64,000 bases of DNA from Desulfatirhabdium butyrativorans DSM 18734. GTDB taxonomy: Bacteria > Desulfobacterota > Desulfobacteria > Desulfobacterales > Desulfatirhabdiaceae. The translations under genes and the position numbers were made by a program. Shown here in pieces: positions 1-64,000 of the stretch. The notes under the pieces were generated by a model that saw only the letters and a list, made by a program, of their open reading frames with translations, had not been told where the DNA came from and made no database searches. Each line of letters begins with the position of its first letter. Position 1 is the stretch's first letter. Where the stretch lies: positions 1 through 64,000 of the forward strand of contig NZ_AUCU01000008.1 in NCBI RefSeq assembly GCF_000429925.1, read 5' to 3'.

Positions 1-448
1 TTCCGAATTTTTCCATTTCGCCAAACTGGCTGAAAGGCCTTTTTACCGTGCGTCCAATGCAAGATTACCGCATGAAACAGTCGGGGGTTCGAAACGGAAT
101 TTCCCTGGTCCGTTTAGGTCTCAGAGTTACACTCATCTCTATAAAGTTGCTCGACCAACACCCGCCCTAGAGGTCTGTAGATAATACTACACTATCCATT
201 TTCATGCACGGGGGCGAGCAAGCCCTTGATCATGAGGGTTTAGGCTGTCAAGGTACTCTAACTGCAGCAGAGTTGTGTAATGTAGAACTCTACGGAAGAT
301 CATGGCTGATCGAAATGTTGGGAAAGAAGAATATAGAAAAATCGGCTATTTTGGCGATGGATGCTAAACGAAAAAAGATTATTTGATGGATTGTGGAAAA
401 AGCATGAACCTCAATGGGGGATTATGAACAGCCCAGGCGAAGTATATC
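1..448. other. No supported gene at left edge
   Basis: I see no recognisable gene here. A 60-codon open frame at 204-386 has no familiar motif and no good ribosome site. The sequence looks like degraded intergenic DNA upstream of the amidohydrolase. Confidence 0.4.
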
Positions 449-508
449 GTGCCTGAACGAAAAACCCCTATTGCATATCATATTGTGAAACGATTGATGA
501 GAGGGCTA

Positions 509-2257
509 ATGAAAAACGGAGACAAAGAGCAGAATCATGAGGTGAAGCAAAAGGTTATGACACGCCGGGATTTCATCAAGTACTCGGCCGGTACAGCAGC
601 CTGTCTCTCTTTAGGCACAATGAACGCAAATGCGCTGGTTTTTCCAGCGGTTTCTCGACGAAAAAAAAGGACGGTATTCTTGAATGGAACGATTTACATA
701 GATTCTGACACGAAAGCAAGCAATCTGCTTGTGGAAGATGGTGTTGTTGCCGGGATCGATATACTTCCGTACAGATACCGGAATGTGGAGATTGTTGATC
801 TTCAGGGAGCCGTAGCATATCCCGGGTTTAACGACAGCCATGTGCATCTGATCAGTATGGCGGTTGCGGGAAGCATCCTTGTAGATACAGGAGGGGAGAC
901 GGATCCGACAGAGATAGCGAAAATGGTCGGCGCTCGCTGTCAGGAAGTCCCCAAGGGCACGCCCGTGATGGGACACGGATTTGTGCTCCAAAATTACGAT
1001 ACCGACTGGGGCCTGGATGATCTGGAGAATCTGGATCAGGCAACGGGGCCGGACTGCCCCGTGATGATTGCCGATCAGTTGGGTCACAGCTATATCGTGA
1101 ACTCGGCGGCGATGAGGCTCAGCAATCTCGATGCATCCACCCCGGATCCGCCAGGCGGGAAGATCGTGAAACAGGATGGCAAGCCGACCGGTATGCTGAG
1201 GGAGACTGCCGGCGCAATCGTCGGGAACGTTGCGATATTTCCACTGGTGAAGGACAGCGCGGTTAAACCGTATGCCATCGGCCTGATGAAAAAATGGGCT
1301 GGAATGGGGTATACATCCATTGTCGAGCTGATGGGCGGGCCGATGGGGAGAACCATGAGGCCGGAACTTTGCCGAGAGTTGGAAAGCGGGGGTTTGCTCC
1401 CGCTCAGAATGAATTATGCCTATACCTTCTTCAGTCTGGATGACATAGAGGGTTACAGCACCGCGGGCGATGATACGGAACTTGTGCATTTTTCCGGCCT
1501 CAAGCTCTTTGTGGACGGAGCAGCGGGGCAGGGCGGAGCCTGGACCACCTGGAAGAACGAACTGGGAAATTACGGCCTCAATGCGGTTACCACCGATGAT
1601 TCTTACGGCGAAAAATACAATATTTTCAGGATCCTCGAAAAATCCGAGGCGCTTGGGCTCGACATGCACTATCACGTCGGCGGCGATAAATCCATCGATG
1701 CCGTGTTGAGCGCCATTGAAGCGGAGAAAATGAAGAAAGGGTACCTGGCAGGCACGCACACACTTTACCATCTGGGGCTGATTACGGACGATCAGATCAC
1801 GAGGATGCAAGAGCTTGGCTCCAGCGTGATTGCAGGGGTACAGCCTTCGCTTCATTGGGAATTGCTGAAAGAAGCAACCCAATATTATTACGGCGATCAC
1901 GCCAAAGGGTCCTATCCGTACAGGAAGATACGGGATGCCGGAATCACCTTGGCATTCAATTCCGATTATGCATCCAACAAGGTGGAACTTTGCTGGCCGA
2001 CCGAAATCATGAGAGTGGCGCTTACCGGCGCCGGCAACCCTGATAATCAGCCACTAACGATGCGGGATATGATCGAGGGCTTTACCGTAGGTGGATATGC
2101 CACCACCCGCGAACGCAATGTCGGTAAGCTCCATATCGGCTATAAGGCTGATATCGTCGTGTACGAGAAGGATTTGTACTCGGTGCCCCCTCAAGAACTT
2201 TCGCAAAACAATCCACGTGTTCTTTCCACATGGGTCGGGGGCAGGCGCGTTACGTGA
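509..2257 (+). CDS. Tat-exported amidohydrolase, YtcJ-like (Amidohydro_3)
   Basis: Metal-dependent hydrolase of the YtcJ type, probably acting in the periplasm on an unknown amide or ester. A twin-arginine signal (TRRDFIKYSAGTAACLSLG) lies near the N-terminus. The barrel metal motif GFNDSHVHL follows, with later conserved blocks HYHVGGD and FNSDYA, and the C-terminus has the usual composite-domain strands. Length (about 580 aa) is normal for the family plus a signal. The start is uncertain: ATG 509 has GAGAGGG close upstream, ATG 557 would put the RR motif right at the N-terminus, and GTG 449 is also open. A broken partial copy of this gene lies at about 2924-3063. The substrate cannot be told from sequence. 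Confidence 0.85.
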   Translation: MKNGDKEQNHEVKQKVMTRRDFIKYSAGTAACLSLGTMNANALVFPAVSRRKKRTVFLNGTIYIDSDTKASNLLVEDGVVAGIDILPYRYRNVEIVDLQGAVAYPGFNDSHVHLISMAVAGSILVDTGGETDPTEIAKMVGARCQEVPKGTPVMGHGFVLQNYDTDWGLDDLENLDQATGPDCPVMIADQLGHSYIVNSAAMRLSNLDASTPDPPGGKIVKQDGKPTGMLRETAGAIVGNVAIFPLVKDSAVKPYAIGLMKKWAGMGYTSIVELMGGPMGRTMRPELCRELESGGLLPLRMNYAYTFFSLDDIEGYSTAGDDTELVHFSGLKLFVDGAAGQGGAWTTWKNELGNYGLNAVTTDDSYGEKYNIFRILEKSEALGLDMHYHVGGDKSIDAVLSAIEAEKMKKGYLAGTHTLYHLGLITDDQITRMQELGSSVIAGVQPSLHWELLKEATQYYYGDHAKGSYPYRKIRDAGITLAFNSDYASNKVELCWPTEIMRVALTGAGNPDNQPLTMRDMIEGFTVGGYATTRERNVGKLHIGYKADIVVYEKDLYSVPPQELSQNNPRVLSTWVGGRRVT

Positions 2258-2404
2258 TCGCTAAAACAAGTTGGGTAATCGGAGATGACCTGCTGTTGAT
2301 GATCCGGAGGAATGCCAGATCCATTTTTATCCTTTCAGCAGGTGTGAATAAACGGATGGTTTGCAGCTCAAAGTTGGCGGAGGCCGTAAGTCCAAGGTGT
2401 CCGA

Positions 2405-2914
2405 ATGGATCGATTCGGAGCTTGCCGAAGATTAAGGGCGGAGGCGGCGCGAGCGCACCTCTACCTCTGGGTTCCCAACGCCCTCTTGGCCGATGGACTG
2501 GAAGTCATGAAGCGATGGGGGTTTACATACAAGACCAATCTTGTCTGGTACAAGATCCGGAAAGATGGCGGGCCGGACGGAAGGGGAGTCGGGTTCTATT
2601 TCCGCAATGTGACGGAGCTTGTCTTGTTTGGCATTCGTGGCAGCATGCGCACACTCGCTGCTGGGCGAACCCAAACGAACATTCTGGCCACCAGGAAGCG
2701 GGAGCACTCGCGCAAGCCCGATGAGCTGTATGATATTATCGAGGCTTGTTCGCCTGGCCCGTATCTGGAGCTTTTTGCCAGGCATCCGCGCAAAGGGTGG
2801 GCGCAATGGGGCAACGAGCAGGTGGAGGATGTTTCAGGATACCCCATTGAGCACCATGTGGAGGCGCAGCAGTTGGTGCTGTTCGAGAAGGTCAATCGGA
2901 AAAACTACGGATAA
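2405..2914 (+). pseudogene. 5'-truncated MT-A70 family adenine methyltransferase
   Basis: From about 2438 the reading frame matches the C-terminal half of bacterial MT-A70 (N6-adenine methyltransferase) proteins: HLYLWVPNALLADGLEVM, then a TYKTNLVWYK block, a GVGFYFRNVTELVLFG block and a PGPYLELFARHPRKGW block. The N-terminal part with the catalytic DPPW motif is missing, and the DNA upstream does not encode it in any frame I could follow. The frame is open for about 160 codons but the enzyme should be inactive. It lies between the intact amidohydrolase and a broken copy of that gene, which points to a rearrangement scar. In intact relatives the enzyme is often phage or plasmid borne. Confidence 0.75.
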
Positions 2915-2923
2915 ATCGGGTCG

Positions 2924-3063
2924 AACTTTGCCATCTGGAGCTGATTACGGACGATCAGATCACGAGGATGCAGGAACTTGGCTCCAGCGTGACTGCCGGG
3001 GTGCGGCCTTCGCTTTATTGGGAATTGCTGAAAGAAGCAACCCAATGCCATTACGGCGAACGT
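2924..3063 (+). repeat. Partial duplicate of the amidohydrolase gene
   Basis: This stretch is a near-identical copy of about 1762-1905 inside the amidohydrolase, covering the codons for a block that includes QELGSSV and WELLKEATQ. A few substitutions separate the copies, and similarity stops abruptly on both sides. It is the remains of a second amidohydrolase copy or a segmental duplication, and is not a functional gene. Confidence 0.85.
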
Positions 3064-3371
3064 GCGAAACAATGCGGACAAACAATGAAAAGGTGCTTGT
3101 CTTTTGTGTTCAGAAAAAACTTCACGCTGTATCGCAAAATTGCCTGCCCGCAGGCGACGCGCTGCTCCGAATAGGTCTTTTCCGTTCAGGCACTACGATA
3201 TCCTGAAGGGATCACAAAGATAAAAGGGATCATTTTTCCAACCTGCTCCAAACGCGTTTTCAGGATTTTTCTTCCCTGCTTTTACTCTGTTGCCCAGTTG
3301 CTCCCTGTTTCAAATGCTTTTGGCAGGGCTATGGCGATGATAAAACGTACACTGAGACATGGAGATACGAC
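3064..3371. repeat. Repeat remnant and leader of ABC gene
   Basis: About 3128-3196 resembles an interspersed element seen elsewhere in the window (copies near 32471, 38256, 43951, 55301 and 62945), ending in the shared GTTCAGGCACTAC. The rest, up to the ribosome site GGAGATACGAC before 3372, shows no gene. Confidence 0.5.
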
Positions 3372-5618
3372 ATGAGGAAGATATTGCGCGTGGTCATACT
3401 GCTTTTGCTGACCATTGCCTGCATGACCGGCTGCCAGAAACAGGAAAAGCCGATCACCTCGCTGGATGAGGCCAAGACTGCCAAGATCGGCGTGATGGTG
3501 GGTACCACCGGCGAACAGATCACCAAAGAACGTTTTCCCCAGGCGCAGGTCAAAAGTTTTGACGATGTGATGGATGCGGTGGCGGCCCTGAAGTCGGGGC
3601 AGCTTGAGGCGATCGTCACCGCCCTGCCTACCGCGGTGCAGGTGGCAAAGACAAACAAGGAGTTTACGGTCCTTCAGGAACCGCTGGATCATGAAGATAC
3701 CGCCATTGCCTTGAGAAAGAGCGACATCCAGCTACTGGACGACCTGAACCGTATCATTGCAGAGCTGCATGCAGACGGCACTCTGGCTTCCATGCGGAAA
3801 CGCTGGCTCAAGCCTGACCTTGGTCCCTATGAAGAGATCAGCTACACCCCGCCCACAACCGGCACACCACTCAAGATCGGGGTCTGTGCCACCCGTGAAC
3901 CGCTAACCTTTGTTGATAAGGATGGACGGATCAGCGGTCATGATGGTGAGCTGGCCCGCCTGATCGGGGTCAGGCTCAACCGGCCGATCCTGTTTTCAAA
4001 CATGAAGTTCATGGCCCTGATTCCGGCCCTGCAGTCCGGCAAGGTGGATATGATCCTGAGCGGCATAAATATCACGGAAGAACGGAAAAAAGCGGTTAAC
4101 TTCACCCAGCCCTACTTTTCCAATGCCCAGGTGATGCTGGTAAAAAAGACTGCTCAAACTGCAACGGCGTCAGACGATGCACTGGCTGGGTTGGGCAACA
4201 AGCGGATCGGCGTTCTGCTGGGCTCGGTTCATGACGCCTACGCCACCAGAAAGTACACCCGGGCCACCATCCTGCAGTACAAAAGCCCTCCCGACCTGGT
4301 GCTGGCAGTGAAATCAGGCAAAGTGGATGCCGCCTTTTATGTTTATGAGATCCTGCTGGAGATGCTGCGCCACGACCCGGATCTGGCCCTGGTGGGCAAA
4401 CCGCTCTTTACGGTGCCGATCGGCGTCGGCTTCAACAAGAACAACGTTGAGCTACGCACCAGATTCAATACGTTTCTGAAAGAGATCAAGGCAAACGGGC
4501 AGTATGATGACATGGTCAGACGCTGGATCCTGCAGGGAAACACCCAGCCGGTGGAGGTAGAGATGGCAAAAACCAATGGCCGTCTGATCATCGGCACGAC
4601 CAGCAACACGGGGCTGCCGTTTACCATTGTCAAAGAGAACAGGATGATCGGCTTTGATATTGAGCTGGCCGAGCGGTTTGCCGCCTGGCTGGGCAAAGAG
4701 CCGGTGTTTGTGGACATGGAGTTCGGCAGCCTGATCGCTGCGGCAGCAACCGGCAAGACCGACACCATCTTCAGCACCCTGATGATCACCGACGAGCGCA
4801 AGAAACAGATCGCCTTTTCAGAGCCGTACTACGAACTGGGGACCAGTGTTTTTGCCCTGAAGAAGAACGTCGCAGGCGCCGTGCCGGACAACCACGCTGC
4901 ACCATCTGCCATTGCCCGGTTCTTCAGGGGGATCGCCACCAGCTTCCAGAGCAACATCATCCAGGAAAAACGGTATCTGCTCATCTGGGACGGCCTGAAA
5001 ACCACTGTGATTATCTCGATTTTCTCCACCCTTTTGGGTACCGGGCTTGGGGCCCTGATCTGCCTCATGCGGATGGCAAAGAGCCGTCTGCTCTCTGCAC
5101 CGGCAAAGCTCTACATCTCCATCCTGCGGGGCATGCCGGTACTGGTGCTTTTAATGCTGATTTTTTACGTGGTCTTTGCCTCGGTCAACATCAACCCGGT
5201 GATTGTGGCGGTGATCGCCTTCGGGATGAACTTTGCCGCCTATAGCGCCGAGATATTCAGAACCGGCATAGAAGGTGTGGAAAAAGGGCAGACCGAGGCA
5301 GGTATCTCTTTGGGCTTCACCAGAACCAGCACCTTTTTTTACATTGTCCTCCCCCAGATGATCCGCCGGATCCTGCCGGTCTACAAGGGGGAGTTTATCT
5401 CACTGGTCAAGATGACCTCCATTGTGGGGTACATTGCGGTGCAGGATCTGACCAAGGCCAGCGACATCATCAGAAGCCGCACCTTTGACGCCTTTTTCCC
5501 CCTGGTGATGGTGGCGATCCTCTATTTCCTGATCTCCTGGACACTGATGCAGTCCCTGACCTATCTGGAAAGGATCACCGATCCGAAATACACAAAAAGA
5601 AAGGTGGCCACGCCATGA
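3372..5618 (+). CDS. Fused amino-acid ABC importer: binding domains plus permease
   Basis: 748 aa lipoprotein-type membrane protein combining the periplasmic binding and membrane parts of a polar amino-acid (His/Glu type) importer. The signal ends in a lipobox with Cys21 (ACMTGC). Residues about 33-155 look like the second lobe only of a bac_3 binding domain. About 165-395 is a complete two-lobe domain, and about 403-505 is a first lobe only. Residues about 530-735 form the HisM-type permease, with the EAA-like segment around [11 protein letters not shown]. The stop overlaps the start of the ATPase gene by 4 bases, so the two should be translated together. The ligand is unknown. The order lobe2, lobe1-lobe2, lobe1 is unusual. 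Confidence 0.88.
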
Positions 5619-6706
5619 TCCAGGTGACACACCTCTCCAAGAGCTATGGTGATCTCACCGTACTGAAAGACATCTCGCTGCAGGTCGCAAAAGGTGACGT
5701 CATCTCCATCATCGGACCATCCGGCACCGGCAAATCCACCTTCCTGCGCTGCCTCAACCTGCTGGAGCGTCCCAGCGGCGGCTCCATTATCGTGGATGGC
5801 ATCGATCTGATGGATAAAAAGAGCGATCTGCCCAAGATCCGCCAGCGGATGAACATGGTCTTTCAATCTTTCAACCTGTTTTCCCATCTGACGGTACTGG
5901 AAAACCTGACCCTTGGACCGATCAAGCTTCGGGGGATCCACAAACAGGAAGCACAACAGAAAGCTCTGGAGATACTCAAACTGGTGGGGCTGGCGGAAAA
6001 GGCCCATCACTTCCCGGATGAACTGTCCGGCGGTCAGAAGCAGCGGGTGGCCATTGCCCGCTGCCTGGCCATGGAGCCGGAGATCATCCTGTTTGACGAG
6101 CCGACCTCAGCCCTTGATCCCACCATGGTCAGCGAGGTGCTGGCGGTGATCCGACGGCTGGCCAAAGACGGCATGACCATGCTGATCGTAACCCACGAGA
6201 TGGATTTTGCCCGCGATGTCTCAAGCCGGGTACTGTACATGGACGAAGGGCTGATCTACGAAGAAGGCACTCCGCAGCAGATCTTTGAAAATCCGCAAAA
6301 GGAGAAGACCAGGGCGTTCATCAACCGGATACGCAGCCTCAACTACCGGATTGAATCCAGCGATTACGATCTCTATGCCATAAATGCCGAGATCGAGAAC
6401 TTCTGCGAAAGGCAGATCCTGCCCAGAAAGAGCCGTCACAACCTGCTGTTGCTGGTGGAGGAACTGCTGCTGGTACATCGGCCGCTTCTGCCTGAAACCC
6501 CCCTTGACCTTGCCATCGCCTACTCGGAAAAGAAGGAGTCCCTGATGGTGGCGCTTGAGTACCAGGGGACAACCGGCAATCTGCTGGACAAGGACCGGCT
6601 GACCGACGAACTGGGGCTGAACATTATCAACCACCTGGCCCAGGGGGTCGACTATCAGCGTACAGGCGACATCAACCGGCTGACGGTGACCCTGAAACCA
6701 TCTTGA
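5615..6706 (+). CDS. Amino-acid ABC transporter ATPase with GHKL-like C-terminal extension
   Basis: Cytoplasmic ATPase partner of the fused importer just upstream. Residues 1-245 are a standard GlnQ/HisP-type domain: Walker [11 protein letters not shown]-loop MVFQSFNLF, signature LSGGQKQR, Walker [14 protein letters not shown] and switch VTHEMDF. Ordinary members stop near 240-250 aa; this one continues to 363. The extra 110 residues ([12 protein letters not shown], then [15 protein letters not shown] and NRLTVTLK) look like an RsbW-type histidine-kinase-like ATPase fold. The asparagine expected after the EELL motif is missing, so that domain is probably degenerate or regulatory. This assignment is from pattern only. 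Confidence 0.85.
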
Positions 6707-7050
6707 AACCGGCGACAGGGACTGCCGACACCTGTGGCGGCGATTCATCCAAACTCAGGCATTGACATCGCCATCACAACACAACCAGACATAGGATGTG
6801 CTCATAAGTAAGTAAACGACTCTCGGTATGACGGCGGAGGATCGGCACCTGAATAGATGGATGCACGCTTGCCCCCTCATGGCTGATTCTCCGTTTATCC
6901 AGTTCATTGACCGACCGCTTATGCCAGAGTGCGCCCAGCATTCACCTTCATCGAATTCAAATATGGCTTTACTTTCAGACTTATAATGCCTATTATTGCA
7001 TTGTATTTCAGGCTTTTTGTGGGCTTAATAGCAAAACAAGGGTGTCTCCC
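6707..7050. other. Intergenic, no gene seen
   Basis: About 340 bases separate the importer from the ATPase gene. I see no gene and no convincing promoter. The open frame of the next gene extends upstream to 6907, but those codons do not resemble the family. Confidence 0.4.
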
Positions 7051-8370
7051 ATGGAACGTGCCATTGACCATTATCTGCAGCAGTGGAAAGATGCCGCCAG
7101 GCGCAAACCTCTGGTCATCCGTGGCGCCCGTCAAGTGGGAAAGACCTACTCTATCCGTCAGCTTGGAACAACCTTTCCTTACTATGTGGAGGTCAATTTC
7201 GAAAAAGACCGGCAGATTGCCGGTGTATTCAGTGGTTCTCTGTCCCCCCGAACCATCTGCGAGAAGTTATCGGTCTTTTACCGAACTCCCATCGAGGCAG
7301 GAAATACGCTTCTGTTCTTTGACGAGCTGCAGGTCTGCCCGGATGCCATCCGCGCATTACGGTTTTTCCAGGAAGAGTTCCCGGAACTGCACCTGGTAGC
7401 TGCAGGTTCGCTGCTTGAATTCGCCCTTGCCGAAATACCAACACACGGCGTCGGACGCCTGACGAACCTGTTCATGTACCCGCTTTCCTTTGAAGAGTTC
7501 CTTACCGCACTGGGAGAGGGACAACTTGTGGCGATGATCAACAACGGTTCGCCAGAACAGCCTCTGGATCAGCTTTTCCACGACCGTTTGCTTGAACTGC
7601 TGCGAGTTTTCCTGATTATCGGCGGTATGCCGGAGGTGGTTCAGCAGTACATTGAACAGCGAGACATACTCTTCTGCCAGCGACTGCAGGATGATATCAT
7701 CATCACTGCACGGGACGACTTTGCCAAGTACCGTGCGCGTGCCCCCCTTGCCAGGTTGGATGAGGTGTTCCGGGCCATTCCGTTTCAGACCGGCAACAAA
7801 TTCACCTACGCATCTATTGATCCATCGGTAAAATCAACCATCTACAAGGATTGTCTGGACATGCTGGTCCAGGCAGGTCTCGCCTATCTGGTGTATCATA
7901 CCGCAGCACAGGGGATACCTCTTGGCGCGCAGGTCAAGCCAAACCTGTTCAAGGCAATCTTGTTCGATGTTGGCATCCAGCAGCGGCTGCAACGCAACGA
8001 TGTCTCGCTTTTGCTTACGGCCAGCGATCACAACGAGATCAACCGGGGGAACATTGCCGAGGCGTTTGTGGGCACAGAACTGATAAAACATGGCCCGACC
8101 CATCTGCCCCCTGCCCTCTACTACTGGCGCCGCCAGGCAAAAAGCAGCAATGCCGAGGTTGACTATGTAGTACAACTGGGGAACGAAATCGTACCTGTTG
8201 AGGTCAAATCCGGCAGCAAGGGAAGCATGCAGAGCATGCATCTGTTTCTCAAAGAACGCGGCCTTCCCTACGGTATCCGGGTTTCAACTGAAAATTTTTC
8301 CGCATATGACAAAATCCGGGTAGTGCCGCTGTATGCCGTGAGTACCATACAGCGGGAATTGATACTGTAG
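7051..8370 (+). CDS. AAA ATPase with DUF4143 domain
   Basis: 439 aa protein of the AAA_14/DUF4143 family, whose biological role is poorly known. An N-terminal ATPase domain has Walker A GARQVGKT, Walker B LLFFDELQ and the sensor segment LVAAGSLLEFAL. The DUF4143 region follows, and a C-terminal nuclease-like fold carries EVDYVVQ and VPVEVKSGS, the acidic/lysine pattern of PD-(D/E)XK-like domains. ATG 7051 was chosen because the family begins at this point (RAIDHYLQQW); an upstream in-frame extension is unlike the family. It stands alone, and such genes often move between genomes. Confidence 0.85.
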   Translation: MERAIDHYLQQWKDAARRKPLVIRGARQVGKTYSIRQLGTTFPYYVEVNFEKDRQIAGVFSGSLSPRTICEKLSVFYRTPIEAGNTLLFFDELQVCPDAIRALRFFQEEFPELHLVAAGSLLEFALAEIPTHGVGRLTNLFMYPLSFEEFLTALGEGQLVAMINNGSPEQPLDQLFHDRLLELLRVFLIIGGMPEVVQQYIEQRDILFCQRLQDDIIITARDDFAKYRARAPLARLDEVFRAIPFQTGNKFTYASIDPSVKSTIYKDCLDMLVQAGLAYLVYHTAAQGIPLGAQVKPNLFKAILFDVGIQQRLQRNDVSLLLTASDHNEINRGNIAEAFVGTELIKHGPTHLPPALYYWRRQAKSSNAEVDYVVQLGNEIVPVEVKSGSKGSMQSMHLFLKERGLPYGIRVSTENFSAYDKIRVVPLYAVSTIQRELIL

Positions 8371-8528
8371 CGTTCTCCGTTACCCGTAAAACAAGCTCCG
8401 TATACAACCGGCTCAAACCAGACGGAACTTGAGGGCCATAATCTGCCGCCTGGATCTGTTGACCCGCTCTTCGATTATCGGCTTACACGATCACGCCGGT
8501 CCTTAGGCCACACAGCGGGGGCAGGCCC

Positions 8529-8762
8529 CTATAAATGCATTTCAGTCCCAAATCGTCCATCAACCTGAATACACAGGAAATAGAGCATCCGCATCAGCCC
8601 ATGGACTGCAATCGAGGCGCTGGGCATCCCCATGCCGTAAATGGCGAACAGTGTCCCTGCGGTGTGACGGGCAACAAGACGTTCTTCCTTGGAAAAGATG
8701 ATTATTTCGGTATTTCCCTGTTCACGGCACCAGTCTGAAGCAAACTGGCTGATACGCTGCAT
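8529..8762 (-). pseudogene. Remnant of a uridine phosphorylase-like gene
   Basis: Reading on the minus strand, a short frame contains GMGMPSASIAVHGLMRML, which recalls the conserved HGMGIPSISI(M)LHEL segment of animal-type uridine phosphorylases, preceded by a plausible strand (TEIIIFSKEERLV). Only about 60 residues remain of a roughly 300-residue family, with no start or active-site region. It follows a PreA remnant in another frame, so the area is decayed. Recognition is by memory of the family; moderate to low certainty. Confidence 0.4.
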
Positions 8763-8786
8763 CGGTTGGCAGATTGCCGAATCCGC

Positions 8787-8952
8787 TTACCGCAGTTCTG
8801 CGGATACCGATGAAATCGGCAGTGCCGGAGAAGCCATGCCAGCTTATAAATTCTGTAAGCTCTCTCTGAATTCTTGTGACAATGTCGAAACCGTGCAGCA
8901 TCACCTCGATACAGACCTGCACCACCTGCGCTCCCAGCACCATGAACTCCGC
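8787..8952 (-). pseudogene. Remnant of PreA / dihydroorotate dehydrogenase-like gene
   Basis: The minus-strand frame reads EAEFMVLGAQVVQVCIEVML followed by HGFDIVTRIQRELTEF. This matches the C-terminal FMN-binding barrel segment of PreA-type dihydropyrimidine dehydrogenases, where a LGA..VQVCTEVM block precedes a G(F/Y).IV segment. An in-frame TAA stands just upstream, and the frame is lost downstream, so only about 50 residues of a roughly 400-residue protein are left. It lies directly downstream of a PreT-like gene, the natural partner of PreA, which supports the reading. Confidence 0.55.
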
Positions 8953-9029
8953 TTCTTATGACCTCCCCTGCATTCATGTGGAAAATATCCTGACGGGCAA
9001 GGCCCTGACTTTCCGGGACGGAACGCCCG

Positions 9030-10646
9030 CTACTGTTCAAGACGATCCCGGATCGTGATGGCGAAATCCGGGCAGATGTACAGGCACTTGAGGCATCCGA
9101 TGCACCGTTCCGGGTGGGAGACCATGGCAGGTCTGTAGCCGCCGGGGTTGAAGCGATCGGATCGCGTAAAGACCCCAAGACCGCAAACATCCCGGCAGTA
9201 GCCGCAATCTTTGCATGCCGCCTCGTTGATCGTCACCTCGAATTCGCGCAAATCACAGGACAGACATCTGCCGGCCTCCTGCATTGCAGCGGAAGGCTTC
9301 AGCGTTTTCTCGACAATATCGAAGTCGCCCACCATCCGCTTCTTGCGTGCTGCCAGCCTAACTTTCACCCGCAGCGTTCCACGAGGGGCAGCCTCAGGAA
9401 TCGTTTCTGTGCGGGGGATTTCCGATAGCCGGTCGATGCTTCCTGTAACGCCAAGGAAGCGATCGATGGATATGGCGGCTCTGCGTCCCTGACCGATGGC
9501 TTCGATGATGGAAGCAGGGCCTAGGACGGCGTCCCCTCCGGCGAAGATTCCTTTTTCCGATGTGGCGAGCGAGTCGTCGTCGACCGCAATGGTTCCGTTC
9601 CGATTTCGCTTGAGCCGATCCGTCGGGATGTCCGCCTGCTGGCCGATGGCCGAGATGACAGTCGATGCCTCCAGGACAAACGCACTGTTCTCGATGGGCA
9701 CAGGTCGTGGACGGCCGTCGATGTCTTTGTCGCCGAGCGCCATGCGAATGCATGTCACCGAACCGTTCCCGATGCGAACCGGTGCCGTCAGGAAGCGAAT
9801 GACCACGCCTTCTTCGAGTGCCTGGTCGATCTCCTCTTCGGCAGCAGGCATCTGGTCGCGGGTGCGTCTATAGAGGATGGTCGTTTCGGCGCCAAGCCTT
9901 CTTGCAACCCGAGCAGCGTCGATGGCCGTGTTGCCGCCCCCGACGACGAGCACCTTCGCTCCGATGGGGAATGTCTTTCCCGAATGGATCTCTTTCAGGA
10001 AGGTGAGGCCGTCGAGTACACAGGGGCTCTCCTCGCCCGGAATGCCCATCCTGAGGCTGCGCCAAGCCCCAGTGGCAACAAAGACGGCATTGTAACCCTT
10101 CTCCAGAAGGGACTCGGCAGTGTCTATCCGTGTATGGGTGCGGATTATAACGCCTGCCTGTTCGATCACCGCGATATCCCGGTCTACGATCTCGTTGGGC
10201 AGCCGGTAACCCGGTATGCCGTAGCGAAGCAGGCCGCCTGCTTCAGCAAGGGCCTCGAAAACCGTCACATCGTGGCCTTGCAGGAAGAGATACCAGGCAG
10301 CGGTGAGTCCGGCGGGACCCGAGCCGACAATGGCGACCTTTTTGTCTGTCGGGCTCAGTCGTACGGGTTTTGGCTGCCTCCGCCAGCCTTTCTCTGCAGC
10401 GATGCGCTTGAGCATGCGAATTGCCACGGGGCCTTCGAACTGGTTGCGCGAACACTTCGCTTCGCAGGGGTGCACACAGGCGTAACCGCAGACGAAGGGA
10501 AAAGGGATTTTTTCGCGAATGACGGCAAGGGCCTCCTCGAAGCGTCCTTTGCGGACGGCGCGGATATAGCGGGGCACGTCAATGCCGGCCGGGCAGGCCG
10601 CCTGGCACGGTGCGATTTTTGGATTGTTGGCGTTTGCAACGCACAC
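9030..10646 (-). CDS. PreT/GltD-like NAD(P) oxidoreductase with C-terminal ferredoxin domain
   Basis: 538 aa FAD protein that moves electrons between NAD(P)H and iron-sulfur partners. The N-terminal Fer4_20 domain has the cysteine set CQAACPAGIDVPRYI and CGYACVHPCEAKCSRNQFEG. Two dinucleotide folds follow (VAIVGSGPAGLTAAWYL for FAD, VLVVGGGNTAIDAARVA for NAD(P)), then the conserved GIFAGGDAVLGPA. The last about 65 residues add two 4Fe-4S motifs (CKDCGYCRDVC and CIGCLKCLYIC), not part of ordinary PreT. It is the last intact gene of a minus-strand cluster with a 2-oxoacid:ferredoxin oxidoreductase that lacks a ferredoxin subunit, and it precedes a PreA remnant. It may serve either. Confidence 0.85.
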   Translation of the reverse strand: MCVANANNPKIAPCQAACPAGIDVPRYIRAVRKGRFEEALAVIREKIPFPFVCGYACVHPCEAKCSRNQFEGPVAIRMLKRIAAEKGWRRQPKPVRLSPTDKKVAIVGSGPAGLTAAWYLFLQGHDVTVFEALAEAGGLLRYGIPGYRLPNEIVDRDIAVIEQAGVIIRTHTRIDTAESLLEKGYNAVFVATGAWRSLRMGIPGEESPCVLDGLTFLKEIHSGKTFPIGAKVLVVGGGNTAIDAARVARRLGAETTILYRRTRDQMPAAEEEIDQALEEGVVIRFLTAPVRIGNGSVTCIRMALGDKDIDGRPRPVPIENSAFVLEASTVISAIGQQADIPTDRLKRNRNGTIAVDDDSLATSEKGIFAGGDAVLGPASIIEAIGQGRRAAISIDRFLGVTGSIDRLSEIPRTETIPEAAPRGTLRVKVRLAARKKRMVGDFDIVEKTLKPSAAMQEAGRCLSCDLREFEVTINEAACKDCGYCRDVCGLGVFTRSDRFNPGGYRPAMVSHPERCIGCLKCLYICPDFAITIRDRLEQ

Positions 10647-10682
10647 CGCTCAACTCCTTTCTTGAACGGATCTGGTGACTTT

Positions 10683-10998
10683 TGATGGCCTCGCAAAAAG
10701 TCAGAGAGTCTCCTGCGAGCCGCCTGGGGGCGGGCACACCTTTTTCGCTGCATCGGAAAAACTCAGCCGCCCGATCTCGTAAGGGCCGGGCATGTAGCCA
10801 GACGCTCCAGGAGAGAGCATCTCATTGAAATGGCAAGCTTTTCAAACACAAGCCGAAGCGTAATGCATGCCCGGCCCAACGAGCTCCGGCGGCTTCAAAC
10901 AAGTTTCCGCTGCAGCATCAAAAGGCGTACCTGCCCCCAGGCTCAAGCCCGAAACTACCCGAAAATCGGGGGGAGATCGACTTTTTGCGAGGCCATCA
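10683..10998. repeat. 316-bp MITE-like inverted element
   Basis: The element is bounded by perfect 20-bp inverted ends: TGATGGCCTCGCAAAAAGTC at 10683-10702 and its reverse complement at 10979-10998. The arms stay similar to each other for over 100 bases toward the centre (both contain a GGGCCGGGCATG-type core and a CGGCTG/CGGCGGCTT block). No transposase is encoded. Related ends occur near 11079, 20857 and 32331. Confidence 0.8.
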
Positions 10999-11005
10999 CT
11001 TTTGA

Positions 11006-11097
11006 ATGAGCAGCATCAAAAGGCGTACCCGCCCCCATGCTCAGGCCCGGAAAGACCCCAAAATCGGGGGTACAGCGACTTTTTGCGAGTCCATCAA
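11006..11097. repeat. Tandem second copy of the MITE right arm
   Basis: About 92 bases closely repeat 10910-10998 (shared GCAGCATCAAAAGGCGTAC at the left and CGACTTTTTGCGAG at the right). It overlaps the 3' end of the KorC gene and supplies its last codons and stop. Confidence 0.8.
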
Positions 11098-11619
11098 GCC
11101 ATAACCCGTCGCCAATACCTTGAGATTCATCTCGGCGGCAGCGCCTTTGAAGCGCTTCCGGATCATCTGCTCCAGGGCTTCGATCTTCACGATCCCGGTC
11201 TTTCCAGCTACGGTTCCCAAGGCCAGAAGGTTGACGCTCATCTCGTTGCCCAAATCGCTTGCCATCTTCGTGAATGCAACGCCCATGAAGTTGGGGGCAG
11301 TTCGGGGTTGGGCCAGGGTGCTGTCGTAGAGGATCGGTACCCCCTTGCCGGCCCAGCTCTCGTACTTCTGTACGGCCTCTTCCGTCAATGTGAGGATGCA
11401 ATCGGGATGCTGCACTTGCTGAAAAAGGATCTCATCGGTATCGATGATGACTTCCGCCACCGAAAGGCCCCCCCGGCTTGCAATGCCGTAAGACTGTGTC
11501 TGGACCACATTCTTTCCCTCGAGGATCGCCGCTTCCGCGAGCAGGATACCCGCGAGGATCAAGCCCTGCCCACCCGTTCCCGCCAGAATCACCTCGACGT
11601 GCGTGTTTTCCGTTGTCAT
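11041..11619 (-). CDS. korC: 2-oxoacid:ferredoxin oxidoreductase gamma subunit (KorC-like)
   Basis: 192 aa gamma subunit of a ferredoxin-dependent 2-oxoacid oxidoreductase. It starts at ATG 11619 and has the family signature AGTGGQGLILAGILLAEA, then QTQSYGIASRGG and LALGTVAG. The last roughly 17 residues (from MDSQKVAVPPILG on) are encoded by a genomic repeat, not by family sequence, so the natural end was lost or extended by an insertion. It follows the beta subunit by 14 bases in the order A-B-C, typical of VorBAC/KorABC complexes. The 2-oxoacid used cannot be fixed from sequence. Confidence 0.85.
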   Translation of the reverse strand: MTTENTHVEVILAGTGGQGLILAGILLAEAAILEGKNVVQTQSYGIASRGGLSVAEVIIDTDEILFQQVQHPDCILTLTEEAVQKYESWAGKGVPILYDSTLAQPRTAPNFMGVAFTKMASDLGNEMSVNLLALGTVAGKTGIVKIEALEQMIRKRFKGAAAEMNLKVLATGYGLMDSQKVAVPPILGSFRA

Positions 11620-11633
11620 GCGCCGCCTTCCCT

Positions 11634-12452
11634 TCAGCCTTGCTGAGCCCTGGACCGGACGCTTTCGTATCGGGTATTGAAGTCCGGGAAATCTCTCGAT
11701 ACAAACGTGCCGATGGCCAAGCGCTCGCCGCGCTCGGACTCGGGCAGATTGCGGTAGGCATCGACCGCTACGGCCCGATCCCGCAACCAGTGAAGCATAT
11801 CGGGGATGCCCTTCATCTCGTTGCGACGGCCGAAGTGTGTGGGGCAGGGGCTGACCACTTCTACGACGGAAAAGCCCTTTTGGGTGAGGGCTTCTTTCAT
11901 GGTTTCCTTCATTTCCCATCCGTAATAGGGTATGCAGCGGGCCACGTAATTGGCTCCAGCCGTTTCGGCCAAGGCGCAGATATCGAAACCCCGCTCCGGA
12001 TTGCCGTAGATCGTGGTGCTCGTGTGGCACTCCTGCGGGGTTGTGCCCGACACTTGGCCGCCCGTCATGCCGAAATTGAAGTTGTTCAGGATGATGGCTG
12101 TGAGATCCATGTTGCGGCGGCAGGCATGGATGAAATGGTTCCCTCCGATGGTCACGCCGTCGCCGTCGCCCATGAGGACCACTACGTGGAGTTTCGGATT
12201 GTACGCCTTGATGCCTGTCGCGTAGGCAAGCGCGCGGCCGTGGGTGGTATGCAGGGCATTGGTGACCAGATAGTCATCCGCTTTGCCCGTACAGCCGATG
12301 CCTGTGACGACCACCGTGTCGGTTGCGGCGTAGTCGAGTTCCTCGAAAGCCCTCAGCAGAGCTCCGAGCATGATGCCGATGCCGCAGCCAGCGCACCACA
12401 TGTGCGGAAGGATCCCGCCCTTGAGATATTTCATTCCCGTTGCGTGTGCCAC
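11634..12452 (-). CDS. korB: 2-oxoacid:ferredoxin oxidoreductase beta subunit (KorB-like)
   Basis: 272 aa thiamine-diphosphate-binding subunit. The N-terminus has MWCAGCG, common in KorB proteins, and the cofactor motif runs from MGDGDGVTIGGNHFIHA to LNNFNFGMTGGQ. GTG 12452 was chosen because AGGA sits 7 bases upstream and the family starts with similar residues; a further ATG at 12476 is open but overlaps the alpha gene. Other ferredoxin oxidoreductases (Por, Vor) share the fold, so the substrate (2-oxoglutarate or a branched-chain or aryl oxoacid) is open. Confidence 0.88.
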   Translation of the reverse strand: MAHATGMKYLKGGILPHMWCAGCGIGIMLGALLRAFEELDYAATDTVVVTGIGCTGKADDYLVTNALHTTHGRALAYATGIKAYNPKLHVVVLMGDGDGVTIGGNHFIHACRRNMDLTAIILNNFNFGMTGGQVSGTTPQECHTSTTIYGNPERGFDICALAETAGANYVARCIPYYGWEMKETMKEALTQKGFSVVEVVSPCPTHFGRRNEMKGIPDMLHWLRDRAVAVDAYRNLPESERGERLAIGTFVSRDFPDFNTRYESVRSRAQQG

Positions 12453-12465
12453 ACCCGATTCCTTT

Positions 12466-13602
12466 CTATGCCGCATCGAAGATTTCTGCGAGGATGTCCT
12501 GGGGGTTGATGATCGTTCCGTTGTATCGGTTGACGCGCCGCAAATCCATATCGGGACCTACAGCCTTGAGGACCTCGTCTGCGATCTGCCCCGAGTAATT
12601 CATCTCCGGAACGACGATCCGTTTCGCGCGCTGTCCGAGTTCGGCCACTTCGCGGTCCGGAAAGGGCCAGACGGTTTGCAACTGCAGCACTCCCGCCTTG
12701 ACTCCCCGCTTGCGGGCCTCGATGGCTGCGGCACGCCCGGAACGGGTCGTCGCACCGATGGTTACCAACAGCACATCCATATCGTCCGTATCGAAGGTCT
12801 GGGTCAGCACGATCTCATCCCGATGACGGGCGATCTTCTCGTGGAGCTGCCGGATGCGCCAGGCGGCATTGTTCGGATCGTTGTTGCTGTATCCGTCGAG
12901 GCCATGCATGGAACTCGAGACGTGAAAAACGTATTCGCTGCCGTATGCGGCAAGCGGTGCAATCCCATCCTCATCGGCCTGGAAAGGTTTGTAGTCGGCA
13001 GGATGTCCTGTCGGGGTCTTGCGGTTCACCACCTCCAACGCGTCCGGGGCGGGAAGCTCGACATTTTCCCGCATGTGGCCCACAATTTCATCGGGCATCA
13101 GCACGACGGGCACCCGGTAGCGTTCGGCGAAGTTGAAGGCCGTCACGGTCAACGCGAAACATTCCTTCACGCTCGAAGGGCACAGTGCGATGAGCGTCTG
13201 ATCCCCGTGACGGCCCCAACGAACCTGCATGATATCCGATTGGGCCGGCCGAGTCGCAAGGCCCGTGCTGGGGCCGGCGCGCTGCACGTTCACAACGACG
13301 CAGGGCACCTCACCCATCACTGCAAGTCCCAGATTTTCCTGCATGAGGGAAAAGCCCGGTCCGCTTGTGGCCGTAAACGCCTTGGCCCCGGCCAGTGAGG
13401 CGCCGATGACCGCAGCGATGGATGCGATCTCGTCTTCCATCTGGATATACATACCGCCCAGCTTGGGCAGCTTCTGCGAACATACTTCTGCGATCTCGGA
13501 GGAGGGTGTAATCGGATAGCCGGCGTAGAACCTCGCCCCGGCATAGATGGCCCCTTCCGCGATAGCTTCATTGCCTTGCATCAGGCGAATTTCCTTGGAC
13601 AA
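12466..13602 (-). CDS. korA: 2-oxoacid:ferredoxin oxidoreductase alpha subunit (KorA-like)
   Basis: 378 aa subunit holding the pyrimidine-binding and domain II regions. It begins LSKEIRLMQGNEAIAEGA and has YAGYPITPSSEIAE, TATSGPGFSLMQEN and QRAGPSTGLATRPAQSD, all characteristic of KorA/VorB. TTG 13602 is preferred: it follows AAAGGAT at normal spacing and lies just after the stop of the adenine deaminase gene. No separate delta (ferredoxin) subunit is encoded next to it. Co-transcription with the deaminases suggests a link to nucleobase or amino-acid breakdown, which is inference. Confidence 0.88.
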   Translation of the reverse strand: MSKEIRLMQGNEAIAEGAIYAGARFYAGYPITPSSEIAEVCSQKLPKLGGMYIQMEDEIASIAAVIGASLAGAKAFTATSGPGFSLMQENLGLAVMGEVPCVVVNVQRAGPSTGLATRPAQSDIMQVRWGRHGDQTLIALCPSSVKECFALTVTAFNFAERYRVPVVLMPDEIVGHMRENVELPAPDALEVVNRKTPTGHPADYKPFQADEDGIAPLAAYGSEYVFHVSSSMHGLDGYSNNDPNNAAWRIRQLHEKIARHRDEIVLTQTFDTDDMDVLLVTIGATTRSGRAAAIEARKRGVKAGVLQLQTVWPFPDREVAELGQRAKRIVVPEMNYSGQIADEVLKAVGPDMDLRRVNRYNGTIINPQDILAEIFDAA

Positions 13603-13618
13603 GAGCGTATCCTTTCCG

Positions 13619-15370
13619 TTAACCGTATTGCAGCGGAACGATCTCGAAGCGGCCGACATCGACCAGGCCCATGTCCGTGAGTTTGAGCTCCGGAATGACA
13701 GGAAGAGCGAGAAAGGACAGGGTCATGAATGGATCGTTCAAGGGGCAGCCGAGGCTGCGAGAGGCCTGGACGAGGTGCGTCAGGCGTTCGGCGATTTCGC
13801 GCACGGGACGGGTGGACATGAGTCCTGCAATCGGAAGCGCCAGACGCTCGAGAATGCGGCCCTCGTTGACCACGACAATACCGCCGCCCATGTCCCGGAT
13901 GGCGGTGACGGCTGCTTGCATGTCGGTGTCGCTGGCTCCGACGACGATGACGTTGTGGGAATCGTGGGCCACACTGCTGGCGAGCGCGCCCGAGCGAAGC
14001 CCGAATCCCCGAACGAAGGCGACGGCCTTGGTGCCGGTGCGCCCATGCCGCTCGATGACGGCAAGTTTGAGAAGATCCCGGCGGACATCGGAGATGAGCA
14101 GACCCTCCTGTACACATGCGTCGTCGATACCCGCCCGGGTGACGATCTGATCGGGGACGATCTCGATGACCCGGATGTGGCTTCCGGCGGTTGCCTGCAC
14201 CCGGAAATCGAGCTGTTCGGCCTCGATGTGCATCGTAAACGGCGGCACATCGGGCTGCGCATACGACACCGTCGGCTCCAAAGTTCCTCCGGCAGCCACC
14301 CGCCTCCCCTTCCAGTACACTTCTTCGGGTGCGAAAGACTCGAGGTCCCGAAAAAACACCAAGTCCGCCTGACGTCCCGGAGCGATGGCCCCCACATGGT
14401 TCAACCCGAAATATGTCGCAGGCACGAGGGTTCCCATACGGATGGCCGTGATCGGAGAAACGCCCATGGAAACGGCCATCCGCAGCAGGACATCGATGCT
14501 GCCTTCCTGCACCAGGTCGTGCGGATTGCGATCGTCCGTACACCACATCATCCGATGCCAGGTGTCGGGGCCGACCAGCGGCATCAGGGTCCGGGCGTTC
14601 TTGGCTCCGGAGCCCTCCCGCACCAGAATGAACATCCCCTGTCGCAGCTTTTCCCGGGCTTCGGACAGGGAAACGCATTCATGGTCGCTTCGAATGCCTG
14701 CTGCGATATAGGCCGTCAAATCCGATCCCGACAGTCCGGGACTGTGTCCATCGATGGGTTTTCCGGCGGCTGTCGCAACGGCGATTTTCTGCAGCACTTC
14801 CGGATCCCGAAAGAGCACGCCCGGAAAATTCATCATTTCGGCAAGCGCTGGAATCCGGTCGTTGGAAATCCATTCGGCGATCTCGGCAGGGCCGATCACG
14901 GCCCCCGAGGTTTCCATCGAGGTGGCGGGCACGCAGGAGGAGAGGGTGAAGTGAATGTTGGCCGGAAGATCGGCCGACGTATCGAGCATGTAAGCGATCC
15001 CGGCCGTTCCCATGACGTTTGCGATTTCGTGGGGGTCGGCCACCACGGTCGTCGTCCCCCGGGGAAGAACGGCTGCAGCAAATTGAGCCGGACAGGTCAT
15101 GGAACTTTCGATGTGAACGTGAGCATCGATCAGCCCCGGTGCGGCGTACATTCCGTGCATGTCCTGCACTTCCCTTGCCGGAAGAGGACCGAAGCCGACG
15201 ATCCGCCCCCCGGATACGACGATGTCGCCGTCAAGAATTTCTCCGGAAAAGACGTTGATGATCCGGCAGTTTTCCAGCCGAAGGTCTGCGGGCGCATCTC
15301 CGCGGGCCATGGCGATGGTTTCAGAAAGCCTGTCAACGATGGCTTTCAGGGCCTTTTCTTCGAATGTCAT
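13619..15370 (-). CDS. ade: Adenine deaminase
   Basis: 583 aa enzyme of the Ade family, converting adenine to hypoxanthine and ammonia with a bimetal centre. The metal motif GLIDAHVHIESSMTCP is exact for the family, and GIRSDHECVSLSEA, later MWCTDDRNP and a long C-terminal domain ending near LPVIPELKLTDMG match its usual length. ATG 15370 follows a good AGGAGG site and overlaps the upstream deaminase gene by 38 bases. With the neighbouring MTA/SAH-type deaminase it forms a purine-handling pair at the head of the operon. Confidence 0.93.
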   Translation of the reverse strand: MTFEEKALKAIVDRLSETIAMARGDAPADLRLENCRIINVFSGEILDGDIVVSGGRIVGFGPLPAREVQDMHGMYAAPGLIDAHVHIESSMTCPAQFAAAVLPRGTTTVVADPHEIANVMGTAGIAYMLDTSADLPANIHFTLSSCVPATSMETSGAVIGPAEIAEWISNDRIPALAEMMNFPGVLFRDPEVLQKIAVATAAGKPIDGHSPGLSGSDLTAYIAAGIRSDHECVSLSEAREKLRQGMFILVREGSGAKNARTLMPLVGPDTWHRMMWCTDDRNPHDLVQEGSIDVLLRMAVSMGVSPITAIRMGTLVPATYFGLNHVGAIAPGRQADLVFFRDLESFAPEEVYWKGRRVAAGGTLEPTVSYAQPDVPPFTMHIEAEQLDFRVQATAGSHIRVIEIVPDQIVTRAGIDDACVQEGLLISDVRRDLLKLAVIERHGRTGTKAVAFVRGFGLRSGALASSVAHDSHNVIVVGASDTDMQAAVTAIRDMGGGIVVVNEGRILERLALPIAGLMSTRPVREIAERLTHLVQASRSLGCPLNDPFMTLSFLALPVIPELKLTDMGLVDVGRFEIVPLQYG

Positions 15371-16667
15371 CGGCGATCCTCCTCACTTCCGCTTGCACCC
15401 CTTCCAGGTCGAAGGCAATGCATTTCCCGTTTCGCACCAGCCAGTTGCCGTCCACCATCGTGTCCCGGACGTCGGCTCCCCGGGCTGCATAGACGATCTG
15501 ACTTTCCGGGTGATACAGCGGCGCCAGGTGGGGCCTTGCGGCATCCAGGATGACGAGATCGGCCTTCTTGCCGACTTCGAGGGAACCGATTTCCCGTTCG
15601 AGACCGATGGCCCTCGCGGCCTGGATGGTGGCCATTTCAATGACGGTTCGACTGTTCAGGACGGTCGGATCCTGGTTGGCGATTTTGTGCAGTTTTGCGG
15701 TGATGTCCATTTCCCGGAACATGTCGAGGGTGTTGTTGCTGGCGCTACCATCCGTACCGAGGGCGGTGGGAATGCCGAGCTCGATGTAGCGTTCGATCGG
15801 AGCGATTCCCGAAGCGAGCTTCATGGCGCTCTGGGCCGTATGAACGACGGATGCTCCCGACCTGTAGATCCGTTCGATATCATCCTCATCGACCCAGATG
15901 GCATGAACCAGCATGGTTTCCGGGTCCAACAGACCCAGTCGATCCAGGTATCCGATGGGTGTCGTCCCTTTCGTTTCCATCAAGTGGTCATATTCCCATT
16001 TGGTTTCCGCAGCATGAATCTGGAAGCGAACACCGGTTTCGCGGCACAGGGCCTTGGTTCGAAGAAGGGTTTCCTCGGAGCACGTATAGGGGGAATGGCA
16101 GAAGAGGGATGGCCGGATTTGCGAAGAAAGGTGTGTCCATTCCGATAGGAAAGATCGGGCCACCTCAATGTTCTGGGATGGATCGGGGACGCCGGGAGCC
16201 GGATAATCGATCACGCCCTGCCCCAAAACAGCCCGCATGCCGGAATCCCGAACGGCTCCGGCCACGTCGGATTCCAGGAAATACCCATCGCAGCAGGTGG
16301 TGGTGCCGGATAGGAGCATTTCGGCGCAGGAAAGCAGGGTGGCTGGCCGAACGGTTTCCGGGGTGATGAAGGCTGCCTCCGCCGGAAAGATGTGCTTTTC
16401 GAGCCATTCGATCAGGGGAAGATCGTCGGTAAGCCCGCGAAACAGGCTCATCGGCAAGTGGGTGTGAGCGTTGATCAAGCCCGGCAGAAGGATACAGCCT
16501 GCCGCATCGACCACTTTCCCTGCTGGCGGCCGATCTGCTGTTTGTGCCATCGATCCGAGAGCCGCTATTCTGTCGCCTGAAATGCCGATCCATCCATTTC
16601 GGATGATTTCGAATGAATGGTTGACCGTGATGATGATGCCATTGTCGATAAGAATATCGAAAGCCAT
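15333..16667 (-). CDS. mtaD: Amidohydrolase, MTA/SAH deaminase type
   Basis: 444 aa zinc amidohydrolase of the SsnA/MtaD/TrzN group, which deaminates 5'-methylthioadenosine, S-adenosylhomocysteine or related aminopurines. Metal ligands are visible in GLINAHTHLPMSLFRG, IHAAET, MLVHAIWVD and LGTDGSASNN. ATG 16667 follows GGAGGAAAATTC, and the family begins with a similar FDILIDNG segment; upstream in-frame codons to 16751 are not family-like. First gene of the minus-strand operon, overlapping adenine deaminase. Guanine or cytosine-type substrates are alternatives. Confidence 0.85.
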   Translation of the reverse strand: MAFDILIDNGIIITVNHSFEIIRNGWIGISGDRIAALGSMAQTADRPPAGKVVDAAGCILLPGLINAHTHLPMSLFRGLTDDLPLIEWLEKHIFPAEAAFITPETVRPATLLSCAEMLLSGTTTCCDGYFLESDVAGAVRDSGMRAVLGQGVIDYPAPGVPDPSQNIEVARSFLSEWTHLSSQIRPSLFCHSPYTCSEETLLRTKALCRETGVRFQIHAAETKWEYDHLMETKGTTPIGYLDRLGLLDPETMLVHAIWVDEDDIERIYRSGASVVHTAQSAMKLASGIAPIERYIELGIPTALGTDGSASNNTLDMFREMDITAKLHKIANQDPTVLNSRTVIEMATIQAARAIGLEREIGSLEVGKKADLVILDAARPHLAPLYHPESQIVYAARGADVRDTMVDGNWLVRNGKCIAFDLEGVQAEVRRIADDIRRKGPESHR

Positions 16668-16786
16668 GAATTTTCCTCCGGAAAATGTCGAAATCGCTGT
16701 ATCCGAATCCCGGTGCGGCCTTCCACATCGGCGTTTGGTGTTCCGATCCATGAGCCCTTTTGATCCATGAGATACATTCGTTTCTG

Positions 16787-16801
16787 TTTACAAGGTGTAA
16801 A
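16787..16801 (-). promoter_or_regulatory. Candidate operator TTTACA-AGG-TGTAAA
   Basis: A perfect 6+3+6 inverted repeat, TTTACAAGGTGTAAA, lies about 120 bases upstream of the first gene of the deaminase/Kor operon. It could bind a dimeric repressor. No regulator gene sits beside it. Confidence 0.35.
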
Positions 16802-16969
16802 AGAGAATGACAACATCAAAAACCGTTTCCATAGATACCGTCACGCCATCTACGATGCAACCCCTTGCATTCGTATCCTTTCATTTGTATGCCAACACTG
16901 GTATCTTCCTTGCAATATATGCTGCTTCGGTGATATGGCATGACATGCATCGAAACGGAGGGCGGGGAA

Positions 16970-17284
16970 ATGTCCGGAGAAGATCTGGAAAAGACGATGC
17001 TCGATTTCAATCGCGAAGAAACCTGGTGTGGGTATCTGGGCAACAAGGAGCTTCAGCCGATTCACCTGATTCGTCACCGCGAAGACAGGGTATGGTTCTT
17101 GTCGAATGATGGCTTCAGACTTCGTTCGATGGTCTGTATCCGGACGCAGGGCGTATACTGTCCTGCTCTCCAACGGAGGTGCAAGCGAACAATACCCTAT
17201 ACGATTGTAGGAATCGTGTCCCGCTGTCGCAGACTTCCCGATTTGGGCGCCTTTCTGATCGAAATTCATCGCATTGTAGGGTGA
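16970..17284 (+). CDS. Possible small hypothetical protein
   Basis: A 104-codon frame starts at ATG 16970 behind a purine-rich ribosome site (GGAGGGCGGGGAA). I do not recognise the protein; it has no signal peptide and no membrane segment. It could be a chance frame in the roughly 900-base gap between the deaminase operon and the CBS-domain gene. Confidence 0.3.
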   Translation: MSGEDLEKTMLDFNREETWCGYLGNKELQPIHLIRHREDRVWFLSNDGFRLRSMVCIRTQGVYCPALQRRCKRTIPYTIVGIVSRCRRLPDLGAFLIEIHRIVG

Positions 17285-17380
17285 AAGGCGGCATCGGGAA
17301 ATGAACCGCGCAACATGCGGGTTTTTCAATGGGATTGTCAATATTGTTGAGTTTGCAACACGTTGAAGAATATCCGATTC

Positions 17381-17480
17381 CGTCATTCCGGCGAAATCCC
17401 GCCCGCGGCGGGTGGAATCCAGAACGTTGGCCTACGCTGGACCTCGTAGGGGCGACCGACCGGTCGCCCCTACGGGTTGC
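17381..17480. repeat. REP-type repeat with GGGGCGACC palindrome
   Basis: Composite element: a GTCATTCCGGCGAAATCCCG end, a middle block with AGAACGTTGGCC, and a palindrome GTAGGGGCGACC..GGTCGCCCCTAC at 17446-17473. Close copies lie at 20924-21053 (opposite orientation) and 38160-38254. It can form a strong hairpin. Confidence 0.8.
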
Positions 17481-17597
17481 CGGCTGCCGACGTCGGCGCT
17501 CTGTGTCAGCGAGAGATCGATACATTTTGCAAGTTCATCAATATTCATCTGAATTGAAACGGTTTACCCAACGACCTTTATGATGAAAGGAGGCGCT

Positions 17598-18278
17598 ATG
17601 CTGGTCAAGAACTGGATGAGCAGGCCGGTGGTAACGATTGAAAGCAATCAGTCGATGCAGGAGGCCATTCATTTGCTGAAAACCCACCGGATCGGAAGAC
17701 TTCCGGTCCTGGAAAAGGGAAAACTGGTAGGAATCGTGACGGATCGCGATTTAAAGCGTGCCTCCGCTTCGGACGCCACTACCCTCGAAATTCACGAACT
17801 GATGTATCTGATGTCCAAAATTCAGATCAAGGATATCATGAGCCGCAAGGTGATCAGCGTGCCTGCCGATTTCACCATCGAGGAAACGGCGGAAGTGCTG
17901 CTTTCAAACAACATATCGGGTGTTCCGGTGCTCGATGCCCAGCAGATCCTGGTTGGCATCATCACCCATACGGATCTGTTCAAGGTGATTCTGTCGCTGA
18001 CCGGGATCGGGAAACGCGGAATCCAGTTTGCTTTCGAACTGGAGGACCGGCCGGGCTCCATTATGGAGGTTGCACAGGTCATCCGCTCTTTCGGCGGAAG
18101 GATGTCGAGTATTCTCACCACATATGAACATGCGCCGCAGGGGTTTCGCCATGTTTACATCCGCGCCTTCGATCTGAACCGAAAGGATGTGGCGGAGTTG
18201 AAAAGACAGTTGAAAGAAAAAGCAAAGATCATGTATATCGTCGATCATCGGGAAAATAATCGGGAGATATTGATCTAA
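17598..18278 (+). CDS. CBS-domain pair protein with C-terminal ACT domain (AcuB-like)
   Basis: 226 aa cytoplasmic protein. Two CBS motifs are evident (MLVKNWMSRPVVTIES with IGRLPVLEKGKLVGIVTDRD, then IKDIMSRKVISVPAD with ISGVPVLDAQQILVGIITHTD), which usually bind adenosine nucleotides. Residues about 142-215 look like an ACT domain (FAFELEDRPGSIMEVAQVIR). This is the layout of AcuB-type proteins. ATG 17598 follows AAAGGAGGCGCT. The next gene, a CoA-ligase/acetyltransferase fusion, starts 15 bases after the stop, so the pair may sense cell energy state and control acyl-CoA enzymes; that is inference from family precedent. Confidence 0.87.
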   Translation: MLVKNWMSRPVVTIESNQSMQEAIHLLKTHRIGRLPVLEKGKLVGIVTDRDLKRASASDATTLEIHELMYLMSKIQIKDIMSRKVISVPADFTIEETAEVLLSNNISGVPVLDAQQILVGIITHTDLFKVILSLTGIGKRGIQFAFELEDRPGSIMEVAQVIRSFGGRMSSILTTYEHAPQGFRHVYIRAFDLNRKDVAELKRQLKEKAKIMYIVDHRENNREILI

Positions 18279-18293
18279 CGAACAGGGAATTCG

Positions 18294-20780
18294 ATGGGTA
18301 TACAAGAACTTGACAAGATGTTCCGCCCTCGTTCCGTCGCTGTTGTGGGAGCGAGCCCCAACACCGCCAAGCTGGGGGGTATCGTTCTTAAAAATCTGGC
18401 CCAGCGGGGTTTTGGCGGGGACATATATCCGGTCAATCCGATTCATACGGAAATCGGCCATCTCAAATGCTATGGATCGATCACCGATGTCGAAGAGCGT
18501 GTCGATCTGGCAATCCTGGCTACGCCAGCACCCTCCCTTCCGGAAATTATGCACGAGTGCGTAAAGGCGCGGGTTCGGGGCGCCATCGTGCTCACCTCTG
18601 CCGGCAAGAAGGATGAGCGCATAGCCATCGAGCACCGGCTTCGCGCCATCTCGGCGGAGCACGGTATCCGGATCATTGGACCCAACAGCATGGGCATGAT
18701 CCACACCAAAATCCGCCTGAATGCCAGCGCCGGGCATGTCATGCCGGAAACCGGAACCATCGCCTTTCTTTCCCAGAGTGCTGCCATCTGCACGGCCATT
18801 CTCGATATGGCTGTCCATATTCCTGTCGGTTTCAGCCATATCGTCAATCTGGGGGCGGCCATCGATGTCGATTATGGCGATCTGCTGGATTTTCTCGGAG
18901 GAGATCCCCAGGTTGCCAGCATCCTGCTGTATCTGGAAAACCTGACCAACATCCGCAAATTCATGAGTGCGGCGCGCGCCGTCAGCCGGGTGAAACCCAT
19001 CATCGCCCTGAAAGCCGGCAGAACCCCGTTCGGCGCGCAATTCGCCATGGACCATACGGGCGCATCCGCAGGAGACGATGCGGTCTATGATGCCGCTTTC
19101 GAGCGGGCAGGCATTCTGCGGGTCAAGACATTCGAGGAGCTGTTCGATTGCGCGGGCATCCTGGCCGCACAGCCCCGGCCCGTTGGCTCAGGGGTTGTCA
19201 TCATCACCAATTCCGGCGGTCATGGGGTGATGGCTGCGGACATGCTCTACGAAAAAGGTGGAACCCTCACGACGCTTTCCGAAGAAACGCTCGCCAAAAT
19301 CGATGAAATCCTGGAAAGCAAATGGAGTCGGACCAATCCGGTTCACATGCCGCGGGATGCCCAGCCGGAAATCTACCAGAAAGTCGTCGAAGCCTGTCTG
19401 GGGTCTCCGGAAGTGCATGGTCTGATCGTTCTGTTCTCCCCGAATGCCCTCGTTGATGCCAATCTTGTTGCAAAGGCGGTCGTCGAAGCCCTGAAAAGCA
19501 GGCCGACCACCAATGTGACCTCCTGGCTGGGAACGGGAAGCGTGATCGGCGCCCGGACATTGTTTCACAATTCCCAAATTCCCACCTACGACACGCCAGA
19601 GAGGGCCGTCCGGGCCTACATGAACATCTGCCGGCACGGCGAGCAGATCGAAATGCTCCAGCAGATACCGCCCATTGTCAACAAACGGTTGCATTTCGAT
19701 GCCGATGCGGTACGGACCGTGCTGACACGATGCCTCCTGGAAAATCGGTTTCAACCACTTCCGGAAGAAATCGCCATCATCCTCGAGGCCTATGGGATTT
19801 CTCCGGCGATGGCTGCCGCCAAGGAACTCTCTTCTTCCCTTGCCAGTTGTCGGATCCGTATCTGTTTGAAAACGGACCCCCAGTTTGGTCCTGTCATCTG
19901 CCTCTGCCCAGAGGCTGTTTCGGATGCGGTTTTTGGCGTCCGCGCCATCGGTCTGCCCCCGATCAATCGTTTGCTGGCAAAACGGCTGATGCAGGAGGGC
20001 CGGATCTATGAGCTGCTCAGAACGTATCAGATTACCGAAAGACATCTGATCGAAAATCTGGAAGACATGATCATCCGCGTCTCCCAACTCGCCATCGATT
20101 TCTCGGAAATCATCGAGATGGATTTGGTCGTGGGGCTTGACGGCGTATCCGGTCCATGGGTCATCCAGAGCTCGCTGCAGTTGCAGCCAGCCGCTGTTCC
20201 CGCGCCGCTGCATCTGGTGATCAGCCCCTATCCCAGCCAGTATGAATCACAATTCTACATTGACGGGCTTGGCAAAGTTCTCACGCGCCCCATTCGTCCC
20301 GAGGATGAACCGCTGCTGCTCGGGCTCTTCAAATCCCTTTCCCCCCGCAGTATTTACATGCGTTTTTTCACGCCGATGCGAACATTTCAGCACAGCCTGC
20401 TGGCCCGATTCACCCAGATCGACTATGACCGGGAAATCGCCCAGGTTGCCATCCTCGAGGATGCGCCCGAAGCGGAAGCCATGCTCGGTGTTGCGCGCGT
20501 TATCGGAGAACCCAATCTGGAAAGGGGGGAGTTCGCGGTTGTCATTCGGGATGGCTATCAGGGAAAGGGAATTGGCGCCGAATTGCTCCAGCAGTGCCTC
20601 ACGATTGCCGGGAAAAGAGGCATGAAAACCATTTATGGCATCGTTCTTTCGGAAAACCTGCAAATGCTGGCCCTGGGGCGCAAGCTGGGGTTCAAGATCA
20701 CCCGGATACCGGAATCCAGCGAATATGAGCTCGTGTTCAAGCTTGATTCAAAAGACGCAAAACCGAAGGATACAGGGTGA
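18294..20780 (+). CDS. NDP-forming acyl-CoA synthetase-like protein fused to GNAT acetyltransferase
   Basis: 828 aa, the layout of Pat-type protein lysine acetyltransferases. A CoA-binding domain opens the protein (SVAVVGASPNTAKLGG, later IIGPNSMGMIH). Two ligase domains follow, with the HTGASAGDDAVYDAAF segment near residue 253 that contains the histidine phosphorylated in true synthetases. The expected ATP-grasp region (about 500-640) is weakly conserved. From about 661 a GNAT domain begins (RPIRPEDEPLLLGLF), with the acetyl-CoA loop YQGKGIGAELL. In known relatives the GNAT domain acetylates and silences acyl-CoA synthetases. It is probably in an operon with the CBS-ACT gene. Confidence 0.88.
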   Translation: MGIQELDKMFRPRSVAVVGASPNTAKLGGIVLKNLAQRGFGGDIYPVNPIHTEIGHLKCYGSITDVEERVDLAILATPAPSLPEIMHECVKARVRGAIVLTSAGKKDERIAIEHRLRAISAEHGIRIIGPNSMGMIHTKIRLNASAGHVMPETGTIAFLSQSAAICTAILDMAVHIPVGFSHIVNLGAAIDVDYGDLLDFLGGDPQVASILLYLENLTNIRKFMSAARAVSRVKPIIALKAGRTPFGAQFAMDHTGASAGDDAVYDAAFERAGILRVKTFEELFDCAGILAAQPRPVGSGVVIITNSGGHGVMAADMLYEKGGTLTTLSEETLAKIDEILESKWSRTNPVHMPRDAQPEIYQKVVEACLGSPEVHGLIVLFSPNALVDANLVAKAVVEALKSRPTTNVTSWLGTGSVIGARTLFHNSQIPTYDTPERAVRAYMNICRHGEQIEMLQQIPPIVNKRLHFDADAVRTVLTRCLLENRFQPLPEEIAIILEAYGISPAMAAAKELSSSLASCRIRICLKTDPQFGPVICLCPEAVSDAVFGVRAIGLPPINRLLAKRLMQEGRIYELLRTYQITERHLIENLEDMIIRVSQLAIDFSEIIEMDLVVGLDGVSGPWVIQSSLQLQPAAVPAPLHLVISPYPSQYESQFYIDGLGKVLTRPIRPEDEPLLLGLFKSLSPRSIYMRFFTPMRTFQHSLLARFTQIDYDREIAQVAILEDAPEAEAMLGVARVIGEPNLERGEFAVVIRDGYQGKGIGAELLQQCLTIAGKRGMKTIYGIVLSENLQMLALGRKLGFKITRIPESSEYELVFKLDSKDAKPKDTG

Positions 20781-20797
20781 AGGAATCGTGACGCGGT

Positions 20798-21055
20798 TTT
20801 GGGATTTCGGCAGGTTCCAACCCTCTCCCGCCAAGTGCCGGATTTCGCCGGGGTGACGACTTTTTGCGAGTCCAACCCATTTCCATGATGGACTATTCTC
20901 CCATCGTGAAAATTGGTGGGCAGTCGGCAGCCTCCAGTGGGCAGTGGGCGGTCTGCAGGGGCGACCGGCCGGTCGCCCCTGCTTGGCCCAGCGTAGGCCA
21001 ACGTTCTGGATTCCACCCGCCGCGGGCGGGATTTCGCCGGAATCCCCCATGCACC
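20798..21055. repeat. REP/palindromic repeat cluster
   Basis: Between the acetyltransferase and HD genes lie a REP half (GGATTTCGCCGGGGTGACG), a MITE-type end GACTTTTTGCGAGTCCA near 20857, and an inverted copy of the GGGCGACCGGCCGGTCGCCC element (20955-20982) ending in a REP arm near 21053. No gene is present. Confidence 0.8.
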
Positions 21056-21122
21056 CCGGGTTTCACCCCGGTTAATGAAAGTCGCAGGAGCAAGCTACAA
21101 AAAATGGGAACGATCCGCTTTC

Positions 21123-21157
21123 TTCTGACTTCTGACTTCTGACTCCTGACTCCTGAT
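21123..21157. repeat. Heptamer tandem repeat (TTCTGAC/TCCTGAC)
   Basis: About five copies of a 7-base unit, three TTCTGAC then TCCTGAC types. The same unit, more uniform, forms the array at 26011-26063. Confidence 0.85.
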
Positions 21158-21177
21158 ATTCGGCTTTCGCCGGAATG

Positions 21178-21999
21178 TCAGGTTGGATTTTCATCGACAG
21201 CGGTGGCGACACCGCCGTGAACATTTCTGGTTAATGGCGGATCTGCGATATACCGAAGCGCCTCCTGAACGGCAGCCCGGATTTCAGGGGCATCCGGGAG
21301 TGTTTCGGCGATGGCCTCGATGTAGCCGCGTTCCTGCACGATACGGAAGGATTCCCCACAGTTCAGGTCATACACCCATCCGATCTGCAGCAGCTTGAAG
21401 TCATTGAGTGTCCGCATGTCCGCAAGTCTGGCGAACCGGTGGCTCATCAGCGCTTCGAGAATTTTCGGGTTCCACTCGGCCGTATCCGGCAAGTCCAGCT
21501 CGACGGTCTTGTTGGATGTGCGATCCTTCCGATGGTAATAGGTCGTCACCACCCGCCAGATATCCAGCTTGTCCGCATCCCGAATCAGTTGCATCAGGGT
21601 GCGCTCGATTCCCGTTGAGGAAAGGGGCAGCTCTGCCGCATTGTGGAACGCGATGGCCCGCAAAACGATGCGCCTTGCCTGATCGGGCAATCCTGCAAGC
21701 ACCTTGTACCTGGCAAGCACCCGGACACCGAGCAATGCGTGGTTGACCGATTTGCGATCGGAGAAGGTCCGGTACTTCCGGTATTGTTCAAACCGGCCAA
21801 TATCGTGAAACAGGGCGATATTATCGGCAAGTCTGCGATTTTCCGCATCGAGACACAAGGCGGCGCAGAGCCTTTCCATATTTCCCCGAACACATCGGGT
21901 ATGGACTTCCTTGAGTTCGATATTGCGGTCGTCTTCTTCGATACCGGTATAAAATCCCCGGACGTAATCCGAAAACCAGTCTTCTGGATCCATACTCAT
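21178..21999 (-). CDS. HD-domain phosphohydrolase
   Basis: 273 aa cytoplasmic HD-superfamily hydrolase. The metal motif is visible as NIALFHDIGRFEQYRKYR, with an upstream His (EVHTRCVRGNMERL), a downstream AIAFHNA and a late acidic LIRDADKLDIWR. These are the H..HD..H..D ligands of the family; the substrate (a nucleotide or cyclic dinucleotide) is unknown. Its ATG overlaps the mscL stop in the ATGA arrangement, so it is probably translated with mscL. The 3' end abuts a repeat. Confidence 0.85.
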   Translation of the reverse strand: MSMDPEDWFSDYVRGFYTGIEEDDRNIELKEVHTRCVRGNMERLCAALCLDAENRRLADNIALFHDIGRFEQYRKYRTFSDRKSVNHALLGVRVLARYKVLAGLPDQARRIVLRAIAFHNAAELPLSSTGIERTLMQLIRDADKLDIWRVVTTYYHRKDRTSNKTVELDLPDTAEWNPKILEALMSHRFARLADMRTLNDFKLLQIGWVYDLNCGESFRIVQERGYIEAIAETLPDAPEIRAAVQEALRYIADPPLTRNVHGGVATAVDENPT

Positions 22000-22427
22000 G
22001 GGCGGTTCTTCAACAAATCCCGAATCTCCGTCAGCAACTGCTGATCTGTGCTCAACACAGGCTCAGGTGCTGGGGCAGGTGGAGCTTCCTGTTTTTTCTC
22101 CTTCATGAGCCATCCAAGGAACTTGACGATAAACAGAAAGAGGGCGGCTGCCACGATCAGGAAATTCACCACTTCTCCCAGAAACAATCCGTAGGGGATT
22201 TCCTTGGTGCCTATGATGAGCTTCCAACCCAGATATCCCTGTTGACTGGGTAACAGAAGGCTGACCAGCGGCATGATGATTTGTTTGACCAGTGAATCGA
22301 TGATTTTGCCGAAGGCTGCACCGATGATCACGCCGACAGCCATATCGATGACATTGCCTTTGAAAGCGAATTTTTTGAATTCATCGAACAGGGTGGTGGC
22401 CGTTTTCCTCGGATCGATCGATATCAT
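21996..22427 (-). CDS. mscL: Large-conductance mechanosensitive channel MscL
   Basis: 143 aa inner-membrane channel that opens under hypo-osmotic stress. The first helix region is typical (FAFKGNVIDMAVGVIIGAAF, then GKIIDSLVKQIIMPLV), and the second is FGEVVNFLIVA-like (LGEVVNFLIVAAALFLFIVK), followed by a charged, Pro/Ala-rich tail and a C-terminal helix (TEIRDLLKN). ATG 22427 follows AAGGAGGATTTCC; the longer in-frame start is not supported. The HD-domain gene follows with a 4-base overlap. Confidence 0.95.
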   Translation of the reverse strand: MISIDPRKTATTLFDEFKKFAFKGNVIDMAVGVIIGAAFGKIIDSLVKQIIMPLVSLLLPSQQGYLGWKLIIGTKEIPYGLFLGEVVNFLIVAAALFLFIVKFLGWLMKEKKQEAPPAPAPEPVLSTDQQLLTEIRDLLKNRP

Positions 22428-22668
22428 GGAAATCCTCCTTATTCCAGTTCGCATTCAAACTGATACCTTTGTCAGCTTCGCTGCGCCGCGATTCGACGTA
22501 CTGAATGTACGGTCTCATCGCTGCTCGCTTGCTTTCGCGGTCTCAGCTCGAATGCTTGCTGGAATATCATTTTGAAAGCAAAATGGAATTAGTGTGAAAA
22601 TGCGCCGTTGCGAACTGAAGCGAGATCGGAAATTCGGGAACGTATCCCTGCTTTCCTTCGACAGACAT

Positions 22669-24510
22669 TTACAACCCGAGCTGTTGCAGCTTTTCCGCTG
22701 TCGGCTTTCCGTCCTGGCTCCAGCCGCGTAATGGATAATAGGCATCGAGCATTTCCGAAAGATGGCAGACCATGCCCTTGGCCGGTCCATCGGGCATGGG
22801 ATCGCTCACGATGCGGGGCGGAAGGGTATCGTGGCTTCGGTCAAAGCCCGCTCGCATCAGAAAGAGTCTCTCGGCATTGAAGATGCGCTCCCCTGCCTGC
22901 TCTAGCTCTTCCAGGGTGTAACCTGCGCCGGTTGCGGCATTCAGGAGTTCGAGAATACCGGTTGGCCGAACATCGAGTGTGCCGTCCATGAGATACCGGA
23001 CGCTGAAGAACACGCAAAGCCCTGCCGCATCGATAATGGAAAAGGCATCCTGCCATTTGGCGACCAGTTTGGCCTTGTCCTGCCAGCTCAGGGGATCGAT
23101 GGCATAGGGTACACCGAGCAGCTCACAGTAAGCCGTATCCCCCCGCATGTGCGAGGCGCCCATCGGCGATGTGGCGTAGGCAAGTCCCATTCCCTGGCTG
23201 CCCCTTGGATCGTAGCCTGCAAAATCCACCCCTTTGGATACCATGGCAAGCTCCGGATGGCCGTATCTGGAGGCAAGCCGGAAACTGCCCTCGGCAAGCC
23301 GGTCACCGAAATCCGTGCGGAAAGCCGTCTGTTTCACCAGTTCGACCAGCGCGGCCCCATCGCCCCAAACCAGCGGAAAGCCAGTAACCGAGGCATCGAT
23401 GACCTGCTTCTCGTACAATTCCATGGCGCAGGCAACCGCCGAGCCCATGCTGATGGTGTCGAGCCCCAATTCGTTGCACAGATAATTCGCCTTGGTAAGC
23501 GCTGCCAGATCGCTGATGCCGCAATCCGATCCGAGTGAATAAATGGTTTCGTATTCCGGCCCTTCCCCTTCTCCCTGAAACGGTCCTTCGGGAATGCGGG
23601 TCACCCTGCCGCAGGCAATCGGGCAACTGAAGCAGGGCTTCGATTTCACCAGGAACCGCTTGGTGAGCGTTTCACCGTAAATGGCTTCCCAGCCTTCAAA
23701 TTGTCCGGTCCGGAAATTGCGCGTCGGGAACACCCCGCGCTGCTGGGTTGCCGCTGCCGTAATGGCCGTTCCGTGCGTGCGCAGGGCGGGCGGCAGTTTT
23801 TGCGCAGCGATTCTGAATCGATCCCGATACCGGGCGTTGGCTTCCTTGAAGGCTTGCGGATCGGCCAGAGCAACTTCCGAGGCTCCCCGAACCACAATGC
23901 CCTTGAGCTTTTTGGCGCCCATGACGGCGCCGACCCCGCCCCGCCCTGCCGCACGATCGCGGTCGTTCATGATGGCTGCAAACAGAACCCGGTTCTCTCC
24001 CGCCGGTCCGATGACGGCGGTTTTGGCCTTCTCATCCGTCTCGCTTCGCAGGATATCGTCCGTCTCATGGGTGGTTTTTCCCCAGAGATGCGCGGCATTG
24101 CGCAGTTCGGCCCTTTCCCCGTCGATCCAGAGATAAACCGGCTCTGCCGCAACCCCTTCCACGATGATCATATCGTACCCGGTTTTCTTGAGTTCCGCCG
24201 GAAAATATCCCCCGGAGTTCGAAACCGTGATGGCGCCGCTCAGGGGCGATTTGGTGGTAATCACATAGCGGGCGCCGGTAGGCGCAGCCGTTGCCGTCAG
24301 TGGTCCGCAGGCCATCATCAGCTTGTTCTCCGGCCCGAAGGGATCACAGGCCGGGTCGACTTCCTTCAGCAGGTAGCGGATCCCCCATCCGCGTGCGCCG
24401 ATAAAATCCCGGGCAAGATGGGGATCGATCGATTCTGCCGCAATACGTCTCCTGCTCAGGTCCACCCGAAGCAATTTTCCCCGCCAGCCGAACCATTTCG
24501 TTTCCGTCAT
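22669..24510 (-). CDS. Aldehyde ferredoxin oxidoreductase family enzyme (first copy)
   Basis: 613 aa tungsten/molybdenum bis-pterin enzyme that oxidises aldehydes to acids with ferredoxin. The N-terminal domain (LLRVDLSRRRIAAESI, FIGARGWGIRYLL, TTKSPLSGAITVSNSGGYF) and the RAAGRGGVGAVMGAKKLKG block fit AOR proteins. The 4Fe-4S cluster cysteines are in CFSCPIACG near residue 292-299, with the distal Cys in DAAGLCVFFSV. Length is standard. A ferredoxin gene lies divergently 425 bases away, and a second AOR-family gene is at 26594-28501. Physiological substrate unknown. Confidence 0.92.
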   Translation of the reverse strand: MTETKWFGWRGKLLRVDLSRRRIAAESIDPHLARDFIGARGWGIRYLLKEVDPACDPFGPENKLMMACGPLTATAAPTGARYVITTKSPLSGAITVSNSGGYFPAELKKTGYDMIIVEGVAAEPVYLWIDGERAELRNAAHLWGKTTHETDDILRSETDEKAKTAVIGPAGENRVLFAAIMNDRDRAAGRGGVGAVMGAKKLKGIVVRGASEVALADPQAFKEANARYRDRFRIAAQKLPPALRTHGTAITAAATQQRGVFPTRNFRTGQFEGWEAIYGETLTKRFLVKSKPCFSCPIACGRVTRIPEGPFQGEGEGPEYETIYSLGSDCGISDLAALTKANYLCNELGLDTISMGSAVACAMELYEKQVIDASVTGFPLVWGDGAALVELVKQTAFRTDFGDRLAEGSFRLASRYGHPELAMVSKGVDFAGYDPRGSQGMGLAYATSPMGASHMRGDTAYCELLGVPYAIDPLSWQDKAKLVAKWQDAFSIIDAAGLCVFFSVRYLMDGTLDVRPTGILELLNAATGAGYTLEELEQAGERIFNAERLFLMRAGFDRSHDTLPPRIVSDPMPDGPAKGMVCHLSEMLDAYYPLRGWSQDGKPTAEKLQQLGL

Positions 24511-24589
24511 GTTTTGCCTCCATTATCGGTACAAGTTCCAAGTTCCAAGTCCCTGTCATTTACTTGAAATGGCAGACCGTCTCTGCAAC

Positions 24590-24673
24590 GTCACCCCGGC
24601 GAAATCCTGCCTATGGCAGGAGGGGTCCATAACGCATTTGAAATGCATGGATTCCGGCTTTCGTCGGTATGAC
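24590..24673. repeat. REP-type inverted repeat
   Basis: GTCACCCCGGCGAAATCCTG at the left pairs with a GGATTCCGGCTTTCGTCGG end at the right. It belongs to the same family as copies at 51689, 53519, 56069, 58718 and 63027. The rest of the 24511-24935 gap shows no gene. Confidence 0.75.
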
Positions 24674-24935
24674 GCAAAAGGAATTTTGCCTTTGGCGATT
24701 TGTGTATCCATATCACAACCCGGCTCGATATGCCAAGATCAGTAAAGAAAATTTGGTGATGAAGAAACTCCGCTTTTTGAAAGACTATTTTGAAAAGGTT
24801 GCGCCCACGTTTTTGCCTTGACTCGTCATTTCGATTGGTATAAGGACGAAAACCAAAAACTGGAATACTCTTGTGACTATCCAGTGGCGAGCGTTTCGCC
24901 GATTTATTCAATCATCAGGAAAGGAGGCGTATCTA

Positions 24936-25124
24936 ATGGGATTCAATCCGATCGTGGACGAGGACAAATGTCAGGGTTGTGAACAATGTGTGGATGTTTG
25001 TCCGGTTGAAGTGTATGAAATGGTGGATGGAAAATCGCATCCGGTCAATGCGGAAGAATGCCTGGGTTGTGAAAGCTGCGTAGAGGTTTGTGAAGCGGGC
25101 GCCATCACCATCGAAGAGACCTGA
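24936..25124 (+). CDS. 2[4Fe-4S] ferredoxin
   Basis: 62 aa ferredoxin with two clostridial-type cluster motifs, CQGCEQCVDVCP and CLGCESCVEVCE, so it can carry two 4Fe-4S clusters as a small soluble electron carrier. ATG 24936 follows a strong AAAGGAGG. It sits between two AOR-family genes that need ferredoxin and ends in a strong terminator, so it is probably its own transcription unit. Very acidic, as usual for such carriers. Confidence 0.93.
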   Translation: MGFNPIVDEDKCQGCEQCVDVCPVEVYEMVDGKSHPVNAEECLGCESCVEVCEAGAITIEET

Positions 25125-25150
25125 TTTCACTTCGATCGTCCAGGAAACAC

Positions 25151-25196
25151 GAACCGGTTCTGGAAGCCATCCTGGTTTCCAGAACCGGTTCTTTGT
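25151..25196 (+). terminator. Rho-independent terminator after ferredoxin
   Basis: A perfect 15-bp stem (GAACCGGTTCTGGAA at 25151-25165 with its complement at 25177-25191), an 11-base loop, then TTTGTT. Confidence 0.85.
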
Positions 25197-25214
25197 TGCA
25201 CGGAGACATGCGCC

Positions 25215-25727
25215 ATGATCCGAATCACCGATTTTGAAACCGCCATGGGAACTGCATGGATCGTGTGGCGAAGTTTTTCGGATACGATTTTGGAAATTGG
25301 TCTCCCCGGCACGCTTTCCCCTGCCGTTTTCGAACGGTATGGCATTGCGCCCATCCAGGCCGGCGCTAACGAAACCACATCGGAAGTTGATGACATCCTT
25401 CAGGCTGTTCGGCTGTATTTCGCAGGCGAAAGAAACCCCCTCCTTTCTTTCTGGCACAGGCTCGATCTGGGTTCCCTGACGGAAAAGCAGGTCCGCGTGC
25501 TTCAGGCAGTGTATGCCATTCCATACGGCCAAACCCGAACCTATGCCGACATTGCGGCTGTCATCGGCAGCCCTGCAGCAGCCCGGTTCGTTGGAAACAC
25601 AATGGCCAAAAACCCTTTCCCGATCATCATTCCCTGTCACCGGGTCATCCGGAAGGATGGCTCCCTCGGCGGATTCGGCGGCGGAATCGATCTCAAAGCC
25701 CGGATGCTCGAAATGGAACGGCGCTGA
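25215..25727 (+). CDS. ogt: Methylated-DNA--protein-cysteine methyltransferase
   Basis: 170 aa suicide repair enzyme that removes alkyl groups from O6-alkylguanine. The active site IIIPCHRVIRKDGSLGGFGG carries the acceptor Cys141. The helix-turn-helix region (YAIPYGQTRTYADIAAVIG, then ARFVGNTMAKNPF) is complete. An N-terminal ribonuclease-like domain precedes it. ATG 25215 lies just after the ferredoxin terminator and is preceded by a GGAGA site. Confidence 0.93.
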   Translation: MIRITDFETAMGTAWIVWRSFSDTILEIGLPGTLSPAVFERYGIAPIQAGANETTSEVDDILQAVRLYFAGERNPLLSFWHRLDLGSLTEKQVRVLQAVYAIPYGQTRTYADIAAVIGSPAAARFVGNTMAKNPFPIIIPCHRVIRKDGSLGGFGGGIDLKARMLEMERR

Positions 25728-25832
25728 TATGACCTGATCCGTTCCGTATTGCGAATCCGTATTGCAACCATGTCCTTCAGTATCTCCTCACCATTTCCTC
25801 TTTTTGATATTTCCAAGAATATCGATTATCCA

Positions 25833-25953
25833 GAGCCAATTGCAAAAGTGCTTCTGCGTCACCCCAACGAAAACCGCAATCCAGTTTTTTCAGTATATCC
25901 TGGATCCCGGCTTTCGCCTGGGTGACGAAATATGATGGTTTTGCAATTGGCTC
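25833..25953. repeat. 121-bp REP element with 15-bp perfect ends
   Basis: GAGCCAATTGCAAAA (25833-25847) and its exact reverse complement (25939-25953) bound a core with GTCACC..GGGTGACG arms. The same ends occur at 56069-56217, and less exact forms at 53519 and 63027. No gene is seen in 25728-26071. Confidence 0.85.
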
Positions 25954-26010
25954 AATATTCATGGCGGGGTCGCTACCCCCAGAAATCAAAATCGTTGTCA
26001 ACCGCTGTTT

Positions 26011-26063
<53 letters not shown>

Positions 26064-26071
26064 CCCAATCA

Positions 26072-26560
26072 TCACGCGCCGCAATGCTTGCGCATGACCT
26101 CCGAATATCGTTCGGAAGATTCCCGCATGCGCTGCAGGCTGTGATGGGATGTCTCCACATAATCGACGGCTTTCATGTCGCAGAAGCGCACACACTGCGG
26201 ATCGCCGTCACACAGATCGCATTTGAAAACCCGTTTGCTGTCCGGGTCATACCCCATGGCACCGAAGGGGCAGGCCGACACGCAGAGTTTGCAGCCGATG
26301 CACAGATCGTAATCGATCACCACCCTGTCGAGGACTTCATCTCTCGAGATGGCCTTTTTCGGGCAGATGGCCATGCAGGGCGCATCTTCGCAGTGCTGGC
26401 AGTGCATGGGCAGGTAAAAACCTTCCTGATCCCATTTGATGATATGAATGGCGGATTTGGCCGGGTTGCTGATCCCCATGTGCTTCACCGAGCAGACGAT
26501 TTCGCAGAGTCGGCATCCCGTGCATCGTTCTGGATCGATAACATAGATTTTCTTGGACAT
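26072..26560 (-). CDS. HybA/BamC-like ferredoxin with four 4Fe-4S motifs
   Basis: 162 aa electron-transfer subunit with several cluster-binding cysteine sets: CTGCRLCEIVCSVKH, CQHCEDAPCMAICP, CIGCKLCVSACP and CDLCDGDPQCVRFC. This is the DmsB/HybA pattern for four 4Fe-4S clusters. It lies 33 bases downstream of the second AOR-family gene in the same direction and is almost certainly its electron acceptor. Pairs of this type include BamB/BamC of class II benzoyl-CoA reductase, but similar pairs serve other AOR-type enzymes. Confidence 0.9.
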   Translation of the reverse strand: MSKKIYVIDPERCTGCRLCEIVCSVKHMGISNPAKSAIHIIKWDQEGFYLPMHCQHCEDAPCMAICPKKAISRDEVLDRVVIDYDLCIGCKLCVSACPFGAMGYDPDSKRVFKCDLCDGDPQCVRFCDMKAVDYVETSHHSLQRMRESSERYSEVMRKHCGA

Positions 26561-26593
26561 GCTGGGTATTCTCCTTTTCTATGCCGAAGTGCA

Positions 26594-28501
26594 TCATGCC
26601 TTGTCTGCAGTTAAATCGGCGATATCGAGACGTTGCAGAAGCTCGGGGGTCGGCACGCCATTTTCGTCCCATTCGTGCAATCGGTAGTATTCATCGATCA
26701 TGCCCTTGAATTTCTCCCGATCGATGCATTTGCCCCGGGCCACCGGAAGCCCCAGTTTGGTGGGTTCGTCGAAATATCGATCCGGAAGCCAGTCATCCTT
26801 ACGCGTCATGCCTTCCCGCAAATTGAAGAGCCTTTCGATGGTATAGCAGCGGTTTGCGATGTCCCAGATGTCTTTCGGGCTCAGTTCCAGACCGGTGTTC
26901 AACAGAATCAGTTTTGAAAATTCGTTGAACGTCGGATGATTGGGGCTCAGGAAAACCGTGTGATACTTGCAAACCCCCAGGCAATCGACCGCCATGTAGT
27001 TGAGCTCCTGCCACATGACCATCCGGGCCTTGCCGTCATATTCACTGTAGTTGTTCGTCAGGGGGCCTTCATAACCGTCCGGATTCCGATATACCTTGTC
27101 GAGCACCTTCATGGGCAGATTGTAGAGGTCGATGGCCGGCCGCCCCCGCAGATGGTCCGCGCCCCTCGAGCTGACGGCGATGTTGAGCGCCAGCGATGGC
27201 GTCGCCCGCTCATCCGAATGCAGATTGCTCATGCCCTTGACGTGAATGAGGTATTTCCAGCTTTCAGGGCCGACGGTGTTGGCAGCGATTTTGGGTCCTT
27301 CGGCCAGAATGTTGCCCAGACCCTCCCGAAAAGCGATTTTTCGGATCATTTCCAGAACGACGTCGTCCTTACCCCATTCCAGTTTGATGCCTTCGGTGTC
27401 GGTATCTGTCAGGAGCCCTTTTTCATAGAGCTCCATGGCCCAGGCAATCATGCTGCCGGTTTCCAGCGTATCCATGCCGTAGTCGTTCACCAGATGGTTG
27501 GCCGTCAGGACCGTGTTCATGCTCCGGCAGCCGACCTCGGTTCCGAAAGCGCCCTGGCTCGTGTATTCCGGTCCCTGGGCGTAGGTGCCTGCATAGGGGC
27601 CTTCCTGAATGATGTAGCGATGGCGGCAGTGCACCTGGCACCCGAAGCAGCCGTCCACGCCGATGCTGTATTTATCGAGATTTTCGGCTTCGATGTCTTC
27701 ACTGTCGGGAAGCTGGTTGTACTGGAAGTTTCGGGTTCTCACCAGACCTGTCGTGTTGGTCACGCCGAAAATGAACCCGGTTCCCCAGCGCTGCATGATC
27801 TGGGATACCTTGGTGGAAATGACCTGATCGATGATTTCCTTGTTGTATTCCAAGGCTGCAAGCGGCTGTTTGATGGCGAGATCCATCGTTCCCCTGCAGG
27901 CGATGGCCTTGAGGTTTTTGGAGCCCAGAACGGCGCCCATGCCCGTTCGACCCGCGGCGTTTTTCCTGCCCGTCATCACGCAGGCAAAGCGTACCAGCTT
28001 TTCTCCGGCAGGACCGATGCACAGGATTTGCGTTTCCTCGTCGCCGAGTTCCTTCCGGATGATGTCCTGGGTATCGTAGACGCCTTTCCCCCACACCTTG
28101 GCGGCATCCCGGATTTCGATCGTGCCGTTGTTGATGTACAGGTAGACCGGCTTTTCCGCCTTCCCCTTGATGACCAGATGATCGAATCCCGCCCATCGCA
28201 TTTCGGGTCCGAAAAACCCGCCCATATTGGCCGATCCGGTCAACCCCGTGAGCGGCGATTTGGCCATGACATGGGTTCTGGCCGATGCGGAAGCCATGGT
28301 ACCGACCAGAAGCCCCGCACTGATGACCGCCACGTTGTCCGGCCCGAGCGGGTCACATCCCCTGGGCGCATGCGTATAGAGAAGGAAAGCGTCCAGTCCC
28401 CGTCCACCAATAAATTTCTTTCGCCATTCGATGGGAATCGGCTCGATATCGATCCGACCCGTCCCGAGGTCGATCGTGGCGATCTTGCGATCCAATGCCA
28501 T
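26594..28501 (-). CDS. Aldehyde ferredoxin oxidoreductase family enzyme (second copy)
   Basis: 635 aa bis-pterin tungsten-type oxidoreductase. Family blocks include FIGGRGLDAFLLYTH, AKSPLTGLTGSANMGGFFG and NAAGRTGMGAVLGSKNLK. Cluster cysteines are in GCFGCQVHCRHRY near residues 284-291, with a late Cys in VDCLGVCKYH. It is clearly divergent from the AOR at 22669-24510, so the two are not recent duplicates. A small zinc-ribbon gene precedes it and a four-cluster ferredoxin gene follows. AOR-like aldehyde oxidation is the default call; a BamB-like role in aromatic acid metabolism is possible but needs a tree. Confidence 0.88.
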   Translation of the reverse strand: MALDRKIATIDLGTGRIDIEPIPIEWRKKFIGGRGLDAFLLYTHAPRGCDPLGPDNVAVISAGLLVGTMASASARTHVMAKSPLTGLTGSANMGGFFGPEMRWAGFDHLVIKGKAEKPVYLYINNGTIEIRDAAKVWGKGVYDTQDIIRKELGDEETQILCIGPAGEKLVRFACVMTGRKNAAGRTGMGAVLGSKNLKAIACRGTMDLAIKQPLAALEYNKEIIDQVISTKVSQIMQRWGTGFIFGVTNTTGLVRTRNFQYNQLPDSEDIEAENLDKYSIGVDGCFGCQVHCRHRYIIQEGPYAGTYAQGPEYTSQGAFGTEVGCRSMNTVLTANHLVNDYGMDTLETGSMIAWAMELYEKGLLTDTDTEGIKLEWGKDDVVLEMIRKIAFREGLGNILAEGPKIAANTVGPESWKYLIHVKGMSNLHSDERATPSLALNIAVSSRGADHLRGRPAIDLYNLPMKVLDKVYRNPDGYEGPLTNNYSEYDGKARMVMWQELNYMAVDCLGVCKYHTVFLSPNHPTFNEFSKLILLNTGLELSPKDIWDIANRCYTIERLFNLREGMTRKDDWLPDRYFDEPTKLGLPVARGKCIDREKFKGMIDEYYRLHEWDENGVPTPELLQRLDIADLTADKA

Positions 28502-28521
28502 AACCTCTCCTTTCTATGCGT

Positions 28522-28734
28522 TCAAATGGATTGATCGAGACCGGTCGGATAATTATCCCAAACAGGCCCTCTGATTTTTGCGGTTTTGGGATAAGGCCAG
28601 GAAATCCGCCACTCGATGCCGCAATTGGGGCAGGCGCACCGCTCGGCGCCGGACGCAGGCCGAAAACGGGCAAAGCAGGTCAAACATCGCACTTCACCGT
28701 CACGCGGTCCTTCCAAAATCTTGTTGGTTTTCAT
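28522..28734 (-). CDS. Small zinc-ribbon protein
   Basis: 70 aa protein with a CXXC pair (VRCLTCFARFRP) and a second (ERCACPNCGIEWRI), the usual rubredoxin-like or zinc-ribbon knuckles. ATG 28734 follows AAGGAGGGGAT. It is the first gene of the unit with the second AOR-family enzyme and the four-cluster ferredoxin, and could be a maturation or electron-transfer accessory. Function unknown. Confidence 0.7.
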   Translation of the reverse strand: MKTNKILEGPRDGEVRCLTCFARFRPASGAERCACPNCGIEWRISWPYPKTAKIRGPVWDNYPTGLDQSI

Positions 28735-28773
28735 ATCCCCTCCTTGTTCATTTTGATGAACCAACATACGGTT

Positions 28774-28794
28774 TGTAGCTATGTATCAGCTACA
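28774..28794. promoter_or_regulatory. Candidate IclR operator TGTAGCT-N7-AGCTACA
   Basis: Perfect 7+7+7 inverted repeat in the divergent region between the zinc-ribbon/AOR unit and the IclR regulator gene. It lies 40 bases upstream of the zinc-ribbon start, a sensible site for control by the neighbouring regulator. Confidence 0.45.
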
Positions 28795-28847
28795 CCATAA
28801 AAGTCAATAAGAATTTATCATCGCCTTTATATATCAGGATTATCGTG

Positions 28848-28876
28848 TTGACATCGGATTCGTACTGCCCTATAGA
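28848..28876 (+). promoter_or_regulatory. Sigma-70 promoter of the IclR gene
   Basis: TTGACA (28848-28853), 17-base spacer, TATAGA (28871-28876), 45 bases before the IclR start codon. Near-consensus. Confidence 0.75.
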
Positions 28877-28921
28877 AAGCCCACTAAACGTTCATCATAG
28901 TGAATGACACGAAGGTGCATC

Positions 28922-29689
28922 ATGACAACGACATACAAGGCGCCGGCGGTTCAAAAAGCCTTTCAAATCCTCAAAACCCTCGTGGAAGCGCAATCCCCTC
29001 TTGGTATCAGCGATCTTTCCCGGCAATTGGGCATCGGAAAGAGCACGGTTCATGGGCTGATCGCGTCGCTGATCGAGGCGGGCGCCATCGAACGCACGGC
29101 ATCCGAAAAAGCCTACGTTTTGGGTCCGGCCCTGGTCGATCTGGCCTTCCGGAGCTGGAGCCATCTGTTTACCGCAAAAACCATCGCACCGATTCTCGAC
29201 GAGCTGCGGGACTCCACCGGCCTTACCGTTTTTCTTGGGGTGCTGAGCCGGGAGCGGACCATCATCGTGGCCACATCCGCATCCCGAAATGCCCTCGCCA
29301 TTTCCTCGCCGCCGGGCACGACCATCCCGATGCTTGCCGGCGCACTGGGAAAACTCTATATTGCAGCCCTCGATACGGAGCAGGCCACAAATATCTTGAC
29401 ACAAACCGGCCTGACACCTTACACAGACCACTCCATCCAGTCCGTTCCAGACTATCTGGCGGAATGTGCATTCGTTCGATCCACGGGATTCGCCTTCGAT
29501 GATGAAGAATACATTCCGGGGGTCCGCGCCGTTGCGACCCGGGTGGGCCAATATCGAGGCCTGTTGCTGGCGCTGTGGGTCGTTGGATTTTCCAAGGACC
29601 TCGAGCGCCATGACGATCCCGGTCTGCTCCAGGCCATCAGTTCGTGTGCCGATCGCGTCCGAAAAGAACTCGATCAACCGGCTGAATGA
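28922..29689 (+). CDS. IclR-family transcriptional regulator
   Basis: 255 aa regulator. The N-terminal winged helix is clear (AVQKAFQILKTLVEAQSPLG, ISDLSRQLGIGKSTVHGLIA), and the C-terminal effector-binding domain has the family's GALGKLYIAAL and late GVRAVATRVG segments. ATG 28922 follows GAAGGTG. It is divergent from the zinc-ribbon/AOR/ferredoxin unit, with an inverted repeat between them, so it probably controls that unit. The phosphate transporter gene follows after 24 bases and may be co-transcribed. Confidence 0.9.
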   Translation: MTTTYKAPAVQKAFQILKTLVEAQSPLGISDLSRQLGIGKSTVHGLIASLIEAGAIERTASEKAYVLGPALVDLAFRSWSHLFTAKTIAPILDELRDSTGLTVFLGVLSRERTIIVATSASRNALAISSPPGTTIPMLAGALGKLYIAALDTEQATNILTQTGLTPYTDHSIQSVPDYLAECAFVRSTGFAFDDEEYIPGVRAVATRVGQYRGLLLALWVVGFSKDLERHDDPGLLQAISSCADRVRKELDQPAE

Positions 29690-29713
29690 CGGAATGTTGA
29701 AAAGAGGGAGGGC

Positions 29714-30940
29714 ATGACAGAAATCGTATTGGGACTCGGCCTGATCGCCGGTATTTACATGGCCTGGAATATCGGTGCAAACGATATCGCCAACGGCATG
29801 GCTTCCCCTGTTGCGGCAAAAGCATTGACGCTGCGGCAGGCGGTATTTCTGGGAGGCATTCTCGATTTTGTCGGCGCGACATTCATCGGATCCCACGTCA
29901 CTTCCACGATCAGCAAAGACATCGTCCGAACCGAGTTCATCTCCGATCCCCATACCGTTGCCATCGGCCTGCTGGCTGCCTTGTTTGCCGCAGCCTTCTG
30001 GGTATTCATGGCCACCTGGAAGCAGTTGCCGGTTTCCACCACCCATTCCATCGTGGGCGCTGTCGTCGGATTCGGTTTTGCCGCCGGGGGCATAAAAGCC
30101 GTGCAATGGGGTCATCTCATTCCGATCGTCGCCTCATGGATCATCTCGCCGCTTTTTGCGGGCCTGCTGACCTATGTGATCTTTCTGCTGATTCGAAGCC
30201 GGATTCTCAGCCAGAAAGAAAGTTTTCTCAAGGCCCTGGCCTGGACACCGTTTTTTGCGGGGGTCACCTTTTTTGTGGTATTTCTGTCCCTGCTGACCAA
30301 GACCCCGTTGGGAGACAGGCTTCACATCGGGTTCTGGGAAGGCATTGTCAGTTCCTTTTCCGTCTCGATTGCGCTTGGATTTCTCGCCAGGCAATTGATG
30401 AAGAAGGTCATCGCAGCCACCGAAGAAGAAAAAATCGAACATATTTTCAGGAGACTCCAGATTTTCACGGCCTGTTATGTGTGCCTGGCACATGGCGCAA
30501 ACGACGTGGCCAATGCAATCGGCCCCCTGGCCGGTATTTACTTCATTTATAAGTACCACACCGTTGCGACGAGCGCGGAAGTGCCCTGGTTTCTGCTTGC
30601 CGGAGGGGGACTGTTCATCGCGCTGGGCGTTTTTACCTGGGGCTACCGGGTCATCGAAACCATCGGTCACAAGATCACCGTGTTGAACAACACCCGGGGG
30701 TTTGCGGTGGATTTCGGAACAGCCACATCGGTGCTGATCGCCTCGAAACTGGGGCTGCCGGTATCCACCACCCATGCCGCCGTCGGTTCGGTCATCGGCG
30801 TCGGATTGAGCGGGGGGCTCGGGGCCGTGGATTTCAGGGTCGTATGGAATATAACCGTTTACTGGATCGTTTCCCTGCCGCTGTCGGCGATCCCGACCAT
30901 TGTCCTCTATTACTTATTCAAATGGCTTTTGCCCGGTTGA
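29714..30940 (+). CDS. pit: Low-affinity inorganic phosphate transporter, Pit family
   Basis: 408 aa inner-membrane transporter, cation-coupled phosphate uptake. The duplicated family signature is present: NIGANDIANGMASPVAAKA in the first half and HGANDVANAIGPLAGI in the second, plus VSTTHSIVGAVVGFG and its counterpart VSTTHAAVGSVIGVG. About ten hydrophobic helices are visible. A PhoU-like DUF47 gene follows 10 bases later, the usual pairing. Confidence 0.93.
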   Translation: MTEIVLGLGLIAGIYMAWNIGANDIANGMASPVAAKALTLRQAVFLGGILDFVGATFIGSHVTSTISKDIVRTEFISDPHTVAIGLLAALFAAAFWVFMATWKQLPVSTTHSIVGAVVGFGFAAGGIKAVQWGHLIPIVASWIISPLFAGLLTYVIFLLIRSRILSQKESFLKALAWTPFFAGVTFFVVFLSLLTKTPLGDRLHIGFWEGIVSSFSVSIALGFLARQLMKKVIAATEEEKIEHIFRRLQIFTACYVCLAHGANDVANAIGPLAGIYFIYKYHTVATSAEVPWFLLAGGGLFIALGVFTWGYRVIETIGHKITVLNNTRGFAVDFGTATSVLIASKLGLPVSTTHAAVGSVIGVGLSGGLGAVDFRVVWNITVYWIVSLPLSAIPTIVLYYLFKWLLPG

Positions 30941-30950
30941 AGGAGTTCGT

Positions 30951-31619
30951 ATGCGTACGGCGCTCATGTCCCTATTCCGTAAATCCCCTTTTGAAGGGTT
31001 GATCAAACACGCCAAGCTGATCGGAGATTGCAATCCGGTATTTCGGCAGGCCGTACTGGCTTATCTGGATAACTCTCCAACCGAGTTTGAAATCTACCAC
31101 AACCAGGTGACCATGATCGAGCACTGGGGGGATGAGATCAAGCGCAACATCCGGGGGCATCTGCCCAGAAATATCCTGCTGCCCGTGGATAAATTCCAGA
31201 TTCTCTGGTACTTGCGGGAACAGGACAAGATGCTCGACAGCATCCAGAATGCCCTGCACTGGCTGTCCTACCGCCAGACCGAGGTTCCCGACGAATACGT
31301 GGATGATCTGCTGTTGATGGTGGAAAAGGTGGGGGATGTGCTCACATCCATGCACCCGATGGTGGTGGCTGCTGACACGTATTTCAACAGTTACTCGGAA
31401 AAGCACCGGCAGGAGGTCAAGCAGGCCATTCGTAAAATCCGGGATTTCGAGTCCCAATCCGACATGGTGGAAAGAAAGCTCAAATCCGATTTTCTATCCC
31501 ATCCCTTTGAAAATCCGACATCCGCCTTCCATCTGACCAAACTGGTCCAGTATATGGGAGGCATTTCGGATCATGCCGAAAATGCGGGGGACATGATGCG
31601 GGCCATGATCGCAAAATAG
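30951..31619 (+). CDS. DUF47 / PhoU-like phosphate transport regulator
   Basis: 222 aa helical protein of the DUF47 (TIGR00153) family. It begins MRTALMSLFRKSPFEGLIKH and has the acidic/charged helices typical of PhoU-like folds, ending with a segment HAENAGDMMRAMI. ATG 30951 follows AAGGAG. It is translationally close to the Pit gene, and such proteins are thought to regulate Pit activity. Confidence 0.9.
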   Translation: MRTALMSLFRKSPFEGLIKHAKLIGDCNPVFRQAVLAYLDNSPTEFEIYHNQVTMIEHWGDEIKRNIRGHLPRNILLPVDKFQILWYLREQDKMLDSIQNALHWLSYRQTEVPDEYVDDLLLMVEKVGDVLTSMHPMVVAADTYFNSYSEKHRQEVKQAIRKIRDFESQSDMVERKLKSDFLSHPFENPTSAFHLTKLVQYMGGISDHAENAGDMMRAMIAK

Positions 31620-31626
31620 GCAAGGG

Positions 31627-32316
31627 CTATTTCCGGAAGGCGACAACGAGATGGCGCTTTTCCATGGCTGAGGCAATCGGCAGGGAGTAGGAAACCACAT
31701 CGATTGTGTCTATTGCATCGGCGCATCTTGCGCGAAATTCCCGAACGGCATCCCGCTCTATGGCGCCGACCATGGCGATCAGTCGGCCTGCCCGTTTTAC
31801 CAGGGGGATCGCCTGGATCATCCATTGCTCGAAGGACGTGAAGGCCCGCGATATCACCACATCGAAACTTTCCCGGAATTCATCCTGCAAAACCACCTCC
31901 GCCAGCTTCGCTTCAATGCCTGTAACATGATCCAGACGGATTTTTCGAAGAACGGCCCGCTGAAAATTCACCCGCTTTCGGGAGGAATCCACCAGCGTGA
32001 TCCGCAGATCCGGGCGGTGAATGCCGAGGGGAATACCCGGAAATCCGCCGCCTGAGCCGATGTCCAGTACAGCGGCATTCTCCGGTATATAAGCGGCCGG
32101 AACCAGGGAATCCACGAAATGTTTGACGGCGATGGCTGCCGGATCGGTGATGGCCGTGATGTTGATTTTTCGGTTCCAGACGAGCAGTTCAAGCGCATAG
32201 GCTTCGAATAGTGCTGTATCTTCGAGTGTTAATGCGGCCCCCATCGATTCGGATGTTTCGGCGAGGAAGCGGCGCCAGTTTTCGGATGGAATCTGGAGGG
32301 AAGGTAGCATCATCAA
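31627..32316 (-). CDS. rsmG: 16S rRNA (guanine-N7) methyltransferase RsmG
   Basis: 229 aa methyltransferase that modifies G527 of 16S rRNA. Family hallmarks: LLVWNRKINITAITDP, VKHFVDSLVPA, the SAM loop VLDIGSGGGFPGIPLGI and VISRAFTSFEQW. It is convergent with the DUF47 gene, 7 bases apart. The usual gidA neighbour is not present. Confidence 0.95.
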   Translation of the reverse strand: MMMLPSLQIPSENWRRFLAETSESMGAALTLEDTALFEAYALELLVWNRKINITAITDPAAIAVKHFVDSLVPAAYIPENAAVLDIGSGGGFPGIPLGIHRPDLRITLVDSSRKRVNFQRAVLRKIRLDHVTGIEAKLAEVVLQDEFRESFDVVISRAFTSFEQWMIQAIPLVKRAGRLIAMVGAIERDAVREFRARCADAIDTIDVVSYSLPIASAMEKRHLVVAFRK

Positions 32317-32329
32317 ATGGACGAGAAAA

Positions 32330-32540
32330 GTTGATGGACTCGCAAAAAGTCAGTCAGTCAGTCTCCAGCGAGTCGCATGGGGGAGACCGCCTTTTTCGTT
32401 GCATCGGATAAACTCAGCCGCCGGAGTCACTCCAACGGCGTGACTCCGGCGGCTTCAGACAAGTTTCCGCTGAATCGCAAAACAGCCCGCCCTCCGGCTC
32501 AGGTTGTACCCAAAACGGGTTTTTCGTCCAGGCACTACAT
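32330..32540. repeat. Composite inverted repeat element
   Basis: Begins with a TTGATGGACTCGCAAAAAGT end like the 10683 element, has a perfect 15-bp central hairpin (AGCCGCCGGAGTCAC at 32416-32430 with its complement at 32440-32454), and ends in the GCACTAC-type element. It fills the gap between rsmG and the sigma-54 activator gene. Confidence 0.85.
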
Positions 32541-32607
32541 ATCCATCCGGCATATGGCCTCACCCAGCCCCATCGCCTATCACCCATCGCCTATTGCCCA
32601 TCGCCTC

Positions 32608-34131
32608 TTATCGATATTTCCGAAAATCAATCCCGTATTGCTTTGCCTTGTAGGCAAATTTGCGCACCGTGGTTTTCACCATCTCAGCCGCCAGGGTCAG
32701 GTTGCCACGGGTGTTTTTCAGGGCATCGACGATGAGTTCCCGCTCGAGATGGGCAACGGCATCTTCCAGTGAAAAAGCTGGCTGAGTGCCTGTTTCCGCC
32801 CCGGTCTGCAGCGACGGCGGCAGGTGGTAGCTGTGAATGACGCCTTCCTCACAGAGCAGCACGGCCCGCTCGATGCAGTTTTCCAGCTCCCGGACATTGC
32901 CGGGCCAATGGTAGTGCATCAGCATGTCAATGGCCGGTGTCGAGAGGCGCTTGATGTCCTTGTGGTTTTCCTTGGCGTATTTTTCAAGGAAATATTCGGC
33001 CAGAAGCAGGATGTCGGTTTTTCGCTCCCGAAGCGGCGGCATATAGATGGGAAAAACATTCAGCCGATAATACAGATCCCCTCGGAACGATTCCGTTTCC
33101 ACTTCCTGTTCCAGATTCTTGTTGGTTGCGGCAATGACCCGCACATCCACCTTGATCGTTTTCTGTCCGCCGACCCGCTCGATTTCCCGCTCCTGAAGCA
33201 CCCGAAGCAACCTTGCCTGCACTTCGAGCCCGATCGATCCGATTTCGTCCAGGAAAATGGTTCCCTTGTCCGCCATCTCGAACCTGCCGAGCTTCTGACG
33301 GATGGCTCCTGTAAAGGCTCCTTTTTCATGGCCGAAGAGTTCGCTTTCGATCAGATTTGGCGGCAGCGCCGCACAATTGACCTTGACGAAAGGCCCGCCA
33401 GCACGGTGGGAATTGAAATGGACCGAATGGGCGACAAGCTCCTTTCCCGTCCCGCTTTCTCCCCGGATGAGCACTGTGGCGTTGCTCTTGGATACCTGGG
33501 CGATCATCTGGAAGACTTCCCGCATCCGGCCACTGTTGCCCACGATGTTGGTAAAGCTGTATTTCTGGCCAAGCTGGTCCCGAAGCCTCTGATTTTCGGC
33601 TTTCAGGTGCTCCTTTTCCATCCGGATCGTCTCCAGATTGATCACATGCCGCGCCACCATCGTGGCAATGATCGACAAAAGCCGCTCCCCGGCCTGGAGG
33701 GGATATTTCGGATCGAAGAGCCGATCCACGCTCAGCGCCCCAATCACCTGGGCTGCGCTCTTGATGGGTACGCAGATAAAGGAAATTTCCTGATTCGAGG
33801 ACGCCTTGCGGATTTTCGTTCGATTGAGAAACAGGGGTTCCTTGCTTACCTCGGGAATGACGACGGCCTTCCCGGATTCGATCACCCGTCCGGTGATGCC
33901 TTCGCCAAGCTTGTATTTCACCCGCTCGACCGTAGATGCGGAAATGCCGTGGGCAACTTCGATACGGATTTCGTTGGTGACGGGATCGAGGATGGTGATT
34001 GTACCCCGGATCATCTGCATGGATGAGGCCAGAATATCGAGCACGCGATACAGACTTTTCCGGAGGTCGAGAGATTCGTTCAGCGCATTGCTGATTTCGT
34101 AGAGCAGGGTAACGTCTTCGATTCGGTTCAT
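32608..34131 (-). CDS. GAF-domain sigma-54-dependent activator (NifA-like)
   Basis: 507 aa regulator. A GAF domain (about residues 7-155) is followed by a short coiled linker and the AAA+ domain with [14 protein letters not shown], the sigma-54 contact loop [10 protein letters not shown], Walker [11 protein letters not shown] and [21 protein letters not shown] Fis-type helix-turn-helix ends the protein ([20 protein letters not shown]). The in-frame GTG at 34170 is possible, but ATG 34131 fits the family better. Divergent from the decarboxylase operon, which has a candidate -24/-12 promoter, so it is probably its activator. Confidence 0.9.
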
Positions 34132-34281
34132 TGGGGATTTCTGCCGATTTGAAGTGAAAATGGGATGCACAATCGAAACATCCTACATTTTTGTCAATCT
34201 ATCCCTCTTCTCATGGTGAATCAAGCAAAATGTTCCCGTAAACAGCCACATCGGAATTGACTCCTGATTCAACCTATCGTA

Positions 34282-34297
34282 TGGATACTGGCCTGCG
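34282..34297 (+). promoter_or_regulatory. Candidate sigma-54 promoter
   Basis: TGGATACTGGCCTGCG has GG and GC separated by 10 bases, the -24/-12 geometry, 88 bases upstream of the carboxyltransferase start and opposite a sigma-54 activator gene. The match around the GG (TGGAT instead of TGGCA) is imperfect. Confidence 0.4.
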
Positions 34298-34385
34298 AAA
34301 AATTCAGCTTGAATCATTACCCCTTCTTTTTGTATGTAATCGCTATAACGTAGTCATTTTATAACTTCAACCTGGAGATGAAGCT

Positions 34386-35936
34386 ATGGATGCGTCGGCC
34401 TTGCTTGAGACACTGCGTCAAAAACAGACTGAAGCCCTGCAAGGAGGGGGGAAGGAGAAGATCGACAAACAGCACCAGTCCGGCAAAATGACTGCCCGGG
34501 AGCGTATCGCCGAGCTGCTTGATCCGGATTCCTTCGTGGAGCTGGATCGGCTGAAAACCCATCGCTGTGTGGACTTCGGCATGCAATCCCAGAAAATTGC
34601 AGGGGATGGCGTGGTCACCGGCTACGGCTCCATCGGCGGAAGACAAGTCTTTGTTTTCGCTCAGGACTTTACGGCTTTTGGCGGTTCCCTGTCGCTGGCG
34701 CATGCCGAAAAGATCTGCAAGATCATGAAAACCGCCATGAAAACCGGTGCCCCGCTCATCGGGCTGTGCGATTCCGGCGGGGCGCGCATCCAGGAAGGGG
34801 TCATGAGTCTTGCCGGATATGCGGACATTTTCCTGCTGAATGTCATGGCATCCGGCGTCATTCCGCAGATTACGGCCATCATGGGCCCATCGGCAGGCGG
34901 GGCCGTTTACAGCCCGGCGCTTACCGACTGGATTTTCATGGTGGAGAAGACCAGCCACATGTTCATCACGGGACCGGAGGTCATCAAGGCCGTAACCCGG
35001 GAAACGGTGACCAAGGAAGAGCTGGGCGGCGCAATGGCGCACAACAGCAAAAGCGGGGTCGCCCACTTTTCGGCTCCGGACGATCGGGCATGTCTTGCCA
35101 TGATCCGGGAGTTGATGAGTTTCCTGCCCCAGAACAACATGGAAGATCCGCCCCGCATGCAGCCGACGGACGACCCGAAAAGACGGGATGAAGCGCTTCG
35201 TGATGTGGTTCCTGCGGATCCCAACAAACCCTACGATATCCGGGACATCATCCATTCGAATCTCGACAATCGCTATTTTTTTGAAGTGCACCAGCACTGG
35301 GCCAAGAACATCGTTGTGGGCTTCGGCCGATTGGACGGCATGCCGGTCGGCATCGTGGCCAACCAGCCCAACGTGATGGCCGGATGCCTCGACATCGACG
35401 CCTCCATCAAGGGCGCCCGTTTCGTTCGTTTCTGTGACGCGTTCAACATCCCCCTGATCGTCTACGAGGATGTCCCCGGATTTTTGCCAGGAACGCATCA
35501 GGAGCATGGCGGCATCATCAAGCATGGCGCCAAACTGATCTACGCATTCTGCGAGGCTACGGTTCCCCGCATCACCATCGTTACCCGCAAGGCTTATGGC
35601 GGAGCCTACATCGTCATGAACTCCAAACACATCCGGGGGGACATCAGTCTGGCTTTCCCCGGTGCGGAGATCGCCGTCATGGGGGCGGAGGGGGCGGTAA
35701 ATATCATTTGCCGGAAAGAAATTCAGGAGGCATCGGATCCGAAGGAAGAACGGGAGTGCCGGATCGCCGAATATCAGGAGAAATTTTCGAATCCCTACCG
35801 GGCTGCGGAGCTCGGATACATCGACGATGTCATCGATCCGGCGGATACCCGGATGCATCTTGTCCAGTCCCTGCGAATGCTGCGGACCAAACGGGATATC
35901 AATCCCCCCAAGAAACACGGCAATATCCCGTTGTAA
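34386..35936 (+). CDS. Acyl-CoA carboxyltransferase alpha subunit (MmdA/PccB-like)
   Basis: 516 aa carboxyltransferase of the methylmalonyl-CoA decarboxylase / propionyl-CoA carboxylase family; it moves CO2 between an acyl-CoA and biotin. Typical blocks: [72 protein letters not shown] and [12 protein letters not shown]. It is the first gene of an operon with a sodium-pump beta subunit, a gamma-like protein and a biotin carrier, so a Na+-translocating decarboxylase (methylmalonyl- or glutaconyl-CoA) is likely. Start ATG 34386 follows CTGGAGATGAAGCT. Confidence 0.9.
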
Positions 35937-35945
35937 GGAGGCAGT

Positions 35946-37094
35946 ATGACCTGGGAACAGATCGTCGAACTCATTCAAAACATCCTGATTTCACAAACCG
36001 GCATTCCGAATCTGACCGGCGGCAATATCGTCATGATCTGCATCGGTCTCTTGTTCTTGTATCTGGCCATTGCCAAGGAATATGAGCCCCTCCTCTTGTT
36101 GCCCATCGGTTTCGGCATTTTTCTCGTCAATTTCCCGATCACCCCGCTGATGGGCTATTCCGAACATGGGACGCCGGAGCTGATCCGCGCTTTTTACAAA
36201 TACGGCGTCGAGTGGGAAATCATTCCCTGCGTCATTTTCCTCGGCCTTGGGGCCATGACGGATTTCGGACCGCTCATTGCGAACCCCAAAACCCTGATCG
36301 TCGGTGCTGGAGCCCAGCTCGGTGTTTTCGTCACATACATCGGCACCCTCTTTTTCGGGTTCACCTTGAAAGAGGCGGCATCCGTCGGCATCATCGGCGG
36401 CGCAGACGGACCGACCACGATCTACCTTACGGCCAAACTCGCACCGCATCTGTTGGGCGCCAACGCGCTGGCCGCCTATTCCTACATGGCCATGGTTCCG
36501 CTCATCCAGCCGCCCATCATGCGGCTGCTCACCACCGTCTCCCAGCGAAAAATCCGCATGCGGCAATTGCGGCCCGTCTCTACGCGGGAAAAGCTCATCT
36601 TCCCACTGATCGGATGCACGCTCATCGTGCTGCTCATTCCGGCCGTAGCCCCCTTGATGGGCATGTTCATGTTCGGGAATCTGATGCGGGAAAGCGGGGT
36701 CGTCAAGCGGCTTTCCGATACGGCCCAGAATGCCCTGATGAACATCGTGACGATTTTTCTGGGGCTATCGGTTGGCGCCACCATGCAGGCCGAAGTATTT
36801 CTGAACTACAAGCCGCTCATCATTTTCGCTTTCGGAATGGTGGACTTTGCCGTATGTACCGTCGGTGGCATCCTGACTGTTCACATCATGAATCTTTTTC
36901 TGAAAGAGAAAATGAATCCGCTGATCGGATCCGCCGGCGTTTCGGCAGTCCCGATGTCCGCCCGGGTCTCCCATAGCGAAGGGCTGAAAGCCGATCCGGA
37001 CAACTGGCTGCTCATGCATGCCATGGGACCCAACCTGGCGGGCGTCATCGGCAGCGCCGCCGCAGCAGGCATGTTCATCGCCATGTTCCAATAG
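35946..37094 (+). CDS. Sodium ion-translocating decarboxylase beta subunit
   Basis: 382 aa inner-membrane Na+ pump that decarboxylates carboxybiotin and exports sodium. Family blocks: [47 protein letters not shown] and [16 protein letters not shown]. About nine to eleven hydrophobic helices, ending in [17 protein letters not shown]. It follows the carboxyltransferase by 9 bases, with GGAGGCAGT as ribosome site. OadB, MmdB and GcdB are all homologous. Confidence 0.93.
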
Positions 37095-37103
37095 GAGGCA
37101 GCC

Positions 37104-38075
37104 ATGAACCATCGAATGTTCCAAACGTTTCGGATCATTTCCCTTATCGTCATCGGATTCGGCGCTTTCTTATGGACGCCTCGTGTCTGGGCTGCCTTCG
37201 GAGACGATATCGAAAAGCCCCAGCCGAAATTCAGCCAGGATGGCAAGGCCATTGTCGCCACATTGCTGCCGAGAGCCAAAAGCACCTCTGTACAACTCCG
37301 TTTTGAAAACCAGCAAGGCCTGCCCTTTGAAGTGACAGGTGTCGAATTCGAAGCCATTCGGACACCGGATCTCGACATCAAGGAATTCAAGTCTGCTTTT
37401 TTCGAAGTTGACATTCCCGACGTTCCGGTCGGGTCAGCGGTTGTGCTGGACATCCGCTCGGATTTCTTCACCTCTGCCACCCAGTATTGGGTCTATCGAC
37501 CGGATAGCCCGGTGCCGTGGAAAGACACCGGCATTGCGCCGATCAAGCAGGCTGAAAAGCTCTATGCTTTTACCATTTCCCTTCAGGACGGGGGCCCGTT
37601 CGATGCCGATGGGAAAGCTGACGGGAAGATTCGTTTCGTTGGTGGGCCGAAAGACGGTTTCTGGAGTTATGCACTCGGAACGCTGGTCATCCGGTTTTTC
37701 GGCGTTTTAATGGTGCTTTCCATTCTGATGGTCGGCATGATGATTGCCGGAAATCTCTTCGTCCTCTTCGAAAAGCGAAGGAGTTCACCAGTTCCACCAA
37801 AAGTGAACGGAAAAACGGGGGGCGCCTCTCCGGAAACGGCGGATGAACAGGCGGTTGCGGCAATCGCAACAGCCATTCATCTGAGTCGGGAAGCGGCTCC
37901 GGATGAAGCGGAGGCTCTTGCGGCGGCCATCGCCGTTGCGCTCCATCTGCAGCAATCTTCTGGTGTGTCCGTACCTGCAACAATGGATATCCGGAGCGAA
38001 TGGACACTTTCCGGCAGGCAATTGCTGCAGGAATCCCGGCTGCAGGTATTCTCTCGTCCTTTGGGCACGAAATAG
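37104..38075 (+). CDS. Possible decarboxylase gamma-like subunit with extracytoplasmic domain
   Basis: 323 aa protein in the gamma-subunit position of the operon. It has a signal-like N-terminus (ISLIVIGFGAFLWTPRVWA), then about 160 extracytoplasmic residues without a family I recognise, then one membrane helix (FFGVLMVLSILMVGMMIAG) followed by a charged linker and an alanine-rich tail (AVAAIATAIHLSREAA, EALAAAIAVALHL) like the cytoplasmic end of OadG proteins. Ordinary OadG proteins are only 80-120 aa with a short outside part, so this is a much enlarged version. Assignment rests on position and the tail. Confidence 0.65.
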   Translation: MNHRMFQTFRIISLIVIGFGAFLWTPRVWAAFGDDIEKPQPKFSQDGKAIVATLLPRAKSTSVQLRFENQQGLPFEVTGVEFEAIRTPDLDIKEFKSAFFEVDIPDVPVGSAVVLDIRSDFFTSATQYWVYRPDSPVPWKDTGIAPIKQAEKLYAFTISLQDGGPFDADGKADGKIRFVGGPKDGFWSYALGTLVIRFFGVLMVLSILMVGMMIAGNLFVLFEKRRSSPVPPKVNGKTGGASPETADEQAVAAIATAIHLSREAAPDEAEALAAAIAVALHLQQSSGVSVPATMDIRSEWTLSGRQLLQESRLQVFSRPLGTK

Positions 38076-38159
38076 CGCCTGAATGGCAACGTATCGTGTG
38101 GTATGGTGCGCCGCCCCCGGCGATGAACACACGACCCGGAAATCTCGAGAAAGCCTTGT

Positions 38160-38306
38160 GGCGTCATTCCGGCGAAAGCACGCCCGCAGGGGGATCAATC
38201 CAGAACGTTGGCCTGCGCTGGACCTCGTAGGGGCGACCGGCCGGTCGCCCCTACAGCCTGCCCTCCGGCTCAGGTCGTAGCCAAAACTGGGTTTCCGTTC
38301 AGGCAC
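38160..38306. repeat. REP + palindrome + GTTCAGGCACT repeat within operon
   Basis: A copy of the GTCATTCCGGCG/palindrome composite (palindrome 38227-38254) runs straight into the CCTGCCCTCCGGCTCAGGT.. GTTCAGGCACT element. It lies between the gamma-like and biotin-carrier genes of the decarboxylase operon. Confidence 0.85.
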
Positions 38307-38421
38307 TGATGTGTTTTCACGAAAAATGTCTTTTGATTTCGACTATCGGCAATGATAAGGGTGAAAAGAGATGCGTAACAATTCATCATTGAAATGACTG
38401 CTGACCATGACGAGGAGAACC

Positions 38422-38862
38422 ATGAATTACCAGTTGAAGATCAACGACAAATCCTTCGATGTCACCATTGCCAGTATTTCCGGATCGTCTGCCAGAGTTT
38501 TGGTAAACGGCAATTCCTATGATGTCCAGATTGGCCCGGCCCAGAATTCTATGGCAACGGCGCCGGTTCCGGCCGGAGCTTCGACAACCTGCTCTCCTGC
38601 CTCGCAAGCGGCTGCTCTCAAGCCTTCAGGTAATTCCGGAGTCGCCGAAGGCGAAGCGATTTTGGCGCCGATGCCCGGCCTGATACTCGATGTCAAGGTA
38701 AAGGTCGGTCAGGTGGTGGTTGCCGGGGAAACGGTCGCGGTAATGGAGGCGATGAAAATGGAAAACAGCCTGACAACCCATGTTACCGGGTCTGTCAAGG
38801 AAATTCATGTCGAAAAAGGAAAGGAAGTATCGACAGGCGATTTAATCCTGATCATCGGATAG
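38422..38862 (+). CDS. Biotin carboxyl carrier subunit of the decarboxylase
   Basis: 146 aa biotin carrier. It has an N-terminal beta-rich segment, a Pro/Ala-rich linker and a C-terminal biotinyl domain (ILAPMPGLILDVKVKVGQVV) with the biotin lysine in VMEAMKMENS (Lys112). ATG 38422 follows GAGGAGAACC. It belongs with the upstream decarboxylase genes although a 346-base repeat-bearing gap separates them. Confidence 0.92.
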   Translation: MNYQLKINDKSFDVTIASISGSSARVLVNGNSYDVQIGPAQNSMATAPVPAGASTTCSPASQAAALKPSGNSGVAEGEAILAPMPGLILDVKVKVGQVVVAGETVAVMEAMKMENSLTTHVTGSVKEIHVEKGKEVSTGDLILIIG

Positions 38863-38941
38863 TGTTCAAACAGGAATAAGCGGCAAACGCGATGGTCCTG
38901 CCAAACGTTGCAAGCCTGACACAAACGCAAGGAGTAACCCT

Positions 38942-39616
38942 ATGAAACGATGGCAATGTTCCGTATGTGGATACATTCACAACGGCGATGAGCCGCCTGA
39001 AAAATGCCCGGTCTGTGGCGCAGACCGAAGCAAATTCGTTCTGCTTGAAGAGGAACCGCCCGAAACGACACAGGCGGATTCCGAACCCCCCAGGGAAGAC
39101 CGAACCGAATTTGATCCACCTCAAACCCGCGAAGTGGTTCTGGAAGCAAAAAACGCGCTGGAACCCTATTACAAACTCGTCACGGGGTTGATGGTGAAAT
39201 ACCACGCGCATCCGATTTCCGTTCACATTCCAAACGGTGTGCTGCCCGTTTCGTTTCTGTTCCTGATTCTGGCGATGGGCCTCAACAGCGCCGCCCTCGA
39301 TCGGACGGCATTCTACAACCTGATTGTCGTCGTTCTGGCCATGCCGGTGGTTGCGTTTGCCGGTTACGTCGATTGGAAAGGTGTTTATGGCGGAAACCTG
39401 ACCCACCTGTTCCTCGGGAAAATGATTTGTGCGGGCACGGTCTTTCTGTTGAGCCTCATGCTGTGCATCTGGCACGGTCTCGATGCAGGGGTTGCTCTCG
39501 CCGGATCACCATCCCGCTTCATCTATCTTCTGGTATACGTGATGGATCTGGCTGCCGCAGTGGTAGCCGGGCTTCTGGGCGGGAAGCTCGTTTTCCCGAA
39601 TCGCAACCGAAAATAA
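38942..39616 (+). CDS. Rubredoxin-like domain fused to DUF2231-like membrane domain
   Basis: 224 aa. Residues 1-35 are a rubredoxin-like iron site (WQCSVCGYIHNGDEPPEKCP, then VCGAD), of the short spaced type found at the end of rubrerythrins. A proline/glutamate-rich linker follows, then from about 85 a DUF2231-type membrane domain with four hydrophobic helices and His residues (YHAHPISVHIPNGVLPVSF, LFLGKMICAG). It may pass electrons between a membrane haem or quinone and soluble partners; that is inference. ATG 38942 follows AAGGAGTAACCCT. Confidence 0.8.
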   Translation: MKRWQCSVCGYIHNGDEPPEKCPVCGADRSKFVLLEEEPPETTQADSEPPREDRTEFDPPQTREVVLEAKNALEPYYKLVTGLMVKYHAHPISVHIPNGVLPVSFLFLILAMGLNSAALDRTAFYNLIVVVLAMPVVAFAGYVDWKGVYGGNLTHLFLGKMICAGTVFLLSLMLCIWHGLDAGVALAGSPSRFIYLLVYVMDLAAAVVAGLLGGKLVFPNRNRK

Positions 39617-39629
39617 AAGGATTTGAACC

Positions 39630-39983
39630 ATGCGGATCGAAACCCGAACATCGGATGATCTGCTGATCATCACGCCATTGGACAACCGGATCGATGCTTC
39701 GATCGCCCCGGATTTCAAGGGGCATATCATGAACTGGATCAACGAGGGCAACATCCGGATCCTGCTCGATCTGTATCATGTGGAATTCATCGACAGCAGC
39801 GGGCTGAGCGTTCTGGTATCGACGCTGAAGGCGCTTGGGGGAAAAGGGGATTTCATGCTGTGCTCCATCTGCGACACCGTCATGAATCTGTTCAGATTGA
39901 CGCGGATGGATCGGATATTCAAAATCTATCCATCGGTCGAGGAAGCCCTCAAGGCGATCAAGGGAAACAACAAACCGGAATGA
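39630..39983 (+). CDS. STAS-domain anti-sigma factor antagonist
   Basis: 117 aa SpoIIAA/RsbV-like protein that competes for an anti-sigma or related kinase partner. The phospho-acceptor loop VEFIDSSGLSVLVSTLKAL is intact (the Ser pair is where a kinase acts). No anti-sigma kinase or sigma factor lies next to it. Start ATG 39630 is 13 bases after the rubredoxin-membrane gene; the next gene overlaps its stop by 4 bases (ATGA). Confidence 0.88.
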   Translation: MRIETRTSDDLLIITPLDNRIDASIAPDFKGHIMNWINEGNIRILLDLYHVEFIDSSGLSVLVSTLKALGGKGDFMLCSICDTVMNLFRLTRMDRIFKIYPSVEEALKAIKGNNKPE

Positions 39984-40864
39984 TGTGCCAGCAGCCAGTC
40001 GTTACCCCGGCAAAAGCCGCATACGGTTCGATGCCGGAACCACCGGGGTTGAAACGGGAAACGTCATCGTGTCGATCGGAAATCCTGAGCATGGTTCAGT
40101 CGGTTTCCCACCGGCCGACCCCGCATGAAATCGAGCATCACCTGATCGAACGTTACGACCGCAACACGATCCGCTCTTGCCTCAGATGTCTGATCGAGGA
40201 AGAAGTGCTTGCTTATGCATGCCTTCACGGCAGACAAGTGATCGAGCCATCCATGGATCGAAGCGCACGGATCAGCCCCCACATCAGCCTTGCCCCTGAA
40301 AACCGTTCACCATGCAGCGAGGGAATCACCGTTTTTCTGCGCCACGGTTCCGCCTTCGGTACGGGACAGCATCCCACGACCCGATTGGCACTGAGCCGCC
40401 TCGATGATCTCTTTTTTTGTCATCCCCATGCGGAACCCCATCGAATCTGGCGTGTTCTGGACATTGGGACTGGATCGGGGGTGCTGGCCGTTGCGGCGCT
40501 CAAGCTGGGCGCCCTGTCTGCGACAGGTCTCGATATCGATCCCTGCGCCCTGTACGAGGCAGCCGAAAACGCGGCGATCAATGGTGTGGCCGAACGCATC
40601 ACGATCGCCAATCAGCCCCTGGAAAGTCTCGGCACCACATATCATCTGATCCTGGCGAATCTGCGCACGCCCAGCCTGTATGCCATTTTGCCGGATCTCA
40701 AACGGCTCTGTGCTTTGGAAGGGTATCTCATTCTTTCCGGAATTCATTCCGATGAACTCGACCCGCTCGTCAGCCAGTATACAAGCCACTCGTTTCAGCC
40801 CCTGGGCGCACAGCATGAGGACGGCTGGAGCGCCGTTTCATTCAGGTACCTGCCATCAGGATAA
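39980..40864 (+). CDS. PrmA-like SAM methyltransferase with N-terminal helical domain
   Basis: 294 aa. The C-terminal part resembles ribosomal protein L11 methyltransferase: FGTGQHPTTRLALSRLDDL and the SAM motif VLDIGTGSGVLAVAALKLGA, then ANLRTPSLYAILPDL in place of the usual NIL motif. The N-terminal roughly 90 residues (RPTPHEIEHHLIERYDRNTI, LRCLIEEEVLAYA) look like a winged helix instead of the PrmA substrate arm. True target unknown. ATG 39980 overlaps the STAS stop. Confidence 0.75.
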   Translation: MMCQQPVVTPAKAAYGSMPEPPGLKRETSSCRSEILSMVQSVSHRPTPHEIEHHLIERYDRNTIRSCLRCLIEEEVLAYACLHGRQVIEPSMDRSARISPHISLAPENRSPCSEGITVFLRHGSAFGTGQHPTTRLALSRLDDLFFCHPHAEPHRIWRVLDIGTGSGVLAVAALKLGALSATGLDIDPCALYEAAENAAINGVAERITIANQPLESLGTTYHLILANLRTPSLYAILPDLKRLCALEGYLILSGIHSDELDPLVSQYTSHSFQPLGAQHEDGWSAVSFRYLPSG

Positions 40865-40920
40865 CGGGCGATGCGGCTGAAAAAGCCGCCCGTCCGCCAG
40901 GTTGTTCCCCAGGCACTGCG

Positions 40921-42234
40921 TCACGTTTGCCAGGATTCCTTTGGCGGATTGAAATACCCGTAACGCAAACCCGGAAATCCCCGTTTGACCGCTTCCAGAA
41001 GTTTTTCCATGCCCACAGGTTCCCCCAGCGGCGCCACCGCGTTCATGGCATCCAGATACCCGAGCGGATCGTAATTGAGGTTGCGCCACTGGATCATCTG
41101 CACGGGGTGGCGATCGAGAAAAGCCATCAATGCCGCCATCTCCTGGGGGCTGTCCGTAAAACCCGGCAGGTTCAGGTAATTGATGGCCACATGAAGTCCC
41201 CGTTTCAAAGCCAGGTCGATACTGCCGCAGACATCGGAAAATCCGAATCCATTCGGTCTGAAATACGCCTCATAGCATCCGGATCGGACACTGTTCATGC
41301 TGACCCGCATGCTGTCCAGCCCAGCATCGATCAGCCTTTCCAGAATATCGGGACGGCTCGCGTTCGTATTGAGGTTGATGGTCCCCGCTTTCGTCCGGGA
41401 ACGGATCAGGCGGATGGCAGGCTCGATCACATCCGCGGCAAGCAGGGGTTCCCCTTCGCACCCCTGACCGAAGCTGACGATGGCCTTTTCGACCCGTTCG
41501 ATATGAAAACACGCCACATCGGCAATTTCCCCAGGGCTCGGTTTGAATCCGATCCGATTCTGGCTGCTGGAAATGGGGCTGTTGCGCTGCAGGGAGAGGC
41601 ATCCGAGGCAGCGGGCATTGCATGCCGGCGATGACGGCAGCGGCGCCTCGTACCGGCCCAGAAAGAAATTCTTTCCGGCTGGACAACCATACACAAGTGC
41701 GCAATGTTCGAGGTGTTCCCGAAGTCGATTGTCCGGCAGGCGCTTTCGCAGCAGTCGGATCCCTTTCCGGATATCGGCGATTTTCATCAACCGCAAATCC
41801 TGGCGCGGTTCCGTATCCACACAAATTGCCGCGCAGCGGAATTTGCCCTTGTACCAGCCAACGGCGCCATAGGAAAACAGGGGAAGGGCAGGCGCATCGG
41901 CATCGATGCGATGGGCGCAGGAATGACGAAGCACATACCCGGGAGAATTGAAAACCGATACCGGGAAAATGCGGGTGGACGGATCATCCGGGTGAAAGGG
42001 AACCGCCTCGATTCGACCCGTTTGCAGATTCAAATAGATGGGAATTCGGCCCGGCAGATACATCCGTTCACTGCCGTAGGGCATGGAAACGGTTTCCGAC
42101 ACCCGAAGCGGTGCCAAATGGGTGGCGGACATCCCGATTGCCGCAAAACCTTCCAGTTCGACAATATCACCGGAGGCGGTGGCTGCAAGCGCTCCCAGCA
42201 GATCGTTCGATGGTGGATAATGCTGATGGGACAT
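40921..42234 (-). CDS. Radical SAM protein
   Basis: 437 aa radical SAM enzyme with the cluster motif CNARCLGC (Cys205, 209, 212). The following segments (IVSFGQGCEGEPLLAA and NLNTNASRPDILERLIDAGL) match the glycine-rich and beta-strand patterns of class radical SAM proteins. The long N-terminal domain of about 200 residues before the motif has no obvious family. No substrate gene or carrier is adjacent. Repeat remnants ending GGCACT lie on both flanks (40886-40919 and 42276-42296). Confidence 0.85.
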   Translation of the reverse strand: MSHQHYPPSNDLLGALAATASGDIVELEGFAAIGMSATHLAPLRVSETVSMPYGSERMYLPGRIPIYLNLQTGRIEAVPFHPDDPSTRIFPVSVFNSPGYVLRHSCAHRIDADAPALPLFSYGAVGWYKGKFRCAAICVDTEPRQDLRLMKIADIRKGIRLLRKRLPDNRLREHLEHCALVYGCPAGKNFFLGRYEAPLPSSPACNARCLGCLSLQRNSPISSSQNRIGFKPSPGEIADVACFHIERVEKAIVSFGQGCEGEPLLAADVIEPAIRLIRSRTKAGTINLNTNASRPDILERLIDAGLDSMRVSMNSVRSGCYEAYFRPNGFGFSDVCGSIDLALKRGLHVAINYLNLPGFTDSPQEMAALMAFLDRHPVQMIQWRNLNYDPLGYLDAMNAVAPLGEPVGMEKLLEAVKRGFPGLRYGYFNPPKESWQT

Positions 42235-42292
42235 TAGGGGAACCTCGAAAATACGGGAAAAACCGGATGAGGCGGGGGTTCCCGTTCAGGCA

Positions 42293-42496
42293 CTATATCG
42301 CCTTCTGGGCCACCAATCGGGCGAAATGCTCGAACGAACGGTCGAAGCTCGCTTCGGCTTCCTTCGGGAAACAACAGGCCGGAAGTTCTCTGGAGCGCAG
42401 ATGCGCCTGGATGCACTCACAACAGATGCCCTTGCGCTCGCATGGCGCATAGGAGCAATTGCAGCGTTTCAGATTCTTTTCCTTTTGGCATTCCAT
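42293..42496 (-). CDS. DUF6485-like small cysteine-rich protein
   Basis: 67 aa protein starting MECQKEKNLKRCNCSYAPCE, with a second cluster of cysteines (RKGICCECIQAH and LPACCFPKEAE). I recall similar small proteins annotated as DUF6485 in anaerobes. The cysteines could bind zinc or an iron-sulfur cluster. It is 6 bases downstream of the HD-domain gene and likely co-expressed. Confidence 0.75.
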   Translation of the reverse strand: MECQKEKNLKRCNCSYAPCERKGICCECIQAHLRSRELPACCFPKEAEASFDRSFEHFARLVAQKAI

Positions 42497-42502
42497 ATCG
42501 TT

Positions 42503-43282
42503 TCATCTGGTTGATTGCGAGGTCACAGGCGGATATTCGCTGAGCAGAAAACGGTAGAGCTTTTCCCCGATGGCCATGCCGATATCGATGAATTCCGGGC
42601 CAAAACGCTTGCCGGTTTCCGTTCGGAACGTGTTTTTGATTTTTGCGATCAGGTCCATACCGGCCGGGTAGCGTTTCAGGAATTCGTCCATTGGCGGATC
42701 GAGATGAATCAGCATGTCCCACAGGGTATTCTGGAAATTGTCGGGTCCCCAGCGGAATTTGTCCGCATCATAGAGACAATCGGATACGAACCGGCCTTCA
42801 ACCGTATTGATTTCCGAAGGGTTCTGGAAAGCCTCATGGTTGCGAATGGCCTGCGAGACATCTTCGATGGTTTCGGGTACGAATCCGAATGCAGCCAGAA
42901 CGCTTCGGGCATACCGGGCGCCCGCTGAGGCGTGGTGTCTTTCCTTGCGTTTGATGTCGTGCAGCAATCCGGCTATCTGGGCGATGCGCAGACACTCTTC
43001 GATATTCATTGGCCTGCCATAACCATTCTGGGGAAATTCGACAAGGATCAGTGCTCCGGCGTCTACGGCGACTTTTTCGGCATGATCCAATCCATGCCCG
43101 AAATCGTTTTCCAGTTGCCGAACAACGAAAGCGTGAACGATCCGCACCATTCTGTCGGCACCAAGAAACCAGAGGGATCGCTGTCTCTCGGGTGCATGAA
43201 CCCTGTAAAAGGAAGGGCGAGGAAATTCGGCTACGATCCGCCTCGCCTTCTCACGAAGTTCGCGATAAATGGATTTCGGCAC
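42503..43282 (-). CDS. HD-domain phosphohydrolase
   Basis: 259 aa HD-superfamily protein. Metal ligands are visible in GHGLDHAEKVAVDAG, IAGLLHDIKRKERHHASAG, IRNHEAF and CLYDADKFRWGPDN. It differs from the HD protein at 21178-21999. It lies between a small cysteine-rich protein and a hypothetical membrane-anchored protein in the same direction. Substrate unknown. Confidence 0.85.
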   Translation of the reverse strand: MPKSIYRELREKARRIVAEFPRPSFYRVHAPERQRSLWFLGADRMVRIVHAFVVRQLENDFGHGLDHAEKVAVDAGALILVEFPQNGYGRPMNIEECLRIAQIAGLLHDIKRKERHHASAGARYARSVLAAFGFVPETIEDVSQAIRNHEAFQNPSEINTVEGRFVSDCLYDADKFRWGPDNFQNTLWDMLIHLDPPMDEFLKRYPAGMDLIAKIKNTFRTETGKRFGPEFIDIGMAIGEKLYRFLLSEYPPVTSQSTR

Positions 43283-43291
43283 AAAAACCGT

Positions 43292-43786
43292 TTAACCGAT
43301 ATCGACAGGGTTGAAAAAACCGCCGCAGACTTTCCACTTTCCCCCTTCAAAAACGACCTGGGCTGTCCGCTCGAACGGTACGGTTTCCCCGAGGAAAAAG
43401 ATCTTTCCAACGTATGAAAACAAGGGGTTGATACCGCGCTTGAGTTCTCCCGTTATCCGAACGACAGCACTTTTCGAATCGGCCTGAAGGGTTTCGGTCC
43501 GGACATCATACAATTTCTTTTTCATGAAAGCAGGGCTGTACCCCCTTTCACTGGCCTGAACTGCTGCCATCTGCAAATACGTCTGGACGATGTTTTCGGT
43601 TTCATCACCGGCAAGCTTGTCGCAAAGCAGTTGAGACATTTGCGGATTCATCTGGAAATAGCGCTCTGCAAAACAGGTTACGGCTCGATGCGGTGCATCC
43701 TTGGTGTCGGCAAAGATGAACACGACCTGGATGAGTGCTGTCAGAACGATCAGCAGGGTAATGGTGCTACTGTTTTCTCGCGTCAT
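43292..43786 (-). CDS. Hypothetical membrane-anchored protein
   Basis: 164 aa with a single N-terminal membrane segment (TITLLIVLTALIQVVFIFA) and an extracytoplasmic domain of about 135 residues of mixed helices and strands (SAVVRITGELKRGINPLF). ATG 43786 follows GGAGGCCGATTC. The strand pattern could be an NTF2-like fold, but I do not recognise it. Nine bases upstream of the HD gene in an apparent operon. Confidence 0.7.
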   Translation of the reverse strand: MTRENSSTITLLIVLTALIQVVFIFADTKDAPHRAVTCFAERYFQMNPQMSQLLCDKLAGDETENIVQTYLQMAAVQASERGYSPAFMKKKLYDVRTETLQADSKSAVVRITGELKRGINPLFSYVGKIFFLGETVPFERTAQVVFEGGKWKVCGGFFNPVDIG

Positions 43787-43950
43787 GAATCGGCCTCCAG
43801 ACAATCGAAATGTGGGTGAATGGTAAAAAGGGCTATCCATCATTGACAGTCGGTTTCCATAACACGAAGACCACTTTGAGACAAGGGTTTTTCGTTGGGT
43901 TTTTCAATGGATGATGATCACACCCCCATCTGGCGTGTATCCTGGTGCCT

Positions 43951-44000
43951 GCCCGCCCTCCGACAGGCTGCCCCTAACAGGGGTTTCCATTCAGGCACTG
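43951..44000. repeat. GTTCAGGCACT-type repeat copy
   Basis: Contains a degenerate CCTGCCCGCCCTCCGACAGG segment and ends GGTTTCCATTCAGGCACTG. The 43787-44002 gap holds no gene. Confidence 0.65.
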
Positions 44001-44002
44001 TT

Positions 44003-47000
44003 CTATGGCATCCCTTTTAGTTGGTCCTGTTCATAGCGAATTTCACGCTCGCTTTTGCCCGCTTTCGCCGTGGATTCTTCAACCTTTTCTCCAAAAATCG
44101 AGCGAAAAATCGCTTTTGGCAGGGCAAGGCTTCTCTGGATGGTGCCCAGGATGCCGCTGGGTATTTTTTGCAGGGGTTGATACCGAACTTCGACGTTGTT
44201 GGGGAAGAGGCCGGTTGCCGAAAAACGGTATTCCCAAATGGTTTTGTCATCGCCTGTCAGCACATGCCCCAGGTAGGGGATTTTACCGACGATCTCATCC
44301 AGCGTTCCCAGTGGATGAACACCAATATCCGCCTGGAGATGCCTGTTTTCCAGATTGAGCGTTCCGGTTGACGTCGCATTGAATACCGGCCCGTCCAGGC
44401 GAAGATTCGGCAGGGAAAGCTCACCTTTCTCGACGATCATATCTGCGGTGATCAGGTCGAACGGAAACCGGTCTGTCACCAACTCGGGCGCTTTCAGCCG
44501 AATGAGATTCTGCACACTGAGCAGGCTGAAAATGGTCAGAAACGGGTTCGATCCCAGCAAATAGCCCTTTTCCAAGGTGATTGCAGCTTCCGCATCGAAG
44601 CCCCTGGCCCAGGGGAGATGAGCGGGTGAATCCAGATGGAACCATCCATCGATTGAAGCCGCGCCGCTTATCCGGGCTGGATCGATGTGCAGTTCCTGAA
44701 GAAGGGTTTCACAATCCTGTTGGTTCAACTGCAGGTAGCCCACGGCATATTGCCGATTCGGGTTCATGGCGCGATAGCCCTTGAGGCGCAGATATCCCGA
44801 CGGAACGTGAAGCTTCGCTTCGTTCAGGACAATCCCATTCCGGGAGATCGACAAAGAGGCATCCAGAGGACCGAAAGACATCCTTTTCCCCTGGAAGACG
44901 TTGCCATGAACACCGATGTTCAGCGAATCGGGGAGCCATTTCGGCGAGGCGCCATCGGCTTGAAGACATTTCCATGCATCCAGGAGCCGGGCAACCTGCA
45001 GGTGCCCGGCATCCACGCGGATATCGCCTTTTAAGGGATCGAGACGCTCGATGTTGCCGGAAAACACGACACTGTCGCCTTCCAGATTGAAGCGCGTCCC
45101 CTGGATCTCGGCCCGGTTCCCATCGAATTTCAGTTCAATGGCGCCCATCCCGATCTGCTGGCAGGAGGTGAACGGAACCCCGTTGAGTCCATCGATGGCG
45201 ACAGTCCCCACCACATGGCGCAAGAAAAGGGGTTTATCCACCAGGCCGGCATCGATATCGAGTCGTAGCCCACCGGATACCGGAATGGCCATTTTCCGGA
45301 ATTGGAGGCCAAGACGTTCCATGTCCAACCGCCCTGTTTCCATACGAATTCGGCCGGGTGGATGGGGCCAGGAGAACCAGTCCGTCGCAATCGACAGTGA
45401 CTGGTCCTGAAGCTGCATGAGCAATTTATCGAACCGAATGGCGCCATCGGCTTTCCGTTGCAGGCCCAGCTCGACCGATACGGGTGAAACCGGAGGAGAC
45501 AGTGAAAAAGCGGCGGTCTCGAGAGAGACATGCTCCAGTTCTACTCGACCTTCGAGATGCGAAACATCGGAGGAGACGTCGAGCGTCAGCGATGGCCTGA
45601 GCCACCCGGATCGCTGAAAAAACAGGTGGTGCCCCGGGTCGATCAGGGAACCCAATTCCCCCACATGGATGGCGCCCGTAATCACAGCGTTCAGGCTGCT
45701 CTGTTCGGGCCGACCCGTTCCGCGGACATCGATCCGGGACTTGCCGATGCTCCCGCTTGCCGAAAAGCTTGCACCGGCAAGATCATGGATCGTCACCTGA
45801 GCGGTGTCTATGCGCACAGGCAATGGAATGCCTGCATGCACCATGCGCGTGTCCCGAACCCGGACATCGATCACTGGCACCGATCGCTGTGCCGGTTTGA
45901 TGAGATTGTTTACGGATGCCTGAACATCCGCCTTGCCAGCCATTTCCCGGATCGGTTCGATGGCCGACCTGACCGATGCCGGAAGCCAGGTCATGGCGCG
46001 AAACGGCAGCATGTCCGCAAGATCGATTTGCGCACTCATCTCCAGGTGATCGGTCCCGTTCGCGCCGAAAAGACGCGTCATCCGATAGTCGGCGTTCGTC
46101 ACAAGGCAATGGGCAAAGGAAGCGGAACCATCGGATACCCGAAGTTGCCCATCGACAATCTCAACCCTTGCCCGCAGATGGGAAACCGGATACGGAAACC
46201 AGTCGAATCCGCAGCCAATCTGGTCGAGCCCCATATCCATCTGGAGGACATTCTCGTTTCCCGGTGCATGAGGATGGGCAAGCTGATCCGGTGTGCCCGA
46301 CATGGAGAACCGGTTCACTTTCACCAGCCCCTTCTGGAAACGATGGACAATGTCCCGGGTAATCCAGGTCGGAAGGATCGGTGAGGGAAATATCCGCTGA
46401 AAAGTTTCAACGGGCATCCAGGGGCTTTCGATCTGAAAATCGATGGCAGGCGGAAGCTGCCGGGATGCACGAACCGTTGCAGATGCAAAGAGCGAGGTGT
46501 CCGAAAGCTGGATCGCAGCGACGGCATGGGCGAATTCGGGATATCGGCCTCGAACGGAACAGCCAAAGGTGCTTTGGGACAATGGAAAGGCTTTTTCAAC
46601 GGTTGCGCTTTTTAAGGAGAGCTCTGCCTGCATCATTGCCGCTACTATGCTCAGCTCGAAGGTTCCATCCAACTTGCCGCTGAGCAGCAGCTCCGCATCG
46701 GAGCTTGCAGAAAAGCTGGCTACGGGACCGATAGGGCCGGGCAACACTACTGCAGCATGTTGAATTCTCAGGCTGAGAGCGCCTGTGAATGGCTCTCCGG
46801 GTGTGATCCGGGCATCCAGGTTCAGGGGAAAGACCGTTGTCTTAGCGACCATCTGACCCATCATCTGGATGAGCTGTCCGGAGCCGTACAAGGCCGGTCC
46901 CAAATAGCCTTCCGTGATTCTTGCCCGATATCCCGGCACAACCCCTTCAATCTGGACATTTTCGAGCAGCAGTTCACCAAGCTTCGGAAGAATGTCTATC

Positions 47001-47404
47001 GCGCTTTTCAATCCGGTTTCGATTGGATTGTCAGCAATTGCTGTTTTCGGAGAAGTACCGCCTTCCGTTTCAGTTGCTGGAATGGAAAGGTTCGCATGAA
47101 CCAGCTTCGTCCGGCCCAGCCGAAAACCTTCGCGCAACCCCCCAAGAACCGATGTCTCCATCCGTTCGGCGTGGAGGCTTGCGCCGTCATGGAATCGCAC
47201 GCTCAGACCATCAGCCTGGATATCCATCCCATGAACCCACCGAAGATGAATGGCACCGGCCTCGATCTGAGCGCCGATCCGGTATGCCGCCACACGGCAA
47301 ATCACTGGTGTGAACCAGCGATCGAAACCCCAGGCAAGGATCCCGACTGCGATGAGTAAGGGAATCACTATAAAGGCTGCAATATGGTATACAGTGTGTT
47401 TCAT
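44003..47404 (-). CDS. Large AsmA-like membrane-anchored protein
   Basis: 1133 aa protein with one N-terminal membrane helix (AAFIVIPLLIAVGILAWGF) and a very long, strand-rich periplasmic region, the pattern of AsmA/TamB-type proteins thought to bridge membranes and move lipids. The C-terminal region (LLGSNPFLTIFSLLSVQNLI, then PNLRLDGPVFNATSTGTLNL) matches the AsmA-like C-terminal domain. It is alone on the minus strand, with a repeat at its 3' end. Substrate unknown. Confidence 0.8.
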   Translation of the reverse strand: MKHTVYHIAAFIVIPLLIAVGILAWGFDRWFTPVICRVAAYRIGAQIEAGAIHLRWVHGMDIQADGLSVRFHDGASLHAERMETSVLGGLREGFRLGRTKLVHANLSIPATETEGGTSPKTAIADNPIETGLKSAIDILPKLGELLLENVQIEGVVPGYRARITEGYLGPALYGSGQLIQMMGQMVAKTTVFPLNLDARITPGEPFTGALSLRIQHAAVVLPGPIGPVASFSASSDAELLLSGKLDGTFELSIVAAMMQAELSLKSATVEKAFPLSQSTFGCSVRGRYPEFAHAVAAIQLSDTSLFASATVRASRQLPPAIDFQIESPWMPVETFQRIFPSPILPTWITRDIVHRFQKGLVKVNRFSMSGTPDQLAHPHAPGNENVLQMDMGLDQIGCGFDWFPYPVSHLRARVEIVDGQLRVSDGSASFAHCLVTNADYRMTRLFGANGTDHLEMSAQIDLADMLPFRAMTWLPASVRSAIEPIREMAGKADVQASVNNLIKPAQRSVPVIDVRVRDTRMVHAGIPLPVRIDTAQVTIHDLAGASFSASGSIGKSRIDVRGTGRPEQSSLNAVITGAIHVGELGSLIDPGHHLFFQRSGWLRPSLTLDVSSDVSHLEGRVELEHVSLETAAFSLSPPVSPVSVELGLQRKADGAIRFDKLLMQLQDQSLSIATDWFSWPHPPGRIRMETGRLDMERLGLQFRKMAIPVSGGLRLDIDAGLVDKPLFLRHVVGTVAIDGLNGVPFTSCQQIGMGAIELKFDGNRAEIQGTRFNLEGDSVVFSGNIERLDPLKGDIRVDAGHLQVARLLDAWKCLQADGASPKWLPDSLNIGVHGNVFQGKRMSFGPLDASLSISRNGIVLNEAKLHVPSGYLRLKGYRAMNPNRQYAVGYLQLNQQDCETLLQELHIDPARISGAASIDGWFHLDSPAHLPWARGFDAEAAITLEKGYLLGSNPFLTIFSLLSVQNLIRLKAPELVTDRFPFDLITADMIVEKGELSLPNLRLDGPVFNATSTGTLNLENRHLQADIGVHPLGTLDEIVGKIPYLGHVLTGDDKTIWEYRFSATGLFPNNVEVRYQPLQKIPSGILGTIQRSLALPKAIFRSIFGEKVEESTAKAGKSEREIRYEQDQLKGMP

Positions 47405-47766
47405 TGCACTGTTCGTAGCTCAACCATCCAACACCAGGAAAAAGTTGGCGATGATCAAGGCCAAAAAGTGTCTCATGTGTTTCATGAGGCATCCAAAAAC
47501 ATGAGGCATACGTCTGAAGTCTTGATCCGTTCTGGATTGATATGGAAATGATGCATCAAGGGCATGTCGCCCGATGTCTGAAATTGTACCAAAAGCCAGT
47601 GAGGTTTCAAGGTATAAGGTAACCGGAAGTATAGCCGATGTATTCAGAAACACCAACTGAAAGCGGTTTGCGCTGTGTTTTCATCGTTTCTGAGACTCTG
47701 GCATGGTATTTGTATGTTTGTCTTGAGCAGGATGGAAACCGACGCTGGAGTGAATCGAGAAACAGC
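47405..47766. other. Intergenic gap, no gene
   Basis: This 362-base divergent region between the AsmA-like gene and the small conserved protein shows no convincing gene. It presumably holds both promoters, but I could not pick clear -35/-10 pairs. Confidence 0.4.
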
Positions 47767-48015
47767 ATGCAAGCAATCGCCCAACCGGAAGAAGATGTCT
47801 TGAGACCCTGCAACGCCAACATCCAGAAGACCCTTGAGCTGGTGGAAGAGATGATTACATTGGCAGACAAGGGAGATCTGGAGCGGGAAGATGTCGGCTG
47901 CGGCATCATGTACGGGATCATGCGGGATGCCGCATATAAACTGAAACAGATTGCGGAAAAAGAAAAGCTGGCACACATCCAGAAAGGCTGGTGGGATCCG
48001 TCATGCTGGCATTAG
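47767..48015 (+). CDS. Small protein upstream of rubrerythrin
   Basis: 82 aa helical cytoplasmic protein (IQKTLELVEEMITLADKGDL) ending in the unusual WWDPSCWH. ATG 47767 was chosen because codons upstream look non-coding. No family recognised. It precedes the oxygen-defence genes in the same direction and may belong with them. Confidence 0.55.
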   Translation: MQAIAQPEEDVLRPCNANIQKTLELVEEMITLADKGDLEREDVGCGIMYGIMRDAAYKLKQIAEKEKLAHIQKGWWDPSCWH

Positions 48016-48131
48016 TTTCCCGGAGTCAATATTCAAATGCTTGCGATTCCACCATCGCGGCCCATCATTCTTCATGACGGCAGATCATGAGCTGAATCAA
48101 CCATTCATGTCACAACAAAGGAGGCTATATC

Positions 48132-48707
48132 GTGGCAAGCGTTAAAGGCACACAGACAGAAAAGAATTTGCTCAAGGCATTCGCAGGAGAGTCCCAGGCC
48201 CGCAATCGGTACACCTATTTTTCGGGTCAGGCCAGAAAGGACGGCTTCGTTCAGATAGCCGACATCTTCGCCGAAACGGCGGATCAGGAAAAGGAGCACG
48301 CCAAACGTTTCTTCGGTTTTCTGGAAGGCGGCGTAGTCGAGATTACGGCCTCTTTTCCGGCTGGCAAAATCGGAACAACACTCGAAAATCTGCTGGCTGC
48401 AGCGGATGGCGAACATGAAGAACACACGATGCTGTATCCGGAGTTTGCACGGGTAGCTCGGGCCGAAGGATTCGAGGCCGTCGCCATGGTTTTCGAAAAA
48501 GTCTCGGTCGCGGAAAAGCAGCATGAAAAACGGTATCGGGACCTTGCAGCCAATATTCAGGCAGGTCGCGTGTTCAAACGCGAAAAGAAGGTTACCTGGA
48601 GATGCCGGAACTGCGGCTACCTCCATGTTGGCGAGGAAGCCCCCGAAATGTGTCCCGCTTGTGCACATCCGAAAGCCCACTTTGAGCTGCTCGGCGAGAA
48701 CTGGTGA
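48132..48707 (+). CDS. rbr: Rubrerythrin
   Basis: 191 aa non-haem iron peroxidase that reduces hydrogen peroxide. The ferritin-like di-iron domain is clear (NLLKAFAGESQARNRYTYFS, TADQEKEHAKRFFGFL, ADGEHEEHTMLYPEFA, VAEKQHEKRYRDLAANI), and the C-terminal rubredoxin-type site has CRNCGYLHVGEEAPEMCPAC. GTG 48132 follows AAAGGAGGCTATATC. First recognisable gene of the oxygen-defence island. Confidence 0.95.
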   Translation: MASVKGTQTEKNLLKAFAGESQARNRYTYFSGQARKDGFVQIADIFAETADQEKEHAKRFFGFLEGGVVEITASFPAGKIGTTLENLLAAADGEHEEHTMLYPEFARVARAEGFEAVAMVFEKVSVAEKQHEKRYRDLAANIQAGRVFKREKKVTWRCRNCGYLHVGEEAPEMCPACAHPKAHFELLGENW

Positions 48708-48778
48708 AAGCGGCCGATGGACAAACGACGATCGAATTGAACTGAGCAATGAACTATCAACTAAAGGAGCATCATGTC

Positions 48779-49156
48779 ATGGCTGAAAAAATGGGCGTTT
48801 ACAAATGCGAAATCTGTGGAAACATCGTGGAAGTCCTGCATGCAGGCGGCGGCGATCTGGTTTGCTGTGGTCAGCCGATGAAACTGATGGTGGAAAATAC
48901 CGTGGATGCAGCAAAGGAAAAGCATGTTCCGGTTGTGGAAAAAGTTGCAGGAGGTTATAAGGTCAAAGTCGGCAGCGTTGCTCACCCGATGGAAGAGAAG
49001 CATTACATCGAGTGGATCGAGCTGATTGCGGACGGAAAAGCCTACAGGCAGTTTCTCAATCCGGGCCAGGCACCGGAAGCGTTTTTTGCTGTCGAAGCGG
49101 CCAATGTCAGTGTTCGCGAATACTGCAACATTCATGGGTTGTGGAAGTCGGCCTGA
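48779..49156 (+). CDS. dfx: Desulfoferrodoxin (superoxide reductase, two-iron type)
   Basis: 125 aa enzyme that reduces superoxide to peroxide without making oxygen. The N-terminal desulforedoxin centre is complete ([13 protein letters not shown] and LVCCGQPM), and the catalytic centre ligands are in [27 protein letters not shown] and the C-terminal [14 protein letters not shown] 48779 follows AAAGGAG at 9 bases. The next gene starts as this one stops. Confidence 0.95.
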
Positions 49157-49173
49157 TGGCCGGGGAGGGTATG

Positions 49174-49335
49174 ATGGCAAGCTGGAAATGCAAGAATTGC
49201 GGATACACGATGACTGCAGATGCGCCGCCCGAGCAGTGCCCATCCTGCAAGGAAAAGTGTGAATTTCTGGACAACAGTTGTTACACACCGGATTGCGCGG
49301 CAGAAGGCGCAGACCATCGCATTGCCAAACAATGA
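49174..49335 (+). CDS. Small rubredoxin-like protein
   Basis: 53 aa with two CXXC knuckles (WKCKNCGYTMTADAPPEQCP, then SCKEKCEFLD), followed by a tail containing CYTPDC. The spacing is that of the short rubredoxin-like domains in rubrerythrins. It probably binds one iron and gives electrons to desulfoferrodoxin or rubrerythrin. Starts at ATG 49171 or 49174 behind GGGGAGGG. Confidence 0.85.
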   Translation: MASWKCKNCGYTMTADAPPEQCPSCKEKCEFLDNSCYTPDCAAEGADHRIAKQ

Positions 49336-49364
49336 CGGTGTCGATGGGATGATTTCACCGGTAC

Positions 49365-49406
49365 ATGATCGTCAGGGCGGTCCCAAGGGACCGCCCTGAC
49401 GATCAT
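49365..49406. terminator. Perfect 20-bp hairpin, probable terminator
   Basis: ATGATCGTCAGGGCGGTCCC, AA, then its exact reverse complement: 42 bases in total. It follows the rubrerythrin-desulfoferrodoxin unit. No T-run follows, so it could also act on mRNA stability or be a repeat. Confidence 0.6.
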
Positions 49407-49529
49407 TGGGCGGAACACCCATCGGTCATTCGAAGCGCTCTTTTACGGCAGGCCACTGTCAACCGTCCGGCAGCAGAAAAAGCGCCATGAGGTTGCAGTT
49501 GGGCAGGCCAGACCGAGGAGGAAGTTCTT

Positions 49530-49967
49530 ATGGCCAAAGCACTGATTGTTTATGCAACCCGAACGGGTGAAACGGAGAGAATCGCCGAATTGATTGCCGA
49601 GGGGTTGCGGATTTCAGGCGTCGAAACCGACATGGTCAAGGCGGGCGATGTCAAGAAAGCTGCCGAACTCGAGCCTTACGATGCGCTTCTTTTCGGCGCA
49701 CCGACGTATCATGGCGACATGATCCAGGGAATGAAGACGTTTCTGTTTCTTGCCGAAAACGCCAATCTTGCGGGCAAGGCCGGGGGCGCTTTCGGGGCCT
49801 TCGGCTGGAGCGGAGAAGCCCCGGATCGGATTTATGACACGATGAAACACATCTTCAAGATGAACATGGTCGGACAAGCCCTGCGACTCAAATCGAGCAC
49901 GCTGGGCGGTGGTGTCCAGATGGCCCAGGAATACGGGAAATCCATTGCAGCAATGCTCAAGAAATGA
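49530..49967 (+). CDS. Flavodoxin
   Basis: 145 aa FMN electron carrier. The phosphate-binding loop is at the N-terminus (IVYATRTGETERIAELIAEG), and the flavin loops follow (FGAPTYHGDMIQGMK and GAFGAFGWSGEAPDRIYDT). ATG 49530 follows GAGGAAGTTCTT. It probably shuttles electrons to the oxygen-reducing enzymes nearby. Confidence 0.92.
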   Translation: MAKALIVYATRTGETERIAELIAEGLRISGVETDMVKAGDVKKAAELEPYDALLFGAPTYHGDMIQGMKTFLFLAENANLAGKAGGAFGAFGWSGEAPDRIYDTMKHIFKMNMVGQALRLKSSTLGGGVQMAQEYGKSIAAMLKK

Positions 49968-50036
49968 TCCTGCAGGTTGGCGGGTACCGTCAGGCTGCAT
50001 TCACCCAACCAGGAAAACACCATAGAGGAGGGTCCC

Positions 50037-50222
50037 ATGTCCACACCACAACATTGCCCCGGTTTTGAACAATTCAAGAACCTGAAATCCTTTACATGTA
50101 AATGCCCGAATTGCCAGGAGGAAATCGAAATCTTCTCGGACGAGTTCGACAAACCCCAGACCTGTAAAAAATGCGGAAAACAGATCGATTTTACGCAATG
50201 CAAGCTTTCCGGCAACGGTTGA
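50037..50222 (+). CDS. Small zinc-ribbon protein
   Basis: 61 aa with cysteines in CPGFEQFKNLKSFTCKCPNC and CKKCGKQIDFTQC, a double-knuckle zinc ribbon. ATG 50037 follows GAGGAGGGTCCC. Between the flavodoxin and cytochrome genes, 13 bases from the latter, so probably co-expressed. Function unknown. Confidence 0.75.
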   Translation: MSTPQHCPGFEQFKNLKSFTCKCPNCQEEIEIFSDEFDKPQTCKKCGKQIDFTQCKLSGNG

Positions 50223-50235
50223 TGGGAGGATCGCC

Positions 50236-50580
50236 ATGAAAGCAGCATGGGTTGTCTTTTGCATTGCCTGGGGGCTCCTGTTGTCAGGCAACAGTTTTGC
50301 CCAGGTTCCCGAAAAAGGCGCCAAAGACATCACCCTGAACGGGGGGATGCAGGGCAAGGTACCTTTTCCGCATCATGCCCACCAGACAGTCATTTCCGAT
50401 TGCAAAACCTGCCATGACACGTTTCCGCAGAAGGCGGGCGCAATCGATGAAATGAAAAAGGCTGGTACCCTGAAATCCAAGCAGGTCATGAATGTGCTGT
50501 GTGTGAAATGTCATCGGGAAAAGAAGGCGGCAAACGAAAAAACCGGCCCGCTGGTTTGTACCCAATGCCATATCAAATAG
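50236..50580 (+). CDS. Three-haem class III c-type cytochrome
   Basis: 114 aa with an N-terminal export signal (WVVFCIAWGLLLSGNSFA) and three CXXCH haem sites: CKTCHDTF, CVKCHREK and CTQCHIK. Fits the small periplasmic cytochrome c7/c3 family. Usual c3 has four haems; this count is three. It is probably periplasmic, set among cytoplasmic oxygen-defence proteins, so the link between them is unclear. Confidence 0.88.
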   Translation: MKAAWVVFCIAWGLLLSGNSFAQVPEKGAKDITLNGGMQGKVPFPHHAHQTVISDCKTCHDTFPQKAGAIDEMKKAGTLKSKQVMNVLCVKCHREKKAANEKTGPLVCTQCHIK

Positions 50581-50605
50581 GACAAAAACGACAAAGGATC
50601 GTTCC

Positions 50606-51580
50606 ATGCTGGTTTTAGGCATTCAGGGAAGTCCCCGCAAAAAAGGCAACACCAGTCATCTTCTGGAGCGTTTTTTGGAAGAAGCCCGCTCCAGAGGATG
50701 CCGGACCACCACGATCGACGTAGACAGCAAGCGGATTCTGCCGTGCAAGGAACTGGTTGTCTGTGAGAAGAAAGGCATCTGTCCGCTGCGCGACGACATG
50801 CACGACGAAATTTACACCTTGCTGCGGAAGGCCGATGTCGTGGTGATGGCCACGCCGATTTTCTTTTACAACGTACCTGCCCAACTGAAGGCGCTGATCG
50901 ATCGGAGCCAGACGCTGTGGGCCAGGAAATACCGGCTTTCTCTGATTGACCCTAAACGTGCATGGCGGCGGGGCTTTCTCCTGGCACTGGGTGCAACGCG
51001 CGGAAAAAACCTTTTCGAAGGCGTTCAACTGACAACAAAATATTTCTTCGATGCCATCGGCGCCAGTCACGAGGGAAGCCTGACCTACTGGAAAATCGAA
51101 AAGCCGGGAGACATTGCGGCCCATCCGGGGTTGGCCGATGACATTCGAGAGGCCGTCTCCCGTCTGATCGATCCACTGGCCGGGCGAAAGCGTGTACTCT
51201 TCGTGGATGCAGATGGTGCATGCCTTGCCCCGATGGCCTGGGCTTACACCCAGAAGCTTGCCGGAGACAGAATCGACGCCGATTTTGCCGGACTTACCCC
51301 GATGCCGATACTCGATCCAACCATGGAATCGTGCATGAAAGAAAAGGGCATCGATATGGGCTTTTTCCGTCCGCAAGGGCTGACCGGGCTTGCTGAAAGC
51401 TTTGCACCGGAGCGCATCGTGCTTCTGGGAGAAACAGCCAGGACCATCCCGTTACCCGGTTTTACCGGGGAAGTGATTGCCTGGGATATCCCCGAGTTCG
51501 ACAGGGAAGACCTGGAGCAGGCCAGATCAGCCCGCGACAGGATCGAGGAACTTGTTCGCCATTTTGTGGAGATTGCGTAG
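50606..51580 (+). CDS. NADPH-FMN reductase-like flavoprotein with degenerate phosphatase-like domain
   Basis: 324 aa. Residues 1-185 are a flavodoxin-fold reductase (LGIQGSPRKKGNTSHLLERF, VVVMATPIFFYNVPAQLKAL). From about 195 the sequence resembles low-molecular-weight phosphatase / ArsC proteins (RVLFVDADGACLAPMAWAYT, DFAGLTPMPILDPTM), but the CX5R catalytic loop lacks its arginine (CLAPMAW). The second domain is therefore probably non-catalytic. ATG 50606 follows AAAGGATCGTTCC. Located between the cytochrome and rubredoxin genes. Confidence 0.8.
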   Translation: MLVLGIQGSPRKKGNTSHLLERFLEEARSRGCRTTTIDVDSKRILPCKELVVCEKKGICPLRDDMHDEIYTLLRKADVVVMATPIFFYNVPAQLKALIDRSQTLWARKYRLSLIDPKRAWRRGFLLALGATRGKNLFEGVQLTTKYFFDAIGASHEGSLTYWKIEKPGDIAAHPGLADDIREAVSRLIDPLAGRKRVLFVDADGACLAPMAWAYTQKLAGDRIDADFAGLTPMPILDPTMESCMKEKGIDMGFFRPQGLTGLAESFAPERIVLLGETARTIPLPGFTGEVIAWDIPEFDREDLEQARSARDRIEELVRHFVEIA

Positions 51581-51688
51581 CGGAAGGGCTCGTTTTGCCG
51601 CTATTATCGTGAAAATACCTTCCCTCGCAATGCTGGGGATAATCGTTGCCGTTGTCGTAATCGTGATCGTAATCGAAATGCCCTGGTC

Positions 51689-51787
51689 CCGTCATCCCGG
51701 CGAAATCCTGCCTCTGCCAGGAGGGGGCCAGAACCTGTCCATAACCCGCAATCGAAGGGCTGGATTCCGGCTTTTGCCGGAATGGCG
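51689..51787. repeat. REP-type inverted repeat
   Basis: GTCATCCCGGCGAAATCCTG at the left and a GGATTCCGGCTTTTGCCGGA end at the right, the same family as 58718-58831. It lies between the flavoprotein and rubredoxin genes; the remaining 51581-51894 gap has no gene. Confidence 0.8.
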
Positions 51788-51894
51788 GCCAGTGGCTTCT
51801 GCCTGAATGGCGCTCAGATTTTCATCTCCGGAGTCGGCGACTCCGCCATGAACATGGATCGTAAACCGAAAATTATGAAACAAGGAGAAACTCA

Positions 51895-52056
51895 ATGGCT
51901 AAATATGTATGCACCGTCTGTGGCTATGTGTATGATCCCGCTCTGGGAGATCCCGATTCCGGTGTCCAACCCGGTACCGCGTTCGAAGACCTGCCGGATG
52001 ACTGGGAATGCCCCGTTTGCGGCGCAGCCAAATCCGATTTTGAAAAACAAGATTGA
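51895..52056 (+). CDS. Rubredoxin
   Basis: 53 aa, a textbook rubredoxin: [20 protein letters not shown], then [20 protein letters not shown], with four cysteines for one iron. ATG 51895 follows CAAGGAGAAACTC. Its stop overlaps the start region of the rubredoxin:oxygen oxidoreductase gene (TGATG), the usual pairing; it is the direct electron donor to that enzyme in known cases. Confidence 0.96.
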
Positions 52057-52067
52057 TGGAGAAAGCC

Positions 52068-53267
52068 ATGGCCCCGGTCCAAATTGCACCAGGAATCTAT
52101 GATGTCGGCGTCAACGACTGGAATGTCCAGGATTTCCATGGATATTCCACGCCATTTGGCACGAGCTACAACGCCTTTCTGATTCTCGACGAGAAAATAA
52201 CGCTCATCGATGCGGTGAAAAAGGAGTTTGCCGATGAGCTGATCGCCAATATCGCGGCAATTGTCGATCCCAGAAAAATCGATATCGTCATCAGCAACCA
52301 TACGGAAATGGATCATTCGGGCGGGCTTCCCCGTGTCATGCATCGGATCGGGGAAGACAAGCCGTTGTACTGCTCGAAAATGGGGCAGAAAAATCTCGCT
52401 CTGCACTTTCCGCAGAAATGGAATTTTCACCCGGTCGGATCGGGAGATACCCTGTCTCTGGGTAAACGCACGCTCCATTTTCTGGAAACCCGCATGGTAC
52501 ATTGGCCTGACAGCATGTTTACCTTTCTCCAGGAAGATGGAATCCTCTTTTCCAGCGACGGATTCGGTCAGCATTACGCCAGTCTGGAAAAATTTGACGA
52601 TGCGCTTTCCATAGACATCATGCCCCACGCGCAGAAGTATTATGCCAATATTTTGCTGCTCTACAGCAACCTGATCGCAAAACTCCTGGCTGAAGTCGGC
52701 AAAATGAACCTGGGCATCCGAATGATCTGCCCCGATCACGGAATTATCTGGAGAAAGGATCCGGGAAAGATCCTGGCCGCCTATGACCGGTGGAGCCGTC
52801 AGGTCGCCAAGCGAAAAGCCATTGTCGTCTACGATACGATGTGGCACAGCACGGAAGCCATGGCGGATGCCATTTGCGAGGGGCTGCACGAGACAGGCGT
52901 GGCCGTGCGGCCGATGCACCTTCGGCGATGGCACCGAAGCGATATCATTACTGAAGTGCTGGATGCGGCTGCCGTTGTCGTGGGCTCTCCAACATTCAAC
53001 AACGGGCTTTTCCCGACGGTAGCGGATTTCCTGACGTACATGAAAGGCCTCAAACCCAAAAACAAGCTTGGCGCGGCATTCGGCTCCTATGGCTGGAGCG
53101 GCGAGGCCGTAAAGCTCATCCTGGATGAGCTGCAGGATATGCGATTCGAGCTGGTCTCTCAGGGTATCCGGCATCAATATGTGCCGAATTCGGAAGCACT
53201 GGAAGCATGCAAGGCATTCGGAAAAAGTCTTGGGGCGCGCATCATCGAATCGGTACCGGAAAAATAA
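52068..53267 (+). CDS. roo: Rubredoxin:oxygen oxidoreductase (flavodiiron protein)
   Basis: 399 aa flavodiiron enzyme that reduces oxygen to water (or NO) with rubredoxin as donor. The metallo-beta-lactamase domain carries the di-iron ligands ISNHTEMDHSGG, and CPDHGIIW later. A C-terminal flavodoxin domain begins about residue 250 (IVVYDTMWHSTEAMADAICE, FGSYGWSGEAV). ATG 52068 follows GGAGAAAGCC; ATG 52056 is an alternative overlapping the rubredoxin stop. Confidence 0.95.
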   Translation: MAPVQIAPGIYDVGVNDWNVQDFHGYSTPFGTSYNAFLILDEKITLIDAVKKEFADELIANIAAIVDPRKIDIVISNHTEMDHSGGLPRVMHRIGEDKPLYCSKMGQKNLALHFPQKWNFHPVGSGDTLSLGKRTLHFLETRMVHWPDSMFTFLQEDGILFSSDGFGQHYASLEKFDDALSIDIMPHAQKYYANILLLYSNLIAKLLAEVGKMNLGIRMICPDHGIIWRKDPGKILAAYDRWSRQVAKRKAIVVYDTMWHSTEAMADAICEGLHETGVAVRPMHLRRWHRSDIITEVLDAAAVVVGSPTFNNGLFPTVADFLTYMKGLKPKNKLGAAFGSYGWSGEAVKLILDELQDMRFELVSQGIRHQYVPNSEALEACKAFGKSLGARIIESVPEK

Positions 53268-53298
53268 CGGCCTGCACCGAAACTATTGATGATCGTTC

Positions 53299-53336
53299 AA
53301 CAGCAAAGGGCGGGTAACCCCGCCCTTTGCTGTTTT
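53299..53336 (+). terminator. Rho-independent terminator after ROO
   Basis: A 16-bp GC-rich stem AACAGCAAAGGGCGGG with its complement at 53319-53334, TAAC loop, and a TTTT run overlapping the end. Confidence 0.85.
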
Positions 53337-53518
53337 CCCGGATGCTTGCGCCCTCGGGCTATGCCCAAACCATGATGGATTCGCTAAAAGTCGCGCCGAT
53401 CCCGATTTTTGGTTTTTGTCAGGCATGAGCACGGGAGCAGGCCGCTTTCGCTGCGGAGCAACAGACACCCGATCCCATGGGGCCGTTTGAGACCCATCGA
53501 TTTTTCGCTAACCCATCG

Positions 53519-53662
53519 AGGCGATTGCAAAAGTTCTTCCGTGTCATTCCGGTGAAATCCTGCCTCTTGCAGGAGGAATCCATTCATTTCAAGGTGTTAT
53601 GGATCCTTCCTGCCAGCGGCAGGATTTCGCCGGGGTGACGAAAATGGGGGGGCAATTGGCGC
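53519..53662. repeat. REP-type element with GCGATTGCAAAA end
   Basis: Starts GAGGCGATTGCAAAAGTTCT, contains GTCATTCCGGTGAAATCCTG and a GATTTCGCCGGGGTGACG right part, and ends GGCAATTGGCGCC. It fills the gap between the ROO terminator and gatB. A TTCGCTAAAAGTCGC fragment near 53380 recalls the MITE end. Confidence 0.8.
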
Positions 53663-53672
53663 CATCAACCCT

Positions 53673-55103
53673 TCATGAAGCCAGAAGTCTGCGCAAAATG
53701 TCATTCACGATCTGAGGATTTGCCTTTCCTTTGCTTGCTTTCATCACCTGACCCACAAAGAATCCCATCAGTTTTTCTTTTCCTGCCCGATAATCCGCCA
53801 CTTCTTTGGGGTTTGCGGCGATCACCTGCTCAACGATCGTTTCAATAGCGCCTGTATCGGATACCTGAACGAGGCCTTTTTCCCGGATAATGTCCTCCGG
53901 CTTTTTCCCGCTCTGCGCCATTTCATCGAATACTGTCTTGGCAATCTTGCCGCTGATGGTTCCCTGATCGATCTGTTTGACCAGAGCCGCCAGATCGGCA
54001 GGGGAAATGCGGATGTCATCGATCGTTGCCCCATCGCTTTTCAACAGGGAAAGCATCGGCCCGATGATCCAGTTGCAACAGGCCTTGGGGTTGTTGGAAT
54101 TCGCGGCACAGGTCTCGAAATATTCCGCAAGCTCCCGGCTCGAGGTCAGGATGGATGCCTCGTAGGGCGAAAGGCCATAGCTTTCGACGAATCGTTTGCG
54201 CCTGGCATCCGGCAGTTCGGGAAGGGAGTGCTCGATGGATCGAATCCAGTCGGCATCGATCCGCAGCGGAACCAAATCCGGATCGGGAAAATACCGGTAA
54301 TCGTGAGCTTCCTCCTTTCCCCGCATCGACACCGTCTGCTGGGCAGCCGTATCCCACAGCCGGGTTTCCTGAATCACGGCGCCGCCGTCCAACAACACGT
54401 CTGTCTGCCGCCGGATTTCATAGTGCAGGGCTTTTTCGACGAACCGGAAGGAATTGACGTTTTTGATCTCCGTCCGTGTGCCGAAAGCCTCGCTGCCTTT
54501 GGGCCGGATGGACACATTGGCGTCACAACGAAAGCTGCCTTCCTCCATGTTCCCGTCACTGATATCGAGATAGCGCAGAATGCTGTGCAGGGTTTTCAGA
54601 TAGGCCACCGCCTCTTCGGGGGATCGCATGTCCGGCTCGCTGACGATTTCGATCAGCGGCACGCCGGTTCGGTTGAGGTCCACCCGGCTGAATGCTCCCG
54701 CCGGATCGTGGAGCAGCTTTCCGGCGTCTTCCTCCATGTGGATGCGGGTGATGCCGATCCGCTTCATCGATTCCCCCACGGCGATATCGACCCATCCATG
54801 GTGTGCAATCGGCTGTTCATACTGGCTGATTTGATAGCCTTTCGGCAAATCCGGATAAAAATAGTTTTTTCGAGCGAATCGGTTTTCCGCTGAAATGGCA
54901 CAATGAGTCGCCAGCCCCATCCGGATGGCATATTCAACCACTTTGCGGTTCAGCACCGGCAGCACACCGGGCATGCCCAGGCATACGGGGCAGACCTGGG
55001 TATTTGGGGGGGCGCCAAATGCAGTGGAACATCCGCAGAAAATTTTGGTTTCGGTTTTCAGGTGCGCATGGACCTCAAGACCAATGACAGCTTCAAATTC
55101 CAT
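53673..55103 (-). CDS. gatB: Aspartyl/glutamyl-tRNA amidotransferase subunit B
   Basis: 476 aa subunit of GatCAB, which converts misacylated Glu-tRNA(Gln) or Asp-tRNA(Asn) to the correct form. Family blocks: [53 protein letters not shown] and EDAGKLLHD, with the C-terminal YqeY-like domain ending [13 protein letters not shown]. Length is standard. gatA and gatC are not within this window, so gatB appears separated from them. It is flanked by repeats. Confidence 0.96.
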
Positions 55104-55289
55104 TCGAGGGTTCCTTCATTCAAATATCTGTGTTCTCTTGCGGAATTGCTCGCCTATCGTAAATCGCATACCAAAGACAGTCAAGATGAAGATGGGAAAG
55201 ATGCAGCGTTTTTCCTTGACAGAGCCTATATGCCTCCCCTATTTAGTGCCTGAACGCAAACTCGTCATCGGGGCAGCGCCCCGCCTGCT

Positions 55290-55370
55290 GGCAGGCAATT
55301 TTGCGATACAGCCTGCCCTCCGGCTCAGGTTGTACCTAAAACCGGGTTTGCGTTCAGGCGCTCAGCTGTT
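55290..55370. repeat. GTTCAGGC-type repeat copy
   Basis: GGCAATTTTGCGATACAGCC, a CTGCCCTCCGGCTCAGGTTG block and a GGGTTTGCGTTCAGGCGCT end, like the copies near 3128, 32471 and 62945. The rest of the 55104-55541 gap has no gene. Confidence 0.8.
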
Positions 55371-55541
55371 CATCCGGTTTTGTGGGGACATTGGTCATTC
55401 CGGCGCCGGAATCCAGCCCTGCGGAAGCGGCACTCAAACAGATTATGGGCCCCGGCTTTCGCAGGGACAGCGTTGCAGAGACTATATTCACCCTGAATTC
55501 AATGACATTGCTCCACACCATTTCGGTAACAGGTGAATACC

Positions 55542-56027
55542 ATGAAATTGTCTCGATCGGTCATCATCGTTTTGGGGTGCATCTGGCTGTTGGCCGGATG
55601 TGGATTCAAATCGTTTCACGAGCCCCAGGTCATCGCGAAAAAATACCGCATTGCCCTGCAGCAGCAACCTCAGGACGGTAAGTGGATCACGAAAGACATT
55701 CAACTGGCCTATCGCTGCCATTTGCAACATACCAGCATGCTTGAATTGAGCTCGGAATTGACGTTCGATAACTATCTGACTACCGGTTTCACTTCCATCG
55801 AAGGGTTTTCGCTTTCCATCCTGTTTCTCGGCGGCGATGGCCATGTCATCGGACAGAAGGCCCTGTATGTCGTGAGCGGAAACCAACCGATCGATCAGCG
55901 CATGCGTTTTGATCGAAGCATCGAGCTGCCGGCGGGCACCCAGGCTTTTTCGTTTTCTTACAGCGGCAAGGTGAGCACGGGTTCCGGCAGAGGCGGCGGA
56001 CAAACGACATGGGATTTTTTCTTTTGA
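55542..56027 (+). CDS. Hypothetical lipoprotein
   Basis: 161 aa with a lipoprotein signal (SVIIVLGCIWLLAGCGFKSF; the lipobox Cys follows LAG). The mature part is strand-rich and ends with a glycine-rich tail and WDFFF. No family recognised. ATG 55542 follows AGGTGAATACC; an in-frame GTG lies 9 bases upstream. It stands alone between repeats. Confidence 0.75.
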   Translation: MKLSRSVIIVLGCIWLLAGCGFKSFHEPQVIAKKYRIALQQQPQDGKWITKDIQLAYRCHLQHTSMLELSSELTFDNYLTTGFTSIEGFSLSILFLGGDGHVIGQKALYVVSGNQPIDQRMRFDRSIELPAGTQAFSFSYSGKVSTGSGRGGGQTTWDFFF

Positions 56028-56068
56028 TATCCGATCCTTTTCGCATCTCATTCTGATTTGTGATACAC

Positions 56069-56217
56069 GAGCCAATTGCAAAACCCCCATTTTCCGTCAT
56101 TCCGGCGAAATCCTGCCGCTGGCAGGAGGGGAGCATCACGCTTTGAAATAAGTGGATTCCTCCCGCCAAAGGCGGGATTTCGCCGGAATGACACAGAAGA
56201 ACTTTTGCAATCGCCTC
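56069..56217. repeat. 149-bp REP element with shared GAGCCAATTGCAAAA end
   Basis: Left end GAGCCAATTGCAAAA is identical to that of 25833-25953; the right end TTTTGCAATCGCCTC differs from its complement at two positions. Inside are GTCATTCCGGCGAAATCCTG and its partner arm. It extends upstream of the glycosyltransferase gene. Confidence 0.85.
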
Positions 56218-56253
56218 ACACGTTTGCCATCCCTGCAGGCAGGAAGATCATCG

Positions 56254-57450
56254 ATGGATCAGCGTACGTTCAATATATTGATGTATTCTCATGATACGTA
56301 CGGGCTTGGCCATATTCGACGGACAATGGCCATCGCCGAACACCTCAAGGGAGTCGACATCAATGTATTGATTCTGACCGGTTCCCCCATCGCCGGAAGG
56401 TTTTCTTTCTCGGAGCAGATCGACTTCGTTCGTATTCCCGGCATGATCAAGAAAACCAATGACGAATATCTGCCGCTGTCCATCCGAATTCACCCCAGGC
56501 ATGCAATCGACATTCGAAAAAGCATCATCACCGCCACAGCGAAGGCTTTCCAGCCCGACTTGTTCATTGTGGACAAGGAGCCGCTTGGCTTGAAAAAAGA
56601 GGTCCTGCCGACCCTCGAATGGCTCCGAAGATGTATGCCTCAGACGCCTACCATCCTGGGGCTTCGGGACATCATGGATGAGTCTTCGGTGGTCATTGCA
56701 GACTGGCAGAAAAAAGAAGTCTATTCTGTGCTCGACCGCTTGTACAGCGAAATATGGATTTACGGAAACCGGGAACTGTATGATCCGATTGCGGAATACG
56801 ACGTTCCGGATGTCATCGGGCAAAAAATGATCTTTACCGGTTATATCCCGAGAAAAGTGCCCGGCAAAGAGATCATCCGGAAACTGCGCAAGAAATTCGG
56901 GGTTCGGGACAGTGAAAAACTGGTCCTGGTCACCACAGGCGGCGGCGGAGACGGCTATCCGGTCGTCGATACATTTTTGTCGATGCTTGAACGATTTCAG
57001 CCCGATATTCCCTATAAAACGATGGTGGTGACCGGTCCTTTCATGCCACTGCGTGAGCGGGAGGATATTCAGGCCAGAGCCAAACGCATTGGCATCCGAT
57101 GTTGGGACTTTTATTCGAAAATGGAAAATCTGATCGCTGCCTCGGATTTGGTTGTGTGCATGGGGGGCTACAACACGGTCTGCGAGATTCTTTCCCAAAA
57201 GAAGCTGGCCCTGGTCATTCCCCGGGAAGTCCCCCGAAAAGAGCAACTGATTCGCGCAAAAGCCATGAACAACAGAAATCTGTTGGCCTATATCCCCTGG
57301 GCGCAAATGACGGCAGATCTGTTGCATGAAAAAATTCACGACCTTCTTCAAACATCCGATACGTTCCTGTCCGCCATCAGAGCCTTTTCCCTGACGGGTC
57401 TCAGTGTCATGCGGGATCGACTCTCCTTTTTCAGACAAACCCTGCGATAG
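56254..57450 (+). CDS. Glycosyltransferase family protein (MurG/GT28-like fold)
   Basis: 398 aa GT-B fold protein. It opens with YSHDTYGLGHIRRTMAIAEHL and has VTTGGGGDGYPVVDT and VCMGGYNTVCEILSQKKLAL, the latter close to the donor-binding GGYNT motif of MurG-like enzymes. It is likely to transfer a sugar in envelope or secondary glycan synthesis. ATG 56254 follows AGGAAGATCATCG. A GT4 gene follows 9 bases later, so the two act in one pathway. Confidence 0.85.
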   Translation: MDQRTFNILMYSHDTYGLGHIRRTMAIAEHLKGVDINVLILTGSPIAGRFSFSEQIDFVRIPGMIKKTNDEYLPLSIRIHPRHAIDIRKSIITATAKAFQPDLFIVDKEPLGLKKEVLPTLEWLRRCMPQTPTILGLRDIMDESSVVIADWQKKEVYSVLDRLYSEIWIYGNRELYDPIAEYDVPDVIGQKMIFTGYIPRKVPGKEIIRKLRKKFGVRDSEKLVLVTTGGGGDGYPVVDTFLSMLERFQPDIPYKTMVVTGPFMPLREREDIQARAKRIGIRCWDFYSKMENLIAASDLVVCMGGYNTVCEILSQKKLALVIPREVPRKEQLIRAKAMNNRNLLAYIPWAQMTADLLHEKIHDLLQTSDTFLSAIRAFSLTGLSVMRDRLSFFRQTLR

Positions 57451-57459
57451 CGCAAGACC

Positions 57460-58713
57460 ATGTCCTCCCCAACCATTGGAATGATCCTCAAGGGATATCC
57501 CCGAATATCCGAAACATTCATTTCCAACGAAATTCTTCTCCTCGAAGAGCTGGGATTTTCATTCCACATCGTTTCGATGCGAAAGCCCCGTGAATCCTTT
57601 ACGCATCGAAGTGTCGCCAGAATCCGGGCAACAGTTGATTATCTGCCGGAAACGATTTTGAGCGGCCTGACCGCTTTTCTGGCGTCGAGCGCCCGGCTGG
57701 CGTTGTCACGCCCCAAATCCTTACGCACGGCCTGCCAGATTGCCGCAAGACGGTTTTCTCGAACCGGGAAGTCCGCATCGATCAAACACCTCCTGCAGGC
57801 GGTCTACCTGATCGATCGCGTGCTGCCGCATCATGCAATCAGCCATTTTCATGCCCACTTCGCCCATTCTCCCACCTCGGTTGCCCTGTATGCCAGCATC
57901 CTCAGCGGTATTCCTTTCAGCTTCACGGCCCATGCCAAAGACATTTACACATCCAACCCATGGCAGTTGGCCGAAAAAATCGATCGTTCAACATTCGTCA
58001 TCACCTGCACGGAGTACAACCGGCTTCACCTCCGGAAGCTTCCGGTCTGCGGCAATACGCCCATTTTTCGGGTTTATCACGGCATCGATCTCGAGCTGTT
58101 CCAGGCGCCGGATCGGGCTGCCTCGGAGCAAAAGCCCCCTTTTCGTTTATTGACGGTGGCGCGGCTTGCCCCGAAAAAGGGGATTCATACGGTTTTGCAA
58201 GCACTCCAGGGGCTTGCATCCCAAGAACTTCCTTTTTTATATACCGTCATCGGAGACGGAGATGAAAAAGACCGGCTTACCCGACTGGCCCGAGACCTCG
58301 GTATTGCGGATCGGATTCAATGGCTTGGCACGCAACCGCACGATGTCGTTCTGGCGCACTACCGGAACAGCGATCTTTTCCTGATCGGCTGCGAAATCGC
58401 GGCCAACGGCGATCGGGACGGTATTCCCAACGTGCTGGTGGAAAGCATGGCCATGGGGGTTCCGGTGGTTGCCACCCGGGTTTCCGCTATCCCGGAATTG
58501 GTCGAAAACGAGAAAAACGGCATTCTGGTTGAGCCCGGAGACGCCGATGCGATGGCCCGGCAAATTATGCGGATCCTCTCCGATACCCATCTGCGCGAGC
58601 GTTTGATTGCCGAAGCCAGACAGAAGGTGGCTCAGCACTTCGATCATCGCAAACTGATCCGGGAGCTTGCGGGAATTTATCGTGAAAATACTGCAGTGGG
58701 CGGTCGGCTGTAA
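57460..58713 (+). CDS. Glycosyltransferase family 4
   Basis: 417 aa GT4 enzyme. N-terminal: MILKGYPRISETFISNEILL; C-terminal: LTVARLAPKKGIHTVLQAL, IGDGDEKDRLTRLARDLGI and the EX7E-type segment EIAANGDRDGIPNVLVESMA. It probably transfers a nucleotide-activated sugar in cell-surface glycan synthesis with the preceding glycosyltransferase. Start ATG 57460 is 9 bases past the upstream stop. Confidence 0.9.
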   Translation: MSSPTIGMILKGYPRISETFISNEILLLEELGFSFHIVSMRKPRESFTHRSVARIRATVDYLPETILSGLTAFLASSARLALSRPKSLRTACQIAARRFSRTGKSASIKHLLQAVYLIDRVLPHHAISHFHAHFAHSPTSVALYASILSGIPFSFTAHAKDIYTSNPWQLAEKIDRSTFVITCTEYNRLHLRKLPVCGNTPIFRVYHGIDLELFQAPDRAASEQKPPFRLLTVARLAPKKGIHTVLQALQGLASQELPFLYTVIGDGDEKDRLTRLARDLGIADRIQWLGTQPHDVVLAHYRNSDLFLIGCEIAANGDRDGIPNVLVESMAMGVPVVATRVSAIPELVENEKNGILVEPGDADAMARQIMRILSDTHLRERLIAEARQKVAQHFDHRKLIRELAGIYRENTAVGGRL

Positions 58714-58717
58714 AGCC

Positions 58718-58831
58718 CGTCACCCCGGCGAAATCCTGCCTCTGGCAGGAGGGGGGCCAGAACTTGTCGAACCCCCCGAATCGCGGAAATGGATTCCTCC
58801 CGCCAAAGGCGGGATTCCGCCGGAATGACGA
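58718..58831. repeat. REP-type inverted repeat
   Basis: GTCACCCCGGCGAAATCCTG pairs with a GGCGGGATTCCGCCGGAATG arm. Between them are the AGGCAGGAGGGG-type inner sequence and a shorter hairpin. Same family as 51689 and 53519. Confidence 0.85.
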
Positions 58832-58918
58832 CCTGATTTTATTGCCGCAGGAGGCGATATGCTGTCCTGAACCGTGTGTTCCGTTCAGACACCCGGCATT
58901 CTCAATGATCCATCGCAA

Positions 58919-58932
58919 TGAATTATAATTCA
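58919..58932. promoter_or_regulatory. Palindrome TGAATTATAATTCA
   Basis: Perfect 14-bp palindrome about 200 bases upstream of the beta-oxidation genes. It shares TGAAT..ATTCA ends with the operator at 59057. Could be a second regulatory site or chance. Confidence 0.3.
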
Positions 58933-59028
58933 CCTCCCGAATTCCGATTTGCCTGCCACAATCTGTTCGAGCCCTATCCGCCTATCTGCTCAAAATTTAT
59001 GTGATATAATGGTTTGTTTGGATTTCTC

Positions 59029-59056
59029 TTGACATGGCCGCACAGTTTGCGATAAT
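59029..59056 (+). promoter_or_regulatory. Sigma-70 promoter of the beta-oxidation genes
   Basis: TTGACA (59029-59034), 16-base spacer, GATAAT (59051-59056), 80 bases before the first start codon. Confidence 0.7.
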
Positions 59057-59074
59057 TGAATGAGTATTCATTCA
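59057..59074. promoter_or_regulatory. FadR(TetR)-like operator TGAATGAGTATTCATTCA
   Basis: An 18-bp inverted repeat directly after the -10 box. It matches, but for one base, my recollection of the Bacillus subtilis FadR consensus (TGAATGAMTANTCATTCA), and it controls fatty-acid beta-oxidation genes in that species, as the adjacent genes here suggest. Confidence 0.7.
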
Positions 59075-59135
59075 TCTTCCCAGTGTTTTCTGGGTTCGTT
59101 GAAACGGTACGTCAATCATTTTCATGGAGGACTTT

Positions 59136-61541
59136 ATGAGCAGAAAAATCAGGAAAGCTGCAGTTATCGGCTCGGGCGTCATGGGCGGCGGGATTGCCGC
59201 GCTTCTGGCCAGCGCCGGCATCAAAACCCTTCTGCTGGACATCGTTCCTTTCGACTTGAAAGAAGAAGAAAAGAACAATCCCGCAGCGCGCAACCGCCTG
59301 GTCAAGAAGGGTTTGGATACCGTTCTCAAATCCAGACCGTCGCTGATCATGCACCCGAAAGATGCCGATTTGATCAGCATCGGCAATACCGAAGACGATT
59401 TTCAGAAACTGGCGGACTGCGACTGGATCGTCGAAGTCGTCGTCGAGAATCTCAAGATCAAACAGCAGCTTTTCAAACGGATCGAACCGGTTCGGAAACC
59501 GGGAAGCATCGTTTCCTCCAACACCTCCGGCATTCCCCTCAAGGCCATGAGTGAAGGGCTGAGCCTCGAATTTCGTCAGCATTTCCTGGGTACCCATTTC
59601 TTCAATCCTGTCCGATACATGAAACTGCTCGAAATCATTCCCGGCGAAGACACCCTTCCGGAAGTGCTCGCTTTCATGGCCGATATGGGTGAACGCATCC
59701 TCGGCAAAGGCATCGTCTGGGCAAAGGATACCCCCAATTTCGTCGGCAACCGCATCGGGGTTCAGGGCATTGTCAAGGCCATGCAACTGATGCTCGAAGA
59801 CGGTCTCACGATTCCCGAAGTCGATGCCCTGTTCGGCCCCGCCATGGGAAGGCCGAAAACGGCCATGTTCAAAACTTCCGACCTGGTCGGCCTCGACACA
59901 CTTTGCCATGTGGCTGCCAACACCTATGAACTGGTGACGGCGGACGAGGCAAGGGACAGTTTCGTCATGCCCGACTTCGTCAAGAAAATGATCGACAAGA
60001 AGCTTCTGGGAAACAAGACCCAGGCTGGTTTTTACAAAACTGATCTCACCCCCGAATGGAAAAAGATTCGAAAGGTAATCGACCCGGCAACCCTCGAATA
60101 CCAGGAATACGAAGCCGTCAACTTTCCCTGTCTGGCAGCCGCAAAAGCGGCCAAAACACTTCCCGAAAAAGTTCGGGCTGTCGTTTATGGAGATGACAAA
60201 GGCGCAAAATTCGCCTGGAAAGCCGTCGCGCACAACCTGATCTATGCCGCCAATCGGGTCCCCGAAATTTCGGACACCATCGTCGAGATCGACAATGCCA
60301 TGAAATGGGGATTCAATTTCACCATGGGTCCCTTTGAAACCTGGGATGCCATCGGACTTGTCCAATCCGTCGAAAAAATGAAGGCCGATGGCCTGGCCGT
60401 TCCGCAAAAAGTGCTCGATATGGTCGCATCCGGCGCCACATCCTTTTACCGGGTTCAGGATGGCAAAACCCAGTATTTCGATTTCGCATCCAAGAGCTAC
60501 AAGGATGTGGTTGTCAGCAAGAACATCATTTCGCTTGCAGCCCTCAAATCCGTCAACAAGACCGTCAAGAGCGGCAAGTCCGCCTCTCTGGTCGATCTGG
60601 GCGACGGCGTGTTCTGTTGCGAATTCCACACCAAGATGAACGCCATCAACGGGGAAATTGTCGATTTCATGGCCGATTGCTTCGATTACGTCGATGCCAA
60701 CGGCTGCGGCATGGTTCTCGGGAATCAGGCCGGTGGCATGCCGGGCGCATTTTCGGCGGGCGGCGATCTGGCCTTCATGGCGGGCCTGGCCAAAGAAGGC
60801 AAGTATGCCGAAATCGATGCCTTCCTTGCTCGGGCTCACGCGGGCATGATGAAGGGCCGATATGCCAGCTTCCCTGTGGTTGCTGCACCGTATGGGATGA
60901 CCCTGGGCGGAGGCTGCGAGGTCTGTCTGAGCGCCGATCGCATCGTTGCTCACGCCGAACTCTACATGGGACTGGTCGAAATCGGCGTCGGGCTACTGCC
61001 CGGCGGCGGCGGCTGCCTCAATCTGTGGCGAAAAATGACGGAAAACATTCCTGCAGCGGTCACCGACATCGATCTGGCCAAATTCTTCGTGCCGACGTTC
61101 ATGGCGATCGCCATGGCCAAGGTATCCACGTCCGCTGCAGAAGCCCGGGCCAACGGCTTTCTGGGCCCCAAGGACAGGATTGTATTCAACCGGGATTACC
61201 TCATCGGAGAAGCCAAGAAGGAAGTTCTCAAGATGGTCGACGAAGGCTATGCGCCGCCTGTGAAGCGAAAGATCCGTGTTTTCGGTGAAGCTGCCCAGGG
61301 TATGATCAACGGTGAGCTTTTCAACATGCTGAGCGCAAAATTCGTCTCCGAATACGATGCCTTCCTGGCCAAACGGATCGCATTCGTCATCAGCGGCGGC
61401 GAGGTGCGGACCAACAGCGAAATCGACGAAGATGTCATCCTCAAGCTCGAACGGGAAGCCTTCGTCGATTTCTGGAAACAGGAAAAAACCGTAGCCCGAG
61501 TCGAGCACATGCTCAAAACCGGCAAACCCCTCAGAAACTAA
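59136..61541 (+). CDS. fadN: 3-hydroxyacyl-CoA dehydrogenase / enoyl-CoA hydratase (FadN-like)
   Basis: 801 aa bifunctional beta-oxidation enzyme. The N-terminal dehydrogenase domain has KAAVIGSGVMGGGIAALLAS and FRQHFLGTHFFNPVRYMKLL, and the second dehydrogenase domain NFTMGPFETWDAIGLV follows. The C-terminal hydratase domain (residues about 495-690) has PGAFSAGGDLAFMAGL and ECH-like GMTLGGGCEVCLSADRIV. This order (dehydrogenase first, hydratase last) is that of B. subtilis FadN and not of E. coli FadB. ATG 59136 follows GGAGGACTTT. The thiolase gene follows 30 bases later. Confidence 0.9.
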   Translation: MSRKIRKAAVIGSGVMGGGIAALLASAGIKTLLLDIVPFDLKEEEKNNPAARNRLVKKGLDTVLKSRPSLIMHPKDADLISIGNTEDDFQKLADCDWIVEVVVENLKIKQQLFKRIEPVRKPGSIVSSNTSGIPLKAMSEGLSLEFRQHFLGTHFFNPVRYMKLLEIIPGEDTLPEVLAFMADMGERILGKGIVWAKDTPNFVGNRIGVQGIVKAMQLMLEDGLTIPEVDALFGPAMGRPKTAMFKTSDLVGLDTLCHVAANTYELVTADEARDSFVMPDFVKKMIDKKLLGNKTQAGFYKTDLTPEWKKIRKVIDPATLEYQEYEAVNFPCLAAAKAAKTLPEKVRAVVYGDDKGAKFAWKAVAHNLIYAANRVPEISDTIVEIDNAMKWGFNFTMGPFETWDAIGLVQSVEKMKADGLAVPQKVLDMVASGATSFYRVQDGKTQYFDFASKSYKDVVVSKNIISLAALKSVNKTVKSGKSASLVDLGDGVFCCEFHTKMNAINGEIVDFMADCFDYVDANGCGMVLGNQAGGMPGAFSAGGDLAFMAGLAKEGKYAEIDAFLARAHAGMMKGRYASFPVVAAPYGMTLGGGCEVCLSADRIVAHAELYMGLVEIGVGLLPGGGGCLNLWRKMTENIPAAVTDIDLAKFFVPTFMAIAMAKVSTSAAEARANGFLGPKDRIVFNRDYLIGEAKKEVLKMVDEGYAPPVKRKIRVFGEAAQGMINGELFNMLSAKFVSEYDAFLAKRIAFVISGGEVRTNSEIDEDVILKLEREAFVDFWKQEKTVARVEHMLKTGKPLRN

Positions 61542-61571
61542 TCCAAGAAATCCTGAAGGAGGAATTCTGTC

Positions 61572-62759
61572 ATGAGAGATGCATATATCGTCACATCGGT
61601 CAGAACCCCGGGCTGCCGCAGGGCCAAAGGGGCTTTCAAGGACACCCGGCCGGAAGATCTGCTGTCCTTCATCCTGAATGCAGCCGTCGAAAGAACACCG
61701 AACCTCGAGAAAAAGATGGTCGATGACGTCATGGTCGGCTGCTCCTTTCCGGAGGCTGAACAGGGTCTCAATATCGGTCGGATTGCCACCCGGATCGCCG
61801 GCTTTCCGGTGGAAGTCTCCGGAGCAACGGTCAACCGGTTCTGCTCTTCCGGGCTGGAAGCCATTGCGCTCGCAAGCCTTCGGGTCATGAGCGGCTGGTC
61901 GGATATCGTCATCGGCGCAGGCATTGAATCCATGACCTACGTCCCGATGGGCGGCAATCTGCCACGCCCTCATCCGGAATACACCAGGCAGCATGCCGAC
62001 ATGTACACGTCGATGGGTATCACCGCCGAGAACGTGGCCAACCGCTACAAGATCAGCCGGGAAAGACAGGACGAGTTCGCCTACAATTCCCATCGAAAAG
62101 CTGCCGAAGCCAAGGAAAAAGGTCTTTTTACGGAACTGGTGCCGACTCCTGCAGCCAAATTCGTTCTGCAGGCCAACGGCACATACAAGAAAGAGACGTT
62201 CATCCAATCGTTTGACGATGGCATTCGCGCCGATACGACGATTGAAGGGCTTGCCAAGCTCCGGCCCGTTTTCGCGCTCAATGGTAGCGTAACGGCGGGC
62301 AACTCTTCCCAGACCACCGATGGTGCAGCAGCCACCCTGATCATGAGCGAGAACATGGTTCGGGAACTGGGGCTCACGCCGATTGCAAAGCTTGTCTGTT
62401 ATACGACCGTCGGTTGTGAACCGGATGAAATGGGCGTCGGTCCCCGCTACGCCATTCCGAAGCTGTTGAAGAAGGCCGGCATGGACATCAAGGACATCGA
62501 TCTATATGAAATCAACGAAGCCTTCGCGTCCCAGGCCATCTATTGCGTCGAAGAACTCGGCATCGATTTCGCCAAAGTCAACCTGAACGGCGGCGCCATT
62601 GCGCTGGGACATCCTCTGGGATGCACCGGTGCAAAACTGTGTGCAACGCTTCTCGCCAACATGAAACGGGTAGGCGCCAAGTACGGCGTCGAATCCATGT
62701 GTATCGGCGGCGGAATGGGTGCAGCAGCCCTGTTTGAAATGATCGACAACTGGAAATAA
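61572..62759 (+). CDS. fadA: Acetyl-CoA acyltransferase (thiolase)
   Basis: 395 aa thiolase closing the beta-oxidation cycle by cleaving 3-ketoacyl-CoA. The nucleophile Cys91 is in NRFCSSGLEAIALA, and the catalytic His and second Cys in NGGAIALGHPLGCTGAKL and SMCIGGGMGAAALFE. It forms one operon with the dehydrogenase/hydratase and ends in a strong terminator. Ribosome site GAAGGAGGAATTCTGTC. Confidence 0.93.
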   Translation: MRDAYIVTSVRTPGCRRAKGAFKDTRPEDLLSFILNAAVERTPNLEKKMVDDVMVGCSFPEAEQGLNIGRIATRIAGFPVEVSGATVNRFCSSGLEAIALASLRVMSGWSDIVIGAGIESMTYVPMGGNLPRPHPEYTRQHADMYTSMGITAENVANRYKISRERQDEFAYNSHRKAAEAKEKGLFTELVPTPAAKFVLQANGTYKKETFIQSFDDGIRADTTIEGLAKLRPVFALNGSVTAGNSSQTTDGAAATLIMSENMVRELGLTPIAKLVCYTTVGCEPDEMGVGPRYAIPKLLKKAGMDIKDIDLYEINEAFASQAIYCVEELGIDFAKVNLNGGAIALGHPLGCTGAKLCATLLANMKRVGAKYGVESMCIGGGMGAAALFEMIDNWK

Positions 62760-62769
62760 TTTCCACTTC

Positions 62770-62814
62770 AAAATCGGCGATCCGGATTTGCAGGTTTTCC
62801 GGATCGCCGATTTT
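62770..62814 (+). terminator. Rho-independent terminator after thiolase
   Basis: A 17-bp perfect stem (AAAATCGGCGATCCGGA and its complement) around an 11-base loop, ending TTTT. Confidence 0.88.
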
Positions 62815-62944
62815 CTCCGAAGTTTCCCCCTCGACCGTCCCGGTTTTCTTCTTCGATTGATATCCAGGCCAAATCACCTTATACTGCATTTGGTGCTTTC
62901 ATGTGCGGTGACTGCTCAAACAAGCACGGAAACAAATGAAATGT

Positions 62945-63019
62945 TCCCGCTGCATCGCAAAACAGTCTGCCCTCCGGCTCAGGTTGTCACCAAAACCGGG
63001 CCTCCGTTCAGGCACTACG
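62945..63019. repeat. GTTCAGGCACTAC-type repeat copy
   Basis: CCCGCTGCATCGCAAAACAG, CTGCCCTCCGGCTCAGGTTG and CTCCGTTCAGGCACTACG, the most complete copy of this family together with 32471-32540. Confidence 0.85.
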
Positions 63020-63026
63020 TAGAGGA

Positions 63027-63147
63027 AGCGATTGCAAAAGTTCTTCGGTGTCATTCCGGAGAAGGCCGGAATCCACTCATTTCCAAGCATTATGAACCCC
63101 AGGCCTTCGCCGGGGTGATGGAAAATGGGCGTTTTACAATTGGCTTG
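63027..63147. repeat. REP element with GCGATTGCAAAA end
   Basis: Left GGAAGCGATTGCAAAAGTTC, right GTTTTACAATTGGCTTGG, with a GTCATTCCGGAGAAGGCCGG core. Like 53519 and 56069. It abuts the ribosome site of the PA14 gene. Confidence 0.8.
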
Positions 63148-63156
63148 GAGGAAACC

Positions 63157-63786
63157 ATGAAAAAGTTCGCTTGGCAGTTGCAGTTGAACCTTTTTTCCCT
63201 ATTCGTTTTTGCCCTTGCGCTGGCTCTTGCCCCACTGACACAAGGCAATGAGCGTGCCTGCGCAGCAGAAAGCCCCAGTACATTCACCCTGGCGCCTGCC
63301 GGAATTCAGCCCGCCGATCTTGCCCCGGGACTCGATACGCGAATCATCGACAAATTGTTCAGCACCATCAATCAAATGCCGGAGGATGTCTCCTTTTCCA
63401 AAGGAAAACCCATCGCAAAACTCGATTATCAATACGATGGATCGGCGCCGATGTTCGGAACCGACCGAAATCAGTCCATCGGGCTGGTGATCAGCGGCTT
63501 TTTGAAATTCGATCCGGCCGGCCGTTACGAAATCAAAGCCAAATCGAACGACGGCATACGGATAAAACTGGCCGACAAGATCATCATCGAAGATCCGGAC
63601 GTTCATTCGGATCGATTTTCATCGGTTGCGATCCTCGATGCGCCCCAAGCCGGATTCGTTCCGCTTCGCATCCAGTATTTTCAGCGCAAGGGATCTGCAT
63701 GCCTCCAGCTCTACTGGAAACGCCCCGGATCGGATCATTTCGACATCATCCCGGAAGAAGCCTATTGGAGAACGAATCAACCGTGA
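63157..63786 (+). CDS. PA14-domain secreted protein
   Basis: 209 aa exported protein with an N-terminal signal (LNLFSLFVFALALALAPLTQ) and a PA14-like beta-barrel domain: GLVISGFLKFDPAGRYEIKA, KSNDGIRIKLADKIII, then VPLRIQYFQRKGSACLQLYW. PA14 domains bind carbohydrates. ATG 63157 follows TTGGAGGAAACC. A GTG start of the next gene overlaps the stop (GTGA). Confidence 0.85.
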   Translation: MKKFAWQLQLNLFSLFVFALALALAPLTQGNERACAAESPSTFTLAPAGIQPADLAPGLDTRIIDKLFSTINQMPEDVSFSKGKPIAKLDYQYDGSAPMFGTDRNQSIGLVISGFLKFDPAGRYEIKAKSNDGIRIKLADKIIIEDPDVHSDRFSSVAILDAPQAGFVPLRIQYFQRKGSACLQLYWKRPGSDHFDIIPEEAYWRTNQP

Positions 63787-64000
63787 ACCCAGGTGACAGC
63801 GAAGGCGTCATCCGTTTTCGCGTGCATCTGAACCGAACGCCGCTGCATGAAGAGCCCGAAATCCGGCAACTGATCGTCTGGCGGGACATTCTGTATCGAC
63901 TGGATCTTGTCGGACGTGATCCGCTGCGCTATTCCGGACTGGGATTCGGCAATCTGAGCGTCCGATCCTTTCGGAAACCGGATGCGTTTGTCGTCACCGG
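63783..64000 (+). CDS. Class II aldolase/adducin-like protein (truncated by window)
   Basis: Open frame from GTG 63783 to the window end; 72 codons seen. The segment LRYSGLGFGNLSVRSF followed by FVVT resembles the substrate-phosphate and metal region of class II aldolase / adducin-head proteins. The start overlaps the PA14 stop in a GTGA arrangement; the remainder lies outside the window. Confidence 0.65.
   Translation, partial: MNPGDSEGVIRFRVHLNRTPLHEEPEIRQLIVWRDILYRLDLVGRDPLRYSGLGFGNLSVRSFRKPDAFVVT

Follow-up and report, generated by a model that had tools for sequence, protein, structure and literature searches.

In GlnPQ, two substrate-binding domains and the transmembrane domain follow each other in one chain (SBD1-SBD2-TMD) and the ATPase is a separate protein; in other importers, the C-terminal domains of the ATPase serve dimerisation or inhibition. 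Binding proteins with a rearranged chain have also been described. The glycine betaine binding protein OpuAC (PDB 2b4l) belongs to a family related by circular permutation, according to the available part of that paper (PMC2395249), and Treponema MglB-2 is a membrane-tethered, permuted sugar-binding protein, which differs from the proteins studied here in being of the type I fold class and in having only its N lobe reordered, with no permease fusion described in the available sections (PMC4990184). In Lactococcus OpuA the binding domain comes after the transmembrane domain, as given in the accessible text (PMC2861598), whereas the binding domains described here precede the permease. With respect to regulation, MlaB, a STAS protein, binds the ABC ATPase MlaF and acts on it partly through a C-terminal extension of the ATPase; this extension is described as an elongated self-dimerisation tail, with no mention of an RsbW-type domain in the portion of the report consulted (PMC7367683).

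The locus analysed here lies in a 64,000-nucleotide stretch of DNA (the window) and resembles GlnPQ (PDB 6h30, matched by sequence) in that tandem amino-acid-type solute-binding proteins (SBPs) stand N-terminal to a permease and the ATPase is separate. It differs in that the SBPs are circularly permuted and the ATPase carries an RsbW-type tail. The proposal of the first-pass annotation, an importer made from two genes, is supported: the two genes, which share 4 bases at their junction, encode a fused receptor-permease and an ATPase that together form an ABC importer (Table 1). The same pair, sought in other genomes, recurs jointly in relatives from several phyla, so that chance is excluded. 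The first protein is a lipoprotein-like signal followed by two tandem circularly permuted SBP_bac_3 units and the permease, the order within a unit being lobe 2, C-terminal piece of lobe 1 (C1) and N-terminal piece of lobe 1 (N1). We regard this anatomy, domain order and layout alike, as highly likely. As a whole, we read the system, with a probability of about 60%, as an amino-acid-type importer with a pseudo-RsbW docking domain that in some relatives is tied to a partner switch. Permuted SBPs are already known; their combination with permease fusion and an RsbW-tailed ATPase was not found in the open-licence literature searched, which offered precedents for the parts only and thus agrees with the earlier remark that such a layout was not known to have been described.

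Table 1. Positions in the window of the two genes and of the domains that they encode.
Feature	Residues	Position	Strand	Evidence
First ORF (receptor-permease)	748 aa	3372..5618	+	
Signal peptide, lipobox-like end (MTGC, Cys21)		3372..3434	+	sequence
Unit 1 L2C1 (lobe 2 and C-terminal piece of lobe 1)	32-146	3465..3809	+	family HMM, 131 bits
Unit 1 N1 (N-terminal piece of lobe 1), closing unit 1	167-258	3870..4145	+	HMM, 120 bits
Unit 2 L2C1	274-386	4191..4529	+	HMM, 146 bits
Unit 2 N1	403-497	4578..4862	+	HMM, 125 bits
Permease (transmembrane) domain	524-742	4941..5597	+	PF00528, TIGR01726, PDB 4yms
Second ORF (ATPase)	363 aa	5615..6706	+	
GlnQ-type ABC ATPase domain	1-236	5615..6322	+	PF00005, E 1e-36
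Degenerate RsbW/SpoIIAB-type C-terminal domain	241-360	6335..6694	+	predicted fold, PDB matches, profile

The first protein exceeds by far the curated cut-off of SBP_bac_3 (PF00497; 224.4 against 26.4 bits), and Pfam places three stretches of this family in it, the strongest at residues 167-387. The N-terminal stretch (residues 81-147) corresponds to profile positions 97-131 and the last one to positions 5-95, and in an alignment with a solved amino-acid-binding protein residues 36-147 fall on its lobe 2 and C-terminal chain end. Profile positions and structure alignment therefore give the order lobe 2 with the final piece of lobe 1, a complete SBP, the initial piece of lobe 1 and the permease. 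The segments previously read as lobe 2, a complete domain, lobe 1 and permease are thus real, but the supposed lobe 2 also holds the C-terminal piece of lobe 1. For the permease, the match to BPD_transp_1 (PF00528) covers residues 563-734, TIGR01726 (HEQRo_perm_3TM) is matched over its cut-off and the permease of PDB 4yms at E 5e-34. Of the relatives examined, 34 of 53 with fused units and 44 of 49 with a stand-alone one show a simple lipobox pattern ahead of their first unit; among the misses listed, several still have a Cys at that place. In the ATPase, whose best NCBIfam model is GlnQ (320 bits, below the equivalog cut-off of 379), Walker A, signature and Walker B motifs can be read in the sequence and look intact.

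The tail of the ATPase has the RsbW/SpoIIAB fold in its predicted model (AF2; pLDDT 90.5, pTM 0.85), the best PDB matches of which are UsfX (8ih8_C; Z 14.7, 2.4 Å over 118 residues), RsbW and SpoIIAB. By itself it matches the Pfam family HATPase_c_2 at E 4.3e-4 with 20.7 bits, under the 27.4-bit cut-off, and a profile of the tail matches in all 21 genomes that have the permease. A standard ABC C-terminal domain was rejected, as the best NCBIfam hit had an E of 0.15 and the PDB sequence search stayed at chance level (E 0.23). Compared with the anti-sigma factor kinases RsbW, SpoIIAB and UsfX, with which it has the predicted fold in common, the tail is fused to an ABC ATPase and has lost nucleotide-site residues. 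The tail of the window indeed lacks the N-box Asn, as had been noticed in the first-pass annotation together with the RsbW-type fold. Of the 77 fused tails, 76 lack this Asn and all 77 the G1 Asp, whereas both are present in 20 of 20 stand-alone kinase-like proteins. The fused tails also have an ATP lid shorter by about 10 residues (G1-G2 spacing of 15-17 residues against 26 in stand-alone kinases). These losses disfavour a working kinase; the one fused tail that keeps the N-box Asn is a divergent one, L158. Since the nucleotide-site features are lost and the fold is kept, the tail is most likely a docking or regulatory module rather than a kinase, and probably a regulatory pseudo-kinase. Its best conserved parts are the first helix and the loop behind it, both with a mean majority-residue frequency of 0.83 (n = 77), against 0.57 for the same helix in stand-alone kinases.

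Does this domain have a partner? The suggestion of built-in sensory parts finds no more than indirect backing, in relatives whose ATPase gene stands beside partner-switching genes. Of the 77 loci, 28 have a SpoIIE-type phosphatase gene or a STAS gene adjoining the importer. By raw counts, which ignore relatedness among loci and let a run begin with a stand-alone SBP gene, the gene runs of the 77 loci hold a phosphatase in 19, a STAS gene in 23, a kinase in 17 and all three in 11; the domains were confirmed by Pfam on examples. Of the 76 loci that offer at least 900 nt of downstream sequence, 23 carry the STAS gene right after the ATPase gene; these include loci from Chlorobiaceae, Desulfuromonadaceae, Methylococcaceae and Verrucomicrobia. 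Phosphatase, STAS protein and kinase are likewise the parts of RsbU-RsbV-RsbW switches, from which these relatives differ in that importer genes are interleaved with the switch genes. On a quick-method tree of the ATPase tails, which has long branches and leaves 26 of its 73 inner branches open, the switch genes require 15 changes against a shuffled mean of 22.9, and none of 500 shuffles was as low. The other 49 loci, the window included, have neither phosphatase nor STAS gene in the gene run, some runs being cut by contig ends. A partner switch was searched for over the 64 kb of the window and none adjoins the importer: a phosphatase HMM built from 9 relatives gave no hit, the tail HMM matched nothing besides the ATPase itself, and the only STAS domain is a distant one (39627-39980). 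Elsewhere in the genome, the best STAS of the clade (E 1e-33) and the best HATPase_c_2 protein (a 155-aa frame) are on other contigs than the window; the ten best places for STAS of the clade among the 20 genomes searched range from 6e-46 to 5e-52.

In the mechanism that we propose, the first product would be a membrane-anchored chain of two permuted solute-binding domains and a permease, the homodimer of which would display four receptors, presumably for ligands of the amino acid type. Each permuted domain would fold by itself, so that its two termini would lie at the interlobe hinge, as would its connection to the permease. In the second product, the ATPase would be joined to a pseudo-RsbW domain that keeps the fold and the conserved first helix. 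Operons of some relatives also encode a Cache-HAMP-SpoIIE phosphatase, a STAS antagonist and an RsbW kinase that looks functional; the phosphorylation state of the STAS protein would set its docking on the transporter, by which either transport might be regulated or the STAS protein held, and nutrient uptake would thereby be coupled to the partner switch, in a direction of control that we infer. That the STAS protein binds the tail where both are co-encoded has, in our estimate, slightly less than even odds. We are more tentative about importers physically wired into the switch, with the transporter as sensor input of a phosphatase-STAS-kinase circuit, in which tandem permuted receptors would act through the hinge-attached permease on the ATPase and the pseudo-RsbW domain would capture or release the STAS antagonist. 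An ABC ATPase with an anti-sigma-kinase-type domain, next to a complete switch set in some relatives, offers a testable physical link between transport and signalling.

The tail could also serve the ATPase alone, through a purely structural role or through regulation within the molecule, and have no STAS partner, its switch-gene neighbours being incidental, which we judge a real though less probable possibility. The tail is kept in the 49 loci without an adjoining phosphatase or STAS gene and in two importer genomes among the 20 searched (G484 and G489) in which no STAS of the clade was found at 1e-8; moreover, conservation of its first helix is equal whether switch genes are present (0.83) or not (0.82), which fits a role inside the transporter too. 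Against this speak the STAS genes directly behind the ATPase gene in diverse taxa, the fact that the fold is that of STAS-binding proteins and the membership of phosphatase, STAS protein and kinase in one pathway.

A further possibility, rather unlikely in our opinion, is that the system is mainly a receptor, whose fused units no longer bind amino acids in the normal manner, the importer being a sensor for the switch. In SBP_bac_3 amino acid binders, we take an Arg of lobe 1 to contact the alpha-carboxylate and an Asp of lobe 2 to contact the alpha-amino group of the ligand. The Asp is retained in 46 of 48 stand-alone units and in all 13 middle ones. Among single-fused units it is retained in 0 of 21, among first units in 8 of 33 and among last units in 12 of 32, and the two units of the window have Ala and Val at this position. 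However, the carboxylate-binding Arg is present in all 147 units, both of the window among them, the ATPase motifs look intact, and an importer of a different carboxylate is just as possible.

The reading as an importer with permuted receptors agrees with how the units occur across relatives. The unit is found in one, two, three or four fused copies and also alone in 49 genes, and of the 108 ORFs with SBP parts, 101 consist of L2C1-N1 runs in that sequence. The units do not follow the classical order, in which N1, lobe 2 and C1 succeed each other in a single domain; their best families are SBP_bac_3 and amino-acid SBPs. In the 100 of these ORFs included in the linker measurement, the junction between C1 and N1 inside a unit takes 16-19 residues in 145 of 145 cases, the linker between N1 and the next L2 varies from 13 to 31 residues (n = 45), and 41 of 48 stand-alone units measured stop exactly at the end of the N1 model. 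This series of stand-alone, single, double, triple and quadruple permuted receptors is a natural test of chain connectivity in a Venus-flytrap receptor and allows receptor-permease coupling to be tested as well.

The predicted model points in the same direction, as judged by structure matches and confidence scores. The AlphaFold model of the two units has a pLDDT of 88.6 and a pTM of 0.50, with values below 50 only at model residues 1-5 and 245-250; the latter sit between the two units. In this model each unit is one globule. For both, the highest-ranking match is OpuAC, in chain order: 2b4l on unit 1 (Z 13.4, 4.3 Å, 205 residues, model residues 15 to 246, that is, residues 32-263 of the protein) and 2b4m on unit 2 (Z 12.6, 4.5 Å, 209 residues, model residues 252 to 486), whereas by sequence the units are SBP_bac_3 and share only 12-13% identity with OpuAC. 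Other SBPs matching one unit in chain order score lower (Z 10.6-11.3, 169-183 residues), for instance SBD1 of GlnPQ (4kpt_A) on unit 2 (Z 10.8, 3.2 Å, 169 residues) and OccJ (5org_B) on unit 1 (Z 10.7, 3.6 Å, 183 residues). The two lobes of this SBP fold resemble each other, and SBP matches in chain order can therefore arise with the lobes exchanged; the support that the structure matches lend to kinship with OpuAC is thus weaker than that for a single globule in each unit. Amino acid SBPs superposed on the supposedly complete middle domain gave rmsd values of 14-17 Å, with one of 26 Å. Among the matches listed by Foldseek for the two-unit model, the TM-score by query length did not exceed 0.25 and full-length classical SBPs fell at 14.7-28.7 Å; such poor fits would be expected for a permuted two-domain chain, although domain arrangement also plays a part.

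The first-pass annotation had instead assembled one receptor from two end segments that flank a complete one. Its classical central SBP would agree with the single full domain that Pfam draws at residues 167-387, and the 15 residues between the N1 and L2 matches of the window are compatible with a classical hinge crossing. We consider this assembly very improbable: it is impossible within one chain for single-unit and stand-alone proteins, and the linker lengths, fixed inside the units and variable between them, the topology of the model and the three- and four-unit arrays speak against it. Finally, decay or misassembly of the gene, its SBP copies being partial, is a scarcely credible option that could be read from the remnants or odd part orders of a few relatives (L025, L108, L118 and L161), but it is rejected by conservation across phyla, multi-unit arrays included, by the open frames and full-length units of the window and by the same two-unit layout in two named genomes, L009 and L010, at 77% and 73% identity.

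The two genes overlap by four bases, and their products are best read as an importer whose receptors are permuted and whose ATPase bears a pseudo-RsbW regulatory domain. By Pfam, the first protein contains BPD_transp_1 after three stretches of SBP_bac_3, and the ATPase contains ABC_tran plus a below-threshold HATPase_c_2, which bears out the two-gene importer proposed in the first-pass annotation. The segment order proposed there also stands, but not the description of the N-terminus as lobe 2: this segment comprises lobe 2 and the C-terminal piece of lobe 1 (together L2C1), so that the pieces sum to two whole SBPs.

Features of the window
Feature	Position	Strand	Length	Basis
First protein, SBP-permease fusion	3372-5618	+	748 aa	ORF
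ATPase with tail	5615-6706	+	363 aa	ORF
Flanking ORF, presumably amidohydrolase-like with twin-arginine-like signal	449-2257			
Flanking ORF, presumably ATPase-like with DUF4143-like end	6907-8370			
STAS-domain-like ORF	39630-39983		117 aa	ORF

Do the end segments build one receptor around a complete second one, as had been proposed, or does the chain run through two units in a row? A protein search gave 21 loci (Geobacteraceae, Desulfuromonadaceae, Chlorobiaceae, Methylophilales, Methylococcaceae, Verrucomicrobia, one Gemmatimonadetes genome and others), which with 60 stretches from tail-carrying genomes and the window made 82 sources annotated with family HMMs. L2C1 followed by N1, the N-terminal piece of lobe 1, forms runs in that order in 101 of the 108 ORFs with SBP parts: 49 stand-alone singles, one stand-alone double (L027, where the permease lies in another frame and the last N1 is cut), and permease fusions of one (19), two (20), three (11) or four units (1). 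The seven exceptions comprise remnants, one L2C1-N1-N1 order (L161), a sensor-like protein with a weak N1 match, and a classical N1-L2C1-TMD fusion (L126:138-1652) whose adjoining ATPase ORF has no tail; detection of the latter shows that the annotation pipeline reports the classical order where it is present. The contig of this classical pair (L126:138-2392) also carries a permuted operon, about 2 kb away. Remnants or partial units in L025, L108, L118 and L161 (truncated L2, extra N1) suggest ongoing unit gain and loss. At two loci a gene is split over two frames, that of the permease (L027:1045-3373) and that of the ATPase (L023:7688-8808), which could be real or an assembly error.

A near-full-length filter left 100 of the 108 ORFs (eight were dropped), and linkers were measured in these. 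The C1-to-N1 junction spans 16-19 residues in all 68 single-unit proteins and in 77/77 units of multi-unit proteins, the N1-to-L2 junction between units spans 13-31 (n=45), and 41 of 48 stand-alone proteins end exactly at the N1 model end. The linker is thus fixed inside the unit and loose between units, as a domain boundary at N1/L2 predicts. The AlphaFold2 model of the window's two units (alignment A2, 23 rows) has pLDDT 88.6 and pTM 0.50, with pLDDT below 50 in the first five residues and in the between-unit linker (model residues 245-250). Unit runs, linkers and predicted model all speak against an SBP assembled from end segments around a complete middle one.

OpuAC fills the first four VIA-align rows for this model, both for unit 1 (model 15..246 against 2b4l: Z 13.4, 4.3 Å, 205 residues) and for unit 2 (252..486 against 2b4m: Z 12.6, 4.5 Å, 209 residues). 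Amino acid SBPs match N1 alone at 0.8-3.2 Å over 88-96 residues; across model 144..333 they reach only about 14-17 Å, and one spanning 101..472 gives 26 Å. The OpuAC match should not be read too strongly, since further SBPs align with a single unit in chain order as well, among them GlnPQ SBD1 (4kpt_A) on 259..485 (3.2 Å, 169 residues, Z 10.8) and OccJ (5org_B) on 9..245 (3.6 Å, 183 residues, Z 10.7). The two lobes of the SBP fold resemble each other, and a chain may therefore match with its lobes exchanged. The OpuAC, GlnPQ SBD1 and OccJ rows alike support the prediction that each unit is one globule, and OpuAC in particular likely shares the connectivity modelled for the units. Permutation is already known for the SBP fold, since betaine-binding proteins, OpuAC among them, are reported to be related to one another by circular permutation (PMC2395249). 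Here it is seen inside the SBP_bac_3 sequence family and in tandem arrays fused to a permease.

As for the ligand, we take the roles of a lobe-1 Arg and a lobe-2 Asp from LAO/HisJ. The Arg is kept in 147/147 units; the Asp occurs in 46/48 stand-alone and 13/13 middle units, in 8/33 first, 12/32 last and 0/21 single-fused units, and is replaced by Ala and Val in the window. From these residues, the ligand of many fused units is probably not a standard amino acid, or such an amino acid is bound in a different way.

The RsbW reading of the ATPase extension is supported and taken further. A model built from 17 tails (alignment A1; pLDDT 90.5, pTM 0.85) has UsfX, RsbW and SpoIIAB as top PDB matches, several solved with their STAS partner; by VIA-align, 8ih8_C (UsfX) gives Z 14.7 and 2.4 Å over 118 residues. 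Loss of the N-box Asn, noted earlier for the window, holds for 76 of 77 fused tails; the exception is the divergent tail of L158:4492-5643 (genome G229), which retains the Asn and may stand nearer to the ancestral kinase domain. The G1 Asp is missing from all 77, whereas at the same loci all 20 stand-alone kinase-like proteins carry both residues. G1-G2 spacing is 15-17 in fused tails against 26, and the base Glu is retained in 73/77. In fused tails conservation peaks at the first helix and the loop that follows it (0.83 each); in stand-alone kinases the lid ranks first (0.78), and the first helix reaches 0.57. The first helix of SpoIIAB/RsbW participates in partner binding, and this pattern suits a docking domain.

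In some relatives, the importer with its pseudo-RsbW domain would form part of a partner switch, with a STAS protein putatively docking on the tail. Among the gene runs around 77 tailed ATPases (same strand, gaps up to 350 nt), 19 include a SpoIIE-type phosphatase, 23 a STAS protein and 17 a stand-alone RsbW-like kinase; 14 combine phosphatase with STAS, and 11 have all three. An NMT1-like binding protein precedes the phosphatase gene in 13 (L019:2162-3196 and 12 more). Pfam on example neighbours gives Cache-HAMP-SpoIIE, STAS, HATPase_c_2 and NMT1, and a response-regulator-SpoIIE protein in one Methylophilaceae relative. The fullest order (L019 and others) is NMT1, phosphatase, SBP, (SBP)3-permease, SBP-permease, ATPase-tail, STAS, kinase. 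Neither phosphatase nor STAS is found in 49/77 runs, some cut by contig ends; the tail is equally conserved without adjacent switch genes, which is the chief argument against the generality of STAS docking. The STAS clade of importer operons is matched at 1e-8 in 18 of 20 genomes searched, G484 and G489 giving no match at this threshold. Trichlorobacter, which lacks adjacency, has a clade STAS about 30 kb off on the same contig, beside an RsbW-like gene; both (L169:578-2267) follow what we take to be an HD-GYP-like gene, not the importer. No partner-switch genes adjoin the window's importer; its STAS-domain-like ORF lies 33 kb downstream and is distant from importer-operon STAS (E 1.2e-15). 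MlaB-MlaF offers a precedent for an ABC ATPase acted on by a STAS protein, and its authors found no further PDB entry that combines STAS and ABC domains (PMC7367683).

The tail was found in all 21 genomes that yielded the permease. At E 1e-10 or better (the phylum search apart), the tail profile found it in 2/146 genomes of the window's order, 16/141 of the Trichlorobacter order, 7/187 of the Methylotenera family and 39/98 of the class of a Chlorobiaceae genome. In the window's phylum 24 of 297 genomes match at E 1e-3; 4 of these are strong cases, and the remaining 20 score 21-38 bits, 18 of them in 106-171 aa frames. In a quick tree the window's ATPase-tail protein clusters with Geobacteraceae and Trichlorobacter-order members (8 rows; 98, starred), with 85% identity to one of them. 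This grouping, together with the rarity of the system in its own order, points to likely acquisition by horizontal transfer. Genome G476 carries two importer loci (L121, L122) about 206 kb apart on one contig, with identical ATPase-tail proteins.
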